Shown here: positions 1-64,000 of the stretch, piece after piece | Layout of the letters: the number at the start of each line of letters is the position of its first letter | Numbering within the stretch: the first letter of the stretch is position 1 | NCBI RefSeq assembly: GCF_003952165.1 | Contig: NZ_RXFT01000001.1 | Span: 1-64,000, forward strand | Direction of reading: 5' to 3' | Origin: Variovorax guangxiensis | Lineage (GTDB): Bacteria > Pseudomonadota > Gammaproteobacteria > Burkholderiales > Burkholderiaceae_C | DNA length: 64,000 nucleotides | Position numbers and translations under genes: made by a program | The notes under the pieces: generated by a model | Database searches by the model: none | The model's input: only the letters and a program-made list of their open reading frames with translations | Told to the model about the DNA's origin: nothing

Positions 1-282
1 ACCATGCAGGCGCTTCAGGTTCGCCTTCAGTTCCTCTCGCCCCGCGTCTTCGTCGGGAAAGATCAGGAAGGTCCTGCCCGATCGGGTGGTGGCGAATCCG
101 ATGTAGCCCTTTGCTTTCCTGGGCGCTGGCACGCCATCGACTTTCCTGGCGGTCAGGTCGCCGGGATTGTTGATGCGCCATGGCAGCGTTCCGCCCGAGC
201 GCAGCAGGTGACGGCCGTCCTCGCAGATGAATTCGGCGACTTCGATGTTGGGGTGGTAGGTTGCAGATATCAGTCTGGACAT
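1..282 (-). CDS. Cargo-like protein behind vgrG (partial, runs off the window)
   Basis: An open frame starts with ATG at 282 behind an AAGGGA-type ribosome site and stays open to the window edge, so only the first 94 residues are visible. Residues 35-43 read WRINNPGDL, followed by a stretch ending in FLIFPDEDAG. I associate NNPG(N/D)(L/I) plus a Phe/Pro/Asp segment with phage structural or lysozyme-like proteins and with cargo genes behind VgrG. The start lies 17 bases after the stop of the truncated vgrG, so the two are probably co-transcribed. A cell-wall role is inference from motif and position; the C-terminus is not visible. Confidence 0.5.
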   Translation of the reverse strand, partial: MSRLISATYHPNIEVAEFICEDGRHLLRSGGTLPWRINNPGDLTARKVDGVPAPRKAKGYIGFATTRSGRTFLIFPDEDAGREELKANLKRLHG

Positions 283-299
283 GCGGGTGTTTCCCTTGC

Positions 300-806
300 T
301 CAAGCCAAGTCGGTCAGGTGGGCTTCGATGCTCTCCATCTCGCACAGCCGCGAGACGAAGGAGAAGTCACTCTCGTCGTACTGCACGCAGTAGTCCCACA
401 CGCGGTACTCGCGGGCCAGTCGCCTCTCCATGGGGTAGCCATAGCCTTCGAGCACATCGGAGACGATGTCCGGAACGGTCCTGCCCTGGAAGATGTGGAA
501 GTCGCTCCGCCGCGTCGCAAGCCACAGCCATGGGCGCAGCTTCATCCGGTAGAAGCTGTGCCGGGCGTCCTCTCCGGTCGGGCCGAAGGATGCGATGACA
601 CCGCCCAGGGGGCGCGTGTCACCACTCTCCGCTTTCACCGCCACGGTGGCGGTCTTGCCGAGCAGCATCTTCGGATCGACGCTGTTGCTGGTGCCCAGCA
701 GGTCCACATCGAAGTCATGGAGCTGGCTCAGCGCCTCGCGGCCGGTGAGCCGGTGGAATTGCAGCGCTTCCCCCATCGGGGTCTGAATGGAAACCCGGCG
801 CGTCAT
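300..806 (-). CDS. vgrG: Truncated type VI secretion spike protein VgrG (N-terminal fragment)
   Basis: The 168-residue product matches the gp27-like N-terminal part of VgrG: MTRRVSIQTPMGEALQFHRL, then LTGREALSQLHDFDVDLL, RPWLWLATRRSDFHIFQ, and the DESDFSFVSRL segment that precedes the EGIYYYF region in full proteins. Full VgrGs are several hundred residues and continue into a gp5-like needle; here the frame ends in ESIEAHLTDLA and a stop. The needle is missing, so this cannot form a complete spike and is probably a remnant. The ATG at 806 is chosen because family members begin there; a GTG at 833 in the same frame is possible. A 24-codon frame with a strong ribosome site (877-803) overlaps this start by ATGA. 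Confidence 0.82.
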   Translation of the reverse strand: MTRRVSIQTPMGEALQFHRLTGREALSQLHDFDVDLLGTSNSVDPKMLLGKTATVAVKAESGDTRPLGGVIASFGPTGEDARHSFYRMKLRPWLWLATRRSDFHIFQGRTVPDIVSDVLEGYGYPMERRLAREYRVWDYCVQYDESDFSFVSRLCEMESIEAHLTDLA

Positions 807-1095
807 CGCACCGCCGAAGACGCAGAGACGCACGGCGCCGGGCGAACATGCCGGCGCGTGCCATCGAAGATGGACATGGATCCTCCCTGAAATCAGTGCC
901 GCTCTGATCGGCGGCGTGTTTCGTCGGAGTATCCAAGTGCGCGGCGTCTTTCATTCGACGCCGCCGAATGCTTCAGCGGATTCGTGAACGAATGCGCGCA
1001 GCGGCGGTGGGGCCTCTATCTGCGCTCGAGTGTTGGTGTCGAATGTTCACTGGCTGACGAGCCAGCCGCACCCATTGAGCGCGTTCACGCTACTT

Positions 1096-1917
1096 TCACA
1101 AGCGGTCGAGATACCGCCCCAGCACCGAGTTGAACCGCTGCGGCGCCTCGAGCGCAGGCAGATGCGCGGTGCCCTGAAGCACGAAGCTTTCTGCCCCGGG
1201 TATGCGTTGCGCCAGCACGCTGCATCGCTCCTGCAGCAGCGGCAGGTCGAGATCGCCCCACAGCACGAGCGTAGGCGCCCGGATGGCCTCTACGCGCTCC
1301 CATGCTGAAGGCTCCTCGGTTGCCGCACCAGGGTGGGCGGCTCGCAAGGCCTTGCCGTTCATCGACAGGAAGAGCTGGCGCGCGTCGCCTCCCACTCGGC
1401 CTGCCGGGCTCAAGGGGCCGTCCAGCCACAGGCGCGCCCGAAGCTCGTTCTTCGCATCCAGGTCGCCCAGCGCCTCGGCAGCGCTGATCGCATCCATGAT
1501 CGATTTCACCGGCTCGCCATGCTGCGGGGCGGGTGCGCCGCGCACGCCCGGCGCAACAACAACGAGTCCGCTTACCCGGTCGGGCCGGGCCAACGTCGCA
1601 TCGATGGCAACTCGGCCTCCCAGTGAGCAGCCGACCAGCACAGCCTTGTCGTAGCCCAGCGAATCCATCACCGCCCAGAGATCGGCCACGTTGGAATGAG
1701 GCGTCGGGTGCAGCGTGCGCGAATCGCCGAAGCCCCGTCGGTCGTAGCTCGCCACCGGGTGCGCCGACGTCAGCGCGCTCCATTTACCGTGCCACGTGCG
1801 CCGGTCCGCGACGTTGGCGTGCAGAAAAAGAACAGGCATGCCGGTGGCGCCATCGTCTGCCTGGTGCTCGACCGCAAGCGACGCGCCGGGCACTTCAATC
1901 CATTCCAGTTTGCGCAT
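1096..1917 (-). CDS. Alpha/beta-fold hydrolase
   Basis: A 273-residue cytoplasmic protein with the full alpha/beta hydrolase pattern: oxyanion strand VLFLHANVADRRTWHGKW (residues 29-46), SYDRRGFGDS (57-66), nucleophile elbow GCSLGG with Ser98, acid Asp222 in LVLWGDLDLP, and His252 in GTAHLPALEAP. Length and order match the carboxylesterase / 3-oxoadipate enol-lactonase-like group. No signal peptide. It stands alone, convergent with nothing and separated from vgrG by about 290 bases. The substrate cannot be told from sequence; ester or lactone hydrolysis is the family default. Confidence 0.85.
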   Translation of the reverse strand: MRKLEWIEVPGASLAVEHQADDGATGMPVLFLHANVADRRTWHGKWSALTSAHPVASYDRRGFGDSRTLHPTPHSNVADLWAVMDSLGYDKAVLVGCSLGGRVAIDATLARPDRVSGLVVVAPGVRGAPAPQHGEPVKSIMDAISAAEALGDLDAKNELRARLWLDGPLSPAGRVGGDARQLFLSMNGKALRAAHPGAATEEPSAWERVEAIRAPTLVLWGDLDLPLLQERCSVLAQRIPGAESFVLQGTAHLPALEAPQRFNSVLGRYLDRL

Positions 1918-2320
1918 GCTCGCGACGATAGTGATTCAGGGCCGCGTTGACCAACGAACGAGACTGCCTTCAGCCTCCAACTGTCAGAGCTTTGTGTCCC
2001 GCCGCAGCGCCCCGGCAGATATCCCGCCGATTCGAGAAATCCTCGACGAAATCTTTTCTCTTGCGCGGCTTCGCTTCTCTAAAGTGAATGCCCCTGTCGC
2101 AAAACGCCCCTCCTTGTGGGCGACGACCACCGATCGTGAAAGGAGCTCCCCCCAACGGCTGACCAAGTGAACTGATGAACCGCCTGCCTCACGGCGGGTT
2201 GCCGGTGCTCCTCGGTGCACTGGTGCGAACGTGAGGCACAAAAGGCGACGGCCAGGGCGCGCAAACACCCTGACCGTCTGACCACATGACGTGCATAACC
2301 TCGAAAAGCGAGCACACCAA
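1918..2320. other. Gene-poor spacer with one imperfect hairpin
   Basis: About 400 bases between the hydrolase start and the next gene hold no convincing coding frame. Positions 2247-2257 and 2268-2278 form an 11-bp inverted repeat with one mismatch (GACGGCCAGGG / CCCTGACCGTC) around a 10-base loop. It has no T tract, so it is not an obvious intrinsic terminator. A 19-codon ATG frame at 2175-2234 was seen but is unsupported. The divergent promoters for both neighbours must lie here; I could not place them. Confidence 0.3.
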
Positions 2321-2653
2321 ATGGCTACCCGAATTATGGCCGGGCGTCCCACGCCCAAATCTTCCCGCCGCAGCGGCAGCAGCAACAGCAACAGCACCAC
2401 GCGCGGCACCACCACCAAGCCCACGGCGCCCACCCCGACGCCCGACGAGGCAAGGGAACTACTCGAAATCAAACTGGCGCAGCTGAACTCGCTGCTGTGG
2501 TGCTGTTATGGCGACGGCAACGGGTGGTTCGAGGAGGCGGGGGAGAAGCATCGGGACAACATGCTCTGGATTGCTTCTGATCTGGCTCGGGAGGCGGAGA
2601 TGTTGTTGGAGGTGAGTAGTGGGGATAGGGGAGGGCAGGCCGGGATCGGCTGA
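2321..2653 (+). CDS. Small protein of unknown function
   Basis: The 110-residue product has a Ser/Thr/Pro-rich low-complexity N-terminus (residues 5-40) and a compact C-terminal part with LNSLLWCCYGDGNGWFEEAG followed by EKHRDNMLWIASDLAREAEM, which reads like one folded helical unit with a Cys pair. I do not recognise the family with certainty. ATG at 2321 is preferred; a GTG at 2291 would add ten residues. The ordered C-terminal composition argues for a real gene, while no partner is evident. Confidence 0.55.
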   Translation: MATRIMAGRPTPKSSRRSGSSNSNSTTRGTTTKPTAPTPTPDEARELLEIKLAQLNSLLWCCYGDGNGWFEEAGEKHRDNMLWIASDLAREAEMLLEVSSGDRGGQAGIG

Positions 2654-2727
2654 CAGCCCGGCATCCCACAAAAGCGGGATGCACTAGAACTTTCCTCTCC
2701 GCTAATGTCGGGCTGAGGAGGGTTCCT

Positions 2728-3498
2728 ATGCCGATCCCAAACTTGTTCTACGGGCACCAAGATGCCCTGATGAGAGGCGCATCGCCCACAACGTTGGCTG
2801 TGGGCGACTCCTGGTTCTGGTATCCGTTCGACAACCTGCTCGGCGAGATCGCCGGGAGCCGACCGCTGCAGTCGATCGTCGTGGCGGGCTACAACGGCTC
2901 CGAGGCGTCGGAATGGAAGGGCAAGTACGCCGACTCCATCAAGACCACCTTCGACATGTACGCGAGAGGCCCTCTCGTGAAGGCGCTCCTGCTTAGCGGT
3001 GGCGGGAACGACATCGTGGGCCAGACGAACTTCCCGAAGCTGATCAAGGCCAACTGTTCGGCCTGCCAGTCAGTTCCAGCGTGCTACGCCGATGACCAGC
3101 CATCGAAGGCGCTGGAAAAGATCATCGGGCACTACCGAAGGCTCATCAAAATCTTCAGGACCTACAACCCGACCGCCGTGGTCGTGCTTCACAACTATGA
3201 CGACGCATACGCCACGGGAGAGGGCGTTTTTGGGCCTGCCGACTGGCTCAAGGTGCCGATGGAGAAATGCAGCGTTCCTGTCTCGCTGCGCAAGGATCTA
3301 TTCGCAGACTTGGTGACTGCCTTCGGCAAGGCACAGGACGCGTTGGCGGCGGAACCCGGTTTGGGAAAGATCGTCGCGCTGAAGACGACAGGCACATTGA
3401 CGGTGCATCAGTGGGCCAACGAACTGCACCCCACTCCCGAAGGATTTCGGCGGCTGACAGAGCGGAAGTTCTTGCCAGCACTGGACGCCGTTTGGTGA
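2728..3498 (+). CDS. SGNH/GDSL-hydrolase-like protein
   Basis: A 256-residue protein with the blocks of the SGNH hydrolase fold: block I VGDSWFWYP with Ser28, GGGND at 91-95 (block III, with Asn), and a C-terminal NELHPTPEGF with His234 (block V), where the usual acid three residues before His is Asn. There is no signal peptide. A good AGGAGG ribosome site lies just upstream of ATG 2728. SGNH enzymes cleave acyl esters; the exact substrate is unknown. The next gene is a secreted phospholipase-like protein 50 bases on, and a degraded second copy of this gene pair lies at 6370-6660, so the two travel together. Confidence 0.7.
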   Translation: MPIPNLFYGHQDALMRGASPTTLAVGDSWFWYPFDNLLGEIAGSRPLQSIVVAGYNGSEASEWKGKYADSIKTTFDMYARGPLVKALLLSGGGNDIVGQTNFPKLIKANCSACQSVPACYADDQPSKALEKIIGHYRRLIKIFRTYNPTAVVVLHNYDDAYATGEGVFGPADWLKVPMEKCSVPVSLRKDLFADLVTAFGKAQDALAAEPGLGKIVALKTTGTLTVHQWANELHPTPEGFRRLTERKFLPALDAVW

Positions 3499-3548
3499 AG
3501 ATCAGCGCGGGCAAGACGGAGAAGCGCAAAGCTTACGGAGGCGAGAAG

Positions 3549-4652
3549 ATGCATTGGAGTGCGACAACTGCTGCCGCAGTGGCGTTCATGTTGATGCCGT
3601 GGACGACCTTAGCTTTCGAGCTGTCTCCAGACGGGACTTCGTTCGAAAAGAAACTTGCGCAGAAAGGGCAACCAACAGGGGACAGGTTGCTCAGCAAGCT
3701 GACGGACTTGGGCGTTCGAAAATTCGGTAGCCCTGTCCATGAAGAAATCGCAAACCGATCATTGGATTGCGATGGAGACGCTGACATTTGCGCTGACCCC
3801 GACTGGGACCCAGCACAGGCCTATGTGCTTGCCGGAGTGCGCTGGAACGATGACCCGCCATTCCGGTTCGAGTCTTCGTTCGGAAAGTACAGGGGATGCA
3901 AGGCCGGAGACACAGTGCGCCTCGTCGTCCAGCCCGAATGCTGGGCACGGGTGTTCTACGACGGCAAGACAAGAGCGGCTCGTGGCGAAGTGCTGAACGC
4001 CAAGACGGCGCCATTGCTTGTGCGCTCCCACTTTGGGGACATGCAGTTCCTTCACGCGATGGGATCGGTCGATGGTGAGCCGCCGGACGTCACCTACGGG
4101 CGAATCATGATGTGGGCCGAATTCACGTGGAAGGTTGCGACCAGAAAAATCCCCGCAAACGGCATCGTTGCGAATCAAGACGTGGCGGGTATTCGCGACG
4201 TCTTTGGTATGAACGGATGGAGTGTGCAGGACCTGTTTGCACTCGGCAACCCCAATATCCGCAAACCTTCCTATCTGGGTGCGGTCGCGTTCGGAAGCCT
4301 CCTACATACCACTCAGGATTCGTTCTCTCGAGCGCATGTCGAGCGGGAACAAGTGACGAAGGGGGCCAAGTGCCCGGGCGCTGCTAGCGACTATGCGGCG
4401 CCAGGCGCCATCAGAGAGTTTCACGCTTATGGTCGCCAAGATGCAGACAAGCACTCCACCGCGGACGTTCGTGCTGCGTTCTCAGTTCACTGGGCTTCCG
4501 GCGCACCAAGCGCGGTGGACGTAGGAAGAGTGCTTGCGCAGTTTTATGACCGTCAAGCGGAGTGGATGGAGGTTCGGCCGTATGTGGAATGCGTATTTCG
4601 GTTGGCACCGAATGCGACGGCTGCGTCTCCTGGTGACTACGCGGTTGATTGA
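3549..4652 (+). CDS. Secreted zinc-phospholipase-C-like protein
   Basis: The 367-residue product begins with a signal peptide (residues 1-22, hydrophobic core AAAVAFMLMPWTTLAF). Two histidine patterns stand out: SPVHEEI (His64, Glu65) and LLHTTQDSFSRAHVER with His253, Asp257, His263. HxxxDxxxxxH is the zinc-ligand pattern of the zinc-dependent phospholipase C / S1-P1 nuclease fold. Several cysteines (CDGDADIC, CKAGD, QPECW) suggest disulfides in the periplasm. The ATG at 3549 follows GGAGG; an open frame back to 3267 overlaps the previous gene and is not used. The function is inferred from the metal motif and fold class; it could also be a nuclease or a toxin domain. Confidence 0.55.
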   Translation: MHWSATTAAAVAFMLMPWTTLAFELSPDGTSFEKKLAQKGQPTGDRLLSKLTDLGVRKFGSPVHEEIANRSLDCDGDADICADPDWDPAQAYVLAGVRWNDDPPFRFESSFGKYRGCKAGDTVRLVVQPECWARVFYDGKTRAARGEVLNAKTAPLLVRSHFGDMQFLHAMGSVDGEPPDVTYGRIMMWAEFTWKVATRKIPANGIVANQDVAGIRDVFGMNGWSVQDLFALGNPNIRKPSYLGAVAFGSLLHTTQDSFSRAHVEREQVTKGAKCPGAASDYAAPGAIREFHAYGRQDADKHSTADVRAAFSVHWASGAPSAVDVGRVLAQFYDRQAEWMEVRPYVECVFRLAPNATAASPGDYAVD

Positions 4653-4779
4653 GGGGCGCGACCCATTGAGATTTCAAATGATTTGCCGTGACTATCTCTT
4701 TGGTGGCGCAGCAGGCAGTTCACTAGGCCAAGAAAATTCTTGGCTGTCGGTCGACAGTGCACCAGTTTAGGAAAATGAG

Positions 4780-6396
4780 ATGGCAAAGAGCTACCGCCGC
4801 CTGAATATTTTTATGGCAAAGCCCTTAAGTGACGGACAACGTTTTGAGGACCTGCTCGCTGACGCGCCGGTGGACACTTACCCAATGGCAGATGCCTTGG
4901 ATATCGACGGAACCCTTTACGTGAGGAGAAGCGCGGAGAAGAGGCCTAGTTGGGGTTCTGTGCTCGACGAGGTAGCGGGCCGCGTCATACTGGGCCTCGC
5001 AAATCAATCGAGTGCTGCGGTGCTACTGCTTCGAGTGGACGGCGACATCTTTGCCTTTGTCTTTGGCTATGGCCGGTATCTAATCGAGCAGTCGCTTTTT
5101 GTTCAGGACTTTGGCCTCCGCACGGCGCTCAACACGCTCGACGACAAGTCACTGCGCAGCGTCGATTTGCATACCCTAGAAGACCAGCCTGTTCAGAAGA
5201 AATCTCAGGCTGCTCGCGATTCGGAGGTAGGGGTGTTCGGCATCGACATCCTACGGGACGTTCTTCGCGCCGTGACGGGTGTCCCCAAGCGCGGAGTTGG
5301 CCTTACGCACATCGCCGGTGGAGACGCGATGTTCTCTTTTGGTGCCGACATGGAAGCTGCGGATTTCCCGACATTGGCCCGCCGCGTCAAAGGCTACTAC
5401 ACCAATGACGACTACAAGACGTCCTTCTCGTGGGTGGACAACGTCCGCAGGGTCAAGGACGACGTCTCGATTGATGCGCTGAACGCGAAGTTGGTCCAAG
5501 CTGTATCTGCGCGTAATCCTGGAATCATGGTCACGCTGCCGGAGATCGGCGCATGGGACACGATCCTCGGCTTTAGCTTTACACGGAATAAGGACGGTGT
5601 GCGTCCCGTCATCGATTCTGCCGACTACTTCGGCACCATTCCTGATTTGGCGCGTCTAACCATCGAGGGCTTGAAGCGCGACCGGCTTTTTGTTCACGAC
5701 GTCGATGGCAACATTACCGAATACCCTGTGTATCGCTGCATCTACTTCGAGATCGTCGACGGCGACAAAACGAAGATCATCTTCGATGGAAAATGGTACG
5801 AAGTTGATGCAACATTCATTGGCCGCATTGCCGAGATATTGAACTTGGTCCAGATATCCACCCTTACATTCCCAGCAGTTGAAGTGTGGGACGAGGGGGG
5901 TAAATCGAAAATTGAATCCGAGGGCGATTACAACATTCGAGCGGCCGCGGCGCATGGATATTTCCTGCTGGACAAGAAGCTCGTCAAGACCGACCGATCC
6001 ACATCGCCCATAGAACTCTGCGACCTCCTTACTCCTGCTAAGCAATTGGTGCACGTAAAGCATCGCAAGGGCGGATCGGCCGGACTGAGCCATCTCTTTG
6101 CTCAGGGCGGAGTGGCCGCTGAAATCATGCTTGGTGACAAGGCGTTCCGCAAAAAGGCGCGAACGGTGCTGCGCAGGGTAAATCCGGCCGCAGGTGATCT
6201 CGTGCCCTTGGACACCCTCAGGAGTGCCGACTATGAGATTGTTTTCCTTATCTTGGGCGAGGGCAGTGCGACGCTCAAGCAGAACTTGCCGTTTTTCAGC
6301 AAAGTCAACCTATCGAAAGCTTTCGAAAACCTTACCCAACGTGGATTCAGGGTATCGATTTCTGGCGTGCCAACGACACCGCGCTTGACCCCTTAA
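4780..6396 (+). CDS. TIGR04141 / DUF6119 family protein (putative defence gene)
   Basis: A 538-residue soluble protein with the hallmarks I associate with the sporadically distributed TIGR04141/DUF6119 family: N-terminal RRLNIFMAKP, a central domain with FSFTRNKDG, and the conserved block VKHRKGGSAGLSHLFAQG near residues 426-443. Members occur patchily in mobile and defence regions; their biochemical activity is not established to my knowledge. The last eight or so residues (VPTTPRLTP) read into DNA homologous to the SGNH gene in another frame, so the native C-terminus may have been altered by the junction. Its base composition is poorer in G/C than the core genes, which fits transfer. No partner overlaps it; the AAA ATPase follows after 343 bases. 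Confidence 0.75.
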   Translation: MAKSYRRLNIFMAKPLSDGQRFEDLLADAPVDTYPMADALDIDGTLYVRRSAEKRPSWGSVLDEVAGRVILGLANQSSAAVLLLRVDGDIFAFVFGYGRYLIEQSLFVQDFGLRTALNTLDDKSLRSVDLHTLEDQPVQKKSQAARDSEVGVFGIDILRDVLRAVTGVPKRGVGLTHIAGGDAMFSFGADMEAADFPTLARRVKGYYTNDDYKTSFSWVDNVRRVKDDVSIDALNAKLVQAVSARNPGIMVTLPEIGAWDTILGFSFTRNKDGVRPVIDSADYFGTIPDLARLTIEGLKRDRLFVHDVDGNITEYPVYRCIYFEIVDGDKTKIIFDGKWYEVDATFIGRIAEILNLVQISTLTFPAVEVWDEGGKSKIESEGDYNIRAAAAHGYFLLDKKLVKTDRSTSPIELCDLLTPAKQLVHVKHRKGGSAGLSHLFAQGGVAAEIMLGDKAFRKKARTVLRRVNPAAGDLVPLDTLRSADYEIVFLILGEGSATLKQNLPFFSKVNLSKAFENLTQRGFRVSISGVPTTPRLTP

Positions 6397-6660
6397 TCAA
6401 GAAGTCTGTGCAGGCGGTAGAGCCCGGATTGGGAAAGCAGTTGAGCGTAAGACGACGGGTACTTTGCGAAGGATCAATGGGCCACCGAATTGCATCCCAT
6501 GCCTGAGGGGTTTCGACAGCTCTCAGAGGTGAAGTTCTTGTCGCTGCTGGATGCTGTGTGATTGCAGTCAGCAGAAGGCTGCAAGAGAAGAGCAAAGAAG
6601 TACGACGGTCGAAAGATGCACTAGACCGCGACGAGCGTAGCCGCTACGGCGTTCCTGTTG
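6370..6660 (+). pseudogene. Degraded second copy of the SGNH 3' end and phospholipase-like 5' end
   Basis: Read through two frameshifts, this stretch gives AVEPGLGK, KTTGTL, then QWATELHPMPEGF and KFLSLLDAV with a stop at 6561, closely matching AAEPGLGK, KTTGTL, QWANELHPTPEGF and KFLPALDAV of the SGNH-like gene at 2728-3498. After a spacer of similar length, ATG 6616 opens MH-stop-TATSVAATAFLL, the counterpart of MHWSATTAAAVAFML in the phospholipase-like signal peptide, with TAG where TGG is expected. Homology fades near 6660. It is therefore the remnant of a second SGNH/phospholipase pair, cut on the left by the TIGR04141 gene and on the right by the AAA gene. It also accounts for the gene-free gap 6397-6739. 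Confidence 0.85.
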
Positions 6661-6739
6661 AGCCGGGGAGCGCAATGGAACGTCCTGGGGCCAAGAGACT
6701 ACTAAGCGTGCCGCCCCTTACCAACATGGAGGCCATGAA

Positions 6740-8986
6740 GTGCTCAAGAGCATCAAGAGGATTAAGGGGCTGGGGGTATTTAGCGATTACGCTCCCCCCG
6801 CCGGGACGGCTGAATTCGGCGTCAAAAACATCATCTACGGTTGGAACTACTCGGGAAAGACGACCCTCTCGCGCGTGTTTTCCCACTTGGAGCACGGCGA
6901 CTATCCGCCGGATCTTGGCGGCTACAACTTCGTCGTCGACACGGACGCTGGGTATGTCAACGAGGGCAACGCCAAGACCTGCGACGACCTTGTGCGTGTC
7001 TTCAACTCGGATTTCATTCATGAGAACCTGAACTTCGGGGGCTCCACAGCGCGTCCTATCCTGCTTCTGGGGGCTGAGTCCGAGGAGGCTCAAAAGAAGA
7101 TTGGTGAACTGACCGACCTGCGGAAACGGATCAATCAAGCCATTGCAAAGCAGGAGAACAAGGCGACTGCGGCCGAGAAGGCCCTTGGTGACCTTAAGAA
7201 GAAGGCGGCGGTGGCCACCAAAGATGCCCTGCAGCTCACCGAGATTTACACAGCGACCCAGCTCGAGAGGGATCTGACTACCGTCGCGATCGGCGTGGAC
7301 TGCAAGTTGACCGACGAGCAGCTCGAGGCTGACACGAAGCTTGCTCGAACGTCGGAGCAGGACGCGTTGCCGCCGATTGACAAGTTGGACGCCGAAAGCT
7401 CGTTGCCTGACGTCTGGAACGACGCCCGTAAGCTGCTTACGCAGAAGCCAGAGATGCTGCATGTAATCGGATATCTCACTCAAAACACCGCAGTCGCGCG
7501 TTGGATCGAGATCGGACTTCCGTTGCATAAGCACAAGGAGATTTGCGAATTCTGCGGAAACTCTCTGAGCGCAGAGCGGTTGAAGGAACTCCGCGAGCAC
7601 TTTTCAAAAGATCAGGCTGACTTCAAGGACAAGCTTGAAATGCTCCTCGCACGTGTTTCCCAGGCCCAACTGGCGTTCGCTCCAGCGAGCGCGCTGACGG
7701 TGAATGCGCAGTTTCGAGATCGCTATATGGCAGCAGCTGACATTGCACAGGCAGCGGGCGAAGCGCATGACAAGCTCGTAGCCGAGTTGGAAGGAGAGGT
7801 GCGAGAGAAAATCGCGGCGCCCTTCGCCGCCCGAGAGCTTGCGACCCTTGACGAGACTGCAGTTAATGCCTGGATCAAAGCAGGAGTGGCTTTGGATAAG
7901 GTGATCGGCGAACACAATCAAGTGGCTCAGCACTTCAAGCAGGAGAAGGTCGAGGCGATCAAGCGTGCCAAGCTTCATCATGCGCAAGCCTTTTATGAGC
8001 GCGAGGATCTGGAGAGACGTGCGGGGAAACAAAAACGATATGGCACGCGAGTGCAGAAGCTGAAAGCATGTGGAGACTCGGTCGAAAAGCAGAGGCTCGA
8101 TCTGGAGGCCACGATCAGCCAATCGCAAAAAGGCCGCGAGGAAATTAACCAGCGCATCGAGAACCTTCTTGGATCGGACAGCGTGCAGATTAAGGTGCTG
8201 AAGATTGCAGGCGAGGAGCGATTCCAACTGGTGCGACGCGACGGCAGCATCGCTAAGCATCTAAGCGAAGGCGAGAAGACGGCCATTGCCTTCTCGTTCT
8301 TCCTAACCAAACTCAAGGAACTCAAGAACTTCGACAAGGCGATCGTCTATATCGATGATCCGATCTCTAGCCTTGACAGCAATCACATCTTCCAGGTTGC
8401 TGCAATCATTCGTGAGATCTTTTTCGAGCAGGCAGGAGGGTCGGGCGGAGAGTGGAAGACGAAGTGTCAGCAGGTCTTTTTTTCCACGCACAACTTCGAA
8501 TTCTTCGGACTTCTCCGCGATTTGCCGGTGAGCGCGAAGAAGACCTCAAATTACTTGGTCAAGCGAGTCTCGCCAACCGCATCGACTTTCGGGAATATGC
8601 CGGATTCGATGGCCAAGTACTCCTCGGAATATCACTTCCTCTTCTCGGTGTTAGATGATTTCAGGAACGCCACGGACAAGTCCGACTACAAGGTGCTGAT
8701 GCACATTCCCAATGCGGTACGCCGCTTCGTAGAGCTCTACACCTACGCGAAATATCCTGATTCGGTCAACGGAACGGTGGACCAACGCGCCGAGAGGCTG
8801 TTTGGCCTGGAGAAGTCCAAGCGCATATTGAAGGTTCTGCACTACTTCTCACACGCCAACAACATCGAACGCATTGCCTCGAATACCGACCTAATCTGCG
8901 ACATCGAGGCTGCGGTGGATGATCTGATCTCACTCATCGAAGTGCAAGACCCATTGCACTTTGAAGCGCTTAGATCCGCCCTTTAA
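6740..8986 (+). CDS. AAA_13-type ATPase resembling RloC/PrrC anticodon nucleases
   Basis: A 748-residue ABC/SMC-like ATPase. Walker A is GWNYSGKTT (34-42), signature LSEGEK (508-513), Walker B IVYIDDPISS with Asp539-Asp540, and the H-loop is STHNFEF with His584. Long coiled-coil stretches flank a CEFC pair (Cys269, Cys272), as in zinc-hook proteins such as RloC. The C-terminal tail carries Arg661-x3-Glu665 and His701 (His705 nearby), close to the Arg320/Glu324/His356 spacing I recall for the tRNA anticodon nuclease PrrC. Known members sense phage DNA damage or antirestriction and cut tRNA. The nuclease role here is inference; many AAA_13 ATPases have other effectors. No restriction-modification genes are adjacent, as for stand-alone RloC. 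Composition is less G/C-rich than flanking genes. Confidence 0.8.
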   Translation: MLKSIKRIKGLGVFSDYAPPAGTAEFGVKNIIYGWNYSGKTTLSRVFSHLEHGDYPPDLGGYNFVVDTDAGYVNEGNAKTCDDLVRVFNSDFIHENLNFGGSTARPILLLGAESEEAQKKIGELTDLRKRINQAIAKQENKATAAEKALGDLKKKAAVATKDALQLTEIYTATQLERDLTTVAIGVDCKLTDEQLEADTKLARTSEQDALPPIDKLDAESSLPDVWNDARKLLTQKPEMLHVIGYLTQNTAVARWIEIGLPLHKHKEICEFCGNSLSAERLKELREHFSKDQADFKDKLEMLLARVSQAQLAFAPASALTVNAQFRDRYMAAADIAQAAGEAHDKLVAELEGEVREKIAAPFAARELATLDETAVNAWIKAGVALDKVIGEHNQVAQHFKQEKVEAIKRAKLHHAQAFYEREDLERRAGKQKRYGTRVQKLKACGDSVEKQRLDLEATISQSQKGREEINQRIENLLGSDSVQIKVLKIAGEERFQLVRRDGSIAKHLSEGEKTAIAFSFFLTKLKELKNFDKAIVYIDDPISSLDSNHIFQVAAIIREIFFEQAGGSGGEWKTKCQQVFFSTHNFEFFGLLRDLPVSAKKTSNYLVKRVSPTASTFGNMPDSMAKYSSEYHFLFSVLDDFRNATDKSDYKVLMHIPNAVRRFVELYTYAKYPDSVNGTVDQRAERLFGLEKSKRILKVLHYFSHANNIERIASNTDLICDIEAAVDDLISLIEVQDPLHFEALRSAL

Positions 8987-9082
8987 GACGGCTCGATCAT
9001 GTCTGCCGGTGCAAGCCTTGGGGCCTTGCGTTTGCGGCGGTATGCGCGCGCTTTCTACGATACCAGCCCTCGCTGCTTTCTC

Positions 9083-10411
9083 TTACCTCTGCGGCATGTC
9101 CTTGACCGAATACCCCAGGCTCACCGTCGCATCCTCCGGAATCGCCGGCATCGTCGCATTCCAGGCCTGCCAATCCGCCCGCATCGCAGCCAGCCGCTCC
9201 GGCTCCTTCTTCGCCAGATTCGCCCGCTCGCGTTCATCCCCGGGAATGTTGAACAGGTACTCGTTGCCGTCCACCTTCAGGTACTTCCAGTCTCCATCGC
9301 GCAGCGCTTCCTGTCCGCGATGGTTCATGCGCCAGTGCAGCGGCCGGCGGAAGCTCTTCGATGCGTCCTTGAGCACGGGCATCAGCGATACGCCGTCCAG
9401 CGGGTAGTCGGGGTGCGCGGCCACGCCGGCTGCGTCGAGCATGGTGGCCGACCAGTCCATGGTCATGCACAGCTGGGTGCTCTCGCCGCCCTTGGCGATC
9501 ACGGCGGGCCAGTGCGCGATCCATGGCACGCGGATGCCGCCTTCGGTCAGGTCCATCTTGCCGCCGACCAGCGGCCAGTTGTCGGAGAAGCGTTCGCCGC
9601 CGTTGTCGCTGGTGAACACGACCAGGGTGTTGTCGGCCATGCCGTGCTTCTTCAGCGCGTCCATGATCCAGCCGATGCCTTCGTCCATGTGATGGATCAT
9701 GCGGCGGTACACGTTGATGTTGCCGCCGGCCAGGTCGAACAGGTTGTCCTTGATGTTCGGCGCCTTGGCCGCGTCGTCGCGGGTTTCCCACGGCCAGTGG
9801 GGGGCGGTGTAGTGCAGGCTCAGGAAGAAGGGGGCTTCCTCTTTTTTCTGAAGCGCTGCCATGCGCTCGACGTAGTCGACGGCGCGCTTCGAAAGGACGT
9901 CGGTGAGGTAGCCCTCTTCCTGCTTGTCTTCCTCGCCGAACCACAGGTCGTGGCGGCCGGTGGAGTCGCAATGCGTGAAGTAGTCGACGCCGCCCGACAT
10001 GGGGCCGAAGAACTCGTCGTACCCCGAGCGCAGCGGGCCGAAGGTGGGCGGGTAGCCCAGGTGCCACTTGCCGATGAGGGCGGTCTGGTAGCCGCTGGCC
10101 TTCAGCAATGAAGGCAGGGTGGGGTGGTCGGTGGGCAGGCCCAGGGTGGTGCTGCCACGGCTCCTGCTGTTGATGGGCTCCTCGGCCGCGCCGCGCAGGC
10201 GGTACTGGTAGCGGCCGGTGATCATGCCGAAGCGTGTGGGCGAGCACACGGGCGAGTTGGCGTAGCCCTGGGTGAGCTTCAGGCCGTTGGCGGCCAGGCC
10301 GTCGAGCACTGGCGAGACGGGGCCGAACGCCGCGTCGCGGCCGCCGTAGCAGCCGAGGTCGGCATAGCCGAGGTCGTCGGCGACGATGAAGATGATGTTG
10401 GGTCTGGTCAT
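9083..10411 (-). CDS. Arylsulfatase-type sulfatase
   Basis: A 442-residue alkaline-phosphatase-superfamily enzyme. The formylglycine signature CSPTR places the catalytic Cys at residue 56 and Arg at 60; metal ligands appear as ADD at 11-13 and in the TSDNGG motif in the second half; IGKWHLG supplies Lys115 and His117. There is no signal peptide, so it should be cytoplasmic and needs a formylglycine-generating enzyme encoded elsewhere. It hydrolyses organic sulfate esters. Two Bug-type receptors follow upstream on the same strand, suggesting uptake and hydrolysis of a sulfated or carboxylated substrate, but a repeat element separates them. Confidence 0.9.
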   Translation of the reverse strand: MTRPNIIFIVADDLGYADLGCYGGRDAAFGPVSPVLDGLAANGLKLTQGYANSPVCSPTRFGMITGRYQYRLRGAAEEPINSRSRGSTTLGLPTDHPTLPSLLKASGYQTALIGKWHLGYPPTFGPLRSGYDEFFGPMSGGVDYFTHCDSTGRHDLWFGEEDKQEEGYLTDVLSKRAVDYVERMAALQKKEEAPFFLSLHYTAPHWPWETRDDAAKAPNIKDNLFDLAGGNINVYRRMIHHMDEGIGWIMDALKKHGMADNTLVVFTSDNGGERFSDNWPLVGGKMDLTEGGIRVPWIAHWPAVIAKGGESTQLCMTMDWSATMLDAAGVAAHPDYPLDGVSLMPVLKDASKSFRRPLHWRMNHRGQEALRDGDWKYLKVDGNEYLFNIPGDERERANLAKKEPERLAAMRADWQAWNATMPAIPEDATVSLGYSVKDMPQR

Positions 10412-10450
10412 AAGTTGATCGCGCCTTCGAGGCTAGGAGGTCTTTTCGGG

Positions 10451-10540
10451 GAACACCGCGGAACCGGCTTTGCCGGGCCGCCGGTGTTGCCCCCTGCAAG
10501 GGGGTTGGCGAAGCGACACGAAGTGCGCGAAGACTGGGGG
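10451..10540 (+). repeat. Dispersed intergenic repeat with hairpins, copy 1
   Basis: This roughly 90-bp element recurs inverted at 56615-56703 with about nine differences. It contains an outer stem AACACC...GGTGTT, an inner CCGGC/GCCGG stem, a CCCCC/GGGGG hairpin, and a conserved unpaired tail GGCGAAGCGACACGAAGTGC. It fills the gap between the Bug receptor stop and the sulfatase start. Differences between copies preserve pairing at two positions, which argues for selection on RNA or DNA structure. Confidence 0.8.
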
Positions 10541-10544
10541 TCGT

Positions 10545-11540
10545 TCAAGGCTGGTAGCCCGATTTCTGCACCACGGGCGCCCACTGCGCGCGGTAGGCCT
10601 TGAGCATCGCGGCGGTCTGCGCCTGGGTGCTCACCACGGGCGTCATGCCCGAGTCCTTGAACTTGCGCTGGGTGTCCGGGTCCTGCATGACTTCGCGGAT
10701 GACGACGGCGAGGCGCTCGACCTTTTCCTTCGGCATGGTGGCCGGCGCGAAGAAGGTGTTCCAGCCGGTGGCCGCGAGGTCGAGGCCGGCTTCCTTGAAG
10801 GTGGGCACGTCGGGCACGAAGGGCGAGCGCTTGGCGCCCGAAATGGCGAGGATGCGCAGCTTGCCCGCGGTGTGCTGCGGCACGGCCACGTCTTCGGTGT
10901 CGACGGCCACGGGCACCTGCCCGCCGATCACGTCGTTCAGCAGGGGCGCCGAGCCGCGGTAGCCGATCACCTGGGTCTGCACCTTGGCCTTCTCGCCGAC
11001 CATGAGGCCGAAGAAGTGCGGCAGGCTGCCGGTGGCCGGCACGCCCACGTTGGCCTGCGCGGGGTTGGCGCGCATCCAGGCGAGCAGGTGGTTCAGCTCG
11101 CGCACGGGCAGGGTGGGCGACACGGCGAGCGCGAAGTTGTAGTCGTTGACGTACGACACGGGCACGAAGTCGCGGTCGGGGTCGTAGTTGTTGTCCTTGA
11201 AGACCAGCGGCGCCACGATCATCACGGCGGGGTTGGCGAGCATCAGCACGTTCTGGCTGGCGGGCGTGGCCTTCACCTGCTGCGCCGCGAGGCGGCCGCC
11301 GGCGCCAGGCTTGTTGTCGACCACCACGGGCACGCCCAGGCGGGTGGTGAGCTTGTCGCCCACGATGCGCGCCACGCGGTCGGTGGCGCCGCCGGGGGCG
11401 TAGCCGACGACGATGCGCAGGGGCGTGTCGAACTTGACCTCGGCGGCCACCGCGCTGGTGGCGAAAGCCGTCGCAATGCCGGCAATGGCCAGGATGCCGG
11501 CAAGGCGGCGGGTGATGGAGAGGGATGGGGTCGGCAGCAT
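10545..11540 (-). CDS. Bug-type (tripartite tricarboxylate) substrate-binding protein
   Basis: A 331-residue secreted receptor. Residues 1-33 form a signal peptide (SITRRLAGILAIAGIATAFA, cleavage after AVAA). The mature start LRIVVGYAPGGATDRVAR and VPVVVDNKPGAGGRLA are the classic Bug family ligand-loop segments. These proteins capture carboxylates or related small molecules in the periplasm for TctAB-type permeases; no permease genes are nearby, the usual situation for the expanded receptor set of Burkholderiales. ATG 11540 follows AAGGA at proper distance; the frame is open further upstream but unlikely to be translated. The ligand is unknown. Confidence 0.9.
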   Translation of the reverse strand: MLPTPSLSITRRLAGILAIAGIATAFATSAVAAEVKFDTPLRIVVGYAPGGATDRVARIVGDKLTTRLGVPVVVDNKPGAGGRLAAQQVKATPASQNVLMLANPAVMIVAPLVFKDNNYDPDRDFVPVSYVNDYNFALAVSPTLPVRELNHLLAWMRANPAQANVGVPATGSLPHFFGLMVGEKAKVQTQVIGYRGSAPLLNDVIGGQVPVAVDTEDVAVPQHTAGKLRILAISGAKRSPFVPDVPTFKEAGLDLAATGWNTFFAPATMPKEKVERLAVVIREVMQDPDTQRKFKDSGMTPVVSTQAQTAAMLKAYRAQWAPVVQKSGYQP

Positions 11541-11707
11541 GGTGGGCAGGTCCTTGTCTTCGTCGTTCAGGCGATGGCTATCGATGGCAATCGAGTATGG
11601 CCGCGGGATCCGCAGTTGCGGACGATTCTGAAGAGGCCGCGCTCGATTGATCAAATCAACCATTCACCGGACTTACCCTTCCTGCTGCTCTTTGCCAGTC
11701 TGCCGTT

Positions 11708-12725
11708 TCAGTCGACCTTCATGCCGGTGGCCTTCACGATGCGGCCGTAGCGCGCCTGGCTGGCGGCAAGGTGCTCGCTGGCAACGGTGCCGGTTTCTCC
11801 CAGCGGCACCATGTCGAGCGAGGCGAGGCGCGACTTGATCTCGGGCAGCGCCATCGCCTTCTGCAGCGCGGCGCGCAGCGTCTGCGCCACAGGCTCGGGC
11901 GTGCCGGCCGGCAGCATCGAGACGTAGAGCACCTCGAATTCCAGGCCCTTCAGGCCCAGTTCGCCCACGGTGGGCACCCTGGGGCAGCAGCGGCGAGCGT
12001 TGCTTGCCGGTCACGGCCAGGGCGCGCAGCTTGCCCGCCTGCACCTGCGGCAGCAGGCCCGGCGTGGCGAGGATGCCGGCCTGCACCTCGTCGCCCATCA
12101 GCGCCAGCACGGCCGGCGCGTTGCCCTTGTAGGGCACGTGCGTGATCTTGGCGCCCGTGTCGCTGGCGAAGATCTCGGCGGCGATGTGGCCCGGGCTGCC
12201 GTTGCCGGCCGAGCTGAAGGTGGCGGGCTCGGCCTTGGCCTGGGCGATGAACTCGGGCAGCGTCTTCGCCTTCACGCCCTGCGCCACGCCGAAGGCCAGG
12301 CCCGAGGAGCTGAAGATCATCAGCGGCTTCAGGTCTTTTGCCGCGAAGGGCATCGAGGCGTACAGGTGCGGGTTGATGGTGAAGGTGCTGTCGATGCCCA
12401 GCAGCACGGTGTAGCCGTCGGCCGGGCTCTTGGCGACCAGGTCGGCGCCGATGTTGCCGCCCGCGCCGGGGCGGTTGTCGACGATGAAGGGCTGCTTCAG
12501 GTCTTTCTGCAGCGCGTCGGCCAGCGCGCGGGCGAGGATGTCGATGGGCCCGCCCGCCGGGAAGTTGACGAGCAGCCGCACCGCCTTGGCGGGGTAGGGC
12601 GCGTCGGCGGCCAGGGCCTTCGTGGTGGCGGTGGCGCCGAAGGCGAGGGCTGCGCAGGTTGCGAGGGCAGCGGCGAGGCGGCGGCGCGTGCCGCGAAAGG
12701 TGTTGCTGGGCGAACCGGTGGTCAT
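11708..12725 (-). pseudogene. Bug-type substrate-binding protein, frameshifted in a C run
   Basis: Reading from ATG 12725 gives a Bug receptor with signal peptide (AALATCAALAFGATATTKAL), VNFPAGGPIDILARALADAL, FIVDNRPGAGGNIGADL and TGKQRSPLLPQ, after which the frame turns to arginine-rich nonsense. The correct C-terminus (VPTVGELGLKGLEFEVLYVS to GMKVD, stop at 11708) lies in another frame starting near 11975. The switch sits at GGGG 11981-11984 (CCCC on the coding strand): removing one C restores RSPLLPRVPTVGELG. Either the gene is inactivated or phase-variable, or the base is a sequencing error. It lies divergent from a LysR regulator and beside a second Bug gene. Confidence 0.85.
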
Positions 12726-12848
12726 GTCGTCTTGTCTCCGTTATCCAGGGCAACTCTAGGTGGCCGGCGGGGGCGGCACAACTGAAAGCTCTTCTGCCAG
12801 CTATTCCGGCTGGTTATATTGAAGAGGCCACTCTCCCAAGGAAACACC

Positions 12849-13799
12849 GTGTCAGCCATGAACTTTGGGCGCCTGAAGATGCGCCACCTGCAGTGCCTCG
12901 TGATGGTGGCGCAGGAGCGCAACCTGGTGCGCGCGGCCAAGGCGCTGTCGCTCACGCAGCCGGCGGTGTCGAAGACGGTCGCCGAGCTGGAGGAGATCGT
13001 CGGCCGCCAGCTGCTGCTGCGCCGCCGGCGCGGCGTGGAGCTCACGCCCGCCGCCGAGGTGCTGGTGCGCCACGCCGTCTCGGCGCTGCGCGGCCTGCGC
13101 GAGGGCCTGGGCCTGGCCATGGACCAGCCCGAGGCCGACCAGCTGCGCGTGGCCGTCGGCGCGCTGCCCAACATGGTGGCCAACCTGCTGCCCGAGGCCG
13201 TGGCCATGCTGCACGCCTCGCAGCCGGCGCTGCGGGTGCGCGTGGTGAGCGGCACCAACGCGCAGCTGATGACGCAGCTGCGCCAGGGCGAGATCGACCT
13301 CGTGCTCGGCCGCCTCGCGCAGGCCTCGGCCATGGCCGACCTGGCCTTCGAGCAGCTCTACAGCGAGCCGTTGCTGCTGGTCGCGCGGCCCGGGCATCCG
13401 CTGGCGGCACGCCGCAAGCCGCCACTCGACGCGCTGGCGGGCCATCCGCTGGTGCTGCCGGTGTCGGGCACGCTGATCCGGCACACGGCGGACGCCTTTC
13501 TCATCGCGCAGGGCATGGCGCTGCCCGGGCGGATGGTGGAGGCGACCGACACCAGCTTCGTGCTGGGGCTGCTGCGGCGCTCCGATGCGGTGTGGTTCGC
13601 GCCGCAGGGGGCTGTCGAAGGGCTGGTCGAGCGCGGCGAACTCAAGCGGCTGGCCATCGACACCTCCAGCACCGAGGGGCCGGTTGGGCTCACCATGCGG
13701 CGCGGCGACGAGCCCGGCGAGGGCGCGCGGCTGCTGGTCGATGCCATCCGCGAGATCGTGGCGGCACGGCCCCGCGAGCCTGAGGGGGTGCCGGCATGA
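12849..13799 (+). CDS. LysR-family regulator (GbpR/PcaQ-like)
   Basis: A 316-residue LysR regulator: helix-turn-helix NLVRAAKALSLTQPAVSKTVAELE in the first 45 residues (the longest quoted helix stretch is ALSLTQPAVSKTVAELE), then a type-2 periplasmic-binding-like effector domain (QLRVAVGALPNMVANLLP, DLVLGRLAQ, LLRRSDAVWFAPQGAVEG). GTG 12849 is chosen because AAGGAAA ends four bases before it; ATG 12858 is the alternative. It is divergent from the frameshifted Bug gene with 123 bases between, the standard arrangement for regulation of a receptor by a LysR protein, and overlaps the next gene by ATGA. Effector unknown. Confidence 0.88.
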   Translation: MSAMNFGRLKMRHLQCLVMVAQERNLVRAAKALSLTQPAVSKTVAELEEIVGRQLLLRRRRGVELTPAAEVLVRHAVSALRGLREGLGLAMDQPEADQLRVAVGALPNMVANLLPEAVAMLHASQPALRVRVVSGTNAQLMTQLRQGEIDLVLGRLAQASAMADLAFEQLYSEPLLLVARPGHPLAARRKPPLDALAGHPLVLPVSGTLIRHTADAFLIAQGMALPGRMVEATDTSFVLGLLRRSDAVWFAPQGAVEGLVERGELKRLAIDTSSTEGPVGLTMRRGDEPGEGARLLVDAIREIVAARPREPEGVPA

Positions 13800-14992
13800 G
13801 CGGCAGCGAGAAGACCGCCCCCGGCGAGCGCCAGTCGCTGGTCGACGCCCTGCGCGGCTTCGCGCTGCTGGGCATCCTCGTCGTGAACATCGCGAGCTTT
13901 TCTTCCACGTACTACGGCGCGGGCATTCCAGACCCGATGGCGCAGTCGGTGCTCGAACGCGCGGCGCTGCTGGTGCGCACGCTGGTGTTCGAGACTAAGT
14001 TCTACCTGCTGTTTTCCTTCCTCTTCGGCTACAGCTTCACGCTGCAGATGCAGTCGGCCGAGCGCAACGGAAAGTCTTTCGCGCCGCGCATGGGCCGGCG
14101 GCTGGTGGGGTTGTGGGTGCTGGGGCTGGTGCATGCGGTGGTGCTGTACCACGGCGACATTCTCACCACCTACGCGGTGCTGGGCGCGGTGCTGCTTCTG
14201 CTGCGGCGGCGCGGCGACTTGTTCATGGCGCGCGCCGCGGTGTTCCTGGTGCTGGCCACCTCGCTGCTGTGGGCGGGCATCGGCTACCTGCTGGTGAAGG
14301 CGGGCGTGCCGAACGACACGCGCACGGCCTATGCGGATGCCGCCAGGGCGCTGGCCGCGTATCGCGGAACGCCGTTCACGGTGATCGTGCAGCACCTGCG
14401 CGAGCTCTCGCAGATCTGGTGGATCACCGGGCTGGTGCAGGCGCCGACGGCGCTGGCGATGTTCTTCGCGGGCTTCATCGCGGGGCGGCGCGAGCTGTTC
14501 GCCAATGCCGATGCGTACCGGCCGCTGTTCGAGCGACTGCTGCGCTGGGGGCTGGTCATCGGGCTGCCGGGCGCGGCGGTGTACGCCTTTCCTTCGATCC
14601 GGCTGGACAACCCGGTGCGCGAGCTCTACGGCCTCGCGGCCACGCTGCTCACCGCGCCATTCCTCACGGCAGCCTACGCGGCCGGCCTCGTGCTGCTGAT
14701 GCTGTCGCCGCGCGGCCGGGTGCTCGAAGCCATGCTCGCGCCGGCAGGCCGCATGGCGCTGACCAACTACCTGACGCAGTCGCTGGTCTGCGCATGGCTC
14801 TTCCTGGCCTACGGGCTGCGCTGGATCGGCACCATGGGCCCCCTGGCCGCCACCGGCATCGCCTTCGCGATCTTCGCGGTGCAACTGGTGCTGAGCCGGT
14901 GGTGGATGGGGCGCTTCGTCTACGGGCCGGTCGAGTGGGTGCTGCGTGCGTTCACGAACCTGGAGCTTCCGCCGATGCGGCGCAAGCATTGA
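13796..14992 (+). CDS. DUF418 (YeiB-like) multi-spanning membrane protein
   Basis: The 398-residue inner-membrane protein has about ten hydrophobic segments. It begins with SLVDALRGFALLGILVVNI, the family's hallmark N-terminus, has the FYLLFSFLFGYSF segment, and ends with MALTNYLTQSL and a C-terminal DUF418 region around RWWMGRFVYGPVEWVLR. The family is of poorly known function. Its ATG overlaps the stop of the LysR gene (ATGA), so they are translationally coupled. Confidence 0.88.
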   Translation: MSGSEKTAPGERQSLVDALRGFALLGILVVNIASFSSTYYGAGIPDPMAQSVLERAALLVRTLVFETKFYLLFSFLFGYSFTLQMQSAERNGKSFAPRMGRRLVGLWVLGLVHAVVLYHGDILTTYAVLGAVLLLLRRRGDLFMARAAVFLVLATSLLWAGIGYLLVKAGVPNDTRTAYADAARALAAYRGTPFTVIVQHLRELSQIWWITGLVQAPTALAMFFAGFIAGRRELFANADAYRPLFERLLRWGLVIGLPGAAVYAFPSIRLDNPVRELYGLAATLLTAPFLTAAYAAGLVLLMLSPRGRVLEAMLAPAGRMALTNYLTQSLVCAWLFLAYGLRWIGTMGPLAATGIAFAIFAVQLVLSRWWMGRFVYGPVEWVLRAFTNLELPPMRRKH

Positions 14993-15084
14993 CGCCCTTT
15001 GTCGCTGGCAAGCGGGCGTGGGTATGCGATCCTCTCGGCCAAGCGTGCGCAGAGTTGCCGCCGCCATTCATGACGGAGGAGTCC

Positions 15085-15768
15085 ATGGGTATTGAGTACA
15101 GGCACTTTCTTGTCGTCGACGATGCCAATTGGCGGCCGAGCGCCGACACGGCCGCGCGGGTCGCGAAGCTTCTGGCCGAATGGTCAATCGGTACGGAGCT
15201 TGTCGAGGCGGTTGACTTGTCGCGGCGAGAGAACGTGTCTTTCGAGGAGGCGGGCGCGCTCGCTGCCTCTGGGCCGGGAGTCGCGCTGCGATATCGCGGC
15301 GTCAAAGCGGCACCTGTGGCGGCGCTCGCGGGGCCTTCCAACTACGCGAGCGTGAGACCCTCCGACCGTTACACGACGGAGACCGTGCTGATATTGGGTA
15401 ATGACTACCGTATCCAACACAGTTCCGACAGCATTTTTTTCGATCTTGTTTCACCGCCGCTGGCCGTGAATGGACAGCAACTCGCGCCGGATGAGGCGGA
15501 GCCCTACCGCTACATCTACAGCGAGAGTTTCTCGTCGGACTACGTCCTGAAGCCGCCTGTTGTACGCGCGCAAGTCGAGGGGTTCGCCCGTAAGAACATC
15601 GACTGGACCGAGTGCCTGGGTTTCTGGAGAGGTGGACTGGTGATCGATTTCGGCAAGGACCTGCCGGGTTTTGTCGAGTCGGTCCACCGACTTCCGGCGC
15701 GGGCGTTCGTGGAGGCGCTGCAGGATGTGTTCAGAGGGCCGGTGGTGGAGATTGGCGAGTTCTATTGA
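15085..15768 (+). CDS. Protein of unknown function
   Basis: A 227-residue soluble protein starting MGIEYRHFLVVDDANWRPSA behind a strong GGAGGA site at 15075-15080. It has no signal peptide or membrane segment, and ordinary mixed composition with several aromatic-rich stretches (EPYRYIYSESFSSDY, ECLGFWRGGLVIDFGK). I do not recognise the family. It stands alone between the DUF418 gene and the LysE gene; an upstream in-frame ATG at 15070 is less well placed. Confidence 0.65.
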   Translation: MGIEYRHFLVVDDANWRPSADTAARVAKLLAEWSIGTELVEAVDLSRRENVSFEEAGALAASGPGVALRYRGVKAAPVAALAGPSNYASVRPSDRYTTETVLILGNDYRIQHSSDSIFFDLVSPPLAVNGQQLAPDEAEPYRYIYSESFSSDYVLKPPVVRAQVEGFARKNIDWTECLGFWRGGLVIDFGKDLPGFVESVHRLPARAFVEALQDVFRGPVVEIGEFY

Positions 15769-15810
15769 GGGTTTGATCGCCGAGTCGGGGCAGCGGCCGC
15801 GATCAGATGC

Positions 15811-16443
15811 TCAGCGCGGCAGCAGCGTCGACAGCTGATAGACCGCGAAGCCCAGCAGGATCGCGCCCGACAGCCGGTTGATCGACTGCATGGTCTTGGC
15901 ACTGAGCTTGTGCCGCACCGACGACACCATCGTCGACAGCCCCAGCCACCACAGCGCGGAGCCCAGGAACACGCCGAGCACCATCGTCGCGGCCTGGGAG
16001 GCGCCGAGGGTGTGGCCTGCAACGTGGCCCGTCGAAATGGACGCGAATACCGCGACGAAGGACAGGATCGTCATCGGGTTCGCCAGCGTGAGCACGAAGA
16101 TCGAGAGCGTGGCCTTCAGCGGCGTGGTGGCGTCCGCCGCCTGCCGGGCCTCGGTCGCCACCGGCGCGCGAAGCAGCTGAACGCCCATCCAAGCGAGGAA
16201 GGCGGCGCCGCCCAGCGCAAGCGGCACGCGGGCCGCCACCATCGACGCGATGACGGCCGACACGCCCAGTGCGCCGATGGCGCCATAGAAGGCATCGGCC
16301 AGCGCGGCGCCGAGCCCGCTGAGAAAGCCGATGCCGCGGCCATGCGCGAGGGTGCGCTGGATGCACAGAAGGCCAATGGGGCCTACGGGTGCCGCGATGG
16401 AGAGCCCGATGACGAGGGCCTTGAGGAAGAGGGTGGAGTCCAT
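15811..16443 (-). CDS. LysE/RhtB-family amino-acid exporter
   Basis: A 210-residue inner-membrane protein with six hydrophobic segments. The N-terminal LSIAAPVGPIGLLCIQRTLA carries the PxGP signature of LysE/RhtB exporters, and TLANPMTILSFVAVF the second conserved half. It would export an amino acid or analogue by exchange with protons. It is divergent from an Lrp-type regulator, the classic pair in which the regulator senses the exported amino acid. There is no Shine-Dalgarno sequence: a perfect palindrome directly abuts the ATG, so the message may be leaderless. Confidence 0.88.
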   Translation of the reverse strand: MDSTLFLKALVIGLSIAAPVGPIGLLCIQRTLAHGRGIGFLSGLGAALADAFYGAIGALGVSAVIASMVAARVPLALGGAAFLAWMGVQLLRAPVATEARQAADATTPLKATLSIFVLTLANPMTILSFVAVFASISTGHVAGHTLGASQAATMVLGVFLGSALWWLGLSTMVSSVRHKLSAKTMQSINRLSGAILLGFAVYQLSTLLPR

Positions 16444-16444
16444 G

Positions 16445-16463
16445 CTGTAAATTGTGTTTACAG
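16445..16463. promoter_or_regulatory. Perfect palindrome at the LysE start, candidate Lrp operator
   Basis: CTGTAAA-TTGTG-TTTACAG is a perfect 7-bp inverted repeat with a 5-base centre beginning one base upstream of the exporter's ATG, in the 107-base gap to the divergent Lrp gene. Its A/T-rich symmetric form suits an Lrp-type dimer. Assignment to this regulator is inference from position. Confidence 0.5.
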
Positions 16464-16495
16464 CTTCGCCTGAGGAGAATGGCGAAGCTCAGGCG
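16462..16495. promoter_or_regulatory. Two mutually exclusive inverted repeats upstream of the Lrp gene
   Basis: AGCTTCGCC (16462-16470) pairs perfectly with GGCGAAGCT (16481-16489), while CGCCTGAG (16467-16474) pairs perfectly with CTCAGGCG (16488-16495). The two stems share bases and cannot form together. This could be a regulatory switch in the Lrp leader or overlapping protein sites. Confidence 0.4.
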
Positions 16496-16550
16496 GAATG
16501 CGCTTCCTGCCTGAAATTCAAGACGAATCGACCGCCGAAGCCTGAAATCC

Positions 16551-17015
16551 ATGGAAATCGACAGCAAGAACTGGCAGATCCTCGAAGTGCTGCAGGCCGA
16601 TGCGCGCACCTCGCTCACGGCGCTGGCGCGGCAGGTGGGGCTTTCGGTGCCGTCGACCTCCGAGCGCGTGAAGCGGCTGGAAGAAGCCGGCGTGCTGGCC
16701 GGCTACCGGGCGGTGGTGCCTCCGCGCAAGGTGGGCTATACGGTGACGGCACTGGTCGGCATCACCACGCCGCAGCCCGACAAGGCGCTGCTGCTGAAGT
16801 TGCTGGAGGGTCGAAACGAGGTGCTCGAGTGCTTCCACGTCACGGGGCAGGACTCTTACGTGCTGAAGGTGGCCGCGCGCGACATCGAGCACCTGGAAGC
16901 CTTCGTGAGCGCCATCAACCACCTGGGCGAGACGCGCACGTCGATCGTGATGTCAGTGCCGATTCCGCCGCGCGCCGTTACCGCCCCGAACATGGAAAAG
17001 CAGCCGCGCCGCTAG
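16551..17015 (+). CDS. Lrp/AsnC-family regulator
   Basis: A 154-residue protein with an N-terminal helix-turn-helix (DARTSLTALARQVGLSVPST, residues 17-36, then SERVKRLEEAGVLAGYRAVV) and a C-terminal RAM/AsnC effector domain (VTALVGITT, LECFHVTGQDSYVLKVAARD). Length matches the family. It is divergent from the LysE-type exporter and very probably activates it when its amino-acid ligand accumulates. The start is fixed by the conserved MEIDSKNWQIL beginning. Confidence 0.92.
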   Translation: MEIDSKNWQILEVLQADARTSLTALARQVGLSVPSTSERVKRLEEAGVLAGYRAVVPPRKVGYTVTALVGITTPQPDKALLLKLLEGRNEVLECFHVTGQDSYVLKVAARDIEHLEAFVSAINHLGETRTSIVMSVPIPPRAVTAPNMEKQPRR

Positions 17016-17028
17016 GGGCGCCAGGGTG

Positions 17029-17433
17029 CTAGGTTGGAGGCAGTGGCCGCGACCACAGCCAGGCCAGCACGCAGGCCATGCACCCGATGGCCAGTGCGGC
17101 GAGCCACGCACGGTGCGCGGTGAACGACACGATCACCGCGCACACCGCCATCGTCACGGTCGCGCTCCACTTGGCGCGCCGGCTCACGGTGCGGCCGTTG
17201 GCCCAGTTGTGCAGCAGCGGGCCGAAGAGGCGGTGGCTCAGCAGCCACGCATGCAGCCTCGGCGAGCTGCGGGCGGCGGCCCATGCGGCCATCAGGATGA
17301 ACACCGTGGTCGGCATGCCGGGCACGATCACGCCGATGAGGCCCAGCACCAGGCACAGCACCGCGAAGGCGTAGAGCAGCGCTCGCGTGAGCGCGGACTT
17401 GCGTTCGGGGGCGGGGGCCGGCTCGGGCTTCAA
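17029..17433 (-). CDS. DUF454 (YbaN-like) inner-membrane protein
   Basis: A 134-residue protein with the DUF454 pattern: an N-terminal segment LYAFAVLCLVLGLIGVIVPG, then MPTTVFILMAAWAAARSSPR, HRLFGPLLHNW, and two further hydrophobic helices. About four membrane segments in all. Function unknown. The gene lies just downstream of the MscS gene on the same strand (8 bases after its stop) and may belong to that operon; its 3' end converges on the Lrp gene. Confidence 0.85.
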   Translation of the reverse strand: MKPEPAPAPERKSALTRALLYAFAVLCLVLGLIGVIVPGMPTTVFILMAAWAAARSSPRLHAWLLSHRLFGPLLHNWANGRTVSRRAKWSATVTMAVCAVIVSFTAHRAWLAALAIGCMACVLAWLWSRPLPPT

Positions 17434-17440
17434 GACAGGA

Positions 17441-18526
17441 TCAGGCCGGGACCTGTCCTTGTTGCGGCAGCTGCTCGCGCTCGGGCAGCCCGTCGGCCGA
17501 GATGCGCATCTTCGGCAGGAACTGCGGGTACTCGCGCTGCATGAAGTCGATGAGGCCCTCTCGCACGCTGCAGCGCAGGTCGAAGGTCAGGCCCGAGGTG
17601 GCGGCCGTGCACAGCACGCGGATCTGCATGGTGCGCTCCGTGGCGTCGGTCACGCGCACGTTGAAGAAGCGGCCGTCCCACTCGGGCGCGGCCTTCACGA
17701 TGCGCTCGACCTCCTCGCGCAGGGGCGCGAGCGGCATGCCGTAGTCGACGTAGACGAACACCGCGCCCAGCAGTTGCGACGAATGCCGCGTCCAGTTCTG
17801 GAACGGCTTCTCGATGAAATAGCTCAGCGGCAGGATCAGGCGGCGCTCGTCCCAGATCTTCAGGACGACGAAGGTGCCGGTGATTTCCTCGACGCGGCCC
17901 CATTCGCCCTCGACCACCAGCACGTCGTCGATGCGGATCGGCTGCGCCAGCGCGATCTGCAGGCCGGCGATGAGGTTGCTGAACACGGGCTTGGCGGCAA
18001 GACCGGCCACGATGCCGATCACGCCGGCCGAGGCCAGCAGGCTCGCGCCCACCTGGCGCGCGCCGGGGAAGGTCATGAGCATCATCGCGCCGCCGGCCAC
18101 GATGACCACCGACATCGCGGTGCGCGCCAGCACACGGGTTTGCGTGAGCACGCGGCGGGCCTGCAGGTTGTCGGCGATGTCGGAGGGGTTCTGCGCCAGC
18201 ACGCCTTCGGCGAAGCCGCTGATGGCCTTCACCGTGAGCCAGGTGGCGGCGGCGATGAGCAGCAGGCCGGTGAGATGGCGGACGTTGCCGATGAAGCGCA
18301 GGTCGTCCGGCGCGCCCTGCCAGACCATGGTGAGCGCCACCAGCGGGAACACGAGCCGGGCGGGAGCCCTGCAATTGACCACCATCGCATGGATGGCCGG
18401 CGCGGGGCGGGTGATCCGCCTGAGCACCAGGCCGACGATGCGGTGGGCGAGAAGAGAGAGGGGAACTGCGATCAGTGCGGCAAGCCAGGTGCCGAACCAG
18501 GGATGGGCGAGTATCTCTTGGGTCAT
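17441..18526 (-). CDS. MscS-family mechanosensitive channel
   Basis: A 361-residue inner-membrane protein. Four N-terminal hydrophobic segments precede the pore helix and beta domain: LLASAGVIGIVAGLAAKPVF, SNLIAGLQIALAQPIRIDD, VEEITGTFVVLKIWDERRL and LPLSYFIEKPFQNWTR are typical MscS sequence. Such channels release solutes on membrane tension. Its start overlaps the stop of the FUSC gene (TGATG), so the two are coupled; the 5' neighbour pair suggests a membrane-homeostasis operon. A long open frame continues upstream in the same phase but belongs to the FUSC region. Confidence 0.92.
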   Translation of the reverse strand: MTQEILAHPWFGTWLAALIAVPLSLLAHRIVGLVLRRITRPAPAIHAMVVNCRAPARLVFPLVALTMVWQGAPDDLRFIGNVRHLTGLLLIAAATWLTVKAISGFAEGVLAQNPSDIADNLQARRVLTQTRVLARTAMSVVIVAGGAMMLMTFPGARQVGASLLASAGVIGIVAGLAAKPVFSNLIAGLQIALAQPIRIDDVLVVEGEWGRVEEITGTFVVLKIWDERRLILPLSYFIEKPFQNWTRHSSQLLGAVFVYVDYGMPLAPLREEVERIVKAAPEWDGRFFNVRVTDATERTMQIRVLCTAATSGLTFDLRCSVREGLIDFMQREYPQFLPKMRISADGLPEREQLPQQGQVPA

Positions 18527-20775
18527 CAGGCTGTGGTCGTCTTCGCTTGTGCTGTTGTCTCGTTCAGAGGTTGAAGAATGCGCGCCGCGTCGTCGCGCAG
18601 CTGCGTGGCGAGTGCCGTGGCCAGGTCGAGGCGGCGAAGCAGCCAGGGGCTGATGTCGTTGTCGAACGGGTCGGGCAGGGGGATCGGGCCGCCGACGGCG
18701 GTCGAACCCGAACTCTCGGGGTGGGAGGGGCCGGTGGTCGGAATGGTTCCGATGGCCGCCTCGATTCGTTGCGCGGTGCGGCCGATGGGGCCTTCCACCT
18801 CCGCCGGCGTGAGGCGGTCGCGTCGCAGCACCAGCATCGACTTCACCGCGCTCAGCTGCGCGAGCAGCTGGTAGCTGTGGGCCTGCAGGTGCTCCAGCGG
18901 CTCCAGCGGCGGCTGCACGGCGCGCGGCTCGGAAAGCGAACGCTGCGTGGCCTGCACCAGCGCCGAGAGGCTGTCGTAGGCCTCGCGGCGCGCAAGGCGC
19001 CATTCGAGCTCGGGGCTGCTGTCGATGGCCTTGAGCTGGCCCAGGCCCAGCGCGAGGCGCGCATGGCGGGCCTGCGCGGTGAGCACGCGCGAGACCAGCG
19101 CCGGGATCTGCGTGCGCTCCCACGAGGGCAGCACGTAGCAGAAGCCCCAGGCCAGCGCGGCGCCGATGAGCGTGTCGGCGATGCGCTCGAAGAGCGCGAA
19201 GATCGGCGCGATGCCCACGTTCAGCATGTGGGCCTGCACCAGCCCCAGCACGGTGGCGGCCACCGCCGTGATGAGGTAGCGCCGCACCGCGAAGCTGTGC
19301 GCGATGGCCTGCGCGACCGTGACGATGACCAGCAGCATCAGCGCCGAGGGGTGCGCCGACAGCAGCCCCACCGCCAGCACGCAGCCCAGCAGCGTGCCGG
19401 CCACGCGGGCGTTGCGCCGCTCCAGCGTCTGCGAGAGGCTGCCGCGCAGCACCACCACGATGGTCAGCAGGATCCAGTAGTCGTGCGAGCCCCAGGGCAT
19501 CGACACCGCGATGGCGTAGCCGGCCGCGATGGCCAGCGCGGCGCGGATGGCGTGGCGCAGCGGCGGCTGGTCCCAGCTCCACAGCGTGAAGAAGGGGCGC
19601 AGCGACCAGTCGGTGGGGCTCACGAAGAGCTGCCAGTTGGCGCGCACCACGGCCAGGTTGGGCTCGACGTCGCCGCGCGCCATGGCCGACAGGCGCAGCA
19701 CCTCGTCGTTTATGTGGCCGATGCGGCTGGCCAGCCCGCGCGCGAGCATGGCGGCCGTGGGGCCGATGTGGCCGGCAGGGCCATCGGCGCTGTCGTCGGC
19801 CGAGACGTGGATGGCCGCCAGGCGCGGGCGGCGGTCGACCACGGCGTCGGGGTGGCGGCCGAAGAGCAGGGCGTCGGCCAGCGCTATGGTCTCGTCGGCG
19901 AGCTCTTCGAGCACGCGGCGCATCTCGATGAGCGCGTCGGCATGCGCGGGGTGCGCGCGCAGGGTGTCCAGGTCGAGCTCGCTGGCCAGCAGCTGGTCGC
20001 GCATCTCGAGCACGATCACCAGCATGGCGGCCAGGCGCTGGCGGCGCGGGGTGCGCGGCGATTCGAGGACGATGTCGCGCGTGGCCTGCAGCTGGTCGGC
20101 CAGCGCGGCCTGCTCGCGCAGAAGCTGGCCGAGCAGGGGCGCGGGGGTGTCGCGCACGTCGCGGGTCTCGTCCTGCGGCAGGAACTGGCTGGCCTCGGTG
20201 CGCATGAGCGCGGCCAGCGAATACAGCACGTCGGCCACCGACTGGGTGCGAAAGCGCCCGTTGAGCGCCAGGTTGGCGAGCGTGGCCCAGATCACGTACA
20301 GCCCCGCGCCCAGCCCGAAGTGCCAGGTGCGCTCGATGGCGTCGGCCATGCCGGAAGGCGCGGGCGTGGCCATGGAGAAGATCATCGAGAACATCACCGC
20401 GATGGCGATCGGGATGCCGCGCTTGCCCCAGGCCATGGCCAGGAAGGCCATGAAGGTGGCGGGCACCAGCACCAGCCCGAGGCGGATGGGGGCGCTGTGC
20501 AGCATCTGCACCGCGAAGAAGAGCGGCAGCCCGATGAGCGGCGCTGGCAGCATCTGCAGGAACTTGCCGCGGCGCGGGCCGGGCAGGTCGGGCGGCGCGG
20601 TGACGATCACGCCGGTGGCGGCGGCCGAGGCCGCGATGGTGCCCAGCCAGAGATGGACCCCGCCGGAGATGAAGAGCAGGCCCAGCGCGACGGTGAGCCC
20701 GCTCGCGACGTAGTGGCTCAGCGCGATGCGCAGAGCGGCACGGACCCGGGGCGCGGCGCTGCTGGGCCCCTGCAT
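18526..20775 (-). CDS. FUSC-family (aromatic-acid-exporter-like) membrane protein
   Basis: A 749-residue protein with two hydrophobic blocks, at roughly residues 20-165 and 395-530 (VSMPWGSHDYWILLTIVVVL, RVAGTLLGCVLAVGL), each followed by a long soluble helical region. This 2 x (TM block + cytoplasmic domain) layout is that of FUSC/YccS/AaeB-like proteins, implicated in export of aromatic acids or fusaric acid. No AaeA-type adaptor is present, so the YccS-like type fits better. It starts two bases after the suhB stop and its stop overlaps the MscS start, making a three-gene operon. Confidence 0.88.
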   Translation of the reverse strand: MQGPSSAAPRVRAALRIALSHYVASGLTVALGLLFISGGVHLWLGTIAASAAATGVIVTAPPDLPGPRRGKFLQMLPAPLIGLPLFFAVQMLHSAPIRLGLVLVPATFMAFLAMAWGKRGIPIAIAVMFSMIFSMATPAPSGMADAIERTWHFGLGAGLYVIWATLANLALNGRFRTQSVADVLYSLAALMRTEASQFLPQDETRDVRDTPAPLLGQLLREQAALADQLQATRDIVLESPRTPRRQRLAAMLVIVLEMRDQLLASELDLDTLRAHPAHADALIEMRRVLEELADETIALADALLFGRHPDAVVDRRPRLAAIHVSADDSADGPAGHIGPTAAMLARGLASRIGHINDEVLRLSAMARGDVEPNLAVVRANWQLFVSPTDWSLRPFFTLWSWDQPPLRHAIRAALAIAAGYAIAVSMPWGSHDYWILLTIVVVLRGSLSQTLERRNARVAGTLLGCVLAVGLLSAHPSALMLLVIVTVAQAIAHSFAVRRYLITAVAATVLGLVQAHMLNVGIAPIFALFERIADTLIGAALAWGFCYVLPSWERTQIPALVSRVLTAQARHARLALGLGQLKAIDSSPELEWRLARREAYDSLSALVQATQRSLSEPRAVQPPLEPLEHLQAHSYQLLAQLSAVKSMLVLRRDRLTPAEVEGPIGRTAQRIEAAIGTIPTTGPSHPESSGSTAVGGPIPLPDPFDNDISPWLLRRLDLATALATQLRDDAARILQPLNETTAQAKTTTA

Positions 20776-20777
20776 CG

Positions 20778-21842
20778 TCACTTGGCGGAGGAGTTGCCTT
20801 CGGAAGGCGCGCCGTTGGCGGGTGCCTCGCGGCGCACGCGCGTGAGCTTGCGCGGAGCGGGAGCCGCCGCCGGCGCGGCCGGGGTTTCGGCTTCGGCTGC
20901 CTCGTCGGCGAAGCCCGGCACCGTACTGCGGGCGTAGAGGTCGGTCGAGTCGTTGGAGTTGCCGGCGCTCGCCTTGGCGGAGGCAGACACGGCGCGCACG
21001 CGGTCGCTGGCGCGCAGCTTGTCGTCCACGGTGGCGAACTTGGAGTACTTGGCGAGCAGCGGCACCAGCTGGCCGTACACGCGCGGGGCGCCGGCCAGGC
21101 ACTCGCGCTGGTCCATGAACTCGGGCTCGCCCGTGAAGTTGCCGATCAGGCCCCCGGCCTCGGTAACCAGCAGCGAGCCCGCCGCCACGTCCCAGGGGTT
21201 CAGTCCGGTCTCGAAGAAGGCGTCGGTGAAGCCCGCGGCCACGTAGGCCAGGTCGAGCGCTGCGGCGCCGGGGCGGCGCAGGCCGGCGGCGCGGGGCATC
21301 ATGTCCGCCATGATGGCCAGGTACTGCTTGAAGTTGTCGCCGGTGCGGAAGGGGAAGCCGGTGGAGATCAGGCACTCGTTGAGGCGGGTGCGCTTCGAGA
21401 CGCGGATGCGGCGCTCGTTCATGTAGGCGCCGCGGCCCTTGGTGGCGGTGAACAGGTCGTTGCGGGTGGGGTCGTAGACCACGGCCTGCTCGATCTTGCC
21501 GCGCACCGACAGCGCGATCGACACGCAGTAGACCGGGAAGCCGTGGATGAAATTGGTGGTGCCGTCCAGCGGATCGATGATCCAGACGTAGTCGGAGTCC
21601 TTGGCGCCGTACTGGCTGCCGGATTCTTCCGCCAGGATGCCGTGCCCCGGGTACGCGCCGAGCAGCGTCTCGATGATCGCTTGCTCGCTGGCGTGATCGA
21701 CTTCGGTGACGAAGTCGTTGACCTGCTTCTGGGAGATGCGCACGGCTTCGACGTCGAGGGCGGCGCGATTGATGATGGCGCCGGCGGCGCGTGCGGCCTT
21801 GACGGCCACGTTGAGCATGGGATGCAGGTTGGGGGACGACAT
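20778..21842 (-). CDS. suhB: Inositol-1-monophosphatase family protein (SuhB) with a long C-terminal tail
   Basis: A 354-residue enzyme of the inositol monophosphatase family. Metal-binding motifs: GILAEESG (Glu72/73), [12 protein letters not shown] (Asp90, Asp93), and [15 protein letters not shown]. It dephosphorylates inositol phosphates and in proteobacteria also binds the transcription machinery at rRNA operons. The usual length is about 270; the extra ~80 residues form an Ala/Pro-rich, charged tail ([20 protein letters not shown]) without visible domain. It is the first gene of the suhB-FUSC-MscS operon and divergent from trmJ. Confidence 0.92.
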
Positions 21843-21952
21843 TGGATTGTGGGAAGAACGGTGGGGAGGGCCCCTGGAGACGGCCCGGCGATGCGGGCGG
21901 CGAGAATCGGGGGATTTTACCGGCTCCGCCCGTTAGTGTCCGCCAACCCTCC

Positions 21953-22729
21953 ATGCGCACCCGTTTCATCCTGATCCAGACCAGCCACGCCGGCAACGTG
22001 GGCGCCGCCGCCCGCGCCATGAAGACCATGGGTTTTTCCGACCTGGTGCTGGTGGCCCCGCGCTGGGCCAACGTGCTGCGGCGCGAGGAAACCATCCAGC
22101 GCGCGAGCGGCGCGCTCGACGTGCTGGCCAACGCCCGCATCGTCGAGACGCTCGACGAGGCCCTCGATGGCGTGACCCACCTGTGCGCCACGGCAATGAT
22201 CCCGCGCGACTTCGGCCCGCCCACGCGCACGCCCCGCGAGCACCTGGAGCCGCTCGCCAAGCAGGGCAAGAAGGGCGACCAGCACGTGGCCTTCCTGTTC
22301 GGCTCCGAGCGTTTCGGCATGCGCAACGAGGACGTCTACCGCTGCAACGTGGCCCTGAGCATTCCCACCGACCCGAAGTTCGGCTCGCTCAACCTGGGCG
22401 CGGCCATCCAGGTGATTGCCTACGAATGGCGGCTGGCGCTGGGCGGCTACGAGGTGCGAGAGGCCATCCAGCCCGTGCAGGCGGCAGACGCCCAGGCCGT
22501 GGCCGGCATGCTCGACCACTGGGAGCGCTCGCTGGTGGACATCGGCTTCCTCGACCCCGGGGCGCCCAAGAAGCTCATGCCCAGGCTGCAGCAGCTCTTC
22601 AACCGGGCCCAGCCCACGCCGGAGGAGATCCACATCCTGCGCGGCATCGCCAAGGCGATGAGCGACGCCACCCGGCCGCCGAGGGGAGACAAGGCAGACA
22701 AGGGCGGCAAGGCCCCCGGGAACGACTAA
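21953..22729 (+). CDS. trmJ: tRNA (cytidine/uridine-2'-O)-methyltransferase TrmJ
   Basis: A 258-residue SPOUT methyltransferase: N-terminal FILIQTSHAGNVGAAARAMK, LVLVAPR, LFGSERFGMRNEDV and LSIPTDPKFGSLNLGAAIQV are the TrmJ/TrmH-family knot motifs, and the C-terminal helical extension is typical of TrmJ. It methylates the ribose at position 32 of several tRNAs using S-adenosylmethionine. The tail is Lys/Asp/Gly-rich (RPPRGDKADKGGKAP). The ATG at 21953 begins the family's MRTRFILIQ; divergent from suhB, upstream of cysE as in many betaproteobacteria. Confidence 0.93.
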   Translation: MRTRFILIQTSHAGNVGAAARAMKTMGFSDLVLVAPRWANVLRREETIQRASGALDVLANARIVETLDEALDGVTHLCATAMIPRDFGPPTRTPREHLEPLAKQGKKGDQHVAFLFGSERFGMRNEDVYRCNVALSIPTDPKFGSLNLGAAIQVIAYEWRLALGGYEVREAIQPVQAADAQAVAGMLDHWERSLVDIGFLDPGAPKKLMPRLQQLFNRAQPTPEEIHILRGIAKAMSDATRPPRGDKADKGGKAPGND

Positions 22730-22819
22730 AACCTTATCGTTCGTACGCGAAGACGCCCGGCCTTAGACTGCGCGGCCCCTATCGATATAACGACAACAGA
22801 CAGAAGGCACAAGGCAGCG

Positions 22820-23590
22820 ATGTTCTCCAGACTGCGCGCCGACATCCGGTGCATCCTCGAACGCGACCCGGCCGCCCGAAGCGCCTGGGAAGTGATCACG
22901 GTCTACCCCGGCTTCCACGCCGTGGTGTTGCATCGCTGGGCGCACGCCTGTTGGACCCATGGCTTCAAGTGGCCCGCGCGCGCCATCGCGCACTGGGCCC
23001 GCTGGCTGACCGGCATCGAGATCCACCCCGCCGCCAAGATCGGCGAGCGCGTGTTCTTCGACCACGCCATGGGCGTCGTCGTCGGCGAGACGGCCGAGAT
23101 CGGCGACGGCTGCACCATCTACCAGGGCGTGACCCTGGGCGGCACCTCGCTCTACAAGGGCACCAAGCGGCATCCGACGCTGGGGCGCGACGTGGTCGTG
23201 AGCGCCGGGGCCAAGGTGCTGGGCGGCTTCGTGGTGGGCGACGGCGCCAAGATCGGCAGCAACGCGGTGGTCATCAAGCCGGTGCCGGCCGGCGCGACGG
23301 CGGTGGGCATCCCGGCGCGGATCATCCCCTCGAAGGCCGGCGAGAGCGCCGACGTGGCCACGCCGCAGAAGTTCTCTGCCTACGGCATCACGCAGGACGA
23401 CGATCCGCTGAGCCAGGCCATGCGCAGCCTGATCGAAAACGCATCGAGCCAGGAACACCAGATCGCGCTGCTGTGGCAGGCCATCGAGAAGCTCTCGGCG
23501 CAACCCGGCAGCAAGGACTGCGTGCCGGGCGACGCGGCGCGCGACGAGAGCTTCGAGGCCGACAAGCTCTCGCAGCTGATCGGCAAGTAG
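22820..23590 (+). CDS. cysE: Serine O-acetyltransferase CysE
   Basis: A 256-residue protein. The N-terminal helical part ([20 protein letters not shown]) is followed by a left-handed beta-helix of hexapeptide repeats: [59 protein letters not shown]. His in FDHAMG and the KRHP loop are the catalytic features. It makes O-acetylserine from serine and acetyl-CoA, the first step of cysteine synthesis. Shorter N-terminus places it with the ~250-residue class. It follows trmJ by 90 bases and probably has its own promoter there. Confidence 0.95.
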
Positions 23591-23615
23591 AAGGAAAAGA
23601 GAAAAAGAAGCGCCG

Positions 23616-24086
23616 TCAGCCGCCGCGCTTGGCCGGCGCATGCAGCGCGCCGTGCACGTGGCCCGCGTGCTGCCCGAATGTCTCGGACGCGAGCGCGGCC
23701 GTGTCCAGCTCCTGCAGGATGCCGCAGGCGTTCGCCGATTCGGGGCCGCAGCACTGCTGGCGCAGCGCCTTCAATTGCTTCTCGAGCGTCTTCAGCTCGG
23801 CGATGCGCGCGGCCACGTGGCCGATGTGGTCGTCCAGCAGCTGGTTGACCTCGCCGCAGTCTTCCTGCGGCGCATCGCGGAACTTGAGCAGGCTGCGGAT
23901 CTCGTCCAGCGTCATGTCCAGCGAGCGGCAGCGGCGGATGAAGCCCAGGCGCTGGGCGTGGTCTTCGTCGTAGATGCGGTAGTTGCCGTCGGTGCGCGCG
24001 GGCTCGGGCAGCAGTTGCTCGCGCTCGTAGTACCGGATGGTTTCGACCGGCGTGTTCGCGACCTTGGCCAGTTCACCGATTTTCAT
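23616..24086 (-). CDS. cadR: MerR-family Cd(II)/Pb(II)-responsive regulator CadR
   Basis: A 156-residue MerR protein. Helix-turn-helix: MKIGELAKVANTPVETIRYY; dimer helix follows; metal ligands Cys77 (EDCGEVNQ), Cys112/Cys113 and Cys121 (QCCGPESANACG) match the CadR/PbrR set, and the C-terminal tail carries His residues (GQHAGHVHGALH) as in CadR. It would repress and, with Cd/Pb/Zn bound, activate the divergent cadA promoter by DNA twisting. ATG 24086 starts the family's MKIGELA; an extended frame up to 24158 overlaps the operator and is not used. Confidence 0.95.
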   Translation of the reverse strand: MKIGELAKVANTPVETIRYYEREQLLPEPARTDGNYRIYDEDHAQRLGFIRRCRSLDMTLDEIRSLLKFRDAPQEDCGEVNQLLDDHIGHVAARIAELKTLEKQLKALRQQCCGPESANACGILQELDTAALASETFGQHAGHVHGALHAPAKRGG

Positions 24087-24118
24087 GATGCGGCAAATGA
24101 ACGAGTGGGAATGAGTGA

Positions 24119-24149
24119 TTGACTCTACACCTGCTTCAGGGTTTCCAAT
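24119..24149 (+). promoter_or_regulatory. CadR-type promoter/operator of cadA
   Basis: TTGACT (-35, 24119-24124) and TCCAAT (-10, 24144-24149) are separated by 19 bases, the overlong spacing of MerR-controlled promoters, and the spacer holds an imperfect dyad (ACTCTA...CAGGGT) like zntA/cadA operators. Transcription would begin about where the cadA ATG (24157) lies. Confidence 0.7.
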
Positions 24150-24156
24150 CGATTCC

Positions 24157-26475
24157 ATGACGAACCAGAACGCCCTGAACCCGCCCGTGCCGCGCGCGCA
24201 TGCGCACTCTCATCCGCATGCCCATGAAGAGGGGCATGGTCACACGCACGAGCATACGCAGCCGAAGGCGGTCGATGCGTGCTGCGGCTGCAGCGCAAGC
24301 AGCCACTCGGCGATCCCGCTGGCGCCCGATGTGAGCGACGTGCCCACCGGCGCCTTGCTCTTTCGCATTCCCACCATGGACTGCGCGGTGGAAGAGTCCG
24401 AGATCCGCCGCGCGCTGGAGCCCATCGCGGGCGTCAAGGCGCTGCGCTTCCGCCTCGGCGAGCGCACCATGGCCATCACCACCGACCACGGCGTGCTGCC
24501 CGAGGCGCTTGCCGCCATCCGCAAGGCGGGTTTCAAGCCCGAGCCGCTGAATGCACCGGGCGCGCAGGCAGCCCCGGCCGCACCCGCGAAGATCGCAGGC
24601 ATGAGCGCTGGGCTCGCGCGGCTGGTCGCGGCGCTGGTGCTGGCCATCGCGGCCGAGTCGGTTTCGTTCATGGGGCTGGAGGGCCGGGGCTTCATGGTGT
24701 TCGAGATGGCACTGGCGCTGGGCGCCATCGGCCTCGCGGGTCTCGACACCTACAAGAAGGGTTTCGCGGCGCTGGTGCGCGGGCGCCTGAACATCAATGC
24801 GCTGATGGCGGTGGCCGTCACCGGCGCCTTCGTTATCGGACAGTGGCCGGAGGCTGCCATGGTGATGGCGCTCTACGCGATTGCCGAGCTCATCGAGGCC
24901 CGTGCCGTGGACCGCGCGCGCAATGCCATCCAGAGCCTGCTGGCCCTCGCGCCCGAGCAGGCCGAGGTGAAGCAGGCCGACGGCAGCTGGAAGACGGTGA
25001 TGGCGAGCGAGGTGCCGCTGGAGGCCATCGCGCGCATCCGCCCCGGCGGGCGCGTGCCGCTGGACGGCATCGTCACCGAGGGCGCCAGCGCCATCGACCA
25101 GGCGCCCGTCACCGGCGAGAGCATTCCGGTCGACAAGACCGTCGGCGACCAGGTGTTCGCCGGCACCATCAACCAGACAGCCGCGCTCGAATTCCGCGTG
25201 ACGGCCGTGGCCGCCAACACCACGCTCGCGCGCATCATCCACGCGGTCGAGGAAGCGCAGGGCTCGCGCGCGCCCACGCAGCGCTTCGTCGACCGGTTCG
25301 CCGCCATCTACACGCCCGCCGTCTTCGTGCTGGCGCTGGCCGTCGCGGTGCTCACGCCGTTCTTCATGGACTGGACCTGGACGCAGGCCATCTACAAGGC
25401 GCTGGTGCTGCTGGTCATCGCCTGCCCGTGCGCACTGGTCATCTCCACCCCGGTCACGGTGGTGAGTGCACTGGCCTCGGCTGCGCGGCGCGGCATTCTC
25501 ATCAAGGGCGGCACGTACCTCGAAGAGGCGCGCAAGCTCAAGGCGGTGGCGCTCGACAAGACCGGCACCATCACCGAAGGCAAGCCGAAGCTGGTGGCGT
25601 CGTCGCTGGTCGGCGAATCCTCGGCCGGCAACCAGGCGGCGGTGTTCGCCATTGCCGCCAGCATCGCGGGCCGCTCCGACCACCCGGTGTCGAAGGCCAT
25701 CGCCGAAGGGTTGAAGGGCGAGCAGGGCGAAGTCGCCGACTTCACCGCGCTGCCCGGCCGCGGCGTGCAGGCCGTGCACGCGGGGCAGGCGTACGTGCTG
25801 GGCAACCATCGCTTGATCGAGGAGCGGGGGCTCTGCACGCCGTCGCTCGAAGCCGAGCTCCAGCGCCACGAGGAGGCCGGCCGCACCGTCACGCTGCTTG
25901 CTTCGAACGAGGCCGTGCTCGCGCTCTTCGCCGTGGCCGACACCATCAAGGAATCGTCGCAGGCGGCGGTGGCCGAACTGCGCTCGCTCGGCGTGGTGCC
26001 CGTGATGCTCACCGGCGACAACATCGCCACCGCCAGGACCATCGGCGCCCACGCCGGCATCGAGGACGTGCGCGGCAACCTGCTGCCCGAGGAGAAGCTC
26101 GACGCCATCAAGGCCATGCAGCAGCGCTACGGCGCGGCGGCTATGACCGGCGACGGCATCAACGACGCCCCCGCGCTCGCGCAGGCCGACATCGGCTTCG
26201 CGATGGGCGGCGCCGGCACCGACACCGCGATGGAGGCGGCCGACGTGGTCATCATGAACGACGACCTGCGCCGCATCCCCGAAACCATCCGCCTCTCGCG
26301 CCGCGCCCACTCGGTGCTCTGGCAGAACATCACGCTGGCGCTGGGTATCAAGGCCGTGTTCTTCGTGCTCGCCGTGTTCGGCAGCGCGACCATGTGGATG
26401 GCGGTGTTCGCGGACATGGGCGCCAGCCTGCTGGTGGTGGCGAACGGGCTGCGGTTGATGCGCGCGCAGAAGTGA
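24157..26475 (+). CDS. cadA: Zn/Cd/Pb-exporting P1B-type ATPase CadA
   Basis: A 772-residue pump. The N-terminus is His-rich (AHAHSHPHAHEEGHGHTHEH) and followed by a Cys cluster (Cys42, 43, 45); a heavy-metal domain carries TMDCAVEE (Cys76 with following Glu, the Zn/Cd type). Then come eight membrane helices with CPC at 423-425, the phosphorylation site DKTGT at Asp467, HPVSKAI, and TGDGINDAP at 664-671. It expels Zn, Cd or Pb from cytoplasm to periplasm, handing them to CzcCBA nearby. ATG 24157 lies where transcription from the CadR promoter should start and has no ribosome site, so translation may be leaderless. Confidence 0.95.
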   Translation: MTNQNALNPPVPRAHAHSHPHAHEEGHGHTHEHTQPKAVDACCGCSASSHSAIPLAPDVSDVPTGALLFRIPTMDCAVEESEIRRALEPIAGVKALRFRLGERTMAITTDHGVLPEALAAIRKAGFKPEPLNAPGAQAAPAAPAKIAGMSAGLARLVAALVLAIAAESVSFMGLEGRGFMVFEMALALGAIGLAGLDTYKKGFAALVRGRLNINALMAVAVTGAFVIGQWPEAAMVMALYAIAELIEARAVDRARNAIQSLLALAPEQAEVKQADGSWKTVMASEVPLEAIARIRPGGRVPLDGIVTEGASAIDQAPVTGESIPVDKTVGDQVFAGTINQTAALEFRVTAVAANTTLARIIHAVEEAQGSRAPTQRFVDRFAAIYTPAVFVLALAVAVLTPFFMDWTWTQAIYKALVLLVIACPCALVISTPVTVVSALASAARRGILIKGGTYLEEARKLKAVALDKTGTITEGKPKLVASSLVGESSAGNQAAVFAIAASIAGRSDHPVSKAIAEGLKGEQGEVADFTALPGRGVQAVHAGQAYVLGNHRLIEERGLCTPSLEAELQRHEEAGRTVTLLASNEAVLALFAVADTIKESSQAAVAELRSLGVVPVMLTGDNIATARTIGAHAGIEDVRGNLLPEEKLDAIKAMQQRYGAAAMTGDGINDAPALAQADIGFAMGGAGTDTAMEAADVVIMNDDLRRIPETIRLSRRAHSVLWQNITLALGIKAVFFVLAVFGSATMWMAVFADMGASLLVVANGLRLMRAQK

Positions 26476-26482
26476 GCGAGCC

Positions 26483-27055
26483 TTACCAGCGCGCGGCCCA
26501 ATTCTCCAGCGGCACGCGCGCCGCATTGCAGACGTAGCTCACCGAGTGATACCAGCCCGCGAGCATCATCAGTTCGATGAGCTGCGCATGGCTCCAGTGG
26601 GCGCGCAGGGCTTCCCACAGCGCGTCGTCGACGTCGCTGGTGTGGTGGAGCTGATCGACCATCGACACCAGCAGACGGTCGCGTGGGGCGAGTAGCGAGA
26701 GATCGCCGTCGGGCGATGCCATCACGCTGCGGTCGGTGTCGTTGAAGCCGGCGGCGTCGGCGAATCCGCTCCAGTGAACGCCCCATTCGTATTCGGCGCC
26801 GCAGCGGGCGCAGACCCGCAGGATGACGATCTCGCGTTCCCGCAGGCTGATGGCCGCCTTGCGCCCCAGCAGGTAGCGGCCGAGTTCCATCGTGCGCTCG
26901 GCAAGCGCGGGGTTGACGGCCAGCACGCGGAACAGCGCGAGTATTTCGGGTGCCTGCGGCGGCGTCATGCGTGTGAGCAGCTCGCCGATGGGCTCGGGGT
27001 AGGGGGCTTCGAGCGGGGGGATGCGCGGGGTGCGCTGTGTGGTGGTGTCGGTCAA
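26483..27055 (-). CDS. Carboxymuconolactone decarboxylase (AhpD-like) family protein
   Basis: A 190-residue CMD-domain protein. REREIVILRVCARCGAEYEW, then GVH, supplies Glu75, Cys82, Cys85 and His94, an AhpD-like set, although in typical members the Cys pair is spaced slightly differently. DRLLVSMVDQLHHTSDV and LIELMMLAGWYHSVSYVCN are also family-typical. Such proteins act as small peroxidase/reductase partners or lactone decarboxylases. It is divergent from an HxlR-type regulator across two perfect palindromes, so it is almost certainly that regulator's target, probably induced by electrophile or quinone stress. Confidence 0.88.
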   Translation of the reverse strand: MTDTTTQRTPRIPPLEAPYPEPIGELLTRMTPPQAPEILALFRVLAVNPALAERTMELGRYLLGRKAAISLREREIVILRVCARCGAEYEWGVHWSGFADAAGFNDTDRSVMASPDGDLSLLAPRDRLLVSMVDQLHHTSDVDDALWEALRAHWSHAQLIELMMLAGWYHSVSYVCNAARVPLENWAARW

Positions 27056-27089
27056 GAGGTTGTCTCCTTCGTTGCAACCGGGTTGAAAT

Positions 27090-27108
27090 CGCTACGGAAT
27101 ACGTAGCG
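27090..27108. promoter_or_regulatory. HxlR operator candidate 1
   Basis: CGCTACG-GAATA-CGTAGCG is a perfect 7-bp inverted repeat with 5-base centre, 35 bases upstream of the CMD gene start. The same arms recur 35 bp away. Confidence 0.75.
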
Positions 27109-27124
27109 GTCGATCGCAGTCTAT

Positions 27125-27143
27125 CGCTACGAATTGCGTAGCG
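27125..27143. promoter_or_regulatory. HxlR operator candidate 2
   Basis: CGCTACG-AATTG-CGTAGCG has arms identical to the first site; only the 5-base centres differ. The centres of the two sites are 35 bp apart, in the gap shared by the divergent HxlR and CMD-family genes. Conserved arms with free centres are what a dimeric regulator selects. Confidence 0.75.
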
Positions 27144-27184
27144 CAAGCGCGTACACTTGCACAATCGATCAATGAAGGCTTCGC

Positions 27185-27502
27185 ATGGAAGACGCACAAC
27201 CCGCCGCATCGCGCCGCCCCGTCATGCGGCTGCTGGAGCAGCTCGGCCGCAAGGGCACGCTGCGCATCCTCTGGGAGCTGCGCGACGGCCAGCCGCAGAG
27301 CTTCAGGGCGTTGCGCACGAGCACGGACCAGATGTCGCCCTCGGTGCTGAACGACCGGCTCAAGGAGCTGCGCGCGGCCGGCGTGGTCGAGCTCGCCGTG
27401 GCGGGCTATGTGCTGACCGAGGCCGGCGCGGAGCTGGTCAGGCGCCTGCTGCCGCTGAACCAGTGGGCCAACCGCTGGCTCGACGACGCGGCTTCGAACT
27501 AA
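27185..27502 (+). CDS. HxlR-family winged-helix regulator
   Basis: A 105-residue HxlR protein: MRLLEQLGRKGTLRILWELR, then RALRTSTDQMSPSVLNDRLK (recognition helix) and a wing VELAVAGYVLTEAGAEL. Members sense electrophiles, peroxides or quinones. It lacks the N-terminal CPxxxxL Cys found in YodB/HypR types, so sensing must use another mechanism. It faces the CMD-family gene across duplicated palindromes, its probable operators. The antiporter gene follows 38 bases later and may share its transcript. Confidence 0.88.
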   Translation: MEDAQPAASRRPVMRLLEQLGRKGTLRILWELRDGQPQSFRALRTSTDQMSPSVLNDRLKELRAAGVVELAVAGYVLTEAGAELVRRLLPLNQWANRWLDDAASN

Positions 27503-27539
27503 CATCGGCCGGAATCTCCCTCCAACTCCCGGCTACCCG

Positions 27540-28793
27540 ATGTCCGTCACTTCGCTCCTGCTGCAGCTCATCGTCATCCTGGTCACTGCGCGTCTTTGCG
27601 GCTGGATCCTTCGCCATGTGGGCCAGCCCGGCGTGGTCGGCGAGATGGCCGCGGGCCTGATGCTCGGGCCGGTCGTGATGGGCGCGCTCTTTCCTTCGCT
27701 GCACGCGCAGCTGTTCTCGAAGGAGTCGCTGCAGGGGCTCTCTTCGCTTTCCACGCTGGGGCTGGTGCTCTTCATGTTCGTGGTCGGCCTCGAGCTGCGT
27801 GCCTCGAAGGGCGTGCGCGAGCAGCTGCGCTCGGCGGGCTACGTGGGCGTGCTGAGCGTGGTCGTGCCGATGGCGCTGGGCATCGCGATCGCACCGGCGC
27901 TGCATCCCTCGCTCGCGCCGGCAGGTGTCGGCTTCTGGCCCTTTGCTCTTTTCATCGCGGCGGCGCTGTCGATCACCGCCTTTCCGGTGATGGCGCGCAT
28001 CCTGAAAGACCGCGGCATGACGCGCACGCCCTTCGGCCAGCTCTCGCTGGGCGCGGCTGCCGTGGTCGACGTGTTCGCCTGGATCCTGCTGGCCGTGGTG
28101 GTCGCGCTGGTCGGCGCGGGCGAGGGCTACCAGGGGCTGCTGAAGACCACGCTGGGCATGGCGGTGGTGCTAGCGGCGCTGTTCCTCGGGCTCAAGCCGG
28201 CCTTCGCGTGGCTGCTGCGCGTCAAGGCGCCCGAAGGCGAGCCCTCGACCACGGTGATGGCGGCGCTGATGATCGGTCTGCTGGCAACTTCGCTGGTCAC
28301 CGAGTGGCTGCACCTGCATGCGGTGTTCGGCGCCTTCCTGTTCGGCGCCTGCCTGCCGCGCGACGACCGGCTGCTGAAGTCGCTCACCGAGCGCATCGAG
28401 CCGATCTCCATCGTGGTGCTGATGCCGCTCTTCTTCGCCCTTGCCGGACTTGGCACCACGGCCAACGCCTTCTCGGGCGCGAGCCTGGGCGCGATGCTGC
28501 TGATCGTGGGCGTTGCCACCGTGGGCAAGATCGCCGGCGGCGCGGCCGGCGCGCGCATGGCGGGCTACGGCTGGCGCGACAGCCTGGCCACCGGCTCGCT
28601 GATGAACGCGCGCGGGCTGATGGAACTCATCGTGATGAAGATCGGCCTCGACGCGGGGCTGATCGGCCCCGAGCTCTTCACCATGCTGCTGGTGATGGCG
28701 CTCGCGACCACCGCGATGACGGGTCCGCTGATCAACCTGTTCATCGGCCGCAAGCAGGCGGTTGCAGCGGACGCCGCGCACGCGAAGCCCTGA
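27540..28793 (+). CDS. CPA2-family cation:proton antiporter
   Basis: A 417-residue inner-membrane protein with about 12 hydrophobic segments: ILRHVGQPGVVGEMAAGLML, LSTLGLVLFMFVVGLELRAS, AALSITAFPVMARILKDRGM, LHAVFGAFLFGACLPRD, and SLMNARGLMELIVMKIGLDA are conserved in KefB/NapA-type antiporters. It lacks the cytoplasmic TrkA-N domain of Kef, so it is an antiporter-only form exchanging Na+ or K+ for protons. It may be co-expressed with the HxlR gene and converges on czcS. Confidence 0.9.
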   Translation: MSVTSLLLQLIVILVTARLCGWILRHVGQPGVVGEMAAGLMLGPVVMGALFPSLHAQLFSKESLQGLSSLSTLGLVLFMFVVGLELRASKGVREQLRSAGYVGVLSVVVPMALGIAIAPALHPSLAPAGVGFWPFALFIAAALSITAFPVMARILKDRGMTRTPFGQLSLGAAAVVDVFAWILLAVVVALVGAGEGYQGLLKTTLGMAVVLAALFLGLKPAFAWLLRVKAPEGEPSTTVMAALMIGLLATSLVTEWLHLHAVFGAFLFGACLPRDDRLLKSLTERIEPISIVVLMPLFFALAGLGTTANAFSGASLGAMLLIVGVATVGKIAGGAAGARMAGYGWRDSLATGSLMNARGLMELIVMKIGLDAGLIGPELFTMLLVMALATTAMTGPLINLFIGRKQAVAADAAHAKP

Positions 28794-28799
28794 CTTCCA

Positions 28800-30122
28800 T
28801 CAGCGCTTCGCCACGGTGAAGCCGATACGCGTCTCGCCGCCCCGGCTGGCCGCGAACACCCGCCCGCCGTGCATGCGGGCAATGGCTTCCACGATCGACA
28901 GGCCCAGCCCGTGGTGCCGCGTGGAGCCGTCGCGGGCCTGTGCGGCGCGATAGAAGCGCTCGAACAGGCGGGGCAGGGCGGCGGGGTCGATGGGCTCGCC
29001 CTTGTTGACCACGGCCAGGGCGAACTCGGTGGCGCTTTCCTCGCCGATCTCGATGCGTATCGTCGAAGCCGGCGCCGCGAAGCGTATGGCGTTGCCCAGC
29101 AGGTTGAAGAGCGCGCGACGCAGCAGCGCCGCGTCCACATCGGCCATGGCCTCTCCGCGCACCTCGGCGCGCAGGCCGGCTTCCTCCAGCATGGCGTCGT
29201 AGAAGTCGATCACGTCGGTTGCCTGCGCCGCAAGGCTCGCCACCGCCCGCGTGCGCATCGGCGCGCCGCGCTCGGCCTGCGAGAGAAACAGCATGTCGGT
29301 GACGATGCCCGAGAGCCGGCCGACTTCTTCCAGGTTGGAGGCGAGCACGGTCTGCAGCTCCTCGTTGCTGCGCGGGCGGGTGAGAGCGAGTTCGGTGGAG
29401 CCGATCAGGTTGGCCAGCGGCGTGCGCAACTCGTGCGCCACATCGGCGTTGAAGGATTCGAGCTGTACATAGGCCCGCTGCACCCGCAGCAGCAGGGCGT
29501 TGAACTGGGTGATCCAGGGGCGCAGCTCTTCGGCGAAGTCGCTGGCGTCGATGGGCTGGTTGGCCTTGTCGGGCGCCATCGCGGCGGTGCGCTCGGTCAG
29601 CGTCTTGAGCGGCTTCAGGCCCCGGCGCACCAGCCACATGCCGGTGAGCGAGACCAGCGCGGTGCCCAGCACCACGGCGCCCAGCAGCGTCCACGCCAGG
29701 CGGCGCAGCAGCTGGGCCTCCTGCGCGGTGTTCACGCCGAGGCGCACCGACAGCTGCGTGGTGGCGCCGGCCTGCGTCCACGGCACCTGCAGGTCGCGCA
29801 GCATCCATTTGCCGCCGGTGGCGGGCCTCGATTCGAAGAGCCGCCTGCCGCCGGCGGAGATCGACAGCGTCACGTCGTCCTGCATCGAGAAGAAGTCGTC
29901 GAGCTTGTGGCGCAGGAAGACGAGGTCGCCGCCTTTCTCGGCCTCCAGCAGCAGGTGCTCCACCAGCACCGCCTTGTTGGCGAGCTCCTCTTCCTGCTTC
30001 TGGCCGAAGTTCCAGGCGGTGACGAGGTAGATGGCGAAGCAGATCACGCTCAGCCCGAACAGGGTCTGCGCGGCGAGCCAGAGGGACAGCCGGCTCTGCA
30101 GGGATTGCGGCCGGGCGCTCAA
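28800..30122 (-). CDS. czcS: Sensor histidine kinase of the metal-sensing CzcS/CusS type
   Basis: A 440-residue kinase with two membrane helices ([20 protein letters not shown], and [20 protein letters not shown]) enclosing a periplasmic sensor, a HAMP linker, the H-box [14 protein letters not shown] (His230), N-box [15 protein letters not shown] and G-box [18 protein letters not shown]. The likely start is TTG 30122, whose TTGA overlaps the regulator's stop; the open frame further upstream is antiparallel reading of the regulator. It forms an operon with czcR and faces czcICBAD, so periplasmic Zn/Cd/Co is the probable signal. Confidence 0.88.
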
Positions 30123-30796
30123 GTCCAGGAGCGGTCTTCCAGCACGTAGCCCATGCCACGCACCGTGTGCAGCAGCTTCACCTCGAAGGGGTCGTCGAGC
30201 TTGCTGCGCAGGCGGCGGATGGCCACTTCCACCACATTGGTGTCGCTGTCGAAGTTCATGTCCCACACCTGCTCGGCAAGCGTGGTGCGCGAAAGAATCT
30301 GGCCGCGCCGGCGCAGCAGCACCAGCAGCAACGTGAACTCCTTGGCCGTCAGATCCAGCCGCGTGCGGTTGCGCATGCATTTGCGGCTGACCAGGTCGAC
30401 CTCCAGGTCGGCCAGTCGCAGTACCGTGGAGTCCTGCGGCTTGCCGCGGCGCAGCAGGGCCTGCACGCGCGCCAGCAGCTCGGAGAAGGAGAAGGGCTTG
30501 ACCAGATAGTCGTCGGCGCCCTGCTGCAGCCCCTGAACGCGGTCTTCTACCTTGTCGCGCGCCGTGAGCACGAGCACCGGTACGTTCTTCGTGCGGCGGA
30601 TGGCCTGCAGCACGGCAAAGCCGTCGATGCCGGGGAGCATCACGTCGAGCAGGATCAGCGCGTAGTCACCCTCGGTGGCGAGGTACTTTCCCTCGATGCC
30701 GTCGCGGGCTATGTCGACGACGTAACCGTTCTCCTCGAGCCCCTTCTTGAGGTAGTCGCCCAGCTTGGGCTCGTCTTCGATGACAAGGATTCGCAT
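30119..30796 (-). CDS. czcR: OmpR-family response regulator CzcR
   Basis: A 225-residue regulator: receiver domain [20 protein letters not shown] with acidic pocket, phosphoacceptor Asp51 ([12 protein letters not shown]), Lys100 ([12 protein letters not shown]); the C-terminal winged helix includes [20 protein letters not shown] and [18 protein letters not shown]. Sequence and context match CzcR/CopR-type metal regulators. It is divergent from czcI with 176 bases between, where its boxes should lie. ATG 30796 starts the receiver exactly. Confidence 0.93.
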
Positions 30797-30972
30797 CTGC
30801 GGATGGTATCGAAGCACTTCCGGTACGGGGGTTACGTTTCGGTAATCCTGCTGACAGACAAAGCCTCGCCCCCCGGTCGTACATTGCGCCGGCCCGCATT
30901 GTTCAGGGCCTGCGCCTTGCAGGGCCATTGCCGAAATGCCCGATGCAGCCCGCCGATATACTTTTTGCCTCC

Positions 30973-31347
30973 ATGCGCCGCTGGTTCCTCATCTTCATGC
31001 TCGCCCTGCTGCCGTTCCAGTTCAGCTGGGCGTCGGCATCGGCGTACTGCCAGCATGAGCGCGACACCCGGCCCGACCACTGGGGCCACCACGAAAGCGA
31101 AACCCGCGGCACCGACCGCAGCCACAGCGGCGAAGGTGCGCAGAAGAACTCCAGCACCCAGCCCAATGCGGTGGTCGGCGATTGCGCCGTCTGCCACTTC
31201 GGCCATGCCCAGCATGCCGATGCGCTGGACGAACCGGCAGCCTCCGTGGCGCGCGTGGCCCAGCCGCTGCGCGCGACGCCCGACGAGCGTTTCGCCTCGC
31301 ATGTCTCCGACGTTCCGGTCCGCCCCGACTGGTCTCTCGCCTCCTGA
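30973..31347 (+). CDS. czcI: CzcI-like periplasmic metal-responsive protein
   Basis: A 124-residue exported protein: signal peptide [20 protein letters not shown], then ASAYCQHE, a His/Asp-rich stretch ([14 protein letters not shown]) and [12 protein letters not shown], a potential metal site. This is the pattern of CzcI, a small regulator or accessory of the czc system encoded ahead of czcC. It opens the czcICBAD operon divergent from czcRS. A TATACT hexamer at 30957-30962 is only ten bases before the ATG and may be its -10. Confidence 0.85.
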
Positions 31348-31446
31348 TTCGGCGAGAGCACACCACCCCCTTCTGATACCCACCATCAGCTAGCCGAGCT
31401 CTCGCCGAATTCGTCCGTCCGTTGTTTCGCAACCCAGGAGAATTCG

Positions 31447-32796
31447 ATGCGCACGCTCTTCGTGCCGCTGGCCGTGCTGGCCATGGCGGCGCCCCCGGCT
31501 TTTTCGCAGGTCGCTCAGGCCTCCGCCGGAGTCCCCCATTCACAACCCGCGCCGTCCGGTGCGGCCAACACCCGTGTGCAGGAGCCCGCGGGGCCGCTGA
31601 CCCTTCGCAGCGCCGTCGCCATGGCGATGCGGGCCAACCCCGGTCTGTCCTCCGCATTGCGCGAGCAGGAGGCCACCGAGGGCGCCGTCGTCCAGGCCGG
31701 CGCCTGGCCCAACCCCACGCTCGACGTGCAGTTGGAAGACATGCGTCGCGACAACCGCACCACCACGCTGCAGCTGAGCCAGCCCATCGAGCTGGGCGGC
31801 AAGCGCTCGGCCCGCGTCACGGCGGCCGAGCGGGCGCGCGACCAGGCGGCCTCGGCGCTGGCTGGGCGCCGCGCCGAGATCCGCGCGGCCACTGTCACAG
31901 CCTTCTTCGACGTGCTGACCGCGCAGGAGCGCCTGAGGCTCGCGCAGGATTCGGTGGGCCTCGCGCAGACCGCCACCCGCGCTGCCGCCAACCGCGTGGC
32001 TGCCGGCAAGGTCTCGCCGCTGGAGGAAACCAAGGCGCGCGTGGCCGAGGCCGGCATCCGCGTCGAGCTGATGCAGGCCGAGGGCACGCTGCGCTCGGCA
32101 CGCCAGCAGCTCGCAGCGCTGTGGGGTAATCCCGCTCCCCGCTTCACGCAGGTGGATGGCGCGGTCGATCAGCTGCCGGCGATAGCTTCGGCGCAGGACA
32201 TCGCCGGCAGGCTCGCCGATGCACCGGTGGTGCGGCAGGCGCGGCTCGAGGTCGATCGGCGCAAGGCGCTGGCCGATCTGGAGCGCGCCAGGCGCATTCC
32301 CGACGTGACCGTCTCGCTGGGCGCCAAGCGCGTGCCGGCTTCCGAGGGCGAGACCGGCAGCAGCCGGCGCAACCAGGTGGTGCTGGGGCTGTCGGTGCCG
32401 CTGCCGATCTTCGACACCAACCGGGGCAACGTCGCCGAGGCGCTGAGCCGCGAGGAAAAGGCACGCGACGACCTCGCCGCCGCCGAACTGCAGCTGGGCA
32501 CCGACGTAGCCCAGGCCACCGAGCGCCTGCGCTCCGCGCACGCCACCGCCGAGACGCTGCAGCGCGACGCGCTGCCCGGCGCCGAGAGCGCCTACAAGGC
32601 CGCCACCAAGGGCTTCGAGCTGGGCAAGTTCAGCTTCCTCGAAGCGCTGGATGCGCAGCGCACGCTGTTCCAGGTGCGCGCGCAGTACCTGCTCGCCCTG
32701 GCCGACGCGCACCGCGCCGCGGGAGAGCTCGACCGGCTGCTGGGCAATGAAGGCGACGCGACCACTCCCGCGATGACCACGCCCGTCGCGCGCTGA
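31447..32796 (+). CDS. czcC: Outer-membrane factor CzcC (TolC family)
   Basis: A 449-residue exported protein: signal peptide MRTLFVPLAVLAMAAPPAFS, then two repeats of the outer-membrane efflux domain with long helices (LREQEATEGAVVQAGAWPNP, TTLQLSQPIELGGKRSARVT, and in the second half RNQVVLGLSVPLPIFDTN). The motif GKFSFLEALDAQRTLFQVRA is typical of CzcC/CusC. It forms the outer-membrane duct of the CzcCBA tripartite pump. It follows czcI by 99 bases and precedes czcB by 26. Confidence 0.94.
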   Translation: MRTLFVPLAVLAMAAPPAFSQVAQASAGVPHSQPAPSGAANTRVQEPAGPLTLRSAVAMAMRANPGLSSALREQEATEGAVVQAGAWPNPTLDVQLEDMRRDNRTTTLQLSQPIELGGKRSARVTAAERARDQAASALAGRRAEIRAATVTAFFDVLTAQERLRLAQDSVGLAQTATRAAANRVAAGKVSPLEETKARVAEAGIRVELMQAEGTLRSARQQLAALWGNPAPRFTQVDGAVDQLPAIASAQDIAGRLADAPVVRQARLEVDRRKALADLERARRIPDVTVSLGAKRVPASEGETGSSRRNQVVLGLSVPLPIFDTNRGNVAEALSREEKARDDLAAAELQLGTDVAQATERLRSAHATAETLQRDALPGAESAYKAATKGFELGKFSFLEALDAQRTLFQVRAQYLLALADAHRAAGELDRLLGNEGDATTPAMTTPVAR

Positions 32797-32822
32797 CAGG
32801 CAAACAAGGAATTCCAAAGATC

Positions 32823-34217
32823 ATGACCACAGAAGAACGCAAGACTTTCGCCGAGCGTGTCGGCAAGAAGCAGCTGATCGCCATCGCGGCGGTGCTCGTG
32901 CTGGGCGCGGGCGCCGGGGCGCTGATATTGCGCAGCGCGCCAGCCAAGCCCGAGGCGGCCGGCCATTCGGAAGCCGCCGGCCATGGCGACGGCGAGCACC
33001 ACGAGGAGGGCGGCCACAAGGAAGAGGGCCACAAGGAGGCCAAGGCGGGCGAAGACCATGACCACAACCACGGCGAGGCCAAGGGCCACGGCGACAAGGA
33101 GCATCACGCCGAGGAAGGCAAGGGCGAGGCCAAGGCAGCCTCCGGCGAAACCAGAGGCGAAGAGAAGTCCGCCGCCCACAAGGAAGACGAGGAAAAGATC
33201 GCCTTCACCGACGAGCAGATCAAGGCCGCCGACATCGCCATCGAGAGCGCCGGCCCCGCGCGCATCAAGCTGTCGCTGCAGCTGCCCGGCGAGATCAAGT
33301 TCAACGAAGACCGCACGGCGCACGTGGTGCCGCGCGTGGCGGGCGTGGTCGACAGCGTGCCGGCCAATCTGGGCCAGGAGGTCAAGCGCGGCGAGGTGCT
33401 CGCGGTGCTGTCGAGCCCGGGGCTCTCGGAACAGCGCAGCGAGCTGCAGTCGGCGCAGCGCCGGCTGGAGCTGGCCCGCACCACCTACGAGCGCGAGAAG
33501 AAGCTGTGGGAGGAGAAGATCTCGCCGCAGCAGGACTACCTGCAGGCCGAGCAGGCCATGCAGGAGGCGCGCATCGCGGTCGCCAACGCCAACCAGAAGC
33601 TGCTGGCGCTGGGCGCCACGCCCGGCTCGTCGGCGCTGGGCCGCTACGAGCTGCGCGCGCCCTTCGACGGCATGGTGGTCGAGAAGCACATCTCGCTCGG
33701 CGAATCGGTGGGCGAGGCGGTCAACGTCTTCACCATCTCCGACCTGTCGACCGTGTGGGCCGAGATCAGCGTGGCCGCCAGCAACCTGAACCTGGTGCGC
33801 GTCGGCGAGCAGGTGAAGATCCGCTCCAGCGCCTTCGACCAGACCGCGACCGGCAAGGTCTCGTACGTGGGCTCGCTGATCGGCGCGCAGACGCGCACCG
33901 CCACGGCGCGCGTCACGCTGACCAACCCCGACCGCATCTGGCGCCCGGGCCTCTTCGTGAATGTCGAGCTGGTGGCCTCCGAGACGGAGGCGCCCGTGAC
34001 GGTCGCGGCCGACGCGGTGCAGACGGTGGAAGACAAGCCCACCGTGTTCCTGCGCGTGCCCGGCGGCTTCCTGCCGCAGCACGTGCAGACAGGCCGCAGC
34101 GACGGCAAGCGCGTCGAGATCGTCGGCGGGCTGAAGCCCGGTGCGGCGTATGCGGCCAGCGGCAGCTTCGTCGTGAAGTCGCAGCAGGGCAAGAGCTCAG
34201 CCACGCACACCCACTGA
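32823..34217 (+). CDS. czcB: Periplasmic adaptor CzcB with a His/Glu-rich insert
   Basis: A 464-residue membrane-fusion protein. One N-terminal helix (KKQLIAIAAVLVLGAGAGAL) anchors it; residues 42-125 are an extraordinary His/Glu/Lys/Gly-rich segment with thirteen His, then the adaptor core: QLPGEIKFNEDRTAHVVPRV, lipoyl/coiled-coil part (RRLELARTTYEREKKLWEEK), LRAPFDGMVVEKHISLGESV and beta-barrel domains. It links CzcA to CzcC and binds metal. The insert probably buffers Zn/Cd/Co in the periplasm. Confidence 0.94.
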   Translation: MTTEERKTFAERVGKKQLIAIAAVLVLGAGAGALILRSAPAKPEAAGHSEAAGHGDGEHHEEGGHKEEGHKEAKAGEDHDHNHGEAKGHGDKEHHAEEGKGEAKAASGETRGEEKSAAHKEDEEKIAFTDEQIKAADIAIESAGPARIKLSLQLPGEIKFNEDRTAHVVPRVAGVVDSVPANLGQEVKRGEVLAVLSSPGLSEQRSELQSAQRRLELARTTYEREKKLWEEKISPQQDYLQAEQAMQEARIAVANANQKLLALGATPGSSALGRYELRAPFDGMVVEKHISLGESVGEAVNVFTISDLSTVWAEISVAASNLNLVRVGEQVKIRSSAFDQTATGKVSYVGSLIGAQTRTATARVTLTNPDRIWRPGLFVNVELVASETEAPVTVAADAVQTVEDKPTVFLRVPGGFLPQHVQTGRSDGKRVEIVGGLKPGAAYAASGSFVVKSQQGKSSATHTH

Positions 34218-34227
34218 GGAAGCCCGC

Positions 34228-37200
34228 ATGTTCGAACGAATCATCCGCTTCTCCATCGAGCAGCGCTGGCTGGTGCTGCTCGCCGTGTTCGGCATGGCGG
34301 CGCTGGGTATCTTCAGCTACCAGAAGCTGCCCATCGACGCCGTGCCCGACATCACCAACGTGCAGGTGCAGATCAACACCGCCGCGCCCGGCTACTCGCC
34401 GCTGGAGACCGAGCAGCGCGTGACCTACCCGATAGAGACCGTCATGGCCGGCCTGCCGGGCCTGCAGCAGACGCGCTCGCTATCGCGCTACGGCCTCTCG
34501 CAGGTCACGGTGATCTTCAAGGACGGCACCGACATCTACTTCGCGCGCCAGCTCGTCAACGAGCGCATACAGTCCGCGCGCGAGAGCATGCCGCGCGGCA
34601 TCTCGCCGGTGATAGGGCCGATTTCCACCGGCCTGGGCGAGATCTATCTCTGGACCGTCGAGGCGGAGGAGGGCGCGAAGAAGGCCGACGGCAAGCCGTA
34701 TTCGCCCACCGACCTGCGCGAGATACAGGACTGGATCATCAAGCCGCAACTGCGCAACGTGCCGGGCGTGACCGAGATCAACTCCATCGGCGGCTTCGCC
34801 AAGGAGTTCCAGATCGCACCCGACCCGGCCAAGCTGCTGGCCCACGGCCTGACCATGGGCGACATCGTGCTCGCGCTGGAGCGCAACAACGCCAACGTGG
34901 GCGCGGGCTACATCGAGAAGCGCGGCGAGCAATACCTCATTCGCGCACCGGGGCAGGTGAAGTCGGCCGAGGACATCGGCAATGTCATTCTGGGCAACGC
35001 CAACGGCATTCCGCTGCGCGTGCAGGACGTGGCCGAGGTCGGCATCGGCCGCGAACTGCGCACGGGTGCTGCCACCGACAACGGCCGCGAGGTGGTGCTG
35101 GGCACGGTGTTCATGCTGATCGGCGAGAACAGCCGCACCGTGTCGCAGGCGGTCGATAAAAAGATGCAGGAAATCAACCGCACGCTGCCCGCCGGCGTGA
35201 AGGCTGTGACGGTGTACGACCGCACGGTGCTGGTCGACAAGGCCATCGCCACGGTGAAGAAGAACCTGTTCGAGGGCGCGGTGCTGGTCATCGCGATCCT
35301 GTTCCTGTTCCTGGGCAACATCCGTGCGGCCGTCATCACCGCGCTGGTGATTCCGCTGTCGATGCTCTTCACCTTCACCGGCATGGTGAACCAGAAGGTC
35401 AGCGCCAACCTCATGAGCCTGGGCGCACTGGACTTCGGCATCATCATCGACGGAGCGGTGGTGATCGTGGAGAACTGCGTGCGAAGGCTGGCCCACGCGC
35501 AGGCCCACAAGGGCAGGCCGCTCACGCGCAGCGAGCGCTTCCACGAGGTGTTCGCGGCCTCGCAGGAGGCGCGGCGCGCGCTGCTGTTCGGCCAGCTGAT
35601 CATCATGATCGTGTACCTGCCGATCTTTGCGCTCACCGGCGTCGAGGGCAAGCTGTTCCACCCGATGGCCTTCACCGTGGTGATCGCGCTGCTGGGCGCG
35701 ATGGTTTTGTCGATCACCTTCATTCCCGCGGCAGTGGCGCTCTTCATCGGCAACAAGGTCAGCGAGAAGGAAAACCGCCTGATGCTGTGGGCCAAGCGCG
35801 CATACGAGCCGCTGCTGGCGCGCGTGATGGCGGCCAAGCCGCTGGTCATCACCTTCGCCGCCGTTGCCGTGGTGCTGTCGGGCCTGCTGGCCACGCGCCT
35901 GGGCACGGAGTTCGTGCCCAGCCTGAGCGAGGGCGACTTCGCCATCCAGGCGCTGCGAATTCCGGGCACCAGCCTCACGCAGTCGGTCGAGATGCAGAAG
36001 CAGCTCGAGCGCACGCTGAAGACGAAGTTTCCGGAGATCGAGCGCGTGTTCGCGCGCACCGGCACGGCCGAGATCGCGTCCGACCCGATGCCGCCGAACA
36101 TCTCCGACGGCTACATCATGCTCAAGCCCGAGAGCGAGTGGCCCACGCCGAAGCGCTCGCGCGCCGAGGTGCTCGCGGCGGTGCAGGAAGAAGTGGAGAA
36201 GCTGCCGGGCAACAACTACGAGTTCTCGCAGCCCATCCAGCTTCGCTTCAACGAGCTGATCTCGGGCGTGCGCAGCGACGTGGCGGTGAAGATCTTCGGC
36301 GACGACATGGACGTGCTGAACAAGACCGCGGCAGAGGTTGCCGGCGTGCTCAACGGCATCGCCGGCGCAGCCGAGGTGAAGGTGGAGCAGACCACCGGCC
36401 TGCCGATGCTCACGGTGAACATCGACCGCAGCAAGACCGCGCGCTACGGCCTCAACGTGGGCGATGTGCAGGACGCGATCTCCGCCGCCATCGGCGGGCG
36501 CGAGGCGGGCACGCTGTTCGACGGCGATAGGCGCTTCGACATCATCGTGCGCCTGCCCGAGGAGCTGCGCACCGACCTTGAGGCCATCAAGCGCCTGCCC
36601 GTGGCCCTGCCCAAGGGCGCGGGCGCCGAGGGCCTGCGCACCAGCTTCATTCCGCTGGGCGAGGTGGCCACGCTGGATATCGCGCCCGGCCCCAACCAGG
36701 TGAGCCGCGAGGACGGCAAGCGCCGCATCGTGGTCAGCGCCAACGTGCGCGGGCGCGACCTCGGCTCCTTCGTGGCCGAGGCCGAGGAGGCGATGGGCAA
36801 GGTGAAGATCCCCACCGGCTACTGGACCGTGTGGGGCGGCCAGTACGAGAACCTCGCCTCGGCCACGCAGCGGCTGCAGATCGTGGTGCCGGTGTCGCTG
36901 CTCCTGGTGTTCACGCTGCTGTTCGCGATGTTCGGCAACATCAAGGACGGCCTGCTGGTGTTCACCGGCATCCCGTTCGCGCTCACGGGCGGCATCGTGG
37001 CGCTGTGGATGCGCGGCATTCCGCTGTCGATCTCGGCGGCGGTGGGCTTCATCGCGCTGTCGGGCGTGGCGGTGCTCAACGGGCTGGTGATGATCTCCTT
37101 CATCCGCAACCTGCGCGAGAGCGGCCTGCCGCTGGACGCCGCCATCCGCGAAGGCGCGCTCACTCGGCTGCGGCCGGTGCTGATGACGGCGCTGGTCGCC

Positions 37201-37440
37201 TCGCTGGGCTTCGTGCCGATGGCCATCGCCACAGGCACCGGCGCCGAGGTGCAGCGGCCGCTGGCCACGGTGGTGATCGGCGGTATCCTGTCGTCGACCG
37301 CGCTGACGCTGCTGGTGCTGCCGCTGCTCTACCGCATCGCCCACCGGCGCGACGAGGAAGAGGAGAAGGCGCAGCAACAGGCGATCGGCGCGCCGCCCGA
37401 TCCTTCGGACCCTTCACTGCGAGGTTCCCATGGCACATGA
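34228..37440 (+). CDS. czcA: Heavy-metal RND efflux pump CzcA
   Basis: A 1070-residue inner-membrane RND protein of the heavy-metal class: N-terminal RFSIEQRWLVLLAVFGMAAL and QKLPIDAVPDITNVQVQ, large periplasmic loops, twelve helices. In TM4, LDFGIIIDGAVVIVEN places Asp402, Asp408 and Glu415 at the same numbers as the proton-relay residues I recall for C. metallidurans CzcA, pointing to Zn/Co/Cd rather than Cu/Ag export. Driven by protons, it expels ions through CzcB and CzcC. Its 3' end overlaps czcD by 11 bases. Confidence 0.96.
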   Translation: MFERIIRFSIEQRWLVLLAVFGMAALGIFSYQKLPIDAVPDITNVQVQINTAAPGYSPLETEQRVTYPIETVMAGLPGLQQTRSLSRYGLSQVTVIFKDGTDIYFARQLVNERIQSARESMPRGISPVIGPISTGLGEIYLWTVEAEEGAKKADGKPYSPTDLREIQDWIIKPQLRNVPGVTEINSIGGFAKEFQIAPDPAKLLAHGLTMGDIVLALERNNANVGAGYIEKRGEQYLIRAPGQVKSAEDIGNVILGNANGIPLRVQDVAEVGIGRELRTGAATDNGREVVLGTVFMLIGENSRTVSQAVDKKMQEINRTLPAGVKAVTVYDRTVLVDKAIATVKKNLFEGAVLVIAILFLFLGNIRAAVITALVIPLSMLFTFTGMVNQKVSANLMSLGALDFGIIIDGAVVIVENCVRRLAHAQAHKGRPLTRSERFHEVFAASQEARRALLFGQLIIMIVYLPIFALTGVEGKLFHPMAFTVVIALLGAMVLSITFIPAAVALFIGNKVSEKENRLMLWAKRAYEPLLARVMAAKPLVITFAAVAVVLSGLLATRLGTEFVPSLSEGDFAIQALRIPGTSLTQSVEMQKQLERTLKTKFPEIERVFARTGTAEIASDPMPPNISDGYIMLKPESEWPTPKRSRAEVLAAVQEEVEKLPGNNYEFSQPIQLRFNELISGVRSDVAVKIFGDDMDVLNKTAAEVAGVLNGIAGAAEVKVEQTTGLPMLTVNIDRSKTARYGLNVGDVQDAISAAIGGREAGTLFDGDRRFDIIVRLPEELRTDLEAIKRLPVALPKGAGAEGLRTSFIPLGEVATLDIAPGPNQVSREDGKRRIVVSANVRGRDLGSFVAEAEEAMGKVKIPTGYWTVWGGQYENLASATQRLQIVVPVSLLLVFTLLFAMFGNIKDGLLVFTGIPFALTGGIVALWMRGIPLSISAAVGFIALSGVAVLNGLVMISFIRNLRESGLPLDAAIREGALTRLRPVLMTALVASLGFVPMAIATGTGAEVQRPLATVVIGGILSSTALTLLVLPLLYRIAHRRDEEEEKAQQQAIGAPPDPSDPSLRGSHGT

Positions 37441-38341
37441 GCATGCGCACGCCACCGGCGGCAACGAGAAAGCACTGCGCTGGGCGCTGCTGCTGACCTC
37501 GGCCTACCTCGTCGCCGAGGTGGTGGGCGGGCTGGTGTCGGGCAGCCTCGCGCTGCTGTCCGATGCCGCGCACATGTTCACCGACACGGTGGCGCTGGCG
37601 ATCTCGCTGGCCGCCATCTGGATCGGCAAGCGGCCGGCCGACCGGCGGCGCACCTTCGGCTACTACCGCTTCGAGATCCTGGCGGCGGTGCTCAACGCGG
37701 TGCTGCTGTTCTTCGTGGCGATCTACGTGCTGTACGAGGCGTACCGGCGCATCTCGGCGCCGGCCGAAATCCAGTCGACCACGATGCTGCTGGTGGCCGC
37801 CGGCGGGCTGGTGGTCAACCTCATCGGCATGCGGCTGCTGGCCTCCGGCAAGGACCGGAGCCTCAACGTGAAGGGCGCGTACCTGGAGGTGTGGGCCGAC
37901 ATGCTGGGCTCCATCGGCGTGATCGTCGGCGCCATCGTCATTCGCTACACGGGCTGGGGCTGGGTCGACTCGGTGATCGCCGTGGCGATCGGCCTCTGGG
38001 TGCTGCCGCGCACCTGGCGCCTGCTGCGCGAGAGTCTCAACGTGCTGCTCGAAGGCGTGCCCGACGAGGTGGACCTGCCCGCGGTCGAGAGCGCGCTGCT
38101 GGGCAGCGAGGGCGTCGCGAGCCTGCACGACCTGCACGTGTGGGCGCTGTCCAGCGGCAAGGTGAGCCTGAGCGTGCACGTGGTGTGCACGCCGGAGGTG
38201 GGCGACCTGGCGCCGCTCACGCAGCGGCTGCGCGCGATGCTGGCCGAGCGCTTCGACATCCACCATTCGACCGTGCAGGCCGAACGGGTGCCTTGCGAAC
38301 TGGCGGCGGCCAGCCACGGCTTCGGCCCGGCTGGGCCCTGA
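37430..38341 (+). CDS. czcD: Cation diffusion facilitator CzcD
   Basis: A 303-residue CDF transporter: six membrane helices and a cytoplasmic C-terminal domain (VESALLGSEGVASLHDLHVW). The TM2 zinc site LLSDAAHMFTDTVAL holds His48 and Asp52; in TM5 the partner motif reads EVWADMLGS, with Glu where many zinc members have His. It exports Zn/Co/Cd to the periplasm. Translation is coupled to czcA by an 11-base overlap. Confidence 0.93.
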   Translation: MAHEHAHATGGNEKALRWALLLTSAYLVAEVVGGLVSGSLALLSDAAHMFTDTVALAISLAAIWIGKRPADRRRTFGYYRFEILAAVLNAVLLFFVAIYVLYEAYRRISAPAEIQSTTMLLVAAGGLVVNLIGMRLLASGKDRSLNVKGAYLEVWADMLGSIGVIVGAIVIRYTGWGWVDSVIAVAIGLWVLPRTWRLLRESLNVLLEGVPDEVDLPAVESALLGSEGVASLHDLHVWALSSGKVSLSVHVVCTPEVGDLAPLTQRLRAMLAERFDIHHSTVQAERVPCELAAASHGFGPAGP

Positions 38342-38402
38342 ACCCCGGGGCGGCGGGGCCGCGGATATCGGACAATCTGCCCGATCCAGGATACGCAGAT
38401 CG

Positions 38403-38789
38403 ATGAGCCGCCACCCCAACTCTTCTTCCGCATCGACCAGAAAGGCCGAGGCTCGCGCGCCGCAGCGTCGCGCGATCCATGGAGGATCGTCGGCCCGTGT
38501 ACCGATGGTTTTCGACCCGGGCGCCGTTGCCGCGCCTGCCGCAGCATCCGCCGCGCCGCGCAGCACCTGGCGATCCACCGTGGTCGGCTTCGCGATCGGT
38601 TTCGGCGTCGTGCTCGCGTTCGCCATGAAATGGCTCATGGGCTACCAGATCGACAGCGCGCAGGAGCGCCAGGAGCAGCACAAGGCGATGCGTGCTGCGG
38701 CCGTACGGTGCTACGAACTCACGTCGAACTCGGCCATCAACGCCTGCCTGAAGGACATCGAGGCGAAGAGCGTCCAGGCGGCCCGCTGA
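38403..38789 (+). CDS. Small single-span membrane protein of unknown function
   Basis: A 128-residue protein with a basic, Ser/Ala-rich N-terminus, one membrane helix (TVVGFAIGFGVVLAFAMKWL, about residues 60-79) and a charged C-terminal part with two Cys (RCYELTSNSAINACLKDIEA) that may form a disulfide in the periplasm. I do not recognise the family. It lies 61 bases after czcD and converges on mogA. Confidence 0.6.
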   Translation: MSRHPNSSSASTRKAEARAPQRRAIHGGSSARVPMVFDPGAVAAPAAASAAPRSTWRSTVVGFAIGFGVVLAFAMKWLMGYQIDSAQERQEQHKAMRAAAVRCYELTSNSAINACLKDIEAKSVQAAR

Positions 38790-38816
38790 GGGCGCGGGCA
38801 AACCGCTGCGGAAAGC

Positions 38817-39410
38817 TCAGCGGGCGCGGATGGCCGACTTGGGCCGGAAGGCCTTGCAGACGGAGTCGTCGGTTTCCAGGTACGGCCCGCCGATCAGGTC
38901 GATGCAATAGGGCACGGCCGCGAAGATGCCCGGCACCACCTGCACGCCCTCGGTGTCCTTCAGCCCTTCGAGCGTTTCCGCGATCGACTTGGGCTGGCCG
39001 GGCAGGTTGATGATCAGGCTCTTGTCACGGATCACCGCCACCTGACGCGAGAGGATCGCGGTGGGCACGAAGCGCAGGCTGATCTGGCGCATCTGCTCGC
39101 CGAAGCCCGGCATTTCCTTGTGCGCCACGGCCAGCGTGGCCTCGGGCGTCACGTCGCGCAGGGCGGGGCCGGTGCCACCGGTGGTCAGCACCAGGGAGCA
39201 GCCGGCGTCGACCAGCTCGATCAGCGTGGCGCTGATGCGGTCCGCCTCGTCGGGAATCAGCCGGGGTTCGAACTCGATGGGGTTCTTCAGCGCCCGGCCC
39301 AGCCATTCCTTCAGCGAGGGCAGGCCCTTGTCCTCGTAGGTGCCGCTGGAGGCGCGGTCGCTGACGGAGACGATGCCGATGCGCACCGGCTCGAATGCAG
39401 CTTCGCTCAT
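38817..39410 (-). CDS. mogA: Molybdopterin adenylyltransferase MogA
   Basis: A 197-residue MoCF-domain protein: RIGIVSVSDRASSGTYEDKG, PRLIPDEADRISATLIELVD, LVLTTGGTGPALRDVTPEAT and IINLPGQPKSIAETL are MogA signatures. It adenylates molybdopterin before molybdenum insertion. Its ATG overlaps the darP stop by four bases (ATGA), so it is translated in an operon with darP. Confidence 0.95.
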   Translation of the reverse strand: MSEAAFEPVRIGIVSVSDRASSGTYEDKGLPSLKEWLGRALKNPIEFEPRLIPDEADRISATLIELVDAGCSLVLTTGGTGPALRDVTPEATLAVAHKEMPGFGEQMRQISLRFVPTAILSRQVAVIRDKSLIINLPGQPKSIAETLEGLKDTEGVQVVPGIFAAVPYCIDLIGGPYLETDDSVCKAFRPKSAIRAR

Positions 39411-40063
39411 GCGTCTTCTTCCCGGTCCTGCGCGGCGGCGGCGGCGGCATGGTCGGCGCCGCCGTGCACGGCCAGCTGGGCGCGCACCACCTGGAACACC
39501 TCGCGATAGGCCTTGCCCTGGCGAGGCGCCTCGCCGGCGGGGCCGGCCTTCATGTCCTTGCGGGCCTGGCGCACCAGGGCACGAAGCTGCTGGGCGTCGG
39601 TGGCGGGGTGGGTTTCGATCCAGCCGCCGAGGGCGTCGTCGTCGGCGATCAACCTGTCGCGCCAGCGCTCGGCCTCGTGCAGGGCGGCGACTTCGGCGGC
39701 CGGCACGGTGTTCTGCTCTGCCAGGGCCCGCTTCACGGCCTCCAGCACCTCGGGCTCCAGCTTGCGCATGAGCTTGCCGACGTACTGCATCTGGCGGCGC
39801 TTGCCCTCGAAATTGGTGATCCGCTTGGCTTCGGCGATGGCCTCGACCAGCTTCTCGTCGAGCTGGAGCGCGTCGAACAGGCCGGCGCGCAGGGTGAGCA
39901 GCTCGGCGCCCAGCTTCTGCAGCTCTTCGCTTTCGCGCTTCAGGTCGGTGCGGCTGGCGTCGTCGGAGCCCTTGAGCTCGCGCTTGAGTTCGAGGTCGAG
40001 CTCGCTGCCTTCGGCCACGAAATGGCCGCGGACGTAATAGCCTTTTTTGGGTTTGCGGGACAT
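39407..40063 (-). CDS. darP: Ribosome-associated protein DarP (YjgA, DUF615)
   Basis: A 218-residue protein with the YjgA pattern: SRKPKKGYYVRGHFV at the start, KRESEELQKLGAELLTL, and IAEAKRITNFEGKRRQMQYV, GKLMRKLEPEVLEAV. It assists late 50S subunit assembly. The C-terminus is an Ala/Asp-rich tail. ATG 40063 begins the family's start; the frame extends upstream to 40177 but that part overlaps the divergent promoter. The darP-pmbA neighbourhood is conserved from E. coli to betaproteobacteria. Confidence 0.93.
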   Translation of the reverse strand: MSRKPKKGYYVRGHFVAEGSELDLELKRELKGSDDASRTDLKRESEELQKLGAELLTLRAGLFDALQLDEKLVEAIAEAKRITNFEGKRRQMQYVGKLMRKLEPEVLEAVKRALAEQNTVPAAEVAALHEAERWRDRLIADDDALGGWIETHPATDAQQLRALVRQARKDMKAGPAGEAPRQGKAYREVFQVVRAQLAVHGGADHAAAAAAQDREEDA

Positions 40064-40167
40064 GGGATGGATTCTGGGCCGCGCCGCGAGGCGTTGCAAC
40101 GCGTGCAATGCGCGGTGGGAAGCTGCTGAAAACGGGAAATGGGGGGCGCAAGTATCATAGCCACCAC

Positions 40168-41538
40168 ATGACGACATCCTCCTCGCGCGCCGATTCCGGC
40201 TTCGCCTACAGCCGCTCCTTCTTCGAAAACCTGGTCGACACCGCCCTGGCGCACGCCAAGCGGCTGGGTGCCACCGACGCCGGGGCCGAGGCCTCCGAGG
40301 GCTGCGGCCTGAGCGTCTCGGTGCGCAAGGGCGAGCTGGAGAACGTCGAGCGCAACCGCGACAAGTCGCTGGGCGTCACGGTCTACGTGGGCCACCGCCG
40401 CGGCAACGCCAGCACCTCCGATTTCTCCGAGGCGGCCATCGCCCAGACGGTGCAGGCGGCCTACGACATCGCCCGCTTCACCGCCGAAGACCCCGTGAGC
40501 GGCCTGCCGGACGAGGCGGACATCGCCAAGGAATATCCCGAACTCGACCTGTTCCACCCCTGGGACGTGACCAGCGAGCAGGCCGCCAGGCTGGCCCTCG
40601 AATGCGAAGAGGCCGCCCTGTCGACCGACAAGCGCATCACCAACAGCGAGGGCGCGGGCGTCTCGGCCCAGCAGAGCCACTTCTTCAGCGCCCACACGCA
40701 TGGCTTTCGCGGCGGCTACGCCAGCTCGCGGCACTCCATCTCGGTGGCGCCCATCGCCGGCAAGGGCGACGACATGCAGCGCGACGCCTGGTACAGCTCC
40801 ATGCGCTCGGCCGACGAACTGGCCAGCCCGCAGGCCGTAGGCCGCTACGCCGCCGAACGCGCGCTGAGCCGCCTGAAGTCGCGCAAGATCAAGACCGTCG
40901 AATGCCCGGTGCTCTTCGAGTCGCCGCTGGCCGTGGGCCTGTTGGGCTCGCTGGTGCAGGCCGTGAGCGGCGGATCGCTGTATCGCAAGAGCACATTCCT
41001 GCTCGACTCGCTGGGCAAGCCTGTGCTGCCCGCGCACGTCGACGTGGCCGAAGACCCGCACCTGTTGCGCGGCAAGGGCAGCGCCCCCTTCGACGACGAA
41101 GGTGTGACCACCCGGGCGCGCAAGGTGGTCGATGCCGGCCGCCTCGAGGGCTACTTCCTCTCGACCTACTCGGCGCGCAAGCTGGGCATGAAGACCACCG
41201 GCAACGCCGGCGGCTCGCACAACCTGACGCTGAGCTCGCGCCTGACGAAGCACACCGACGACCTCGACGCCATGCTCGCCAAGCTGGGCACCGGCCTCTT
41301 CGTGATCGAGCTGATGGGGCAGGGCGTGAACTACGTGACCGGCGACTACTCGCGCGGCGCCAGCGGCTTCTGGGTGGAGAAGGGCAGGATCGCCTTCCCG
41401 GTGCAGGAGATCACGATCGCCGGCAACCTGAAGGACATGCTGCTGGGTATTGAAGCCATCGGGGCCGATGCCTACACTTTCGGCGCCAAGACCACGGGGT
41501 CGGTCCTGGTGAACCGCATGAAGGTCGCCGGCGCCTGA
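40168..41538 (+). CDS. pmbA: TldD/PmbA-family protease subunit PmbA
   Basis: A 456-residue protein of the PmbA (TldE) type: [60 protein letters not shown], and [20 protein letters not shown] match the family. It lacks the HExxxH metal motif of TldD, as expected for the non-catalytic partner. With TldD (not in the window) it degrades unfolded or modified peptides. Start ATG 40168; divergent from darP. Confidence 0.94.
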
Positions 41539-41578
41539 AGGCTGCGCCGCCGGCCTGCGCGCGAAGGCTAGTCGAACC

Positions 41579-42526
41579 ATGAGGCACAACGCAGCGCGAA
41601 AACCCGAACTCGAGCACGAACTGATGCGCGACCCGAGGCTCGGCTTCGAGCCGGCGGGCGGCAGTTCGGTGCGCTGCCTGCAGCACGGCGTGCCCTGGCC
41701 ATTCGACTGCTGGCACTACCACGACGAATACGAGCTGCAGTGCATCAACCGCAGCAGCGGCGATGCCTTCGTCGGCGACCACATCGGGCGCTTCGAGCCT
41801 GGCTACGTGGCGCTGGTGGGCGCCCGGCTGCCCCACACCTGGATCTCGCACGACGTGCCGCCCGAGGGCATCGCCGAGCGCAGCATGGTCATCCACTTCC
41901 GCGACGAGCCGCTGCGCAAGGGCACGGACCTGTTCCCCGAGCTGAAGGCGGTGCTGCCGATGCTCGACCGGGCGAAGCTGGGCATCGAGTTCTTCGGCAT
42001 CGGCGATCTCGTGCGCGAGCGCTTCCAGCGCGTGCAGGGGCAGGAGGGCATGGCGCGGCTGTCGGCCTTCATCGGACTGCTGCACGAGCTGGCCCGCTGG
42101 CCCGACTGGCGGCAGATTTCCAGCACTGCGGAGCCGGTGGCCGAGGATCCGAGCGTCAACACGCGCATGCGCCGCGTGCTCGACCACCTCGACCGGCACC
42201 TGACGGAGGAACTCTCTCTGCCGGCCGTGTGCGCCGTGGCCAACATGGCCGAGAGCAGCTTCTCGCGCTGGTTCCACAGGCACATGGGCGCCACCTTCAC
42301 CGACTTCGTCACGCGGCTGCGCGTGGCCAAGGCCTGCGAGATGCTGCAGAAGTCGGACAGGCTGGTGAGCGACATCTGCTACGAGGTGGGCTTCGCGAAC
42401 CTTGCGAACTTCAACCGCCGCTTCCTGCAGCTCAAGGGCATGACGCCCTCGGTCTACCGGCAGCAGGCGCAGGACCGCTTCGGGCTGCGCACCGCGCAGA
42501 ACACGCCGCTGACCACCACGGACTGA
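41579..42526 (+). CDS. AraC-family regulator with an N-terminal cupin
   Basis: A 315-residue regulator: N-terminal cupin-like sensor (CWHYHDEYELQCINRSSGDA, GYVALVGARLPHTW) and C-terminal double helix-turn-helix (EELSLPAVCAVANMAESSFS, RWFHRHMGATFTDFVTRLRV, GFANLANFNRRFLQLKGMTP). This is the form that regulates sugar and polyol uptake genes. It probably controls the ABC operon starting at 44000. It converges on the MFS gene with two bases between stops. Confidence 0.9.
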   Translation: MRHNAARKPELEHELMRDPRLGFEPAGGSSVRCLQHGVPWPFDCWHYHDEYELQCINRSSGDAFVGDHIGRFEPGYVALVGARLPHTWISHDVPPEGIAERSMVIHFRDEPLRKGTDLFPELKAVLPMLDRAKLGIEFFGIGDLVRERFQRVQGQEGMARLSAFIGLLHELARWPDWRQISSTAEPVAEDPSVNTRMRRVLDHLDRHLTEELSLPAVCAVANMAESSFSRWFHRHMGATFTDFVTRLRVAKACEMLQKSDRLVSDICYEVGFANLANFNRRFLQLKGMTPSVYRQQAQDRFGLRTAQNTPLTTTD

Positions 42527-42528
42527 AC

Positions 42529-43758
42529 TCAGGCGGCCGTGTCTCGCGGCGTCAGGTGCCGGGTCAGCGCCCAGAACAGCAGCGCCGCGCCGCTGACGAG
42601 GGCTCCGGCCAGGCAGACGCCGTTCCAGCCCGCATGGGCGTACACCATCGTCGAAGCCATCGATCCGGTGGCGGAGCCGATGGAGTAGAAGATCATGTAC
42701 CCGGCCGTCAGCCGGCTCTGCGCCTCGGGGCGCACGCGGTAGATCAGGCTCTGGTTGGCCACGTGCACCGACTGCAGGCCGAAGTCGATGACGATCACGC
42801 CGATCACCATCGCCCAGATGGACCACGGCAGCATCGCGATGAGCCCCCACGAAAGCAGCATCGCGCTCAGGCCGATGCAGGTGGTGCGCTGCGCGCGGCC
42901 TCGGTCCGACTGGCGGCCCGCTCGCGCGGCACCTAGCGCCCCGGCCGCGCCCGCCAGCCCGAACAGGCCCACCTGAGTGTGCGAGAACGAGAAGGGCGGT
43001 GCCGTGAGCGGCAGCACCATCGGCGTCAGCAGCATGGTGACGGACATGAAGATCAGCATCGCGAGCACGGCGCGAATGCGCAGCACCGGCTCCTGCGCGA
43101 AGAGCGCGAACACCGAGCGGATCAGCCGGGGGTACGAGATGCCCGGCGCGGGCCGCGTGCGCGCGGGCAGCACCATCCACAGCAGCCCGGCGACCACCAG
43201 CGTGGCCGCCGCCGAGGCCAGGTACACCGAGCGCCAGCCGAAGAGATCCGACAGCGTGCCCGAGACCGCCCGCGCCAGCAGGATGCCGATGATGATGCCG
43301 CTGGTGACGGTACCCACCACGCGGCCGCGCTCACCCGGCGCGGCCATGTTCGCGGCGTAGGCGACCAGCACCTGCGTCACCACGGCCAGCACGCCCACGG
43401 CGGCCATCGCCGGCAGCAGCACCGACGCGCTGGGCGCCAGCGCCACGGCCAGCAGCGCGGCCACCGACAGCAGCGACTGCCCGACGATCAGCCGGCGGCG
43501 GTCGACGAGGTCGCCCAGCGGAACCACCAGCAGCAGCCCCAGCCCGTAGCCGATCTGCGTGATGGTGATGACGACGCCGACAGTGGCGGGCCGGATGCCG
43601 AAGGTGTGCGCCAGCGTGTCCAGCAGCGGCTGCGCGTAGTAGACGTTGGCCACCGCCAGACCGCAGGCAATGGCGAAGAGGAGCGCCAGTGCGCCCGATA
43701 TCAACGGCGTGTCGCATGGGCGCGCGAAGGTGGCCTGGCATGGCGGCGTGGTGCTCAT
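42529..43758 (-). CDS. MFS transporter
   Basis: A 409-residue, twelve-helix major-facilitator protein: ACGLAVANVYYAQPLLDTLA is the hallmark start of a DHA-type efflux subgroup, followed by IGYGLGLLLVVPLGDLVDRR and GRVVGTVTSGIIIGILLAR. It probably exports a sugar derivative or drug. ATG 43758 is chosen from the family start; the open frame to 43995 covers intergenic DNA. A long dyad lies 16 bases upstream. Confidence 0.88.
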   Translation of the reverse strand: MSTTPPCQATFARPCDTPLISGALALLFAIACGLAVANVYYAQPLLDTLAHTFGIRPATVGVVITITQIGYGLGLLLVVPLGDLVDRRRLIVGQSLLSVAALLAVALAPSASVLLPAMAAVGVLAVVTQVLVAYAANMAAPGERGRVVGTVTSGIIIGILLARAVSGTLSDLFGWRSVYLASAAATLVVAGLLWMVLPARTRPAPGISYPRLIRSVFALFAQEPVLRIRAVLAMLIFMSVTMLLTPMVLPLTAPPFSFSHTQVGLFGLAGAAGALGAARAGRQSDRGRAQRTTCIGLSAMLLSWGLIAMLPWSIWAMVIGVIVIDFGLQSVHVANQSLIYRVRPEAQSRLTAGYMIFYSIGSATGSMASTMVYAHAGWNGVCLAGALVSGAALLFWALTRHLTPRDTAA

Positions 43759-43773
43759 GATTGCCCTATTTGG

Positions 43774-43818
43774 TTTCAAATAAAAACTGAAATCGATTCT
43801 ATCGATGAAGTTTTGAAA
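43774..43818. promoter_or_regulatory. Long dyad between the MFS gene and the ABC operon
   Basis: Around a centre at 43799 the arms ATCGAT/ATCGAT, AAAACT/AGTTTT and TTTC/GAAA are symmetric with short interruptions, giving a 45-bp A/T-rich dyad in a G/C-rich region, directly upstream of the MFS ATG and about 180 bases before the ABC operon. It is a likely operator; the protein is unknown. Confidence 0.55.
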
Positions 43819-43999
43819 TACAACCAGGTGGGGTCGAAAGCCCTCGACTCCGGCAAAACCCCAAGCAGGCTGGTCATGAAAATACCAGTGCCCCGGCTCG
43901 CGTGTACGCGGCGCCGCGCCGCCGCTGCCTACGCTTCGTTCCACCTGTTTCCGCCGCGATCCGCCGGCAATTCGCGACAGGTTCAAAGGAGACAAAACG

Positions 44000-45286
44000 A
44001 TGGCTGTTCAAGAAAACCGGCACCGGCTCAAGGGCTGCGCGATGCTGCTGGCGGCGCTGGCCGCATGGGGCGGCACGGCCCAGGCCCAGCAGGTCTGCAA
44101 GGAGGACCTGCGCGTCCTGTCCCAGCCCCGCGACGGGCTGACCCTGCTCGAAAAGTACAAGGACGAGTTCAAGGCCCTGAGCGGCGCCTCGTTCAGCATC
44201 GACAACCTCAACGAGAACGACCGCCGCACCAAGACCCGCGCAGACGCCTCGACCGTGGGCAAGTACAACGTGTACTACGTCGACGAGGCCAATGTGCCGC
44301 TGTTCGCCCAGTCGAAGTGGATCGTGCCGCTGGCGAAGTACTACCCCGCCGACTACGACTACGCCGACTTCGACCCCGGCCGCCAGAAGGTCGCGACCTT
44401 CGACGGCCAGGTCTGGTTCGCGCCGCTCACCGGCGGCGGCGACCTGCTGGTCTACCGCAAGGACCTGCTGGAGAAGGCCGGCATCAAGCCCCCGACCACG
44501 CTGGAGGAATTCGCCGAGGCCGCGAAGAAGCTCAACGATCCGGCCAACGGCGTCTACGGCGTGGCGCTGCGCGGCCAGCGCGGCTCCGGCGCCAATGTGT
44601 GGCGGTGGATGCCTTTCTTCCGCGGCTACGGCGGCCAGTGGTTCGACGGCGACAAGCCCGTGTTCGACTCGCCCGCGGCCGTGAAGGCCACGCAGACCTA
44701 TCTCGATCTCTTCAAGTACTCCGCGCCCGGCACCAAGACCGGCGGCTGGGACGAATCCACCGGCGCCTTCCTCGCAGGCAAGGTGGCGATGCTGATCGAG
44801 TCGACTCCGCTGGCCGGCAACGCGCTCGACCCGAAGATGTCGACCGTGATCGGCAAGGTCGCCTACCTGCCGCCGCCCACGCCGCTGACCGGCGGCGGCT
44901 ACGGCCACGGCCTGGCCATCGGCGCCAAGGCCAACAAGACCGAGGAGGCCAAGAAGTGCGCCGGCCTCTTCGTCGCCTGGGCCACCTCGAAGAAGCAGGA
45001 GCAGCGCCGCCTCGCCGAAGGCCAGTTCGGCGAACTCAACCGCACCAGCGTGCTGGCTAGCCCCGAGTTCGCCAAGCGCTACGGCGCCGACCTCGGCAAG
45101 GCGCTGGCCGACACCGGCAAGGTCACGGCCGTGAACTTCTGGCAGGACCCGGCCTGGCCCGACCTCGGCGACCGCTGGGGGATCATCCTCGAAGAGCTGA
45201 TCACCGGCTCGCGCACCGACATCAAGGCCGGGCTCGACGAGCTCGACGCCTACGCGAAGCAACTGGTCGCGCGGCGCAAGAAGTAA
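44000..45286 (+). CDS. Polyol/sugar ABC transporter substrate-binding protein
   Basis: A 428-residue periplasmic receptor of the MalE-like class: signal peptide GCAMLLAALAAWGGTAQAQ (cleavage before QVCKED), then GKYNVYYVDEANVPLFAQSK, WFAPLTGGGDLLVYRKDLLE, GIKPPTTLEEFAEAAKKLN and GAFLAGKVAMLIESTPLAGN, conserved in sorbitol/mannitol receptors. Its operon with two permeases, an ATPase and a sorbitol-type dehydrogenase points to a sugar alcohol as ligand. The stop overlaps the next start (ATGA-type). Confidence 0.92.
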   Translation: MAVQENRHRLKGCAMLLAALAAWGGTAQAQQVCKEDLRVLSQPRDGLTLLEKYKDEFKALSGASFSIDNLNENDRRTKTRADASTVGKYNVYYVDEANVPLFAQSKWIVPLAKYYPADYDYADFDPGRQKVATFDGQVWFAPLTGGGDLLVYRKDLLEKAGIKPPTTLEEFAEAAKKLNDPANGVYGVALRGQRGSGANVWRWMPFFRGYGGQWFDGDKPVFDSPAAVKATQTYLDLFKYSAPGTKTGGWDESTGAFLAGKVAMLIESTPLAGNALDPKMSTVIGKVAYLPPPTPLTGGGYGHGLAIGAKANKTEEAKKCAGLFVAWATSKKQEQRRLAEGQFGELNRTSVLASPEFAKRYGADLGKALADTGKVTAVNFWQDPAWPDLGDRWGIILEELITGSRTDIKAGLDELDAYAKQLVARRKK

Positions 45287-46179
45287 TGACGCTCAGGGAG
45301 AAGAAAAAGAAGACGGCGACGGCAACCCGGCTGCCGCTCGTCTTCATCGGGCCCGGCCTGCTGGTGCTTGCAGTGCTGGCGCTGGTGCCCACCCTTTTCG
45401 CGATCGGCATCTCGCTGCAGGACCGCGAACTGGGCCAGGCCGACACGGCCTGGGTCTGGCTGTCGAACTACGTCCAGCTCTTTTCCGACCGGCGCTTCCT
45501 CAATTCGGTGCGCGTGTCGCTGGTGTGGGAGGTGCTGACCGTCAGTGCCACCATGGGCCTCGCGGTGCTGCTGGGCGTGCTGATGTTCCAGTGCACCACC
45601 GCGCGCTGGCGCAACGTGCTGTCGATGCTGTTCATCGTGCCCGTGCTGCTGCCGCGCGTGTCGGCAGCCTTCGTGTGGAAGTTCGCCTTCCACCCGCTGT
45701 TCGGCCTGCTGACCTGGCCTTACAAGGCCGTCACCGGAGAACCGCTGGACCTGCTCGCCAGCCCGGTGACCGCGCTGCTGACCGTGGCCTTCGTCGACGT
45801 GTGGCAGTGGGGCCTGTTCTTCGCGGTCATCGTGCTGAAGCTGCTCGAAACCCTGCCGCCGCAGCCCTTCGAGGCCGCGCGCATGGACCACGCGAAGACC
45901 TGGGAGGTGTACGCCTACGTGGCGCTGCCGATGCTCAAGGCGCCGCTGGTCAGCCTGTGCTTCGTGAAGATGGTGGAGTCGCTGCGCGCCTTCGACCTGA
46001 TCTACGTGATGACCCGCGGCGGCCCCGGCATCTCGACCGAGACGCTGGACATGTACGCCTTCTCGCAGGGCTTCATCGAGTCGGGCCGCATCTCGTACGC
46101 CTCGGGCATGGCGGTGCTGATGATGATCGCCTCGACCGTGGCCTTCACCTACATCTGGAAATGGACGCGGCCGAAATGA
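45286..46179 (+). CDS. Sugar ABC transporter permease (MalF-like)
   Basis: A 297-residue membrane protein with six helices: LVFIGPGLLVLAVLALVPTL first, then the permease core with EAA loop PFEAARMDHAKTWEVYAYVA followed by LPMLKAP, which contacts the ATPase. RGGPGISTETLDMYAFSQGF is conserved in the sorbitol/mannitol type. It pairs with the next permease; both starts overlap the preceding stops. Confidence 0.93.
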   Translation: MTLREKKKKTATATRLPLVFIGPGLLVLAVLALVPTLFAIGISLQDRELGQADTAWVWLSNYVQLFSDRRFLNSVRVSLVWEVLTVSATMGLAVLLGVLMFQCTTARWRNVLSMLFIVPVLLPRVSAAFVWKFAFHPLFGLLTWPYKAVTGEPLDLLASPVTALLTVAFVDVWQWGLFFAVIVLKLLETLPPQPFEAARMDHAKTWEVYAYVALPMLKAPLVSLCFVKMVESLRAFDLIYVMTRGGPGISTETLDMYAFSQGFIESGRISYASGMAVLMMIASTVAFTYIWKWTRPK

Positions 46180-47027
46180 GCGCATCCCCCAACAGGAAAA
46201 CGAAGAAGCTGTCCCTCGGCACGCTGCTCGCGCGGCTGGTGCTGGTCCTGGCCGGGCTCTCGGCGCTGGTGCCGGTGCTGTGGACCTTTCTCAACTCGTT
46301 CAAGAACCGGGTCGACATCGTCTCGGCCGTGCCCAGGTTCTTCTTCTCGCCCACGCTGGAGAACTACATCTACGTGCTGAGCCGCGAGGCGGTGGCGCAA
46401 GGGCTGCTCAACTCCGTCGTGGTGGTGGGCGCGGCGGTGATCGCGGGCGCGGTGCTCGGGCTGCCTGCGGCCTACGCGCTCGCGCGCTATCCGCTGCGCT
46501 GGGCGAACGACATCCAGTTCTTCGTGCTCTCGATGCGCTTCCTGCCGCCGGTGGCGGTGGCCATTCCGCTGATGGTGATCTGGCTGCAACTGGAGCTGTA
46601 CGACACGCGCTTCGCGCTCATCGTCACCTACACGCTGCTCACGCTTTCCACCGTGATCTGGCTCGCCATTCCCGCCTTCAAGGCGGTACCGAAGGAAGTG
46701 GAGGAGGCCGGCCGCGTCGACGGCTACGGCCCCTACGCGATCTTCTTCAAGGTGGCGCTGCCGATCGCCGCGCGCTCGCTGATCGGCGCCATCGCCTTCG
46801 GCTTCGTGCTGGTGTGGAACGAGTTCCTCATCGCGCTGATGCTCACCACCTCCGATGCGAAGACGCTGCCCATCGTGGCCTCGGAGCTGAGCCAGCTCGG
46901 GCGAGATGTGCCCTGGGGCATCCTGAATGCCTCCGTCATCCTGCTGTCGCTGCCGCCGCTGCTCATGGTCGGCGTGCTCAGCGGCTTCCTCAACGCGGCG
47001 TTCAAGCGCAAGCGCGACGCGGCATGA
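46176..47027 (+). CDS. Sugar ABC transporter permease (MalG-like)
   Basis: A 283-residue membrane protein with six helices (LVLVLAGLSALVPVLWTFLN, VVVVGAAVIAGAVLGLPAAY, and others). The EAA loop is VPKEVEEAGRVDGYGPYAIF followed by KVALP. GFVLVWNEFLIALMLTTSDA is typical of MalG/SmoG-type subunits. ATG 46176 overlaps the previous stop (ATGA). The upstream open frame antiparallel to the first permease is not coding. Confidence 0.93.
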   Translation: MSASPNRKTKKLSLGTLLARLVLVLAGLSALVPVLWTFLNSFKNRVDIVSAVPRFFFSPTLENYIYVLSREAVAQGLLNSVVVVGAAVIAGAVLGLPAAYALARYPLRWANDIQFFVLSMRFLPPVAVAIPLMVIWLQLELYDTRFALIVTYTLLTLSTVIWLAIPAFKAVPKEVEEAGRVDGYGPYAIFFKVALPIAARSLIGAIAFGFVLVWNEFLIALMLTTSDAKTLPIVASELSQLGRDVPWGILNASVILLSLPPLLMVGVLSGFLNAAFKRKRDAA

Positions 47028-47074
47028 GCCCCGGCGTGCATCACGGCGCACAACCCATTTCCCTGAAGAACGAC

Positions 47075-48178
<1,104 letters not shown>

Positions 48179-48215
48179 TCCCATACCGACAACACTCATT
48201 CAAGGACTCGAGAAC

Positions 48216-49265
<1,050 letters not shown>

Positions 49266-49379
49266 CGCATTCCTGAAGCCCCGTTCCGGCAGCCGCCGGG
49301 GCAAGGGGAAATGCCGGGGGGCGCGGCACGCATGCGCGGCTACAGTGGCCGGGTTTTGCCACCCGGAGACCGCGAGCCG

Positions 49380-50201
49380 ATGCCCCTGCAGTTTCGCAAC
49401 GTAGTCCTCACAGGCGCCTGCGGCGGCCTGGGCCAGGCGCTTGCACGCGAGCTGATTGAACGAGGAGCGCAGGTTGCGCTGGCAGGGCTCGATGCCGGAA
49501 AACTGGAAGCACTGGCCGCGCTGGCACCCGGGCGCTGCGCGGTCTACACGCCCGACGTGTCGAACGGGCCGCAGATGCAGGCCCTGGCCGCCGACTGGAT
49601 GGCCAGGGCCGGCGTGCCCGACCTGGTGATCGCCAATGCCGGCGTCGCCGGCGGCTACAACACCGCCCAGGCCGACGACCTGGCCGTGTTCCGCCGCATG
49701 CTCGAAATCAACCTGCTGGGCGCGGCCACCACCTTCCAGCCTTTCGTCGCCGCGATGTGCGCGCAGCGGCGCGGCGCGCTCGTCGGCATGGCCAGCATCG
49801 CCGGCTGGCGCGGCATGCCGGGCAACGGCGCGTACTGCGCGAGCAAGGCCGGCCTGATCCGCTACCTTGAAAGCCTGCGCGCCGAGTTGCGAGAGACGGG
49901 GCTCACGGTGCACACGGTCAGCCCGGGCTACATCCGCACCGCGCTCACCGCCGGCAACCGCTTCGCGATGCCGGGGCTGCTCGAAGCCGACGATGCCGCG
50001 CACCGGCTGCTCGTTGCGGTGGGGGCGGGGCGCGAGAAGATCGTGCTGCCGCGCCGCATCGGCTGGCTGTCGAAGGCGCTCGACCTGCTGCCGGAGAAAC
50101 TGCACGACCGCCTGCTGCGCGGCCAGCCGCGCAAGCCGCGCGTGGGCGAGGCGGGCGCCACTGCAATTCCCGGACTTCCCAAGGAGCCTCCGACCCGATG
50201 A
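49380..50201 (+). CDS. Short-chain dehydrogenase/reductase
   Basis: A 273-residue classical SDR: TGACGGLG cofactor motif (11-18), NAG at 86-88, and catalytic Ser139, Tyr152, Lys156 (MASIAGW...AYCASK). The extra C-terminal 30 residues suit membrane-associated or lipid substrates. It begins a four-gene run in which each start overlaps or nearly touches the previous stop; here the stop overlaps the monooxygenase ATG by four bases. Confidence 0.92.
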   Translation: MPLQFRNVVLTGACGGLGQALARELIERGAQVALAGLDAGKLEALAALAPGRCAVYTPDVSNGPQMQALAADWMARAGVPDLVIANAGVAGGYNTAQADDLAVFRRMLEINLLGAATTFQPFVAAMCAQRRGALVGMASIAGWRGMPGNGAYCASKAGLIRYLESLRAELRETGLTVHTVSPGYIRTALTAGNRFAMPGLLEADDAAHRLLVAVGAGREKIVLPRRIGWLSKALDLLPEKLHDRLLRGQPRKPRVGEAGATAIPGLPKEPPTR

Positions 50202-51535
50202 CGACGCCGAACGACGCCGTACCCACCCACGAACAGATCGCGCTGATCGGCGCCGGCCCCTCCGGCCTTGCCGGCGCACGCAACCTGCAGAAGCACGGCG
50301 TGCCGTTCCAGGGCTTCGAGGCGCATGGCGACGTGGGCGGGCTGTGGGACATCTCCAACCCGCGCTCCACGGTCTATCACTCCGCGCACCTGATCTCGAG
50401 CAAGCGCACCACCGAGTTCAGCGAGTTCCCGATGGCCGACACGGTGGCCGACTACCCGAGCCACCGCGAACTGCGCCGCTACTTCAGCGACTTCGCCGAC
50501 CGCTTCGGGCTGCGCGAGCACTTCCGCTTCAACACGCGCGTGCTGCGCGTCGAGCCGGTGAGCGATTCGCCCGGCACGCGCTGGCTCGTGACCGCCGAGG
50601 ATGCCGAAGGCACCATCGAGACGGCCGAGTACAGGGGCGTGATCATCGCCAACGGCACGCTCGCCGAGCCCAAGCGGCCCAGCTTCGACGGCCACTTCGA
50701 CGGCGAGCTGCTGCACACCAGCGACTACAAGCACCCGGAGCTCTTCAAGGACAAGCGCGTGCTGATCGTCGGCGCGGGCAACTCGGGCTGCGACATCGCG
50801 GTCGATGCCGTGCACTACGCGAGGAGCGTCGACATCTCTGTGCGGCGCGGCTACTACTTCGTGCCCAAGTACGTCTTCGGCAAGCCGGCCGACACGCTGG
50901 GCGGCAAGCGCCCGCTGCCGCCATGGCTCAAGCAGCGCATCGACTCGACGGTGCTCAAGTGGTTCACCGGCGATCCGGTGCGCTTCGGCTTCCCGAAGCC
51001 CGACTACCGGATGTACGAGTCGCACCCCATCGTGAACTCGCTGGTGCTGCACCACGTGGGCCACGGCGACATCGGCGTGCGCGGCGACATCGCTCGGCTC
51101 GACGGGCATACGGTGCACTTCAAGGACGGCGGCGCGCGCGACTACGACCTGATCCTCGCTGCCACCGGCTACGCGCTGCACTATCCCTTCATCGACCGCG
51201 AACTACTCAACTGGCAGGGCATGGCGCCGCGGCTGTACCTGAACATCTTCTCGCCGCGCTTCGAGAACATCGCGGTGCTCGGGATGATCGAGGCCAGCGG
51301 CATCGGCTGGCAGGGCCGCTACGAGCAGGCCGAGCTGGTGGCGCGCTACTTCCGCGCGCAGGCGAGCGGTTCGCCGAAGGCAGCCGCCTTGCGGGCCGCT
51401 GCGCAGGGGCCGGCGCCCGACCTGTCGGGCGGCTTCAAGTACCTGCAGCTGGAGCGCATGGCGTACTACGTGCACAAGGACACCTATCGCGCGGCCGTGC
51501 GCAACGCCGCCGCGGCGCTGGCCGATCCCACCTGA
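50198..51535 (+). CDS. Flavin-containing monooxygenase (FMO/BVMO-like)
   Basis: A 445-residue flavoprotein: FAD motif GAGPSG (18-23), the FMO fingerprint FDGELLHTSDY (167-177, pattern FxGxxxHxxxY), the NADPH motif VGAGNSGCD, and ATGYALHYPF near the end. It oxygenates a soft nucleophile or ketone with NADPH and O2. Set between an SDR and a BASS symporter, it suggests breakdown of an imported hydrophobic ketone or acid, perhaps a sterol or terpenoid; this is inference. Confidence 0.92.
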   Translation: MTTPNDAVPTHEQIALIGAGPSGLAGARNLQKHGVPFQGFEAHGDVGGLWDISNPRSTVYHSAHLISSKRTTEFSEFPMADTVADYPSHRELRRYFSDFADRFGLREHFRFNTRVLRVEPVSDSPGTRWLVTAEDAEGTIETAEYRGVIIANGTLAEPKRPSFDGHFDGELLHTSDYKHPELFKDKRVLIVGAGNSGCDIAVDAVHYARSVDISVRRGYYFVPKYVFGKPADTLGGKRPLPPWLKQRIDSTVLKWFTGDPVRFGFPKPDYRMYESHPIVNSLVLHHVGHGDIGVRGDIARLDGHTVHFKDGGARDYDLILAATGYALHYPFIDRELLNWQGMAPRLYLNIFSPRFENIAVLGMIEASGIGWQGRYEQAELVARYFRAQASGSPKAAALRAAAQGPAPDLSGGFKYLQLERMAYYVHKDTYRAAVRNAAAALADPT

Positions 51536-51559
51536 AGAAAAACGAAGGAGGCCCTCCGC

Positions 51560-52462
51560 ATGCTGCCTGTCGACGAGATACGCCTGCATTTCAATCCGGC
51601 CTCGCTGGTGCTGCTCAACGTGGTGCTGGGCTTTTTGATGTTCGGCATCGCGCTGGACACGCGCATCGAGGACTTCAGGCGCGTGGCGCGCATGCCCGGT
51701 GCGATGGCCGTGGGCATCGGCGCGCAGTTCATCGTGCTGCCGGCGGTGACCTACGTGCTCACGCTGATCCTCAAGCCGGGTCCGAGCATCGCGCTGGGCA
51801 TGATCCTGGTGGCCTGCTGCCCGCCGGGGAACATTTCGCAGATCCTCACGCACCGCGCGGGCGGCAACGTGGCGCTGTCGGTGTCGATGACGGCGATCTC
51901 GAACGCGATCTCCATCGTGGTGATGCCGCTGAACTTCGCCTTCTGGGGCGGCCTGCATCCGACGGCCTCGGCGCTGTTGAAGACCATCGCGCTCGATCCG
52001 CTGGACATGCTGGGGCACATCGTGGCGATCATCGGCATTCCCTTCGTGCTGGGCGTGGCCTGCGCGCACAGGCTGCCGGCGCTCACGGCGCGCATCAAGA
52101 AGCCGGTGGGCGTGCTGAGTTTTATCGCGCTGATCGTGTTCATCATCGGCGCCATCGCGGGCAACTGGCGCTTCTTCCTCGACTACGTGGGGCTGGTGCT
52201 GCTGGCGGTGGTGATCCACGACGCGCTGGCCTTCGGAACGGGATACCTCTGCGCGCGGCTTTCGGGGTTGGGCGACTACGACCGGCGCGCGGTGTCCATC
52301 GAGGTGGGCATCCGCAACTCGGGGCTCGGGCTGGTGCTGATCTTCAGCTTCTTCGGCGGGCTCGGCGGCATGGCCGTGGTGGCGGGCGTATGGGGCTTCT
52401 GGGACATCATCGCGGGCCTCGCGCTGGCGAGCTGGTGGGGGCGCAAGCCCGCGAAGCCATGA
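51560..52462 (+). CDS. Bile acid:sodium symporter family (BASS) transporter
   Basis: A 300-residue inner-membrane protein with about nine to ten helices: VLLNVVLGFLMFGIALDTRI at the start, MILVACCPPGNISQILTHRA (the conserved proline-containing crossing), and SIEVGIRNSGLGLVLIFSFF, all typical of ASBT/BASS proteins. It imports an organic anion with sodium. Its stop overlaps the start of the next gene (ATGA). Confidence 0.92.
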   Translation: MLPVDEIRLHFNPASLVLLNVVLGFLMFGIALDTRIEDFRRVARMPGAMAVGIGAQFIVLPAVTYVLTLILKPGPSIALGMILVACCPPGNISQILTHRAGGNVALSVSMTAISNAISIVVMPLNFAFWGGLHPTASALLKTIALDPLDMLGHIVAIIGIPFVLGVACAHRLPALTARIKKPVGVLSFIALIVFIIGAIAGNWRFFLDYVGLVLLAVVIHDALAFGTGYLCARLSGLGDYDRRAVSIEVGIRNSGLGLVLIFSFFGGLGGMAVVAGVWGFWDIIAGLALASWWGRKPAKP

Positions 52463-53460
52463 GCGGCGGCGAAGGCATCGTGGCGCGTCGCGTGCTGGTG
52501 ACCGGGGCCGACGGCTTCCTGGGGCGCAGCCTGCTCGCCACCCTGGCGCAGCAGGGCACGCTGGAGGCGCTGGTCGCGGTCGACGTGCGCGAAGTGCCGC
52601 CGGACCGGCAGCTCATGGGCGTCACCTACCGGCAGCTGGACGTACGCGATTCGCGCATCGCCGAGACCATCGCCGACCACGCCATCGACACGGTGGTGCA
52701 CCTCGCTTCCATCGTCACGCCCGGCAAGGATTCGAACCGCGCCTTCGAGCATTCGGTGGACGTGGGCGGCACACGCAATGTGCTCGACGCCAGCGTGGCG
52801 AACGGTGTGCGGCACATCGTGGTGTCGTCCAGTGGTGCGGCGTACGGCTACCACGCGGACAACCCGGCGTGGATCACCGAGTTGCAGCCGCTGCGCGGCA
52901 ACGCGGTGTTCGCGTACGCCGACCACAAGCGGCAGGTGGAGGAGATGCTCGCCGACTACCGCCAGCGGCATCCGTCGCTGGCGCAGACGGTGCTGCGCAT
53001 CGGCACCATCCTCGGCGAGCGGGTGGACAACCAGATCACGGCGCTGTTCGAGAAGAAGCGGCTCATCGCGATACGCGGCAGCGCGAGCCCCTTCGTCTTC
53101 ATCTGGGACGAGGACGTGACCGGCGCCATCGCGCATGCGCTCGGCGGTGCGCCGCCCGGTTGCTACAACCTCGCGGGCGACGGCGCGCTGGGCATCCACG
53201 AGATCGCTTCGCGCCTCGGCAAGAGCGCGGTCGACTGGCCGGCCGGCGTGCTGAAAACCGCGCTGGCGGTGGGCTCGGCGCTGGGGGTGAGCCGCTACGG
53301 GCCGGAGCAGCTCGACTTCCTGCGCTACCGGCCGGTGCTGCTCAACACCGCGCTGAAGGAGCGCTTCGGCTACTTGCCACGAAAGACCAGCAGCGAAGCC
53401 TTCGACGCCTTCGTGGCGGCGCGGGCGCGGCTGGGGCGGCCGGTCACTGCAGCTTCCTGA
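52459..53460 (+). CDS. Extended SDR / NAD-dependent epimerase-dehydratase family protein
   Basis: A 333-residue protein with the extended-SDR fold: VLVTGADGFLGRSLLATL at the N-terminus, DTVVHLASIVTPG, VVSSSGAAYGYHADNP, active-site YADHK (Tyr-x3-Lys), and LRIGTILGERVDNQI. It could act as a 3-beta-hydroxysteroid dehydrogenase-like, epimerase or ketoreductase enzyme. It ends the SDR/FMO/BASS operon and its 3' end overlaps the convergent LysR gene by 17 bases. Confidence 0.9.
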   Translation: MSGGEGIVARRVLVTGADGFLGRSLLATLAQQGTLEALVAVDVREVPPDRQLMGVTYRQLDVRDSRIAETIADHAIDTVVHLASIVTPGKDSNRAFEHSVDVGGTRNVLDASVANGVRHIVVSSSGAAYGYHADNPAWITELQPLRGNAVFAYADHKRQVEEMLADYRQRHPSLAQTVLRIGTILGERVDNQITALFEKKRLIAIRGSASPFVFIWDEDVTGAIAHALGGAPPGCYNLAGDGALGIHEIASRLGKSAVDWPAGVLKTALAVGSALGVSRYGPEQLDFLRYRPVLLNTALKERFGYLPRKTSSEAFDAFVAARARLGRPVTAAS

Positions 53461-54355
53461 CCTCGTCGGGAGGCGGCGCGACCAGGTAATCGAGCATGCG
53501 CCGCGCGTTGAGCGGCAGGTCTTCCGACGAGCGCACGCAGGCCATCAGCGTGCGCTCGGCCCACGCGTCGGCGAGCGAGGCGCGCGCGATCTTCATCGAG
53601 CGGGCGCAGCGCTCGGCGGCAGTCTGCGGAACGATGCCGACGCCGATGCCGTACTCGACCATCCGGCAGACCGCCTCGAAGTTGCGCACGCGCACGCGGT
53701 AGGCCAGGTGCCTGCCCAAGGCGCGCACGTGCTGGGTGATCAGCTGCTGCAGCGCGCTGTCGGCGGGCAGGCCGACGAATTCGCTGTCGACCACCTCGGC
53801 CAGCTTCAGTCGGCGCCGGGTGGCCAGTGCGTGGCCGCGCGGCATCACGAGCACGAGGTCGTCGCGGCGGAAGGGATGGCATTCGAGGCCCTCGCTGTCG
53901 ATGGCGTCGGAGACGATGCCGATGTCGCACAGGCCGGCGCGCAAGGCTTCCACCGTGTCGGGGCTGGGGCGTTCTTCCAGGTCGACCGAGATGCGTGGAT
54001 GCTCGGCGAGGAAGCGGCTCAGCACCTCGGGCAGGTGCTCGGTCAGCGCCGAGGTGCCGCACATGAAGCGCACGTGGCCCTTGAGGCCCTGGCCGTATTC
54101 GCCGAGTTCGCCGCGCAGGCGCTCCATCTGCTGGAGCACGACGCGCGCATGGTGCAGCAGCGTGCGGCCGGCCTCGGTGGGCTTCACGCCCTGTGCGTGG
54201 CGCGTGAGCAGGGGGCTGCCGAGGGCGTCTTCCATGCCGCGCACCCGCTGGCTGGCGGAGGCCAGCGTCATGTGCGAGCGCCCGGCGCCGGCGGTGAGGC
54301 TGCCGGCCTCGACGACGTGGATGAAGAGCCGCAGGTCGGTGAGGTCGAATCGCAT
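53444..54355 (-). CDS. LysR-family regulator
   Basis: A 303-residue LysR: MRFDLTDLRLFIHVVEAGSL, TAGAGRSHMTLASASQRVRG (helix-turn-helix), then an effector domain (GHVRFMCGTSALTEHLPEVL, DIGIVSDAIDSEGLECHPFR). It is divergent from the TSUP permease (102-base gap), its probable target, and overlaps the extended SDR at its 3' end. Confidence 0.92.
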   Translation of the reverse strand: MRFDLTDLRLFIHVVEAGSLTAGAGRSHMTLASASQRVRGMEDALGSPLLTRHAQGVKPTEAGRTLLHHARVVLQQMERLRGELGEYGQGLKGHVRFMCGTSALTEHLPEVLSRFLAEHPRISVDLEERPSPDTVEALRAGLCDIGIVSDAIDSEGLECHPFRRDDLVLVMPRGHALATRRRLKLAEVVDSEFVGLPADSALQQLITQHVRALGRHLAYRVRVRNFEAVCRMVEYGIGVGIVPQTAAERCARSMKIARASLADAWAERTLMACVRSSEDLPLNARRMLDYLVAPPPDEVRKLQ

Positions 54356-54457
54356 GGTTGGGCGGAGTGTGCACCAGGAGCCTCAGCCTGAGACTGAGGC
54401 CTGCTTCGCGAATCCCGCATTTGCGGCGGCGGGCTTCGTTGGCAGAGTCGGCGTCCG

Positions 54458-55213
54458 ATGACGCATCCGATCGACGCAACCGCTTTCTGGGCCGCCGCCA
54501 CGGCCGTGTACCTGCTGGCCGGAGTGATCAAGGGCGTGGTCGGCCTCGGGCTGCCGACGGTGTCGATGGCGCTGCTCGCGCTGTGGATGTCGCCGGCGCA
54601 GGCGGCTGCGCTGCTGATCGTGCCCTCGCTGGTCACCAACATCTGGCAGACCGGGCCCCGCGCGACCTTCATGCCGGTGCTTCGGCGCATCGGCGGCATG
54701 CAGGTAGGGGTGGTAGTCGGCACGTTGGCGGGGGCACTATGGCTGGGCGTGCCGGCGGGTGCCTGGGCTTCTTTCGCGCTTGGGGTGGCGCTGGTCGTCT
54801 ATGCGCTCTGGGGGCTGTCCGGGCGGCAGCTGCATGTGAGCGACTCGCAGGCGCGCTGGATCGGGCCGCTGGTGGGCGTGGTCACCGGGCTGGTGACGGC
54901 GGTGACGGGGGTGTTCGCGGTGCCGGCGGTGCCGTACCTGCAGGCGCTGGGGTTCCAGCGCGATTCGCTGATACAGGCGATGGGGATCTCGTTCACCACC
55001 TCGACGGTGGTGCTGGCCATCGGGCTGGCCGGGAACGGCGGGTATCCGGTGTCGGCGATCGGAGGCTCGATCGCGATGCTGGCGCCGGCCATCGGCGGCA
55101 TGGTGCTCGGGGCCTGGCTGCGCAAGCGGCTGTCGGTGGCGGTGTTCCGGCGCTGCTTCCTGATCGGGCTGGCGCTGCTGGGGCTCTACATGGCCGTGCG
55201 GGCCGCGGCCTGA
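54458..55213 (+). CDS. TSUP (TauE/SafE) family permease
   Basis: A 251-residue inner-membrane protein of about eight helices: LLAGVIKGVVGLGLPTVSMA, and VGVVTGLVTAVTGVFAVPAV, the two symmetric glycine-rich halves of the TauE/SafE fold, plus LGFQRDSLIQAMGISFTTST. It probably exports or imports a sulfur-containing anion or other organic acid. Divergent from LysR, forming a classic regulator-permease pair. Confidence 0.9.
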   Translation: MTHPIDATAFWAAATAVYLLAGVIKGVVGLGLPTVSMALLALWMSPAQAAALLIVPSLVTNIWQTGPRATFMPVLRRIGGMQVGVVVGTLAGALWLGVPAGAWASFALGVALVVYALWGLSGRQLHVSDSQARWIGPLVGVVTGLVTAVTGVFAVPAVPYLQALGFQRDSLIQAMGISFTTSTVVLAIGLAGNGGYPVSAIGGSIAMLAPAIGGMVLGAWLRKRLSVAVFRRCFLIGLALLGLYMAVRAAA

Positions 55214-55230
55214 TGAGGCGCTTCTTCCAG

Positions 55231-55701
55231 TCAGGCCGCGAGCACCAGGGCGGCGCGCACGCGCTCGATGGTCTGGCGATAGGGCAGGGCGAAGTCGTCT
55301 AGCGCGTCGCCGGCATCGAGCCAGCTGAAGAGGAACACCAGGCCCTCTTCCTCGGGGCTGCCCGTGGCCGTGTGGGTGAAGCTCTCGGGCAGGGCGCTCT
55401 CGGCGCGCATCAGGAACAGGTGCCACAGCTGCGGGTGGCGATGCGTGTTGCCTTCGACACCGGCTTCGCATTCGCGCTCCAGCGTGCCCAGCGACTGCAG
55501 CTCGCCGGCGTAGTCGATGCCGGATTCCTCGAGCAGCTCACGGCGAACCGCCACTTCGGGCGATTCGCCGGGCTCGATGGTGCCCTTGGGAAGCTGCATG
55601 TTGCCATCCTCGGGATGGCGGAACACCAGCAGCCGGCCCCGTGCGTCGATCAGGCAGGCGCAGGCCTTGGGGATGGTGACGCTCGGGCTGCCGGCGTTCA
55701 T
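55231..55701 (-). CDS. NUDIX hydrolase
   Basis: A 156-residue protein with a complete Nudix box at residues 40-62: Gly40, Glu46, Arg54-Glu55, Glu58-Glu59 and Gly61 in GTIEPGESPEVAVRREL followed by LEESGI. It cleaves nucleoside diphosphates linked to X; substrate unknown. It starts two bases after the yqeY-like stop, so it belongs to the same operon downstream of rpsU. Confidence 0.92.
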   Translation of the reverse strand: MNAGSPSVTIPKACACLIDARGRLLVFRHPEDGNMQLPKGTIEPGESPEVAVRRELLEESGIDYAGELQSLGTLERECEAGVEGNTHRHPQLWHLFLMRAESALPESFTHTATGSPEEEGLVFLFSWLDAGDALDDFALPYRQTIERVRAALVLAA

Positions 55702-55703
55702 GC

Positions 55704-56153
55704 TCAGGCGCCCGTCAGAGCGGCCTTGACCGCTGCGCTGACCTGGCCCATGTCGGCCTTGCCGGCCAGGCGGGTCTTGACCACGCCCATCACCTTGCCC
55801 ATGTCGCCCGGGCCCTTGGCGCCCAGCTCGGCCACGATGGCCTTCACCTCGGCGGCGACCTCGTCGGCGCCCATGCGCTGGGGCAGGTAGACCTCCAGCA
55901 CCTTGATCTCGGCGGCTTCCTTGTCGGCGAGGTCGGTGCGGCCGCCGGTGGTGAAGGCGGCGATGGAGTCCTTGCGCTGCTTGACCATCTTGTCGACGAT
56001 GGCGACCACCATGGTGTCGTCGAGCTCCACGCGCTCGTCGACTTCCTTCTGCTTCATCGCGGCCAGCAGCAGGCGGATGGTGGCCAGGCGCTCGGAGTCC
56101 TTGGCGCGCATCGCCGTCTTCATGTCTTCGTTGATCTGTGCTTTGAGAGTCAT
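55704..56153 (-). CDS. GatB/YqeY domain protein
   Basis: A 149-residue YqeY-type protein: MTLKAQINEDMKTAMRAKDS, LATIRLLLAAMKQKEVDERV, VVAIVDKMVKQRKDSI and EIKVLEVYLPQRMGADEVAA are typical. The fold is tRNA-binding, shared with the GatB tail; function uncertain. It lies after rpsU, the conserved rpsU-yqeY order that usually continues to dnaG, but here is followed by a NUDIX gene and a terminator separates it from rpsU. Confidence 0.93.
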   Translation of the reverse strand: MTLKAQINEDMKTAMRAKDSERLATIRLLLAAMKQKEVDERVELDDTMVVAIVDKMVKQRKDSIAAFTTGGRTDLADKEAAEIKVLEVYLPQRMGADEVAAEVKAIVAELGAKGPGDMGKVMGVVKTRLAGKADMGQVSAAVKAALTGA

Positions 56154-56168
56154 TCGGCAACCTTTCGG

Positions 56169-56205
56169 AAAAAACAAAGCCGCGGCAGGTTTCCCTGGCG
56201 CGGCT
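56169..56205 (-). terminator. Intrinsic terminator after rpsU
   Basis: On the minus strand AGCCGCG and CGCGGCT enclose an inner CAGG-GAAA-CCTG hairpin (one mismatch between), followed by TTTGTTTTTT ending near 56169. A GNRA-like loop, strong stem and U tract make a convincing rho-independent terminator between rpsU and yqeY. Confidence 0.88.
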
Positions 56206-56261
56206 GAGGCAACGAGGCGACCGGGCCGACTTTCGTCTGGGGCCCGCCGCCCGGGTGTCGC

Positions 56262-56474
56262 TTAGTACAGCTTCTTGGGCAGCTGCATGCTGCGCACGCG
56301 CTTGTAGTGGCGCTTGACCGCGGCTGCCTTCTTGCGCTTGCGCTCGGCGGTCGGCTTTTCGTAGAACTCGCGGGCACGCAGGTCGGTCAGCAGGCCGAGC
56401 TTTTCGATGGTGCGCTTGAAACGGCGCAGTGCGACGTCGAAGGGCTCGTTTTCTTTAACGCGGATGGTGGTCAT
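56262..56474 (-). CDS. rpsU: 30S ribosomal protein S21
   Basis: A 70-residue protein with the S21 pattern: [20 protein letters not shown] at the start, then [20 protein letters not shown] and a Lys/Arg-rich tail [20 protein letters not shown]. It helps the 30S subunit recognise the Shine-Dalgarno sequence. The length matches. The terminator at 56169-56205 closes it, and the promoter must lie in 56475-56600, ahead of a repeat element. Confidence 0.97.
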
Positions 56475-56614
56475 TGATGAATCGTTGAAATGAATTTGGC
56501 CTGGAGAGATCGAGGCCCCAAGCCGGGGTTCCTCAACTGAAAACTTTTGCGGCCGTTGAGGGGAGGCCAGAGTTAGCCAGCGATTATAGCACTCCCCCAG
56601 GCGGAAATGGCACT

Positions 56615-56703
56615 CCCCCAGGCTGCGCGCACTTCGTGTCGCTTCGCCAACCCCCTCGCCGGGGGCGACACCTGAGGCCCGGCAAAGCCGGTTCCTCGGT
56701 GTC
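56615..56703 (-). repeat. Dispersed intergenic repeat with hairpins, copy 2
   Basis: Reverse-complement copy of the element at 10451-10540, with conserved GGAACCGGCTTTGCCGGGCC and GGCGAAGCGACACGAAGTGC. Outer stem here is GACACC...GGTGTC and the next pair changes C-G to A-T compared with copy 1, preserving pairing. The C/G hairpin is CCCCC/GGGGG with a changed loop. It lies between the BaiN-like stop and the rpsU promoter region. Confidence 0.8.
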
Positions 56704-56722
56704 TCTGAAGGGGGCGAGAAGG

Positions 56723-57952
56723 TCAGAGAGCCTGGGCGCATGCATGCGCGCTCGCCCAGGCCCACTGGAAGTTGTAACCGCCGAGCCAGCCCGTCACGTC
56801 GACCACTTCGCCGATGAAATACAGGCCCGGCTGCTTCGATTCCATGGTCTGCGACGACAGGTCGCGGGTGTCGACGCCGCCGGCCGTGACTTCGGCCTTT
56901 TTGTAACCTTCTGTCCCGCTGGGGACGATCTGCCAGCGCGCGATGCGCTCCGAAAGCGCGGCCAGCGCCTTGTCGGCCGCCTCGTTCACCGGCCGCTGCA
57001 GGGCAGGGTCCTGCCCGACCCAGGCATCGGCCAGCCGCGAGGGCACCAGCGCGGCCAGCTCGTTGGCGATGCGTTTCTTCGACCGCAGTTTCGCCTCGCC
57101 CAGCGCCTCGGCCACGTTCACGCCGGGGGCGAAATCGAGGGTCAGCGGGGCGCCGGGCTTCCAGTAGCTCGAAATCTGCAGCACCGCCGGACCGGAAAGG
57201 CCCCGGTGGGTGAAGAGCAGGTCTTCGAGGAAGGCTGTCTTTTCCTTCTTCGCGCCGGTCTCGATGCGCACCGGCAGCGCCAGGCCAGCCAGTTCGGCAT
57301 ACGGCGCCCAGGCGTCGCCGCCGAAGGTCAGCGGCACCAGCGCGGGCCGGGGCGTGACCATCCGCAGCCCGAATTGCTCGGCGATGCGGTAGCCGAAGTC
57401 GCTGGCGCCGATCTGCGGGATCGACAGGCCGCCGGTGGCGACCACGATCTTCGGCGTATCGACCGGCCCCCGATTGCTCTCGATTCGATAGCTGCCGGCT
57501 CCCGCCCCATCTGCATTACCGGCGGAAAATGCAATTTCGCCGATCCTGCACGGCTGCCAGCGCTCGACCCCGCCCGCCTCGCATTCGGCCAGCAGCATGT
57601 CGACGATCTGCTGCGACGAGCCGTCGCAGAAAAGCTGCCCCTTGTGCTTCTCGTGGAAGGCGATCCCGTGCTTCTGCACCAGCTCGATGAACTGCTGCGG
57701 CGCATAGCGCGATAGCGCCGAGCGGCAGAAATTCGGGTTGTCGCTGATGAAGTGCCGCTGCGGCGCGCGCACGTCGAGGTCGCGGTTCGTGAAGTTGGCG
57801 CGTCCGCCACCCGAGATGCGGATCTTCTCGCCCACCTTCTCGCTGTGGTCCACCACCAGCACCTTCAGCCCGCGCTGGCCCGCCACGCCGGCGCAGAAGA
57901 GGCCCGCGGCCCCGGCGCCGATCACGACGACGTCGAACTCCGCCGCGCTCAA
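56723..57952 (-). CDS. FAD-dependent oxidoreductase, HI0933/BaiN-like
   Basis: A 409-residue flavoprotein: [20 protein letters not shown] (FAD), [39 protein letters not shown], and near the end [20 protein letters not shown] followed by [20 protein letters not shown], the diagnostic tail of the HI0933/BaiN family. Members reduce or oxidise unknown substrates; BaiN acts in bile acid dehydroxylation. The TTG start at 57952 overlaps the stop of the lipoprotein gene (TTGA), so it is translationally coupled. Confidence 0.88.
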
Positions 57953-58737
57953 GGTCCATCGGCCGCGAGCAGCGGCGGCGGGTTGTATTTCAGGTGGCCC
58001 ACGTAGCGCAGCGGCTGCGTGGCGGCGATGGAGGGCACGTCGCCCTCGCGCATGTGCAGCAGGTCGGCCGGGCTCACCCAGCGCGGGTCGGCGTTGGTGA
58101 TCGGCATGCCTGCCTGGCGGTAGGCCTCCAGCACGAACTGCGAGCAGAAGAACTGGTCGTCGCGGCTCGCGCCCAACTGCACCATGGCCAAGCCGCTCAT
58201 GCAGTAGTGGCTGACGGCGGTGGGCACCAGCGGCAGTTCGCACAGGCGCCGGTTCAGCACGAAGGGCGCGTTCAGCAGCACGCCCACGGTGTTGTAGCTG
58301 GTGCCGACCTGCGACAGCGCCCATTCGCGCATGCGGGCGGCGCTCGTGTCGTCCACGCCGGGCACGCGGAAGGCCACGACCATCTGTTCCTCGTCGACCA
58401 CCTCCGAAAGCGGCCGCGCGCGCACGCCCGTGCCCACGGCCTCGGCGATCTGGCCGTTGCCCAGGTACAGCACCGCGTGGCTCACCGGCGAGAAGGTGCC
58501 CAGCCGGATGCCGAAGGAGTTCACTGTGGCGATGGAGGTCAGCAGGATGTCGCCCGGCGCCAGCGCGTCGGCGGCGATGAGCTCGCCGCCGTTGCCCGGC
58601 GCGATGACCGAGCTCTGCACGCGCAGGCGCAGCCCGTTGTCCTTGGTCGGCAGGTCGAGCCGTGTGGCGCAGGCCGACAGCAGCAGGGCGGCGCCCGCGG
58701 CAACGATGGCCGCGGCGGAACGGAAAGCGATGCGCAT
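57949..58737 (-). CDS. YiiX/YebB-like lipoprotein hydrolase (NlpC/P60 superfamily)
   Basis: A 262-residue lipoprotein with lipobox LLSAC (Cys23). The permuted NlpC/P60-like pattern is present: PGDILLTS and VSHAVLYLGNGQIAEAVGTG (His87) plus DQFFCSQFVLEAYRQAG (Cys198), which form the Cys-His pair. Such proteins act on peptides or lipids at the envelope; substrate unknown. The ATG overlaps the sterol-desaturase stop (TGATG) and its stop overlaps the flavoprotein start, so three genes are chained. Confidence 0.87.
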   Translation of the reverse strand: MRIAFRSAAAIVAAGAALLLSACATRLDLPTKDNGLRLRVQSSVIAPGNGGELIAADALAPGDILLTSIATVNSFGIRLGTFSPVSHAVLYLGNGQIAEAVGTGVRARPLSEVVDEEQMVVAFRVPGVDDTSAARMREWALSQVGTSYNTVGVLLNAPFVLNRRLCELPLVPTAVSHYCMSGLAMVQLGASRDDQFFCSQFVLEAYRQAGMPITNADPRWVSPADLLHMREGDVPSIAATQPLRYVGHLKYNPPPLLAADGP

Positions 58738-59867
58738 CAGCCCTTCCAGACGAACGGGAACTTCAGCTGCTTGAAGAATCCGTTGGGCACGTAGTCGCCC
58801 AGCACGCCGTACTTCTCGGGCCAGAGCTTGGTGCTCTTCACGGCGGTGCCGAAGATGTAGTCGAGAAAGGCGTAGTGCGCCGCGTAGTTCTTGTCGAGCG
58901 CCTCCTGGTCCTGGCTGTGGTGCCAGTGGTGGAAGTTGGGCGTCACGATCAGGTAGCGCAGCGGGCCGAGCCGCACGCTCACGTTGCAGTGGTTGAACAC
59001 CGCCTGGAAGCCCACCACCACGATGTAGGCGTCGATCACGTCCTTGCTGAAGCCCAGCACGTAGATGGGCGCCAGCACCAGCGTGCGCGTGATCAGCAGC
59101 TCCAGGATGTGCTGGCGCGAGCCGGCCATCCAGTCCATGCTCTTCACGCTGTGGTGCACCGCGTGCAGGCGCCACAGCACGGGCACCTCGTGGTAGGCGC
59201 GGTGCGTCCAGTACTGCACCAGGTCGGCCACCAGGATGATCAGCAGCAGCCCCGCCCAGAACGGCAGGTTGCTCACCCAGCCCCGGATGCCGTCGTTGGC
59301 CGCCCAGCCGAAGAGCTTGTGCACCATCAGGTTGGTGGCCAGCAGCACGAAGCCCACGATCATGTGGTTCACCACGAAATGGTGGAAGTCGGTCTGCCAC
59401 TCCTCGCGGAACACCGGCTGGTCCTTGCGCAGCGCGAACAGCTTTTCGATGAAGATGAAGATCAGCGATGAGCCCAGCAGGTCGAGGATGAACCAGTCGA
59501 GCCCGATGTAGGGCGTGTTGTCCGCGAAGTCGTGCACCGGCACCTTGTGCCCGCCCAGCAGCGCCGAGGCCGCCACCAGCAGGAACGCGGCCGAGGAGAG
59601 CCAGCGCGAGCGGTTGAAGATGATGTTGACCAGCGAGAGCCCGCCCGAGACGACCAGCGCCACCAGCAGGATCATGCGCATCACGTCGACGTTGTAGCTC
59701 TTGCGCAACTCCGGCGTCGTGAGGTACTGCGGGAAGTGAAAGGCCAGCACGCCCAGGAAGCACAGGATGGCCAGGCTCAGTGCGATGGTGCCGGTGACCA
59801 GTCCCTGTCCGCGGCGCAGCTCGCCGTGGTTCTGGGTGAATTCGTTGAGCTTGTCGATGTCCAGCAT
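58737..59867 (-). CDS. Fatty acid hydroxylase / sterol desaturase family protein
   Basis: A 376-residue membrane protein with several helices and the di-iron histidine boxes: HRAYH (222-226), HAVHH (235-239) and HHWHH (313-317). The family hydroxylates or desaturates lipids or sterols with O2. It is the first gene of the operon with the lipoprotein and BaiN-like genes, suggesting lipid or sterol-like substrates at the envelope; this is inference. Confidence 0.91.
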   Translation of the reverse strand: MLDIDKLNEFTQNHGELRRGQGLVTGTIALSLAILCFLGVLAFHFPQYLTTPELRKSYNVDVMRMILLVALVVSGGLSLVNIIFNRSRWLSSAAFLLVAASALLGGHKVPVHDFADNTPYIGLDWFILDLLGSSLIFIFIEKLFALRKDQPVFREEWQTDFHHFVVNHMIVGFVLLATNLMVHKLFGWAANDGIRGWVSNLPFWAGLLLIILVADLVQYWTHRAYHEVPVLWRLHAVHHSVKSMDWMAGSRQHILELLITRTLVLAPIYVLGFSKDVIDAYIVVVGFQAVFNHCNVSVRLGPLRYLIVTPNFHHWHHSQDQEALDKNYAAHYAFLDYIFGTAVKSTKLWPEKYGVLGDYVPNGFFKQLKFPFVWKG

Positions 59868-59934
59868 GCCCCGCCTCTCTCTCTCTTCTTGACTTTTGTG
59901 GGTGCGCGATTTTAGAGGCGCGGCGGGAAAATGC

Positions 59935-60825
59935 TCACCCCCTGCGCACGGAGCGCCGCCTCAGCAGGGCTGCCGTGCCCAGCGCCACCGCCATCACCAG
60001 CAGCGACACCACGGTGGTCACCGTCCCCAGCGCATAGATCGAAGGCGTCGTCACCGTCGAGGTCAGCCCCTGCAGTTCGAGCGGCAGCGTGTTCACGTCG
60101 CCGATGGCCTGGGACGTGCGGGCGATCTCGTCCCACGACAGCGTGAAGCCGAACATGCCGATGCCGACGATCGACGGCCCGATCAGCGGCAGCACCACGA
60201 AGCGGAAGGTCTGCCAGGGCGTGGCGCCCAGGTCGCGCGCGGCTTCCTCGTAGGCTGGGTCGAAGCGGTTGAACACCGCGAACATGATGAGCAGCCCGAA
60301 GGGCAGCGTCCACGTCAGGTGCGCGCCGAGCGCGGAACTGAAGAGACCCAGCGCGGTGCCGTAGCCTTCGAGCAGCGAGGTGGCGTCCATCGCCGTCAGC
60401 ACGCTTTTGATGCCGGTGTCGATCAGCCGGAACTGCAGGCCGATGCCCAGCGAAATGATGATCGACGGCATGATGAGGCTCGCGACCGTCACGAAGAAGA
60501 GGGCGTTGCTGCCCGCGAGCTTCTTGCGGAACGCGAGGCCGGCGAGCACCGACAGCACCACGGTGAACCCCATCACCACAGCACCCAGTGCCAGCGAGCG
60601 CCTGAAGGCCGCGCCGATGTCGACCGTGCCCAGCCCTTCGGCCAGCTTGTGGAACCAGTGCAGCGACAGCCCGCGCAGCGGAAAGGTCAGCCCGCCCTCG
60701 GGGCCCTGGAAGCTCAGCACGAAGATCGTGATCATCGGGCCGTACAGGAACAGCACGAAGAGCCCGAACACGGTGGCCAGCGGCCAGAAGCCGGGGGCGC
60801 GCTGGGCGCCGATGGGTGTCTGCAT
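59935..60825 (-). CDS. Polyamine-type ABC transporter permease (PotC-like)
   Basis: A 296-residue membrane protein with six helices: FWPLATVFGLFVLFLYGPMI, then MGFTVVLSVLAGLAFRKKLA and the EAA loop YEEAARDLGATPWQTFRFVV followed by LPLIGPS. This is the second permease subunit of the PotABCD/FbpB-like class. It lies one base after the first permease's stop and ends the operon. Confidence 0.92.
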   Translation of the reverse strand: MQTPIGAQRAPGFWPLATVFGLFVLFLYGPMITIFVLSFQGPEGGLTFPLRGLSLHWFHKLAEGLGTVDIGAAFRRSLALGAVVMGFTVVLSVLAGLAFRKKLAGSNALFFVTVASLIMPSIIISLGIGLQFRLIDTGIKSVLTAMDATSLLEGYGTALGLFSSALGAHLTWTLPFGLLIMFAVFNRFDPAYEEAARDLGATPWQTFRFVVLPLIGPSIVGIGMFGFTLSWDEIARTSQAIGDVNTLPLELQGLTSTVTTPSIYALGTVTTVVSLLVMAVALGTAALLRRRSVRRG

Positions 60826-60826
60826 C

Positions 60827-61744
60827 TCAGAGCTCCTTGCGGATGTCGACCATCCGGGTCAGGCCCCAGATGATCATCAGCACCACCGCCAGCAGGATCA
60901 TGGCGTTGGCCGCCGCCAGCGGGAACTGCAGGTACGAGGTCTGCACCTGGATGATCTTGCCGATGGACGCGATCTGCTGGCCGCCCATCACGCCGATGGT
61001 GACGAAGTCGCCCATCACGATGGTGATGACGAAGATCGAGCCGATCAGGATGCCGGTGCGCGACAGCGGCACCACCACGTTCCACAGCGTCTGCCAGCCC
61101 GAGGCGCCGGCGTCGCTGGCCGCTTCGAGCAGCGAGCGGTCGATGCGCATCATGCTGTTGAAGATCGGCACGATCATGAACATCGTGTACAGGTGCACGA
61201 AGGCCAGCACCACCGAGAAGTCGGAGAACAGCAGCCATTCGACCGGCTGGTTCACGAGGCCCATGCCCATCAGCGCCTGGTTGACCAGCCCGTTGCGCCC
61301 CAGCAGCGGCACCCACGAGATCATGCGGATCACGTTGGAAGTCCAGAAGGGCACCGTGCACAGCACGAACAGCACCGTCTGCATGGTCGACGAGCGCACG
61401 TGGAAGGCCAGGAAGTACGCCACCGAGAAGCCGATCACCAGCGTGATGCCCCACACCAGCAGGCAGAACTTGAAGGTGCTCAGGTAGGTGTTCAGCGTGA
61501 CGCACAGGTCGCCGTTGTCGGTCAGCCGCGAGCAGCCCTCGAACAGGCTCAGGTAGTTGCGCAGCGTGACGGCAGGTATCAGCTCGTACTCGTTGAAATT
61601 CCACAGGCTGACCATTGCGACCAGCGCCAGCGGAATCAGGAAGAACAGGAGAAACACCAGCGCGAACGGCGCCGCCTGCCACCAGGCCTTGACGGCGTGA
61701 ACGGGGGCAGCGGCGACGGACGCGCGGGTGGCGGGAGCGCTCAC
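60827..61744 (-). CDS. Polyamine-type ABC transporter permease (PotB-like)
   Basis: A 305-residue membrane protein with six helices (AAPFALVFLLFFLIPLALVA first) and the EAA loop LLEAASDAGASGWQTLWNVV followed by VPLSRTG. A long periplasmic loop carries two Cys (GCSRLTDNGDLCVTL). GTG 61744 is preferred because an ATG at 61810 would overlap the binding-protein gene by 50 bases. It is flanked by its receptor and partner permease. Confidence 0.9.
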   Translation of the reverse strand: MSAPATRASVAAAPVHAVKAWWQAAPFALVFLLFFLIPLALVAMVSLWNFNEYELIPAVTLRNYLSLFEGCSRLTDNGDLCVTLNTYLSTFKFCLLVWGITLVIGFSVAYFLAFHVRSSTMQTVLFVLCTVPFWTSNVIRMISWVPLLGRNGLVNQALMGMGLVNQPVEWLLFSDFSVVLAFVHLYTMFMIVPIFNSMMRIDRSLLEAASDAGASGWQTLWNVVVPLSRTGILIGSIFVITIVMGDFVTIGVMGGQQIASIGKIIQVQTSYLQFPLAAANAMILLAVVLMIIWGLTRMVDIRKEL

Positions 61745-61760
61745 AGGCTCAGGCCGAAGG

Positions 61761-63026
61761 TCAGGCTGCAACGAACTCGTTCCACTTCCTGACCATGTAT
61801 TCGTTTTCATCCATCACGGCGTTCCAGCACGCGATGCCGCCCATGCGCTGCTCGTAGCTGCCGCCGTCGCGCACCGCGCCGGCCTTGGCGATCACGTCGC
61901 CCTGCGGGCTCTTGATGTCCTGGGCTGCGGGCTTGCCTTCCATCCAGTAGGCCCACTCGTAGGCCTCCATCTTGGTCTTCGCGGTGTCGAGCACGGCGCT
62001 GTAGTAGCCCTGGCGGTTGAGATACGCGCCGGCCCAGCCGTCGAGGAACCAGTTGATGAACTCGTAGGCGCCGTCGAGCTTCTTGCCCGAGAGCGTGGCC
62101 GGCAGGCCGAAGCCCGAGGCCCAGGCGCGATAGCCTTCCTTGAGCGGCTGGAAGGTGCAGTCGATGCCCTTGCTGCGCACGGCCGTGACCGCGGGCGACC
62201 ACATCGACTGGATCACCACCTCGCCCGAGGACATCAGGTTCACCGACTCGTTGAAGTCCTTCCACAGCGCGCGGAACTGGCCGGCCTTCTTGGCCTCGAT
62301 CAGCGCCTTGATGGTGAGGTCGATCTCGGCCTTGGTCATGTTGCCCTTGTCGGCGTACTTGTGGATGCCCTTGGCCTCCACCACCATTGCGGCGTCCATG
62401 ATGCCGATAGAGGGAATGTTCAGGATCGCGGCCTTGCCCTTGAACTCCGGGTTCAGCAGTTCCGCCCACGAACCGATGGGACGCTTGATGAGGTCGGGGC
62501 GGATGCCCAGCGTGTCGGCGTTGTAGGTGGTCGGAATGAGCGACATGTACTGCGTGGCCGACTTGGCGAAGGCCTTGCTCTTCTCGCCTTCGAGGTAGAT
62601 CACCTTCACCGGAGCCGTGCCCTGGTCGCCCACCTTCTTGCCGGCCACTTCGCCCTTGGTGAAGAGCGAGGTGATCTTGTCCGCGTTCTTCACGCGCCTG
62701 GTGTCGATGCCCTTCAGGTTGCCGGTGGGCACGATCTTCTTGAGCGAGAAGAACTCGGTGTCGATCAGGTCGAAGCTGTTGGGCGCGGTGACTGCGCGCT
62801 TGGTCACGTCGTCGGTGGTCACGGCCACGTACTGGATCTCGATGCCGGTGTCGGCCTTGAACTTCTCGGCAATGGCCTTGTCCTGGTTCACCGCGGTGCC
62901 GAGATAGCGCAGCACGACCTTCTCCTGTGCATGCACGAAGGGTGCGATGCCCGTGGCAAGAATGCCGGCGGTGCCTTGCAGCAGGGTGCGGCGCTTGAGG
63001 CCGTTGTTGTCGATGGAATCGGTCAT
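61761..63026 (-). CDS. Polyamine-type ABC substrate-binding protein with a Tat-like signal
   Basis: A 421-residue periplasmic receptor of the PotD-like class. The N-terminus has a twin-arginine-like motif KRRTLLQGTAGILATGIAPF and cleavage after FVHA. The mature part reads VLRYLGTAVNQDKAIAEKF, FDLIDTEFFSLKKIVPTGN, and has large aromatic C-terminal segments (GYYSAVLDTAKTKMEAYEWA). It would bring a polyamine or related compound to the permeases. ATG 63026 has GGAG nine bases upstream. Confidence 0.9.
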   Translation of the reverse strand: MTDSIDNNGLKRRTLLQGTAGILATGIAPFVHAQEKVVLRYLGTAVNQDKAIAEKFKADTGIEIQYVAVTTDDVTKRAVTAPNSFDLIDTEFFSLKKIVPTGNLKGIDTRRVKNADKITSLFTKGEVAGKKVGDQGTAPVKVIYLEGEKSKAFAKSATQYMSLIPTTYNADTLGIRPDLIKRPIGSWAELLNPEFKGKAAILNIPSIGIMDAAMVVEAKGIHKYADKGNMTKAEIDLTIKALIEAKKAGQFRALWKDFNESVNLMSSGEVVIQSMWSPAVTAVRSKGIDCTFQPLKEGYRAWASGFGLPATLSGKKLDGAYEFINWFLDGWAGAYLNRQGYYSAVLDTAKTKMEAYEWAYWMEGKPAAQDIKSPQGDVIAKAGAVRDGGSYEQRMGGIACWNAVMDENEYMVRKWNEFVAA

Positions 63027-63102
63027 GGGCAGGGTCTCCATTGCAGAAAGAAAAGGAAGGTGAAGGGAAACGAACGCGGAGAAAAGCGGGTGGCGCGGGC
63101 GC

Positions 63103-64000
63103 TCAGAAGGGAACGGCGAGCACGGCGGTGTCGTCCTGGCGGGTGGCTTCGGCCCCGGCGGGTGCCGGTGCCCGCTCGCTCGGCGGCTTGGCGCCGGGGC
63201 CGAGCACACGCGCGTCGGCTTCGGCCCACGAGAGGTGCACCGCCTCGCCGTGCGCGTAGGGGCGCGCGAGGAAAGCGGCTTCGCTGAGCAGCACCGAAAC
63301 GTTCTGGCGTCCGGCGGCGGCGACACCATCGAGCGCCAGCCCGAGCAGGACGTAGGTGCCCTGGTACTCGACGTCGGTGACAGTGGCTGCGAGGGCTCCA
63401 TCCGTTGCTGCCTGCGCGGCGGCTGCGATCCGCATGCGGTCGTTGCGCACCGCGATCGGCCCGGCAGTCGTGTCGAACACGTTGTGGCCGCCCATGAAGC
63501 GCGCCACGAACTCGCTCGCCGGATGGTTGTAGACCGCGTGCGGCGAGCCGACCTGCTCGATCACGCCGTGGTTCATGACCACCATGGTGTCGGCCAGCGC
63601 CATCGCCTCTTCCTGCGAGTGCGTGACGTGGATGAAGGTCAGGCCCAGTTCCTTCTGCCAGCGCCGCAGTTCGGCGCGCATCTGGATGCGCAGGAAGGGG
63701 TCGAGGGCGGAAAGCGGTTCGTCGAGCAGCAGCACGCGCGGCTCGGTGATGAGCGCGCGCGCCAGCGCCACGCGCTGCTGCTGGCCGCCGGAAAGCTCAC
63801 CCGGCTTGCGCGCGGCAAGGTGGCCCATCGCGACGCGCTCGAGCAGGTCGTTCGCACGCTTGTGGCGCTCGGCCTTGCCCACGCCCTTCATCTTGAGGCT
63901 GAAGGCGACGTTGTCGGTGGCCGAAAGGTGCGGGAAGAGCGCGAAGCTCTGGAACATCATCGCCGTGCCGCGCGCGGCGGCGGGCAGGTTCGTGATGTTG
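63103..64000 (-). CDS. Polyamine-type ABC transporter ATP-binding protein (PotA-like), 5' end outside the window
   Basis: Open to the window edge on its 5' side, so the Walker A region is missing. Visible: Q-loop MMFQSFALFPHLSATDNV, signature LSGGQQQRVALARALI, Walker B VLLLDEPLSALD, switch His FIHVTHSQEEAMALADTMVV, and a C-terminal TOBE domain (ATVTDVEYQGTYVLLGLALD). The class is that of PotA and FbpC. It is the first gene of the importer operon, 76 bases ahead of the receptor. Confidence 0.92.
   Translation of the reverse strand, partial: NITNLPAAARGTAMMFQSFALFPHLSATDNVAFSLKMKGVGKAERHKRANDLLERVAMGHLAARKPGELSGGQQQRVALARALITEPRVLLLDEPLSALDPFLRIQMRAELRRWQKELGLTFIHVTHSQEEAMALADTMVVMNHGVIEQVGSPHAVYNHPASEFVARFMGGHNVFDTTAGPIAVRNDRMRIAAAAQAATDGALAATVTDVEYQGTYVLLGLALDGVAAAGRQNVSVLLSEAAFLARPYAHGEAVHLSWAEADARVLGPGAKPPSERAPAPAGAEATRQDDTAVLAVPF

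Follow-up and report, generated by a model that had tools for sequence, protein, structure and literature searches.

RloC, described from Geobacillus kaustophilus (GkaRloC) and Acinetobacter baylyi (AbaRloC), is defined in the available sections of the 2008 paper by an Arg-x3-Glu-x36-52-His motif in which a Ser often precedes the His, and the residues mutated in GkaRloC were R692, E696 and H737 (PMC2610378). The same sections relate the tails with manual adjustment, report that PrrC is kept silent by a linked type I restriction-modification (R-M) system, and describe Rad50 and SbcC as being without such a nuclease tail (PMC2610378). According to the accessible part of a second paper, AbaRloC and GkaRloC share just 33% identity, and both cut anticodons; AbaRloC targets tRNA-Glu and tRNA-Gln, tRNA-Lys being the PrrC target, and it responds to a DNA-break inducer in R-M mutants too (PMC3874168). 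RloC recurs in defence surveys, and its antiviral role is still inferred in the papers cited. In the portions of these papers at hand, RloC of Streptococcus thermophilus is entered as untested against phages (PMC12322248), and for Pseudomonas the function of RloC is given as unknown, its presence being associated with susceptibility (PMC12447246). A literature search, with subscription papers mostly outside its reach, found, among the papers listed, neither a direct phage-protection test of RloC nor a case in which an RloC protects its natural host from a phage.

The gene considered here lies in a window of 64,000 nucleotides, the whole stretch of DNA analysed, from Variovorax guangxiensis (contig NZ_RXFT01000001.1, positions 1 to 64,000, forward strand). 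It probably encodes an intact stand-alone RloC, with a Rad50-like ABC ATPase, a CxxC-tipped helical insert and a C-terminal HEPN-like ribonuclease that would cut tRNA after DNA damage. The first-pass annotation had proposed a stand-alone RloC-type anticodon nuclease candidate, a proposal that motif, conservation and predicted fold all support. The rloC-like reading frame (6740..8986, + strand) runs intact from a GTG start to a TAA stop with 0 internal stops, and its 748-aa product matches the AAA_13 profile (PF13166, E 5.7e-121) and, as its best PADLOC model, PDC-S06 (residues 2-745 on positions 2-780 of a 790-position profile, E 8.7e-133). The sequence GGAGG (6728..6732, + strand), 7 nt upstream of the GTG, reads as a likely ribosome-binding site, and the position of the start is supported by the fact that the aligned proteins of relatives begin there too. 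Overlapping frames antisense to the gene are all shorter (318, 218 and 114 aa, at a cut-off of 80 aa), and the assembled genome, 7.18 Mb in 42 contigs, contains no other match to AAA_13 at E up to 0.001. The downstream ORF at 8999-10111 (+ strand), 12 bp past rloC, was rejected as an operon partner; it is without a Pfam match and runs antisense to the neighbouring sulfatase gene.

Conservation was judged in an alignment that started from 20 loci found among 84,980 species genomes, 18 of them being near complete and aligned with the window protein. The addition of genus, family and viral copies gave 37 sequences, the 36 others being 24-64% identical to the window protein, and eleven loci together with the locus L032 brought the total to 49 including the window. 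The nucleotide site of the head comprises Walker A (residues 34-41, GWNYSGKT, 6839..6862, + strand), the ABC signature LSEGE (residues 508-512, 8261..8275, + strand), Walker B with the D-loop (residues 535-546, IDDP-SSLD, 8342..8377, + strand) and, downstream of the D-loop, His584 as the likely switch His. The site is complete, as had been claimed: S509, G511, E512, D539, D540 and H584 are each kept in 49/49 sequences, N36, G39 and K40 in 47/49 (the other two being cut short there), and T41 is Thr in 42 and Ser in 5, counts that are partly self-confirming because Walker A and the signature pattern helped to pick the ORF in 18 of the 49. The predicted head fold finds its best matches in the heads of Rad50, SMC and condensin. 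Between the head motifs lies the CEFC pair (C269-E-F-C272, 7544..7555, + strand), at the positions first given for it and invariant at both Cys in 49/49, a CxxC being expected in 5.7% of whole-protein shuffles. It is flanked by helical stretches that AF2 places within residues 111-258 and 278-477, the arm shape and the hook itself being of low confidence.

The C-terminal residues 628-748 (8621..8983, + strand) are predicted to fold as a HEPN-like domain. They carry R661-x3-E665 (8720..8734, + strand; 49/49) and, where HEPN proteins have their R-x4-6-H motif, K698-x6-H705 (8831..8854, + strand), resulting in the arrangement R661-x3-E665-x39-H705 with S704 preceding the His. Seven residues are invariant in the 49 sequences, window included (C269, C272, R661, E665, H705, E630 and D737); at S704 a single sequence has Cys and the other 48 have Ser, position 698 holds Lys in 30, Arg in 17 and Gln or Glu in one sequence each, and H740 is replaced by Gln in 10, with His in the remaining 39. 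Merging near-duplicates at 90% identity leaves 46 sequences and does not alter this picture. The first-pass annotation had built the triad from R661, E665 and H701 and placed its His about 32 residues after the Glu. All the residues that it listed (C269, C272, R661, E665, H701) are found where it put them, the actual distance from E665 to H701 being 36, but conservation separates the three: R661 and E665 hold in 49/49, whereas position 701 is His in only 29 and Asn in the other 20, so that H701 would not pass the conservation check which that annotation had itself proposed. H701 was consequently rejected as the catalytic His in favour of H705, which the alignment, with His in 49/49, makes the predicted catalytic residue of the triad. 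This assignment agrees with the published RloC triad definition and with the residues mutated in GkaRloC.

The Arg661/Glu665/His701 triad on its own would be weak evidence, since 13% of shuffled tails contain R-x3-E with a His 28-40 residues on; the full form R-x3-E-x(36-52)-S-H appears in 1.7% of shuffles, and it is the conservation across 49 sequences that makes the motif reading credible. The spacing between Glu and His is within the published 36-52 range in 43 of these and 35 in the other 6. The predicted fold of the tail matches HEPN RNases in general (MNT-HEPN toxins, Csm6, Las1) and would thus also suit a HEPN RNase of RloC architecture that acts on mRNA or other RNA, like RnlA/LsoA, and not on tRNA anticodons. 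Targets do vary, as the different tRNAs cut by AbaRloC and PrrC illustrate (PMC3874168). Nevertheless, such a target is unlikely, as two RloC proteins that have diverged to the extent of AbaRloC and GkaRloC are both anticodon cutters, at least in the sections of that paper available (PMC3874168), and the triad is the same by position. Among solved structures, the whole protein matched no RloC or PrrC entry by sequence, the full profile gave nothing but coiled-coil matches to DCC-interacting protein 13-alpha and no RloC or PrrC entry, and the tail profile gave nothing below 0.8, again without a RloC or PrrC entry.

The surroundings of the gene had been taken for an otherwise metabolic region, a description that is too simple, as the segment holding rloC, next to a sulfatase gene, is variable and contains defence genes in 6/20 other genus genomes. 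The G+C content is 0.562 for the segment 2700-9000 and 0.548 for rloC, with 0.685 in the right stretch and 0.644 in the left flank; the GC3 of rloC is 0.69 versus 0.91 for the sulfatase gene. The latter (9083..10411, - strand, PF00884 E 1e-59) forms the right border; 95/101 genus genomes contain a match to it at E up to 1e-100, a few of these being distant copies only. The left border is a block of resumed DNA similarity to other species (1977..2786). These limits emerged from a survey of the DNA past the 3' end of the sulfatase gene in 20 other genus genomes (L045-L053, L055-L065), compared with window positions 1977-9083: the DNA match to the window stops at the end of the sulfatase gene in 20/20, and a block matching about 1977-2786 (446 bp or more) returns after 0.6-11.3 kb in 8/20. 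In 2/20 (G080 and G018; L046:2030-2259 and L050:7432-7681), 250 bp of the sulfatase 3' end are repeated farther on, past part of the inserted DNA, which may be a vestige of integration at this end.

The defence cargo at this site differs between genomes. It consists of a type II-A retron in G080 (RT 4.6e-77, NDT 2.9e-42), a Hachiman-like helicase in G002 (1.3e-33), Gabija in G048 (GajA 2.1e-281, GajB 1.3e-230), Mokosh in G018 (MkoA 4.4e-195, MkoB 7.6e-27), AbiE in G039 (AbiEii 1.1e-110, AbiEi 1.3e-67) and, in G087, a NACHT gene near the broken remnant of another rloC. This remnant (L045; G087:C1, about 4484600-4485200) is 40-49% identical, covers residues 553-748 and occupies the same site as the intact gene of the window. 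The other 14/20 genomes gave no strong defence match among ORFs of at least 200 aa in the first 7 kb, with 25 of the 54 matched models listed. On the variable side, 54 PADLOC models were matched among 85 ORFs, a figure that is not a count of systems since many models match each gene; in the control, 7 kb on the opposite side of the sulfatase gene in the same 20 genomes, 101 ORFs gave 2 PADLOC models at 1e-30 (mad3 in 2 ORFs, mad8 in 1).

The island shares its space with other genes. At its left end is a GDSL-like hydrolase gene (2728..3498, + strand) whose match is below the Pfam curated cut-off, followed by a 410-aa frame (3420-4652, + strand) without a Pfam, NCBIfam or PADLOC match; near its left border, at the contig start, is a 177-aa VgrG/baseplate-hub fragment (300-833, - strand). 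The gene preceding rloC encodes DUF6119/TIGR04141 (4780..6396, + strand), for which a literature search returned only an unrelated wheat paper. As it shares strand and low-G+C island with rloC, ends 343 bp before it and is itself sporadic (4/101 genus genomes, the window's included), it might act with rloC as a two-gene unit, providing a sensor or regulator. This is improbable, more so than a different RNA target, for the two genes are separated by the remnant of a third, a 3'-terminal piece of another GDSL-like gene (6457..6558, + strand, tblastn 64.7% over 34 aa), and tblastn detects DUF6119 only at the window's own locus among L001-L033, many of whose flanks are just 1.5 kb. The remnant and the GDSL-like gene at 2728-3498 resemble the trace of a duplication or insertion within the island.

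Relatives of the window protein are found in 22/101 genus genomes at 0.001, and a copy at least 44% identical is present in only 5/101, the window's counted; the closest genus copy, in G067, is 65% identical and has different surroundings. Plasmids contribute 224 records, 156 of them with 80% coverage and all less than 60% identical, and viral contigs 15 loci; phage matches amount to 9 records of which 0 cover 80% of the query; the PHROGs matches are to three families, every one of unknown function. Patchy presence together with plasmid and viral copies is characteristic of a mobile defence gene. The best matches of the head would also suit an ATPase that has no nuclease activity, either a DNA-repair protein like Rad50/SbcC or an SMC-like one, in which the tail residues would be structural. 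This reading is very improbable given a tail that Rad50 and SbcC are described as not having (PMC2610378, in the sections available), the invariant R, E and H within its predicted HEPN-like fold, and a patchy presence unlike that of a housekeeping repair gene.

No restriction-modification genes surround rloC, as had been noted: a scan of 8 adjacent frames (300 to 10411) gave no R-M family, an HsdR domain is missing from the assembled genome (no HSDR_N match), and N6_Mtase has two weak matches, elsewhere in the genome. The gene is thus a stand-alone RloC in this respect. A partner of the SbcD/Mre11 type was likewise absent from the 8 frames.

A possible partner of a different kind is seen in relatives. 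In G057 (L041:9147-13586, G057:C7), the rloC frame runs on soon past the S-H motif into Mrr_cat and nSTAND3, giving a single frame of 1479 aa, and in 2/299 family genomes rloC and an Mrr-nuclease/nSTAND3 ATPase gene are separate and make up a tight operon (G182, L127:5719-10225; G653, L128:6290-10796). These pairs are 80-85% identical to the fusion, with rloC upstream, a 4 bp gap and different surroundings. An Mrr-nSTAND3 part was not found beside any other rloC among the loci of the 37-sequence set, a distant relative of it (36%) occurs in G613 and G040 with no rloC match reported there, and a literature search found no published work joining RloC and nSTAND3. Tentatively, the RloC clade to which this gene belongs may represent a mobile effector able to join up with a sensor, the window copy being one state of a two-part defence system whose STAND/restriction module and anticodon nuclease would work jointly. 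If this were true, RloC would have a natural trigger partner, and the paired and fused forms suggest what might trigger it.

For the stand-alone RloC of the window, a tRNA target, wobble excision, a DNA-break trigger and zinc control are inferred by analogy with the Geobacillus and Acinetobacter proteins. The ATPase and the hook would keep the nuclease silent until DNA ends or similar damage in phage infection alter the ATPase state and release it. R661, E665 and H705, with K698, would then cut one or a few tRNAs in the anticodon loop at the wobble nucleotide and, by analogy, excise it, and with translation halted the phage would fail. The locus is a well-supported further example of RloC, as judged from its sequence, with its genomic setting explained and a nuclease activity that is predicted. 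As a stand-alone case it is clean, with H705 replacing H701 as the predicted catalytic His and with support from the predicted fold for the 2013 HEPN prediction. The border gene of the variable site is a common one, which makes relatives with and without rloC comparable.

Among known systems, Rad50 and SbcC resemble the window protein in head fold and hook, but Rad50 itself is without a nuclease domain and the window protein has an additional tail predicted to be HEPN-like. The HEPN RNases share with that tail the predicted fold, the helix-end His and a basic residue seven before it, and differ in having Arg where the window has Lys at the first position of the motif and in not being fused to an ABC ATPase. 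PDC-S06, a PADLOC candidate single-gene defence, is matched over nearly its full length, the candidate label having no mechanism attached. PrrC, found with EcoprrI, has in common the ABC-ATPase head and R-x3-E with a later S-H. Of 299 sampled phylum genomes, 14 matched the PADLOC model for PrrC with E no higher than 1e-40, and a long ORF was readable in 13; R-x3-E with a later His is present in 13/13, Ser before the His in 12/13 and Arg seven before the His in 13/13, giving R-x3-E then R-x6-(S)H in PrrC and R-x3-E then K-x6-SH in the window. Between Glu and His these proteins have 31 residues in 2, 33 in 2, 35 in 8 and 39 in 1, a range (31-39) that overlaps the 39 of the window; the spacing was therefore discarded as a discriminator between RloC and PrrC. 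In profile-profile comparison the ATPase parts align (probability 96.9) and the tails do not (0.3), and homology to PrrC by tail profile was also set aside, the triad being shared by motif position only. What excludes PrrC proper is the CxxC insert, the length (PrrC 336-409 aa with CxxC in 0/13; window 748 aa with CxxC) and the missing link to a type I R-M system, not the Arg-Glu-His spacing. With the RloC proteins of Geobacillus kaustophilus and Acinetobacter baylyi, the window protein shares the ABC-ATPase head, the CxxC hook in a helical insert, the GUG start, the size (748 aa in a range of 658-897 aa) and a setting in which no linked R-M was found, RloC being rarely R-M-linked; its tail, Arg-x3-Glu-x39-His with Ser before the His, fits RloC when compared by the published motif definition.
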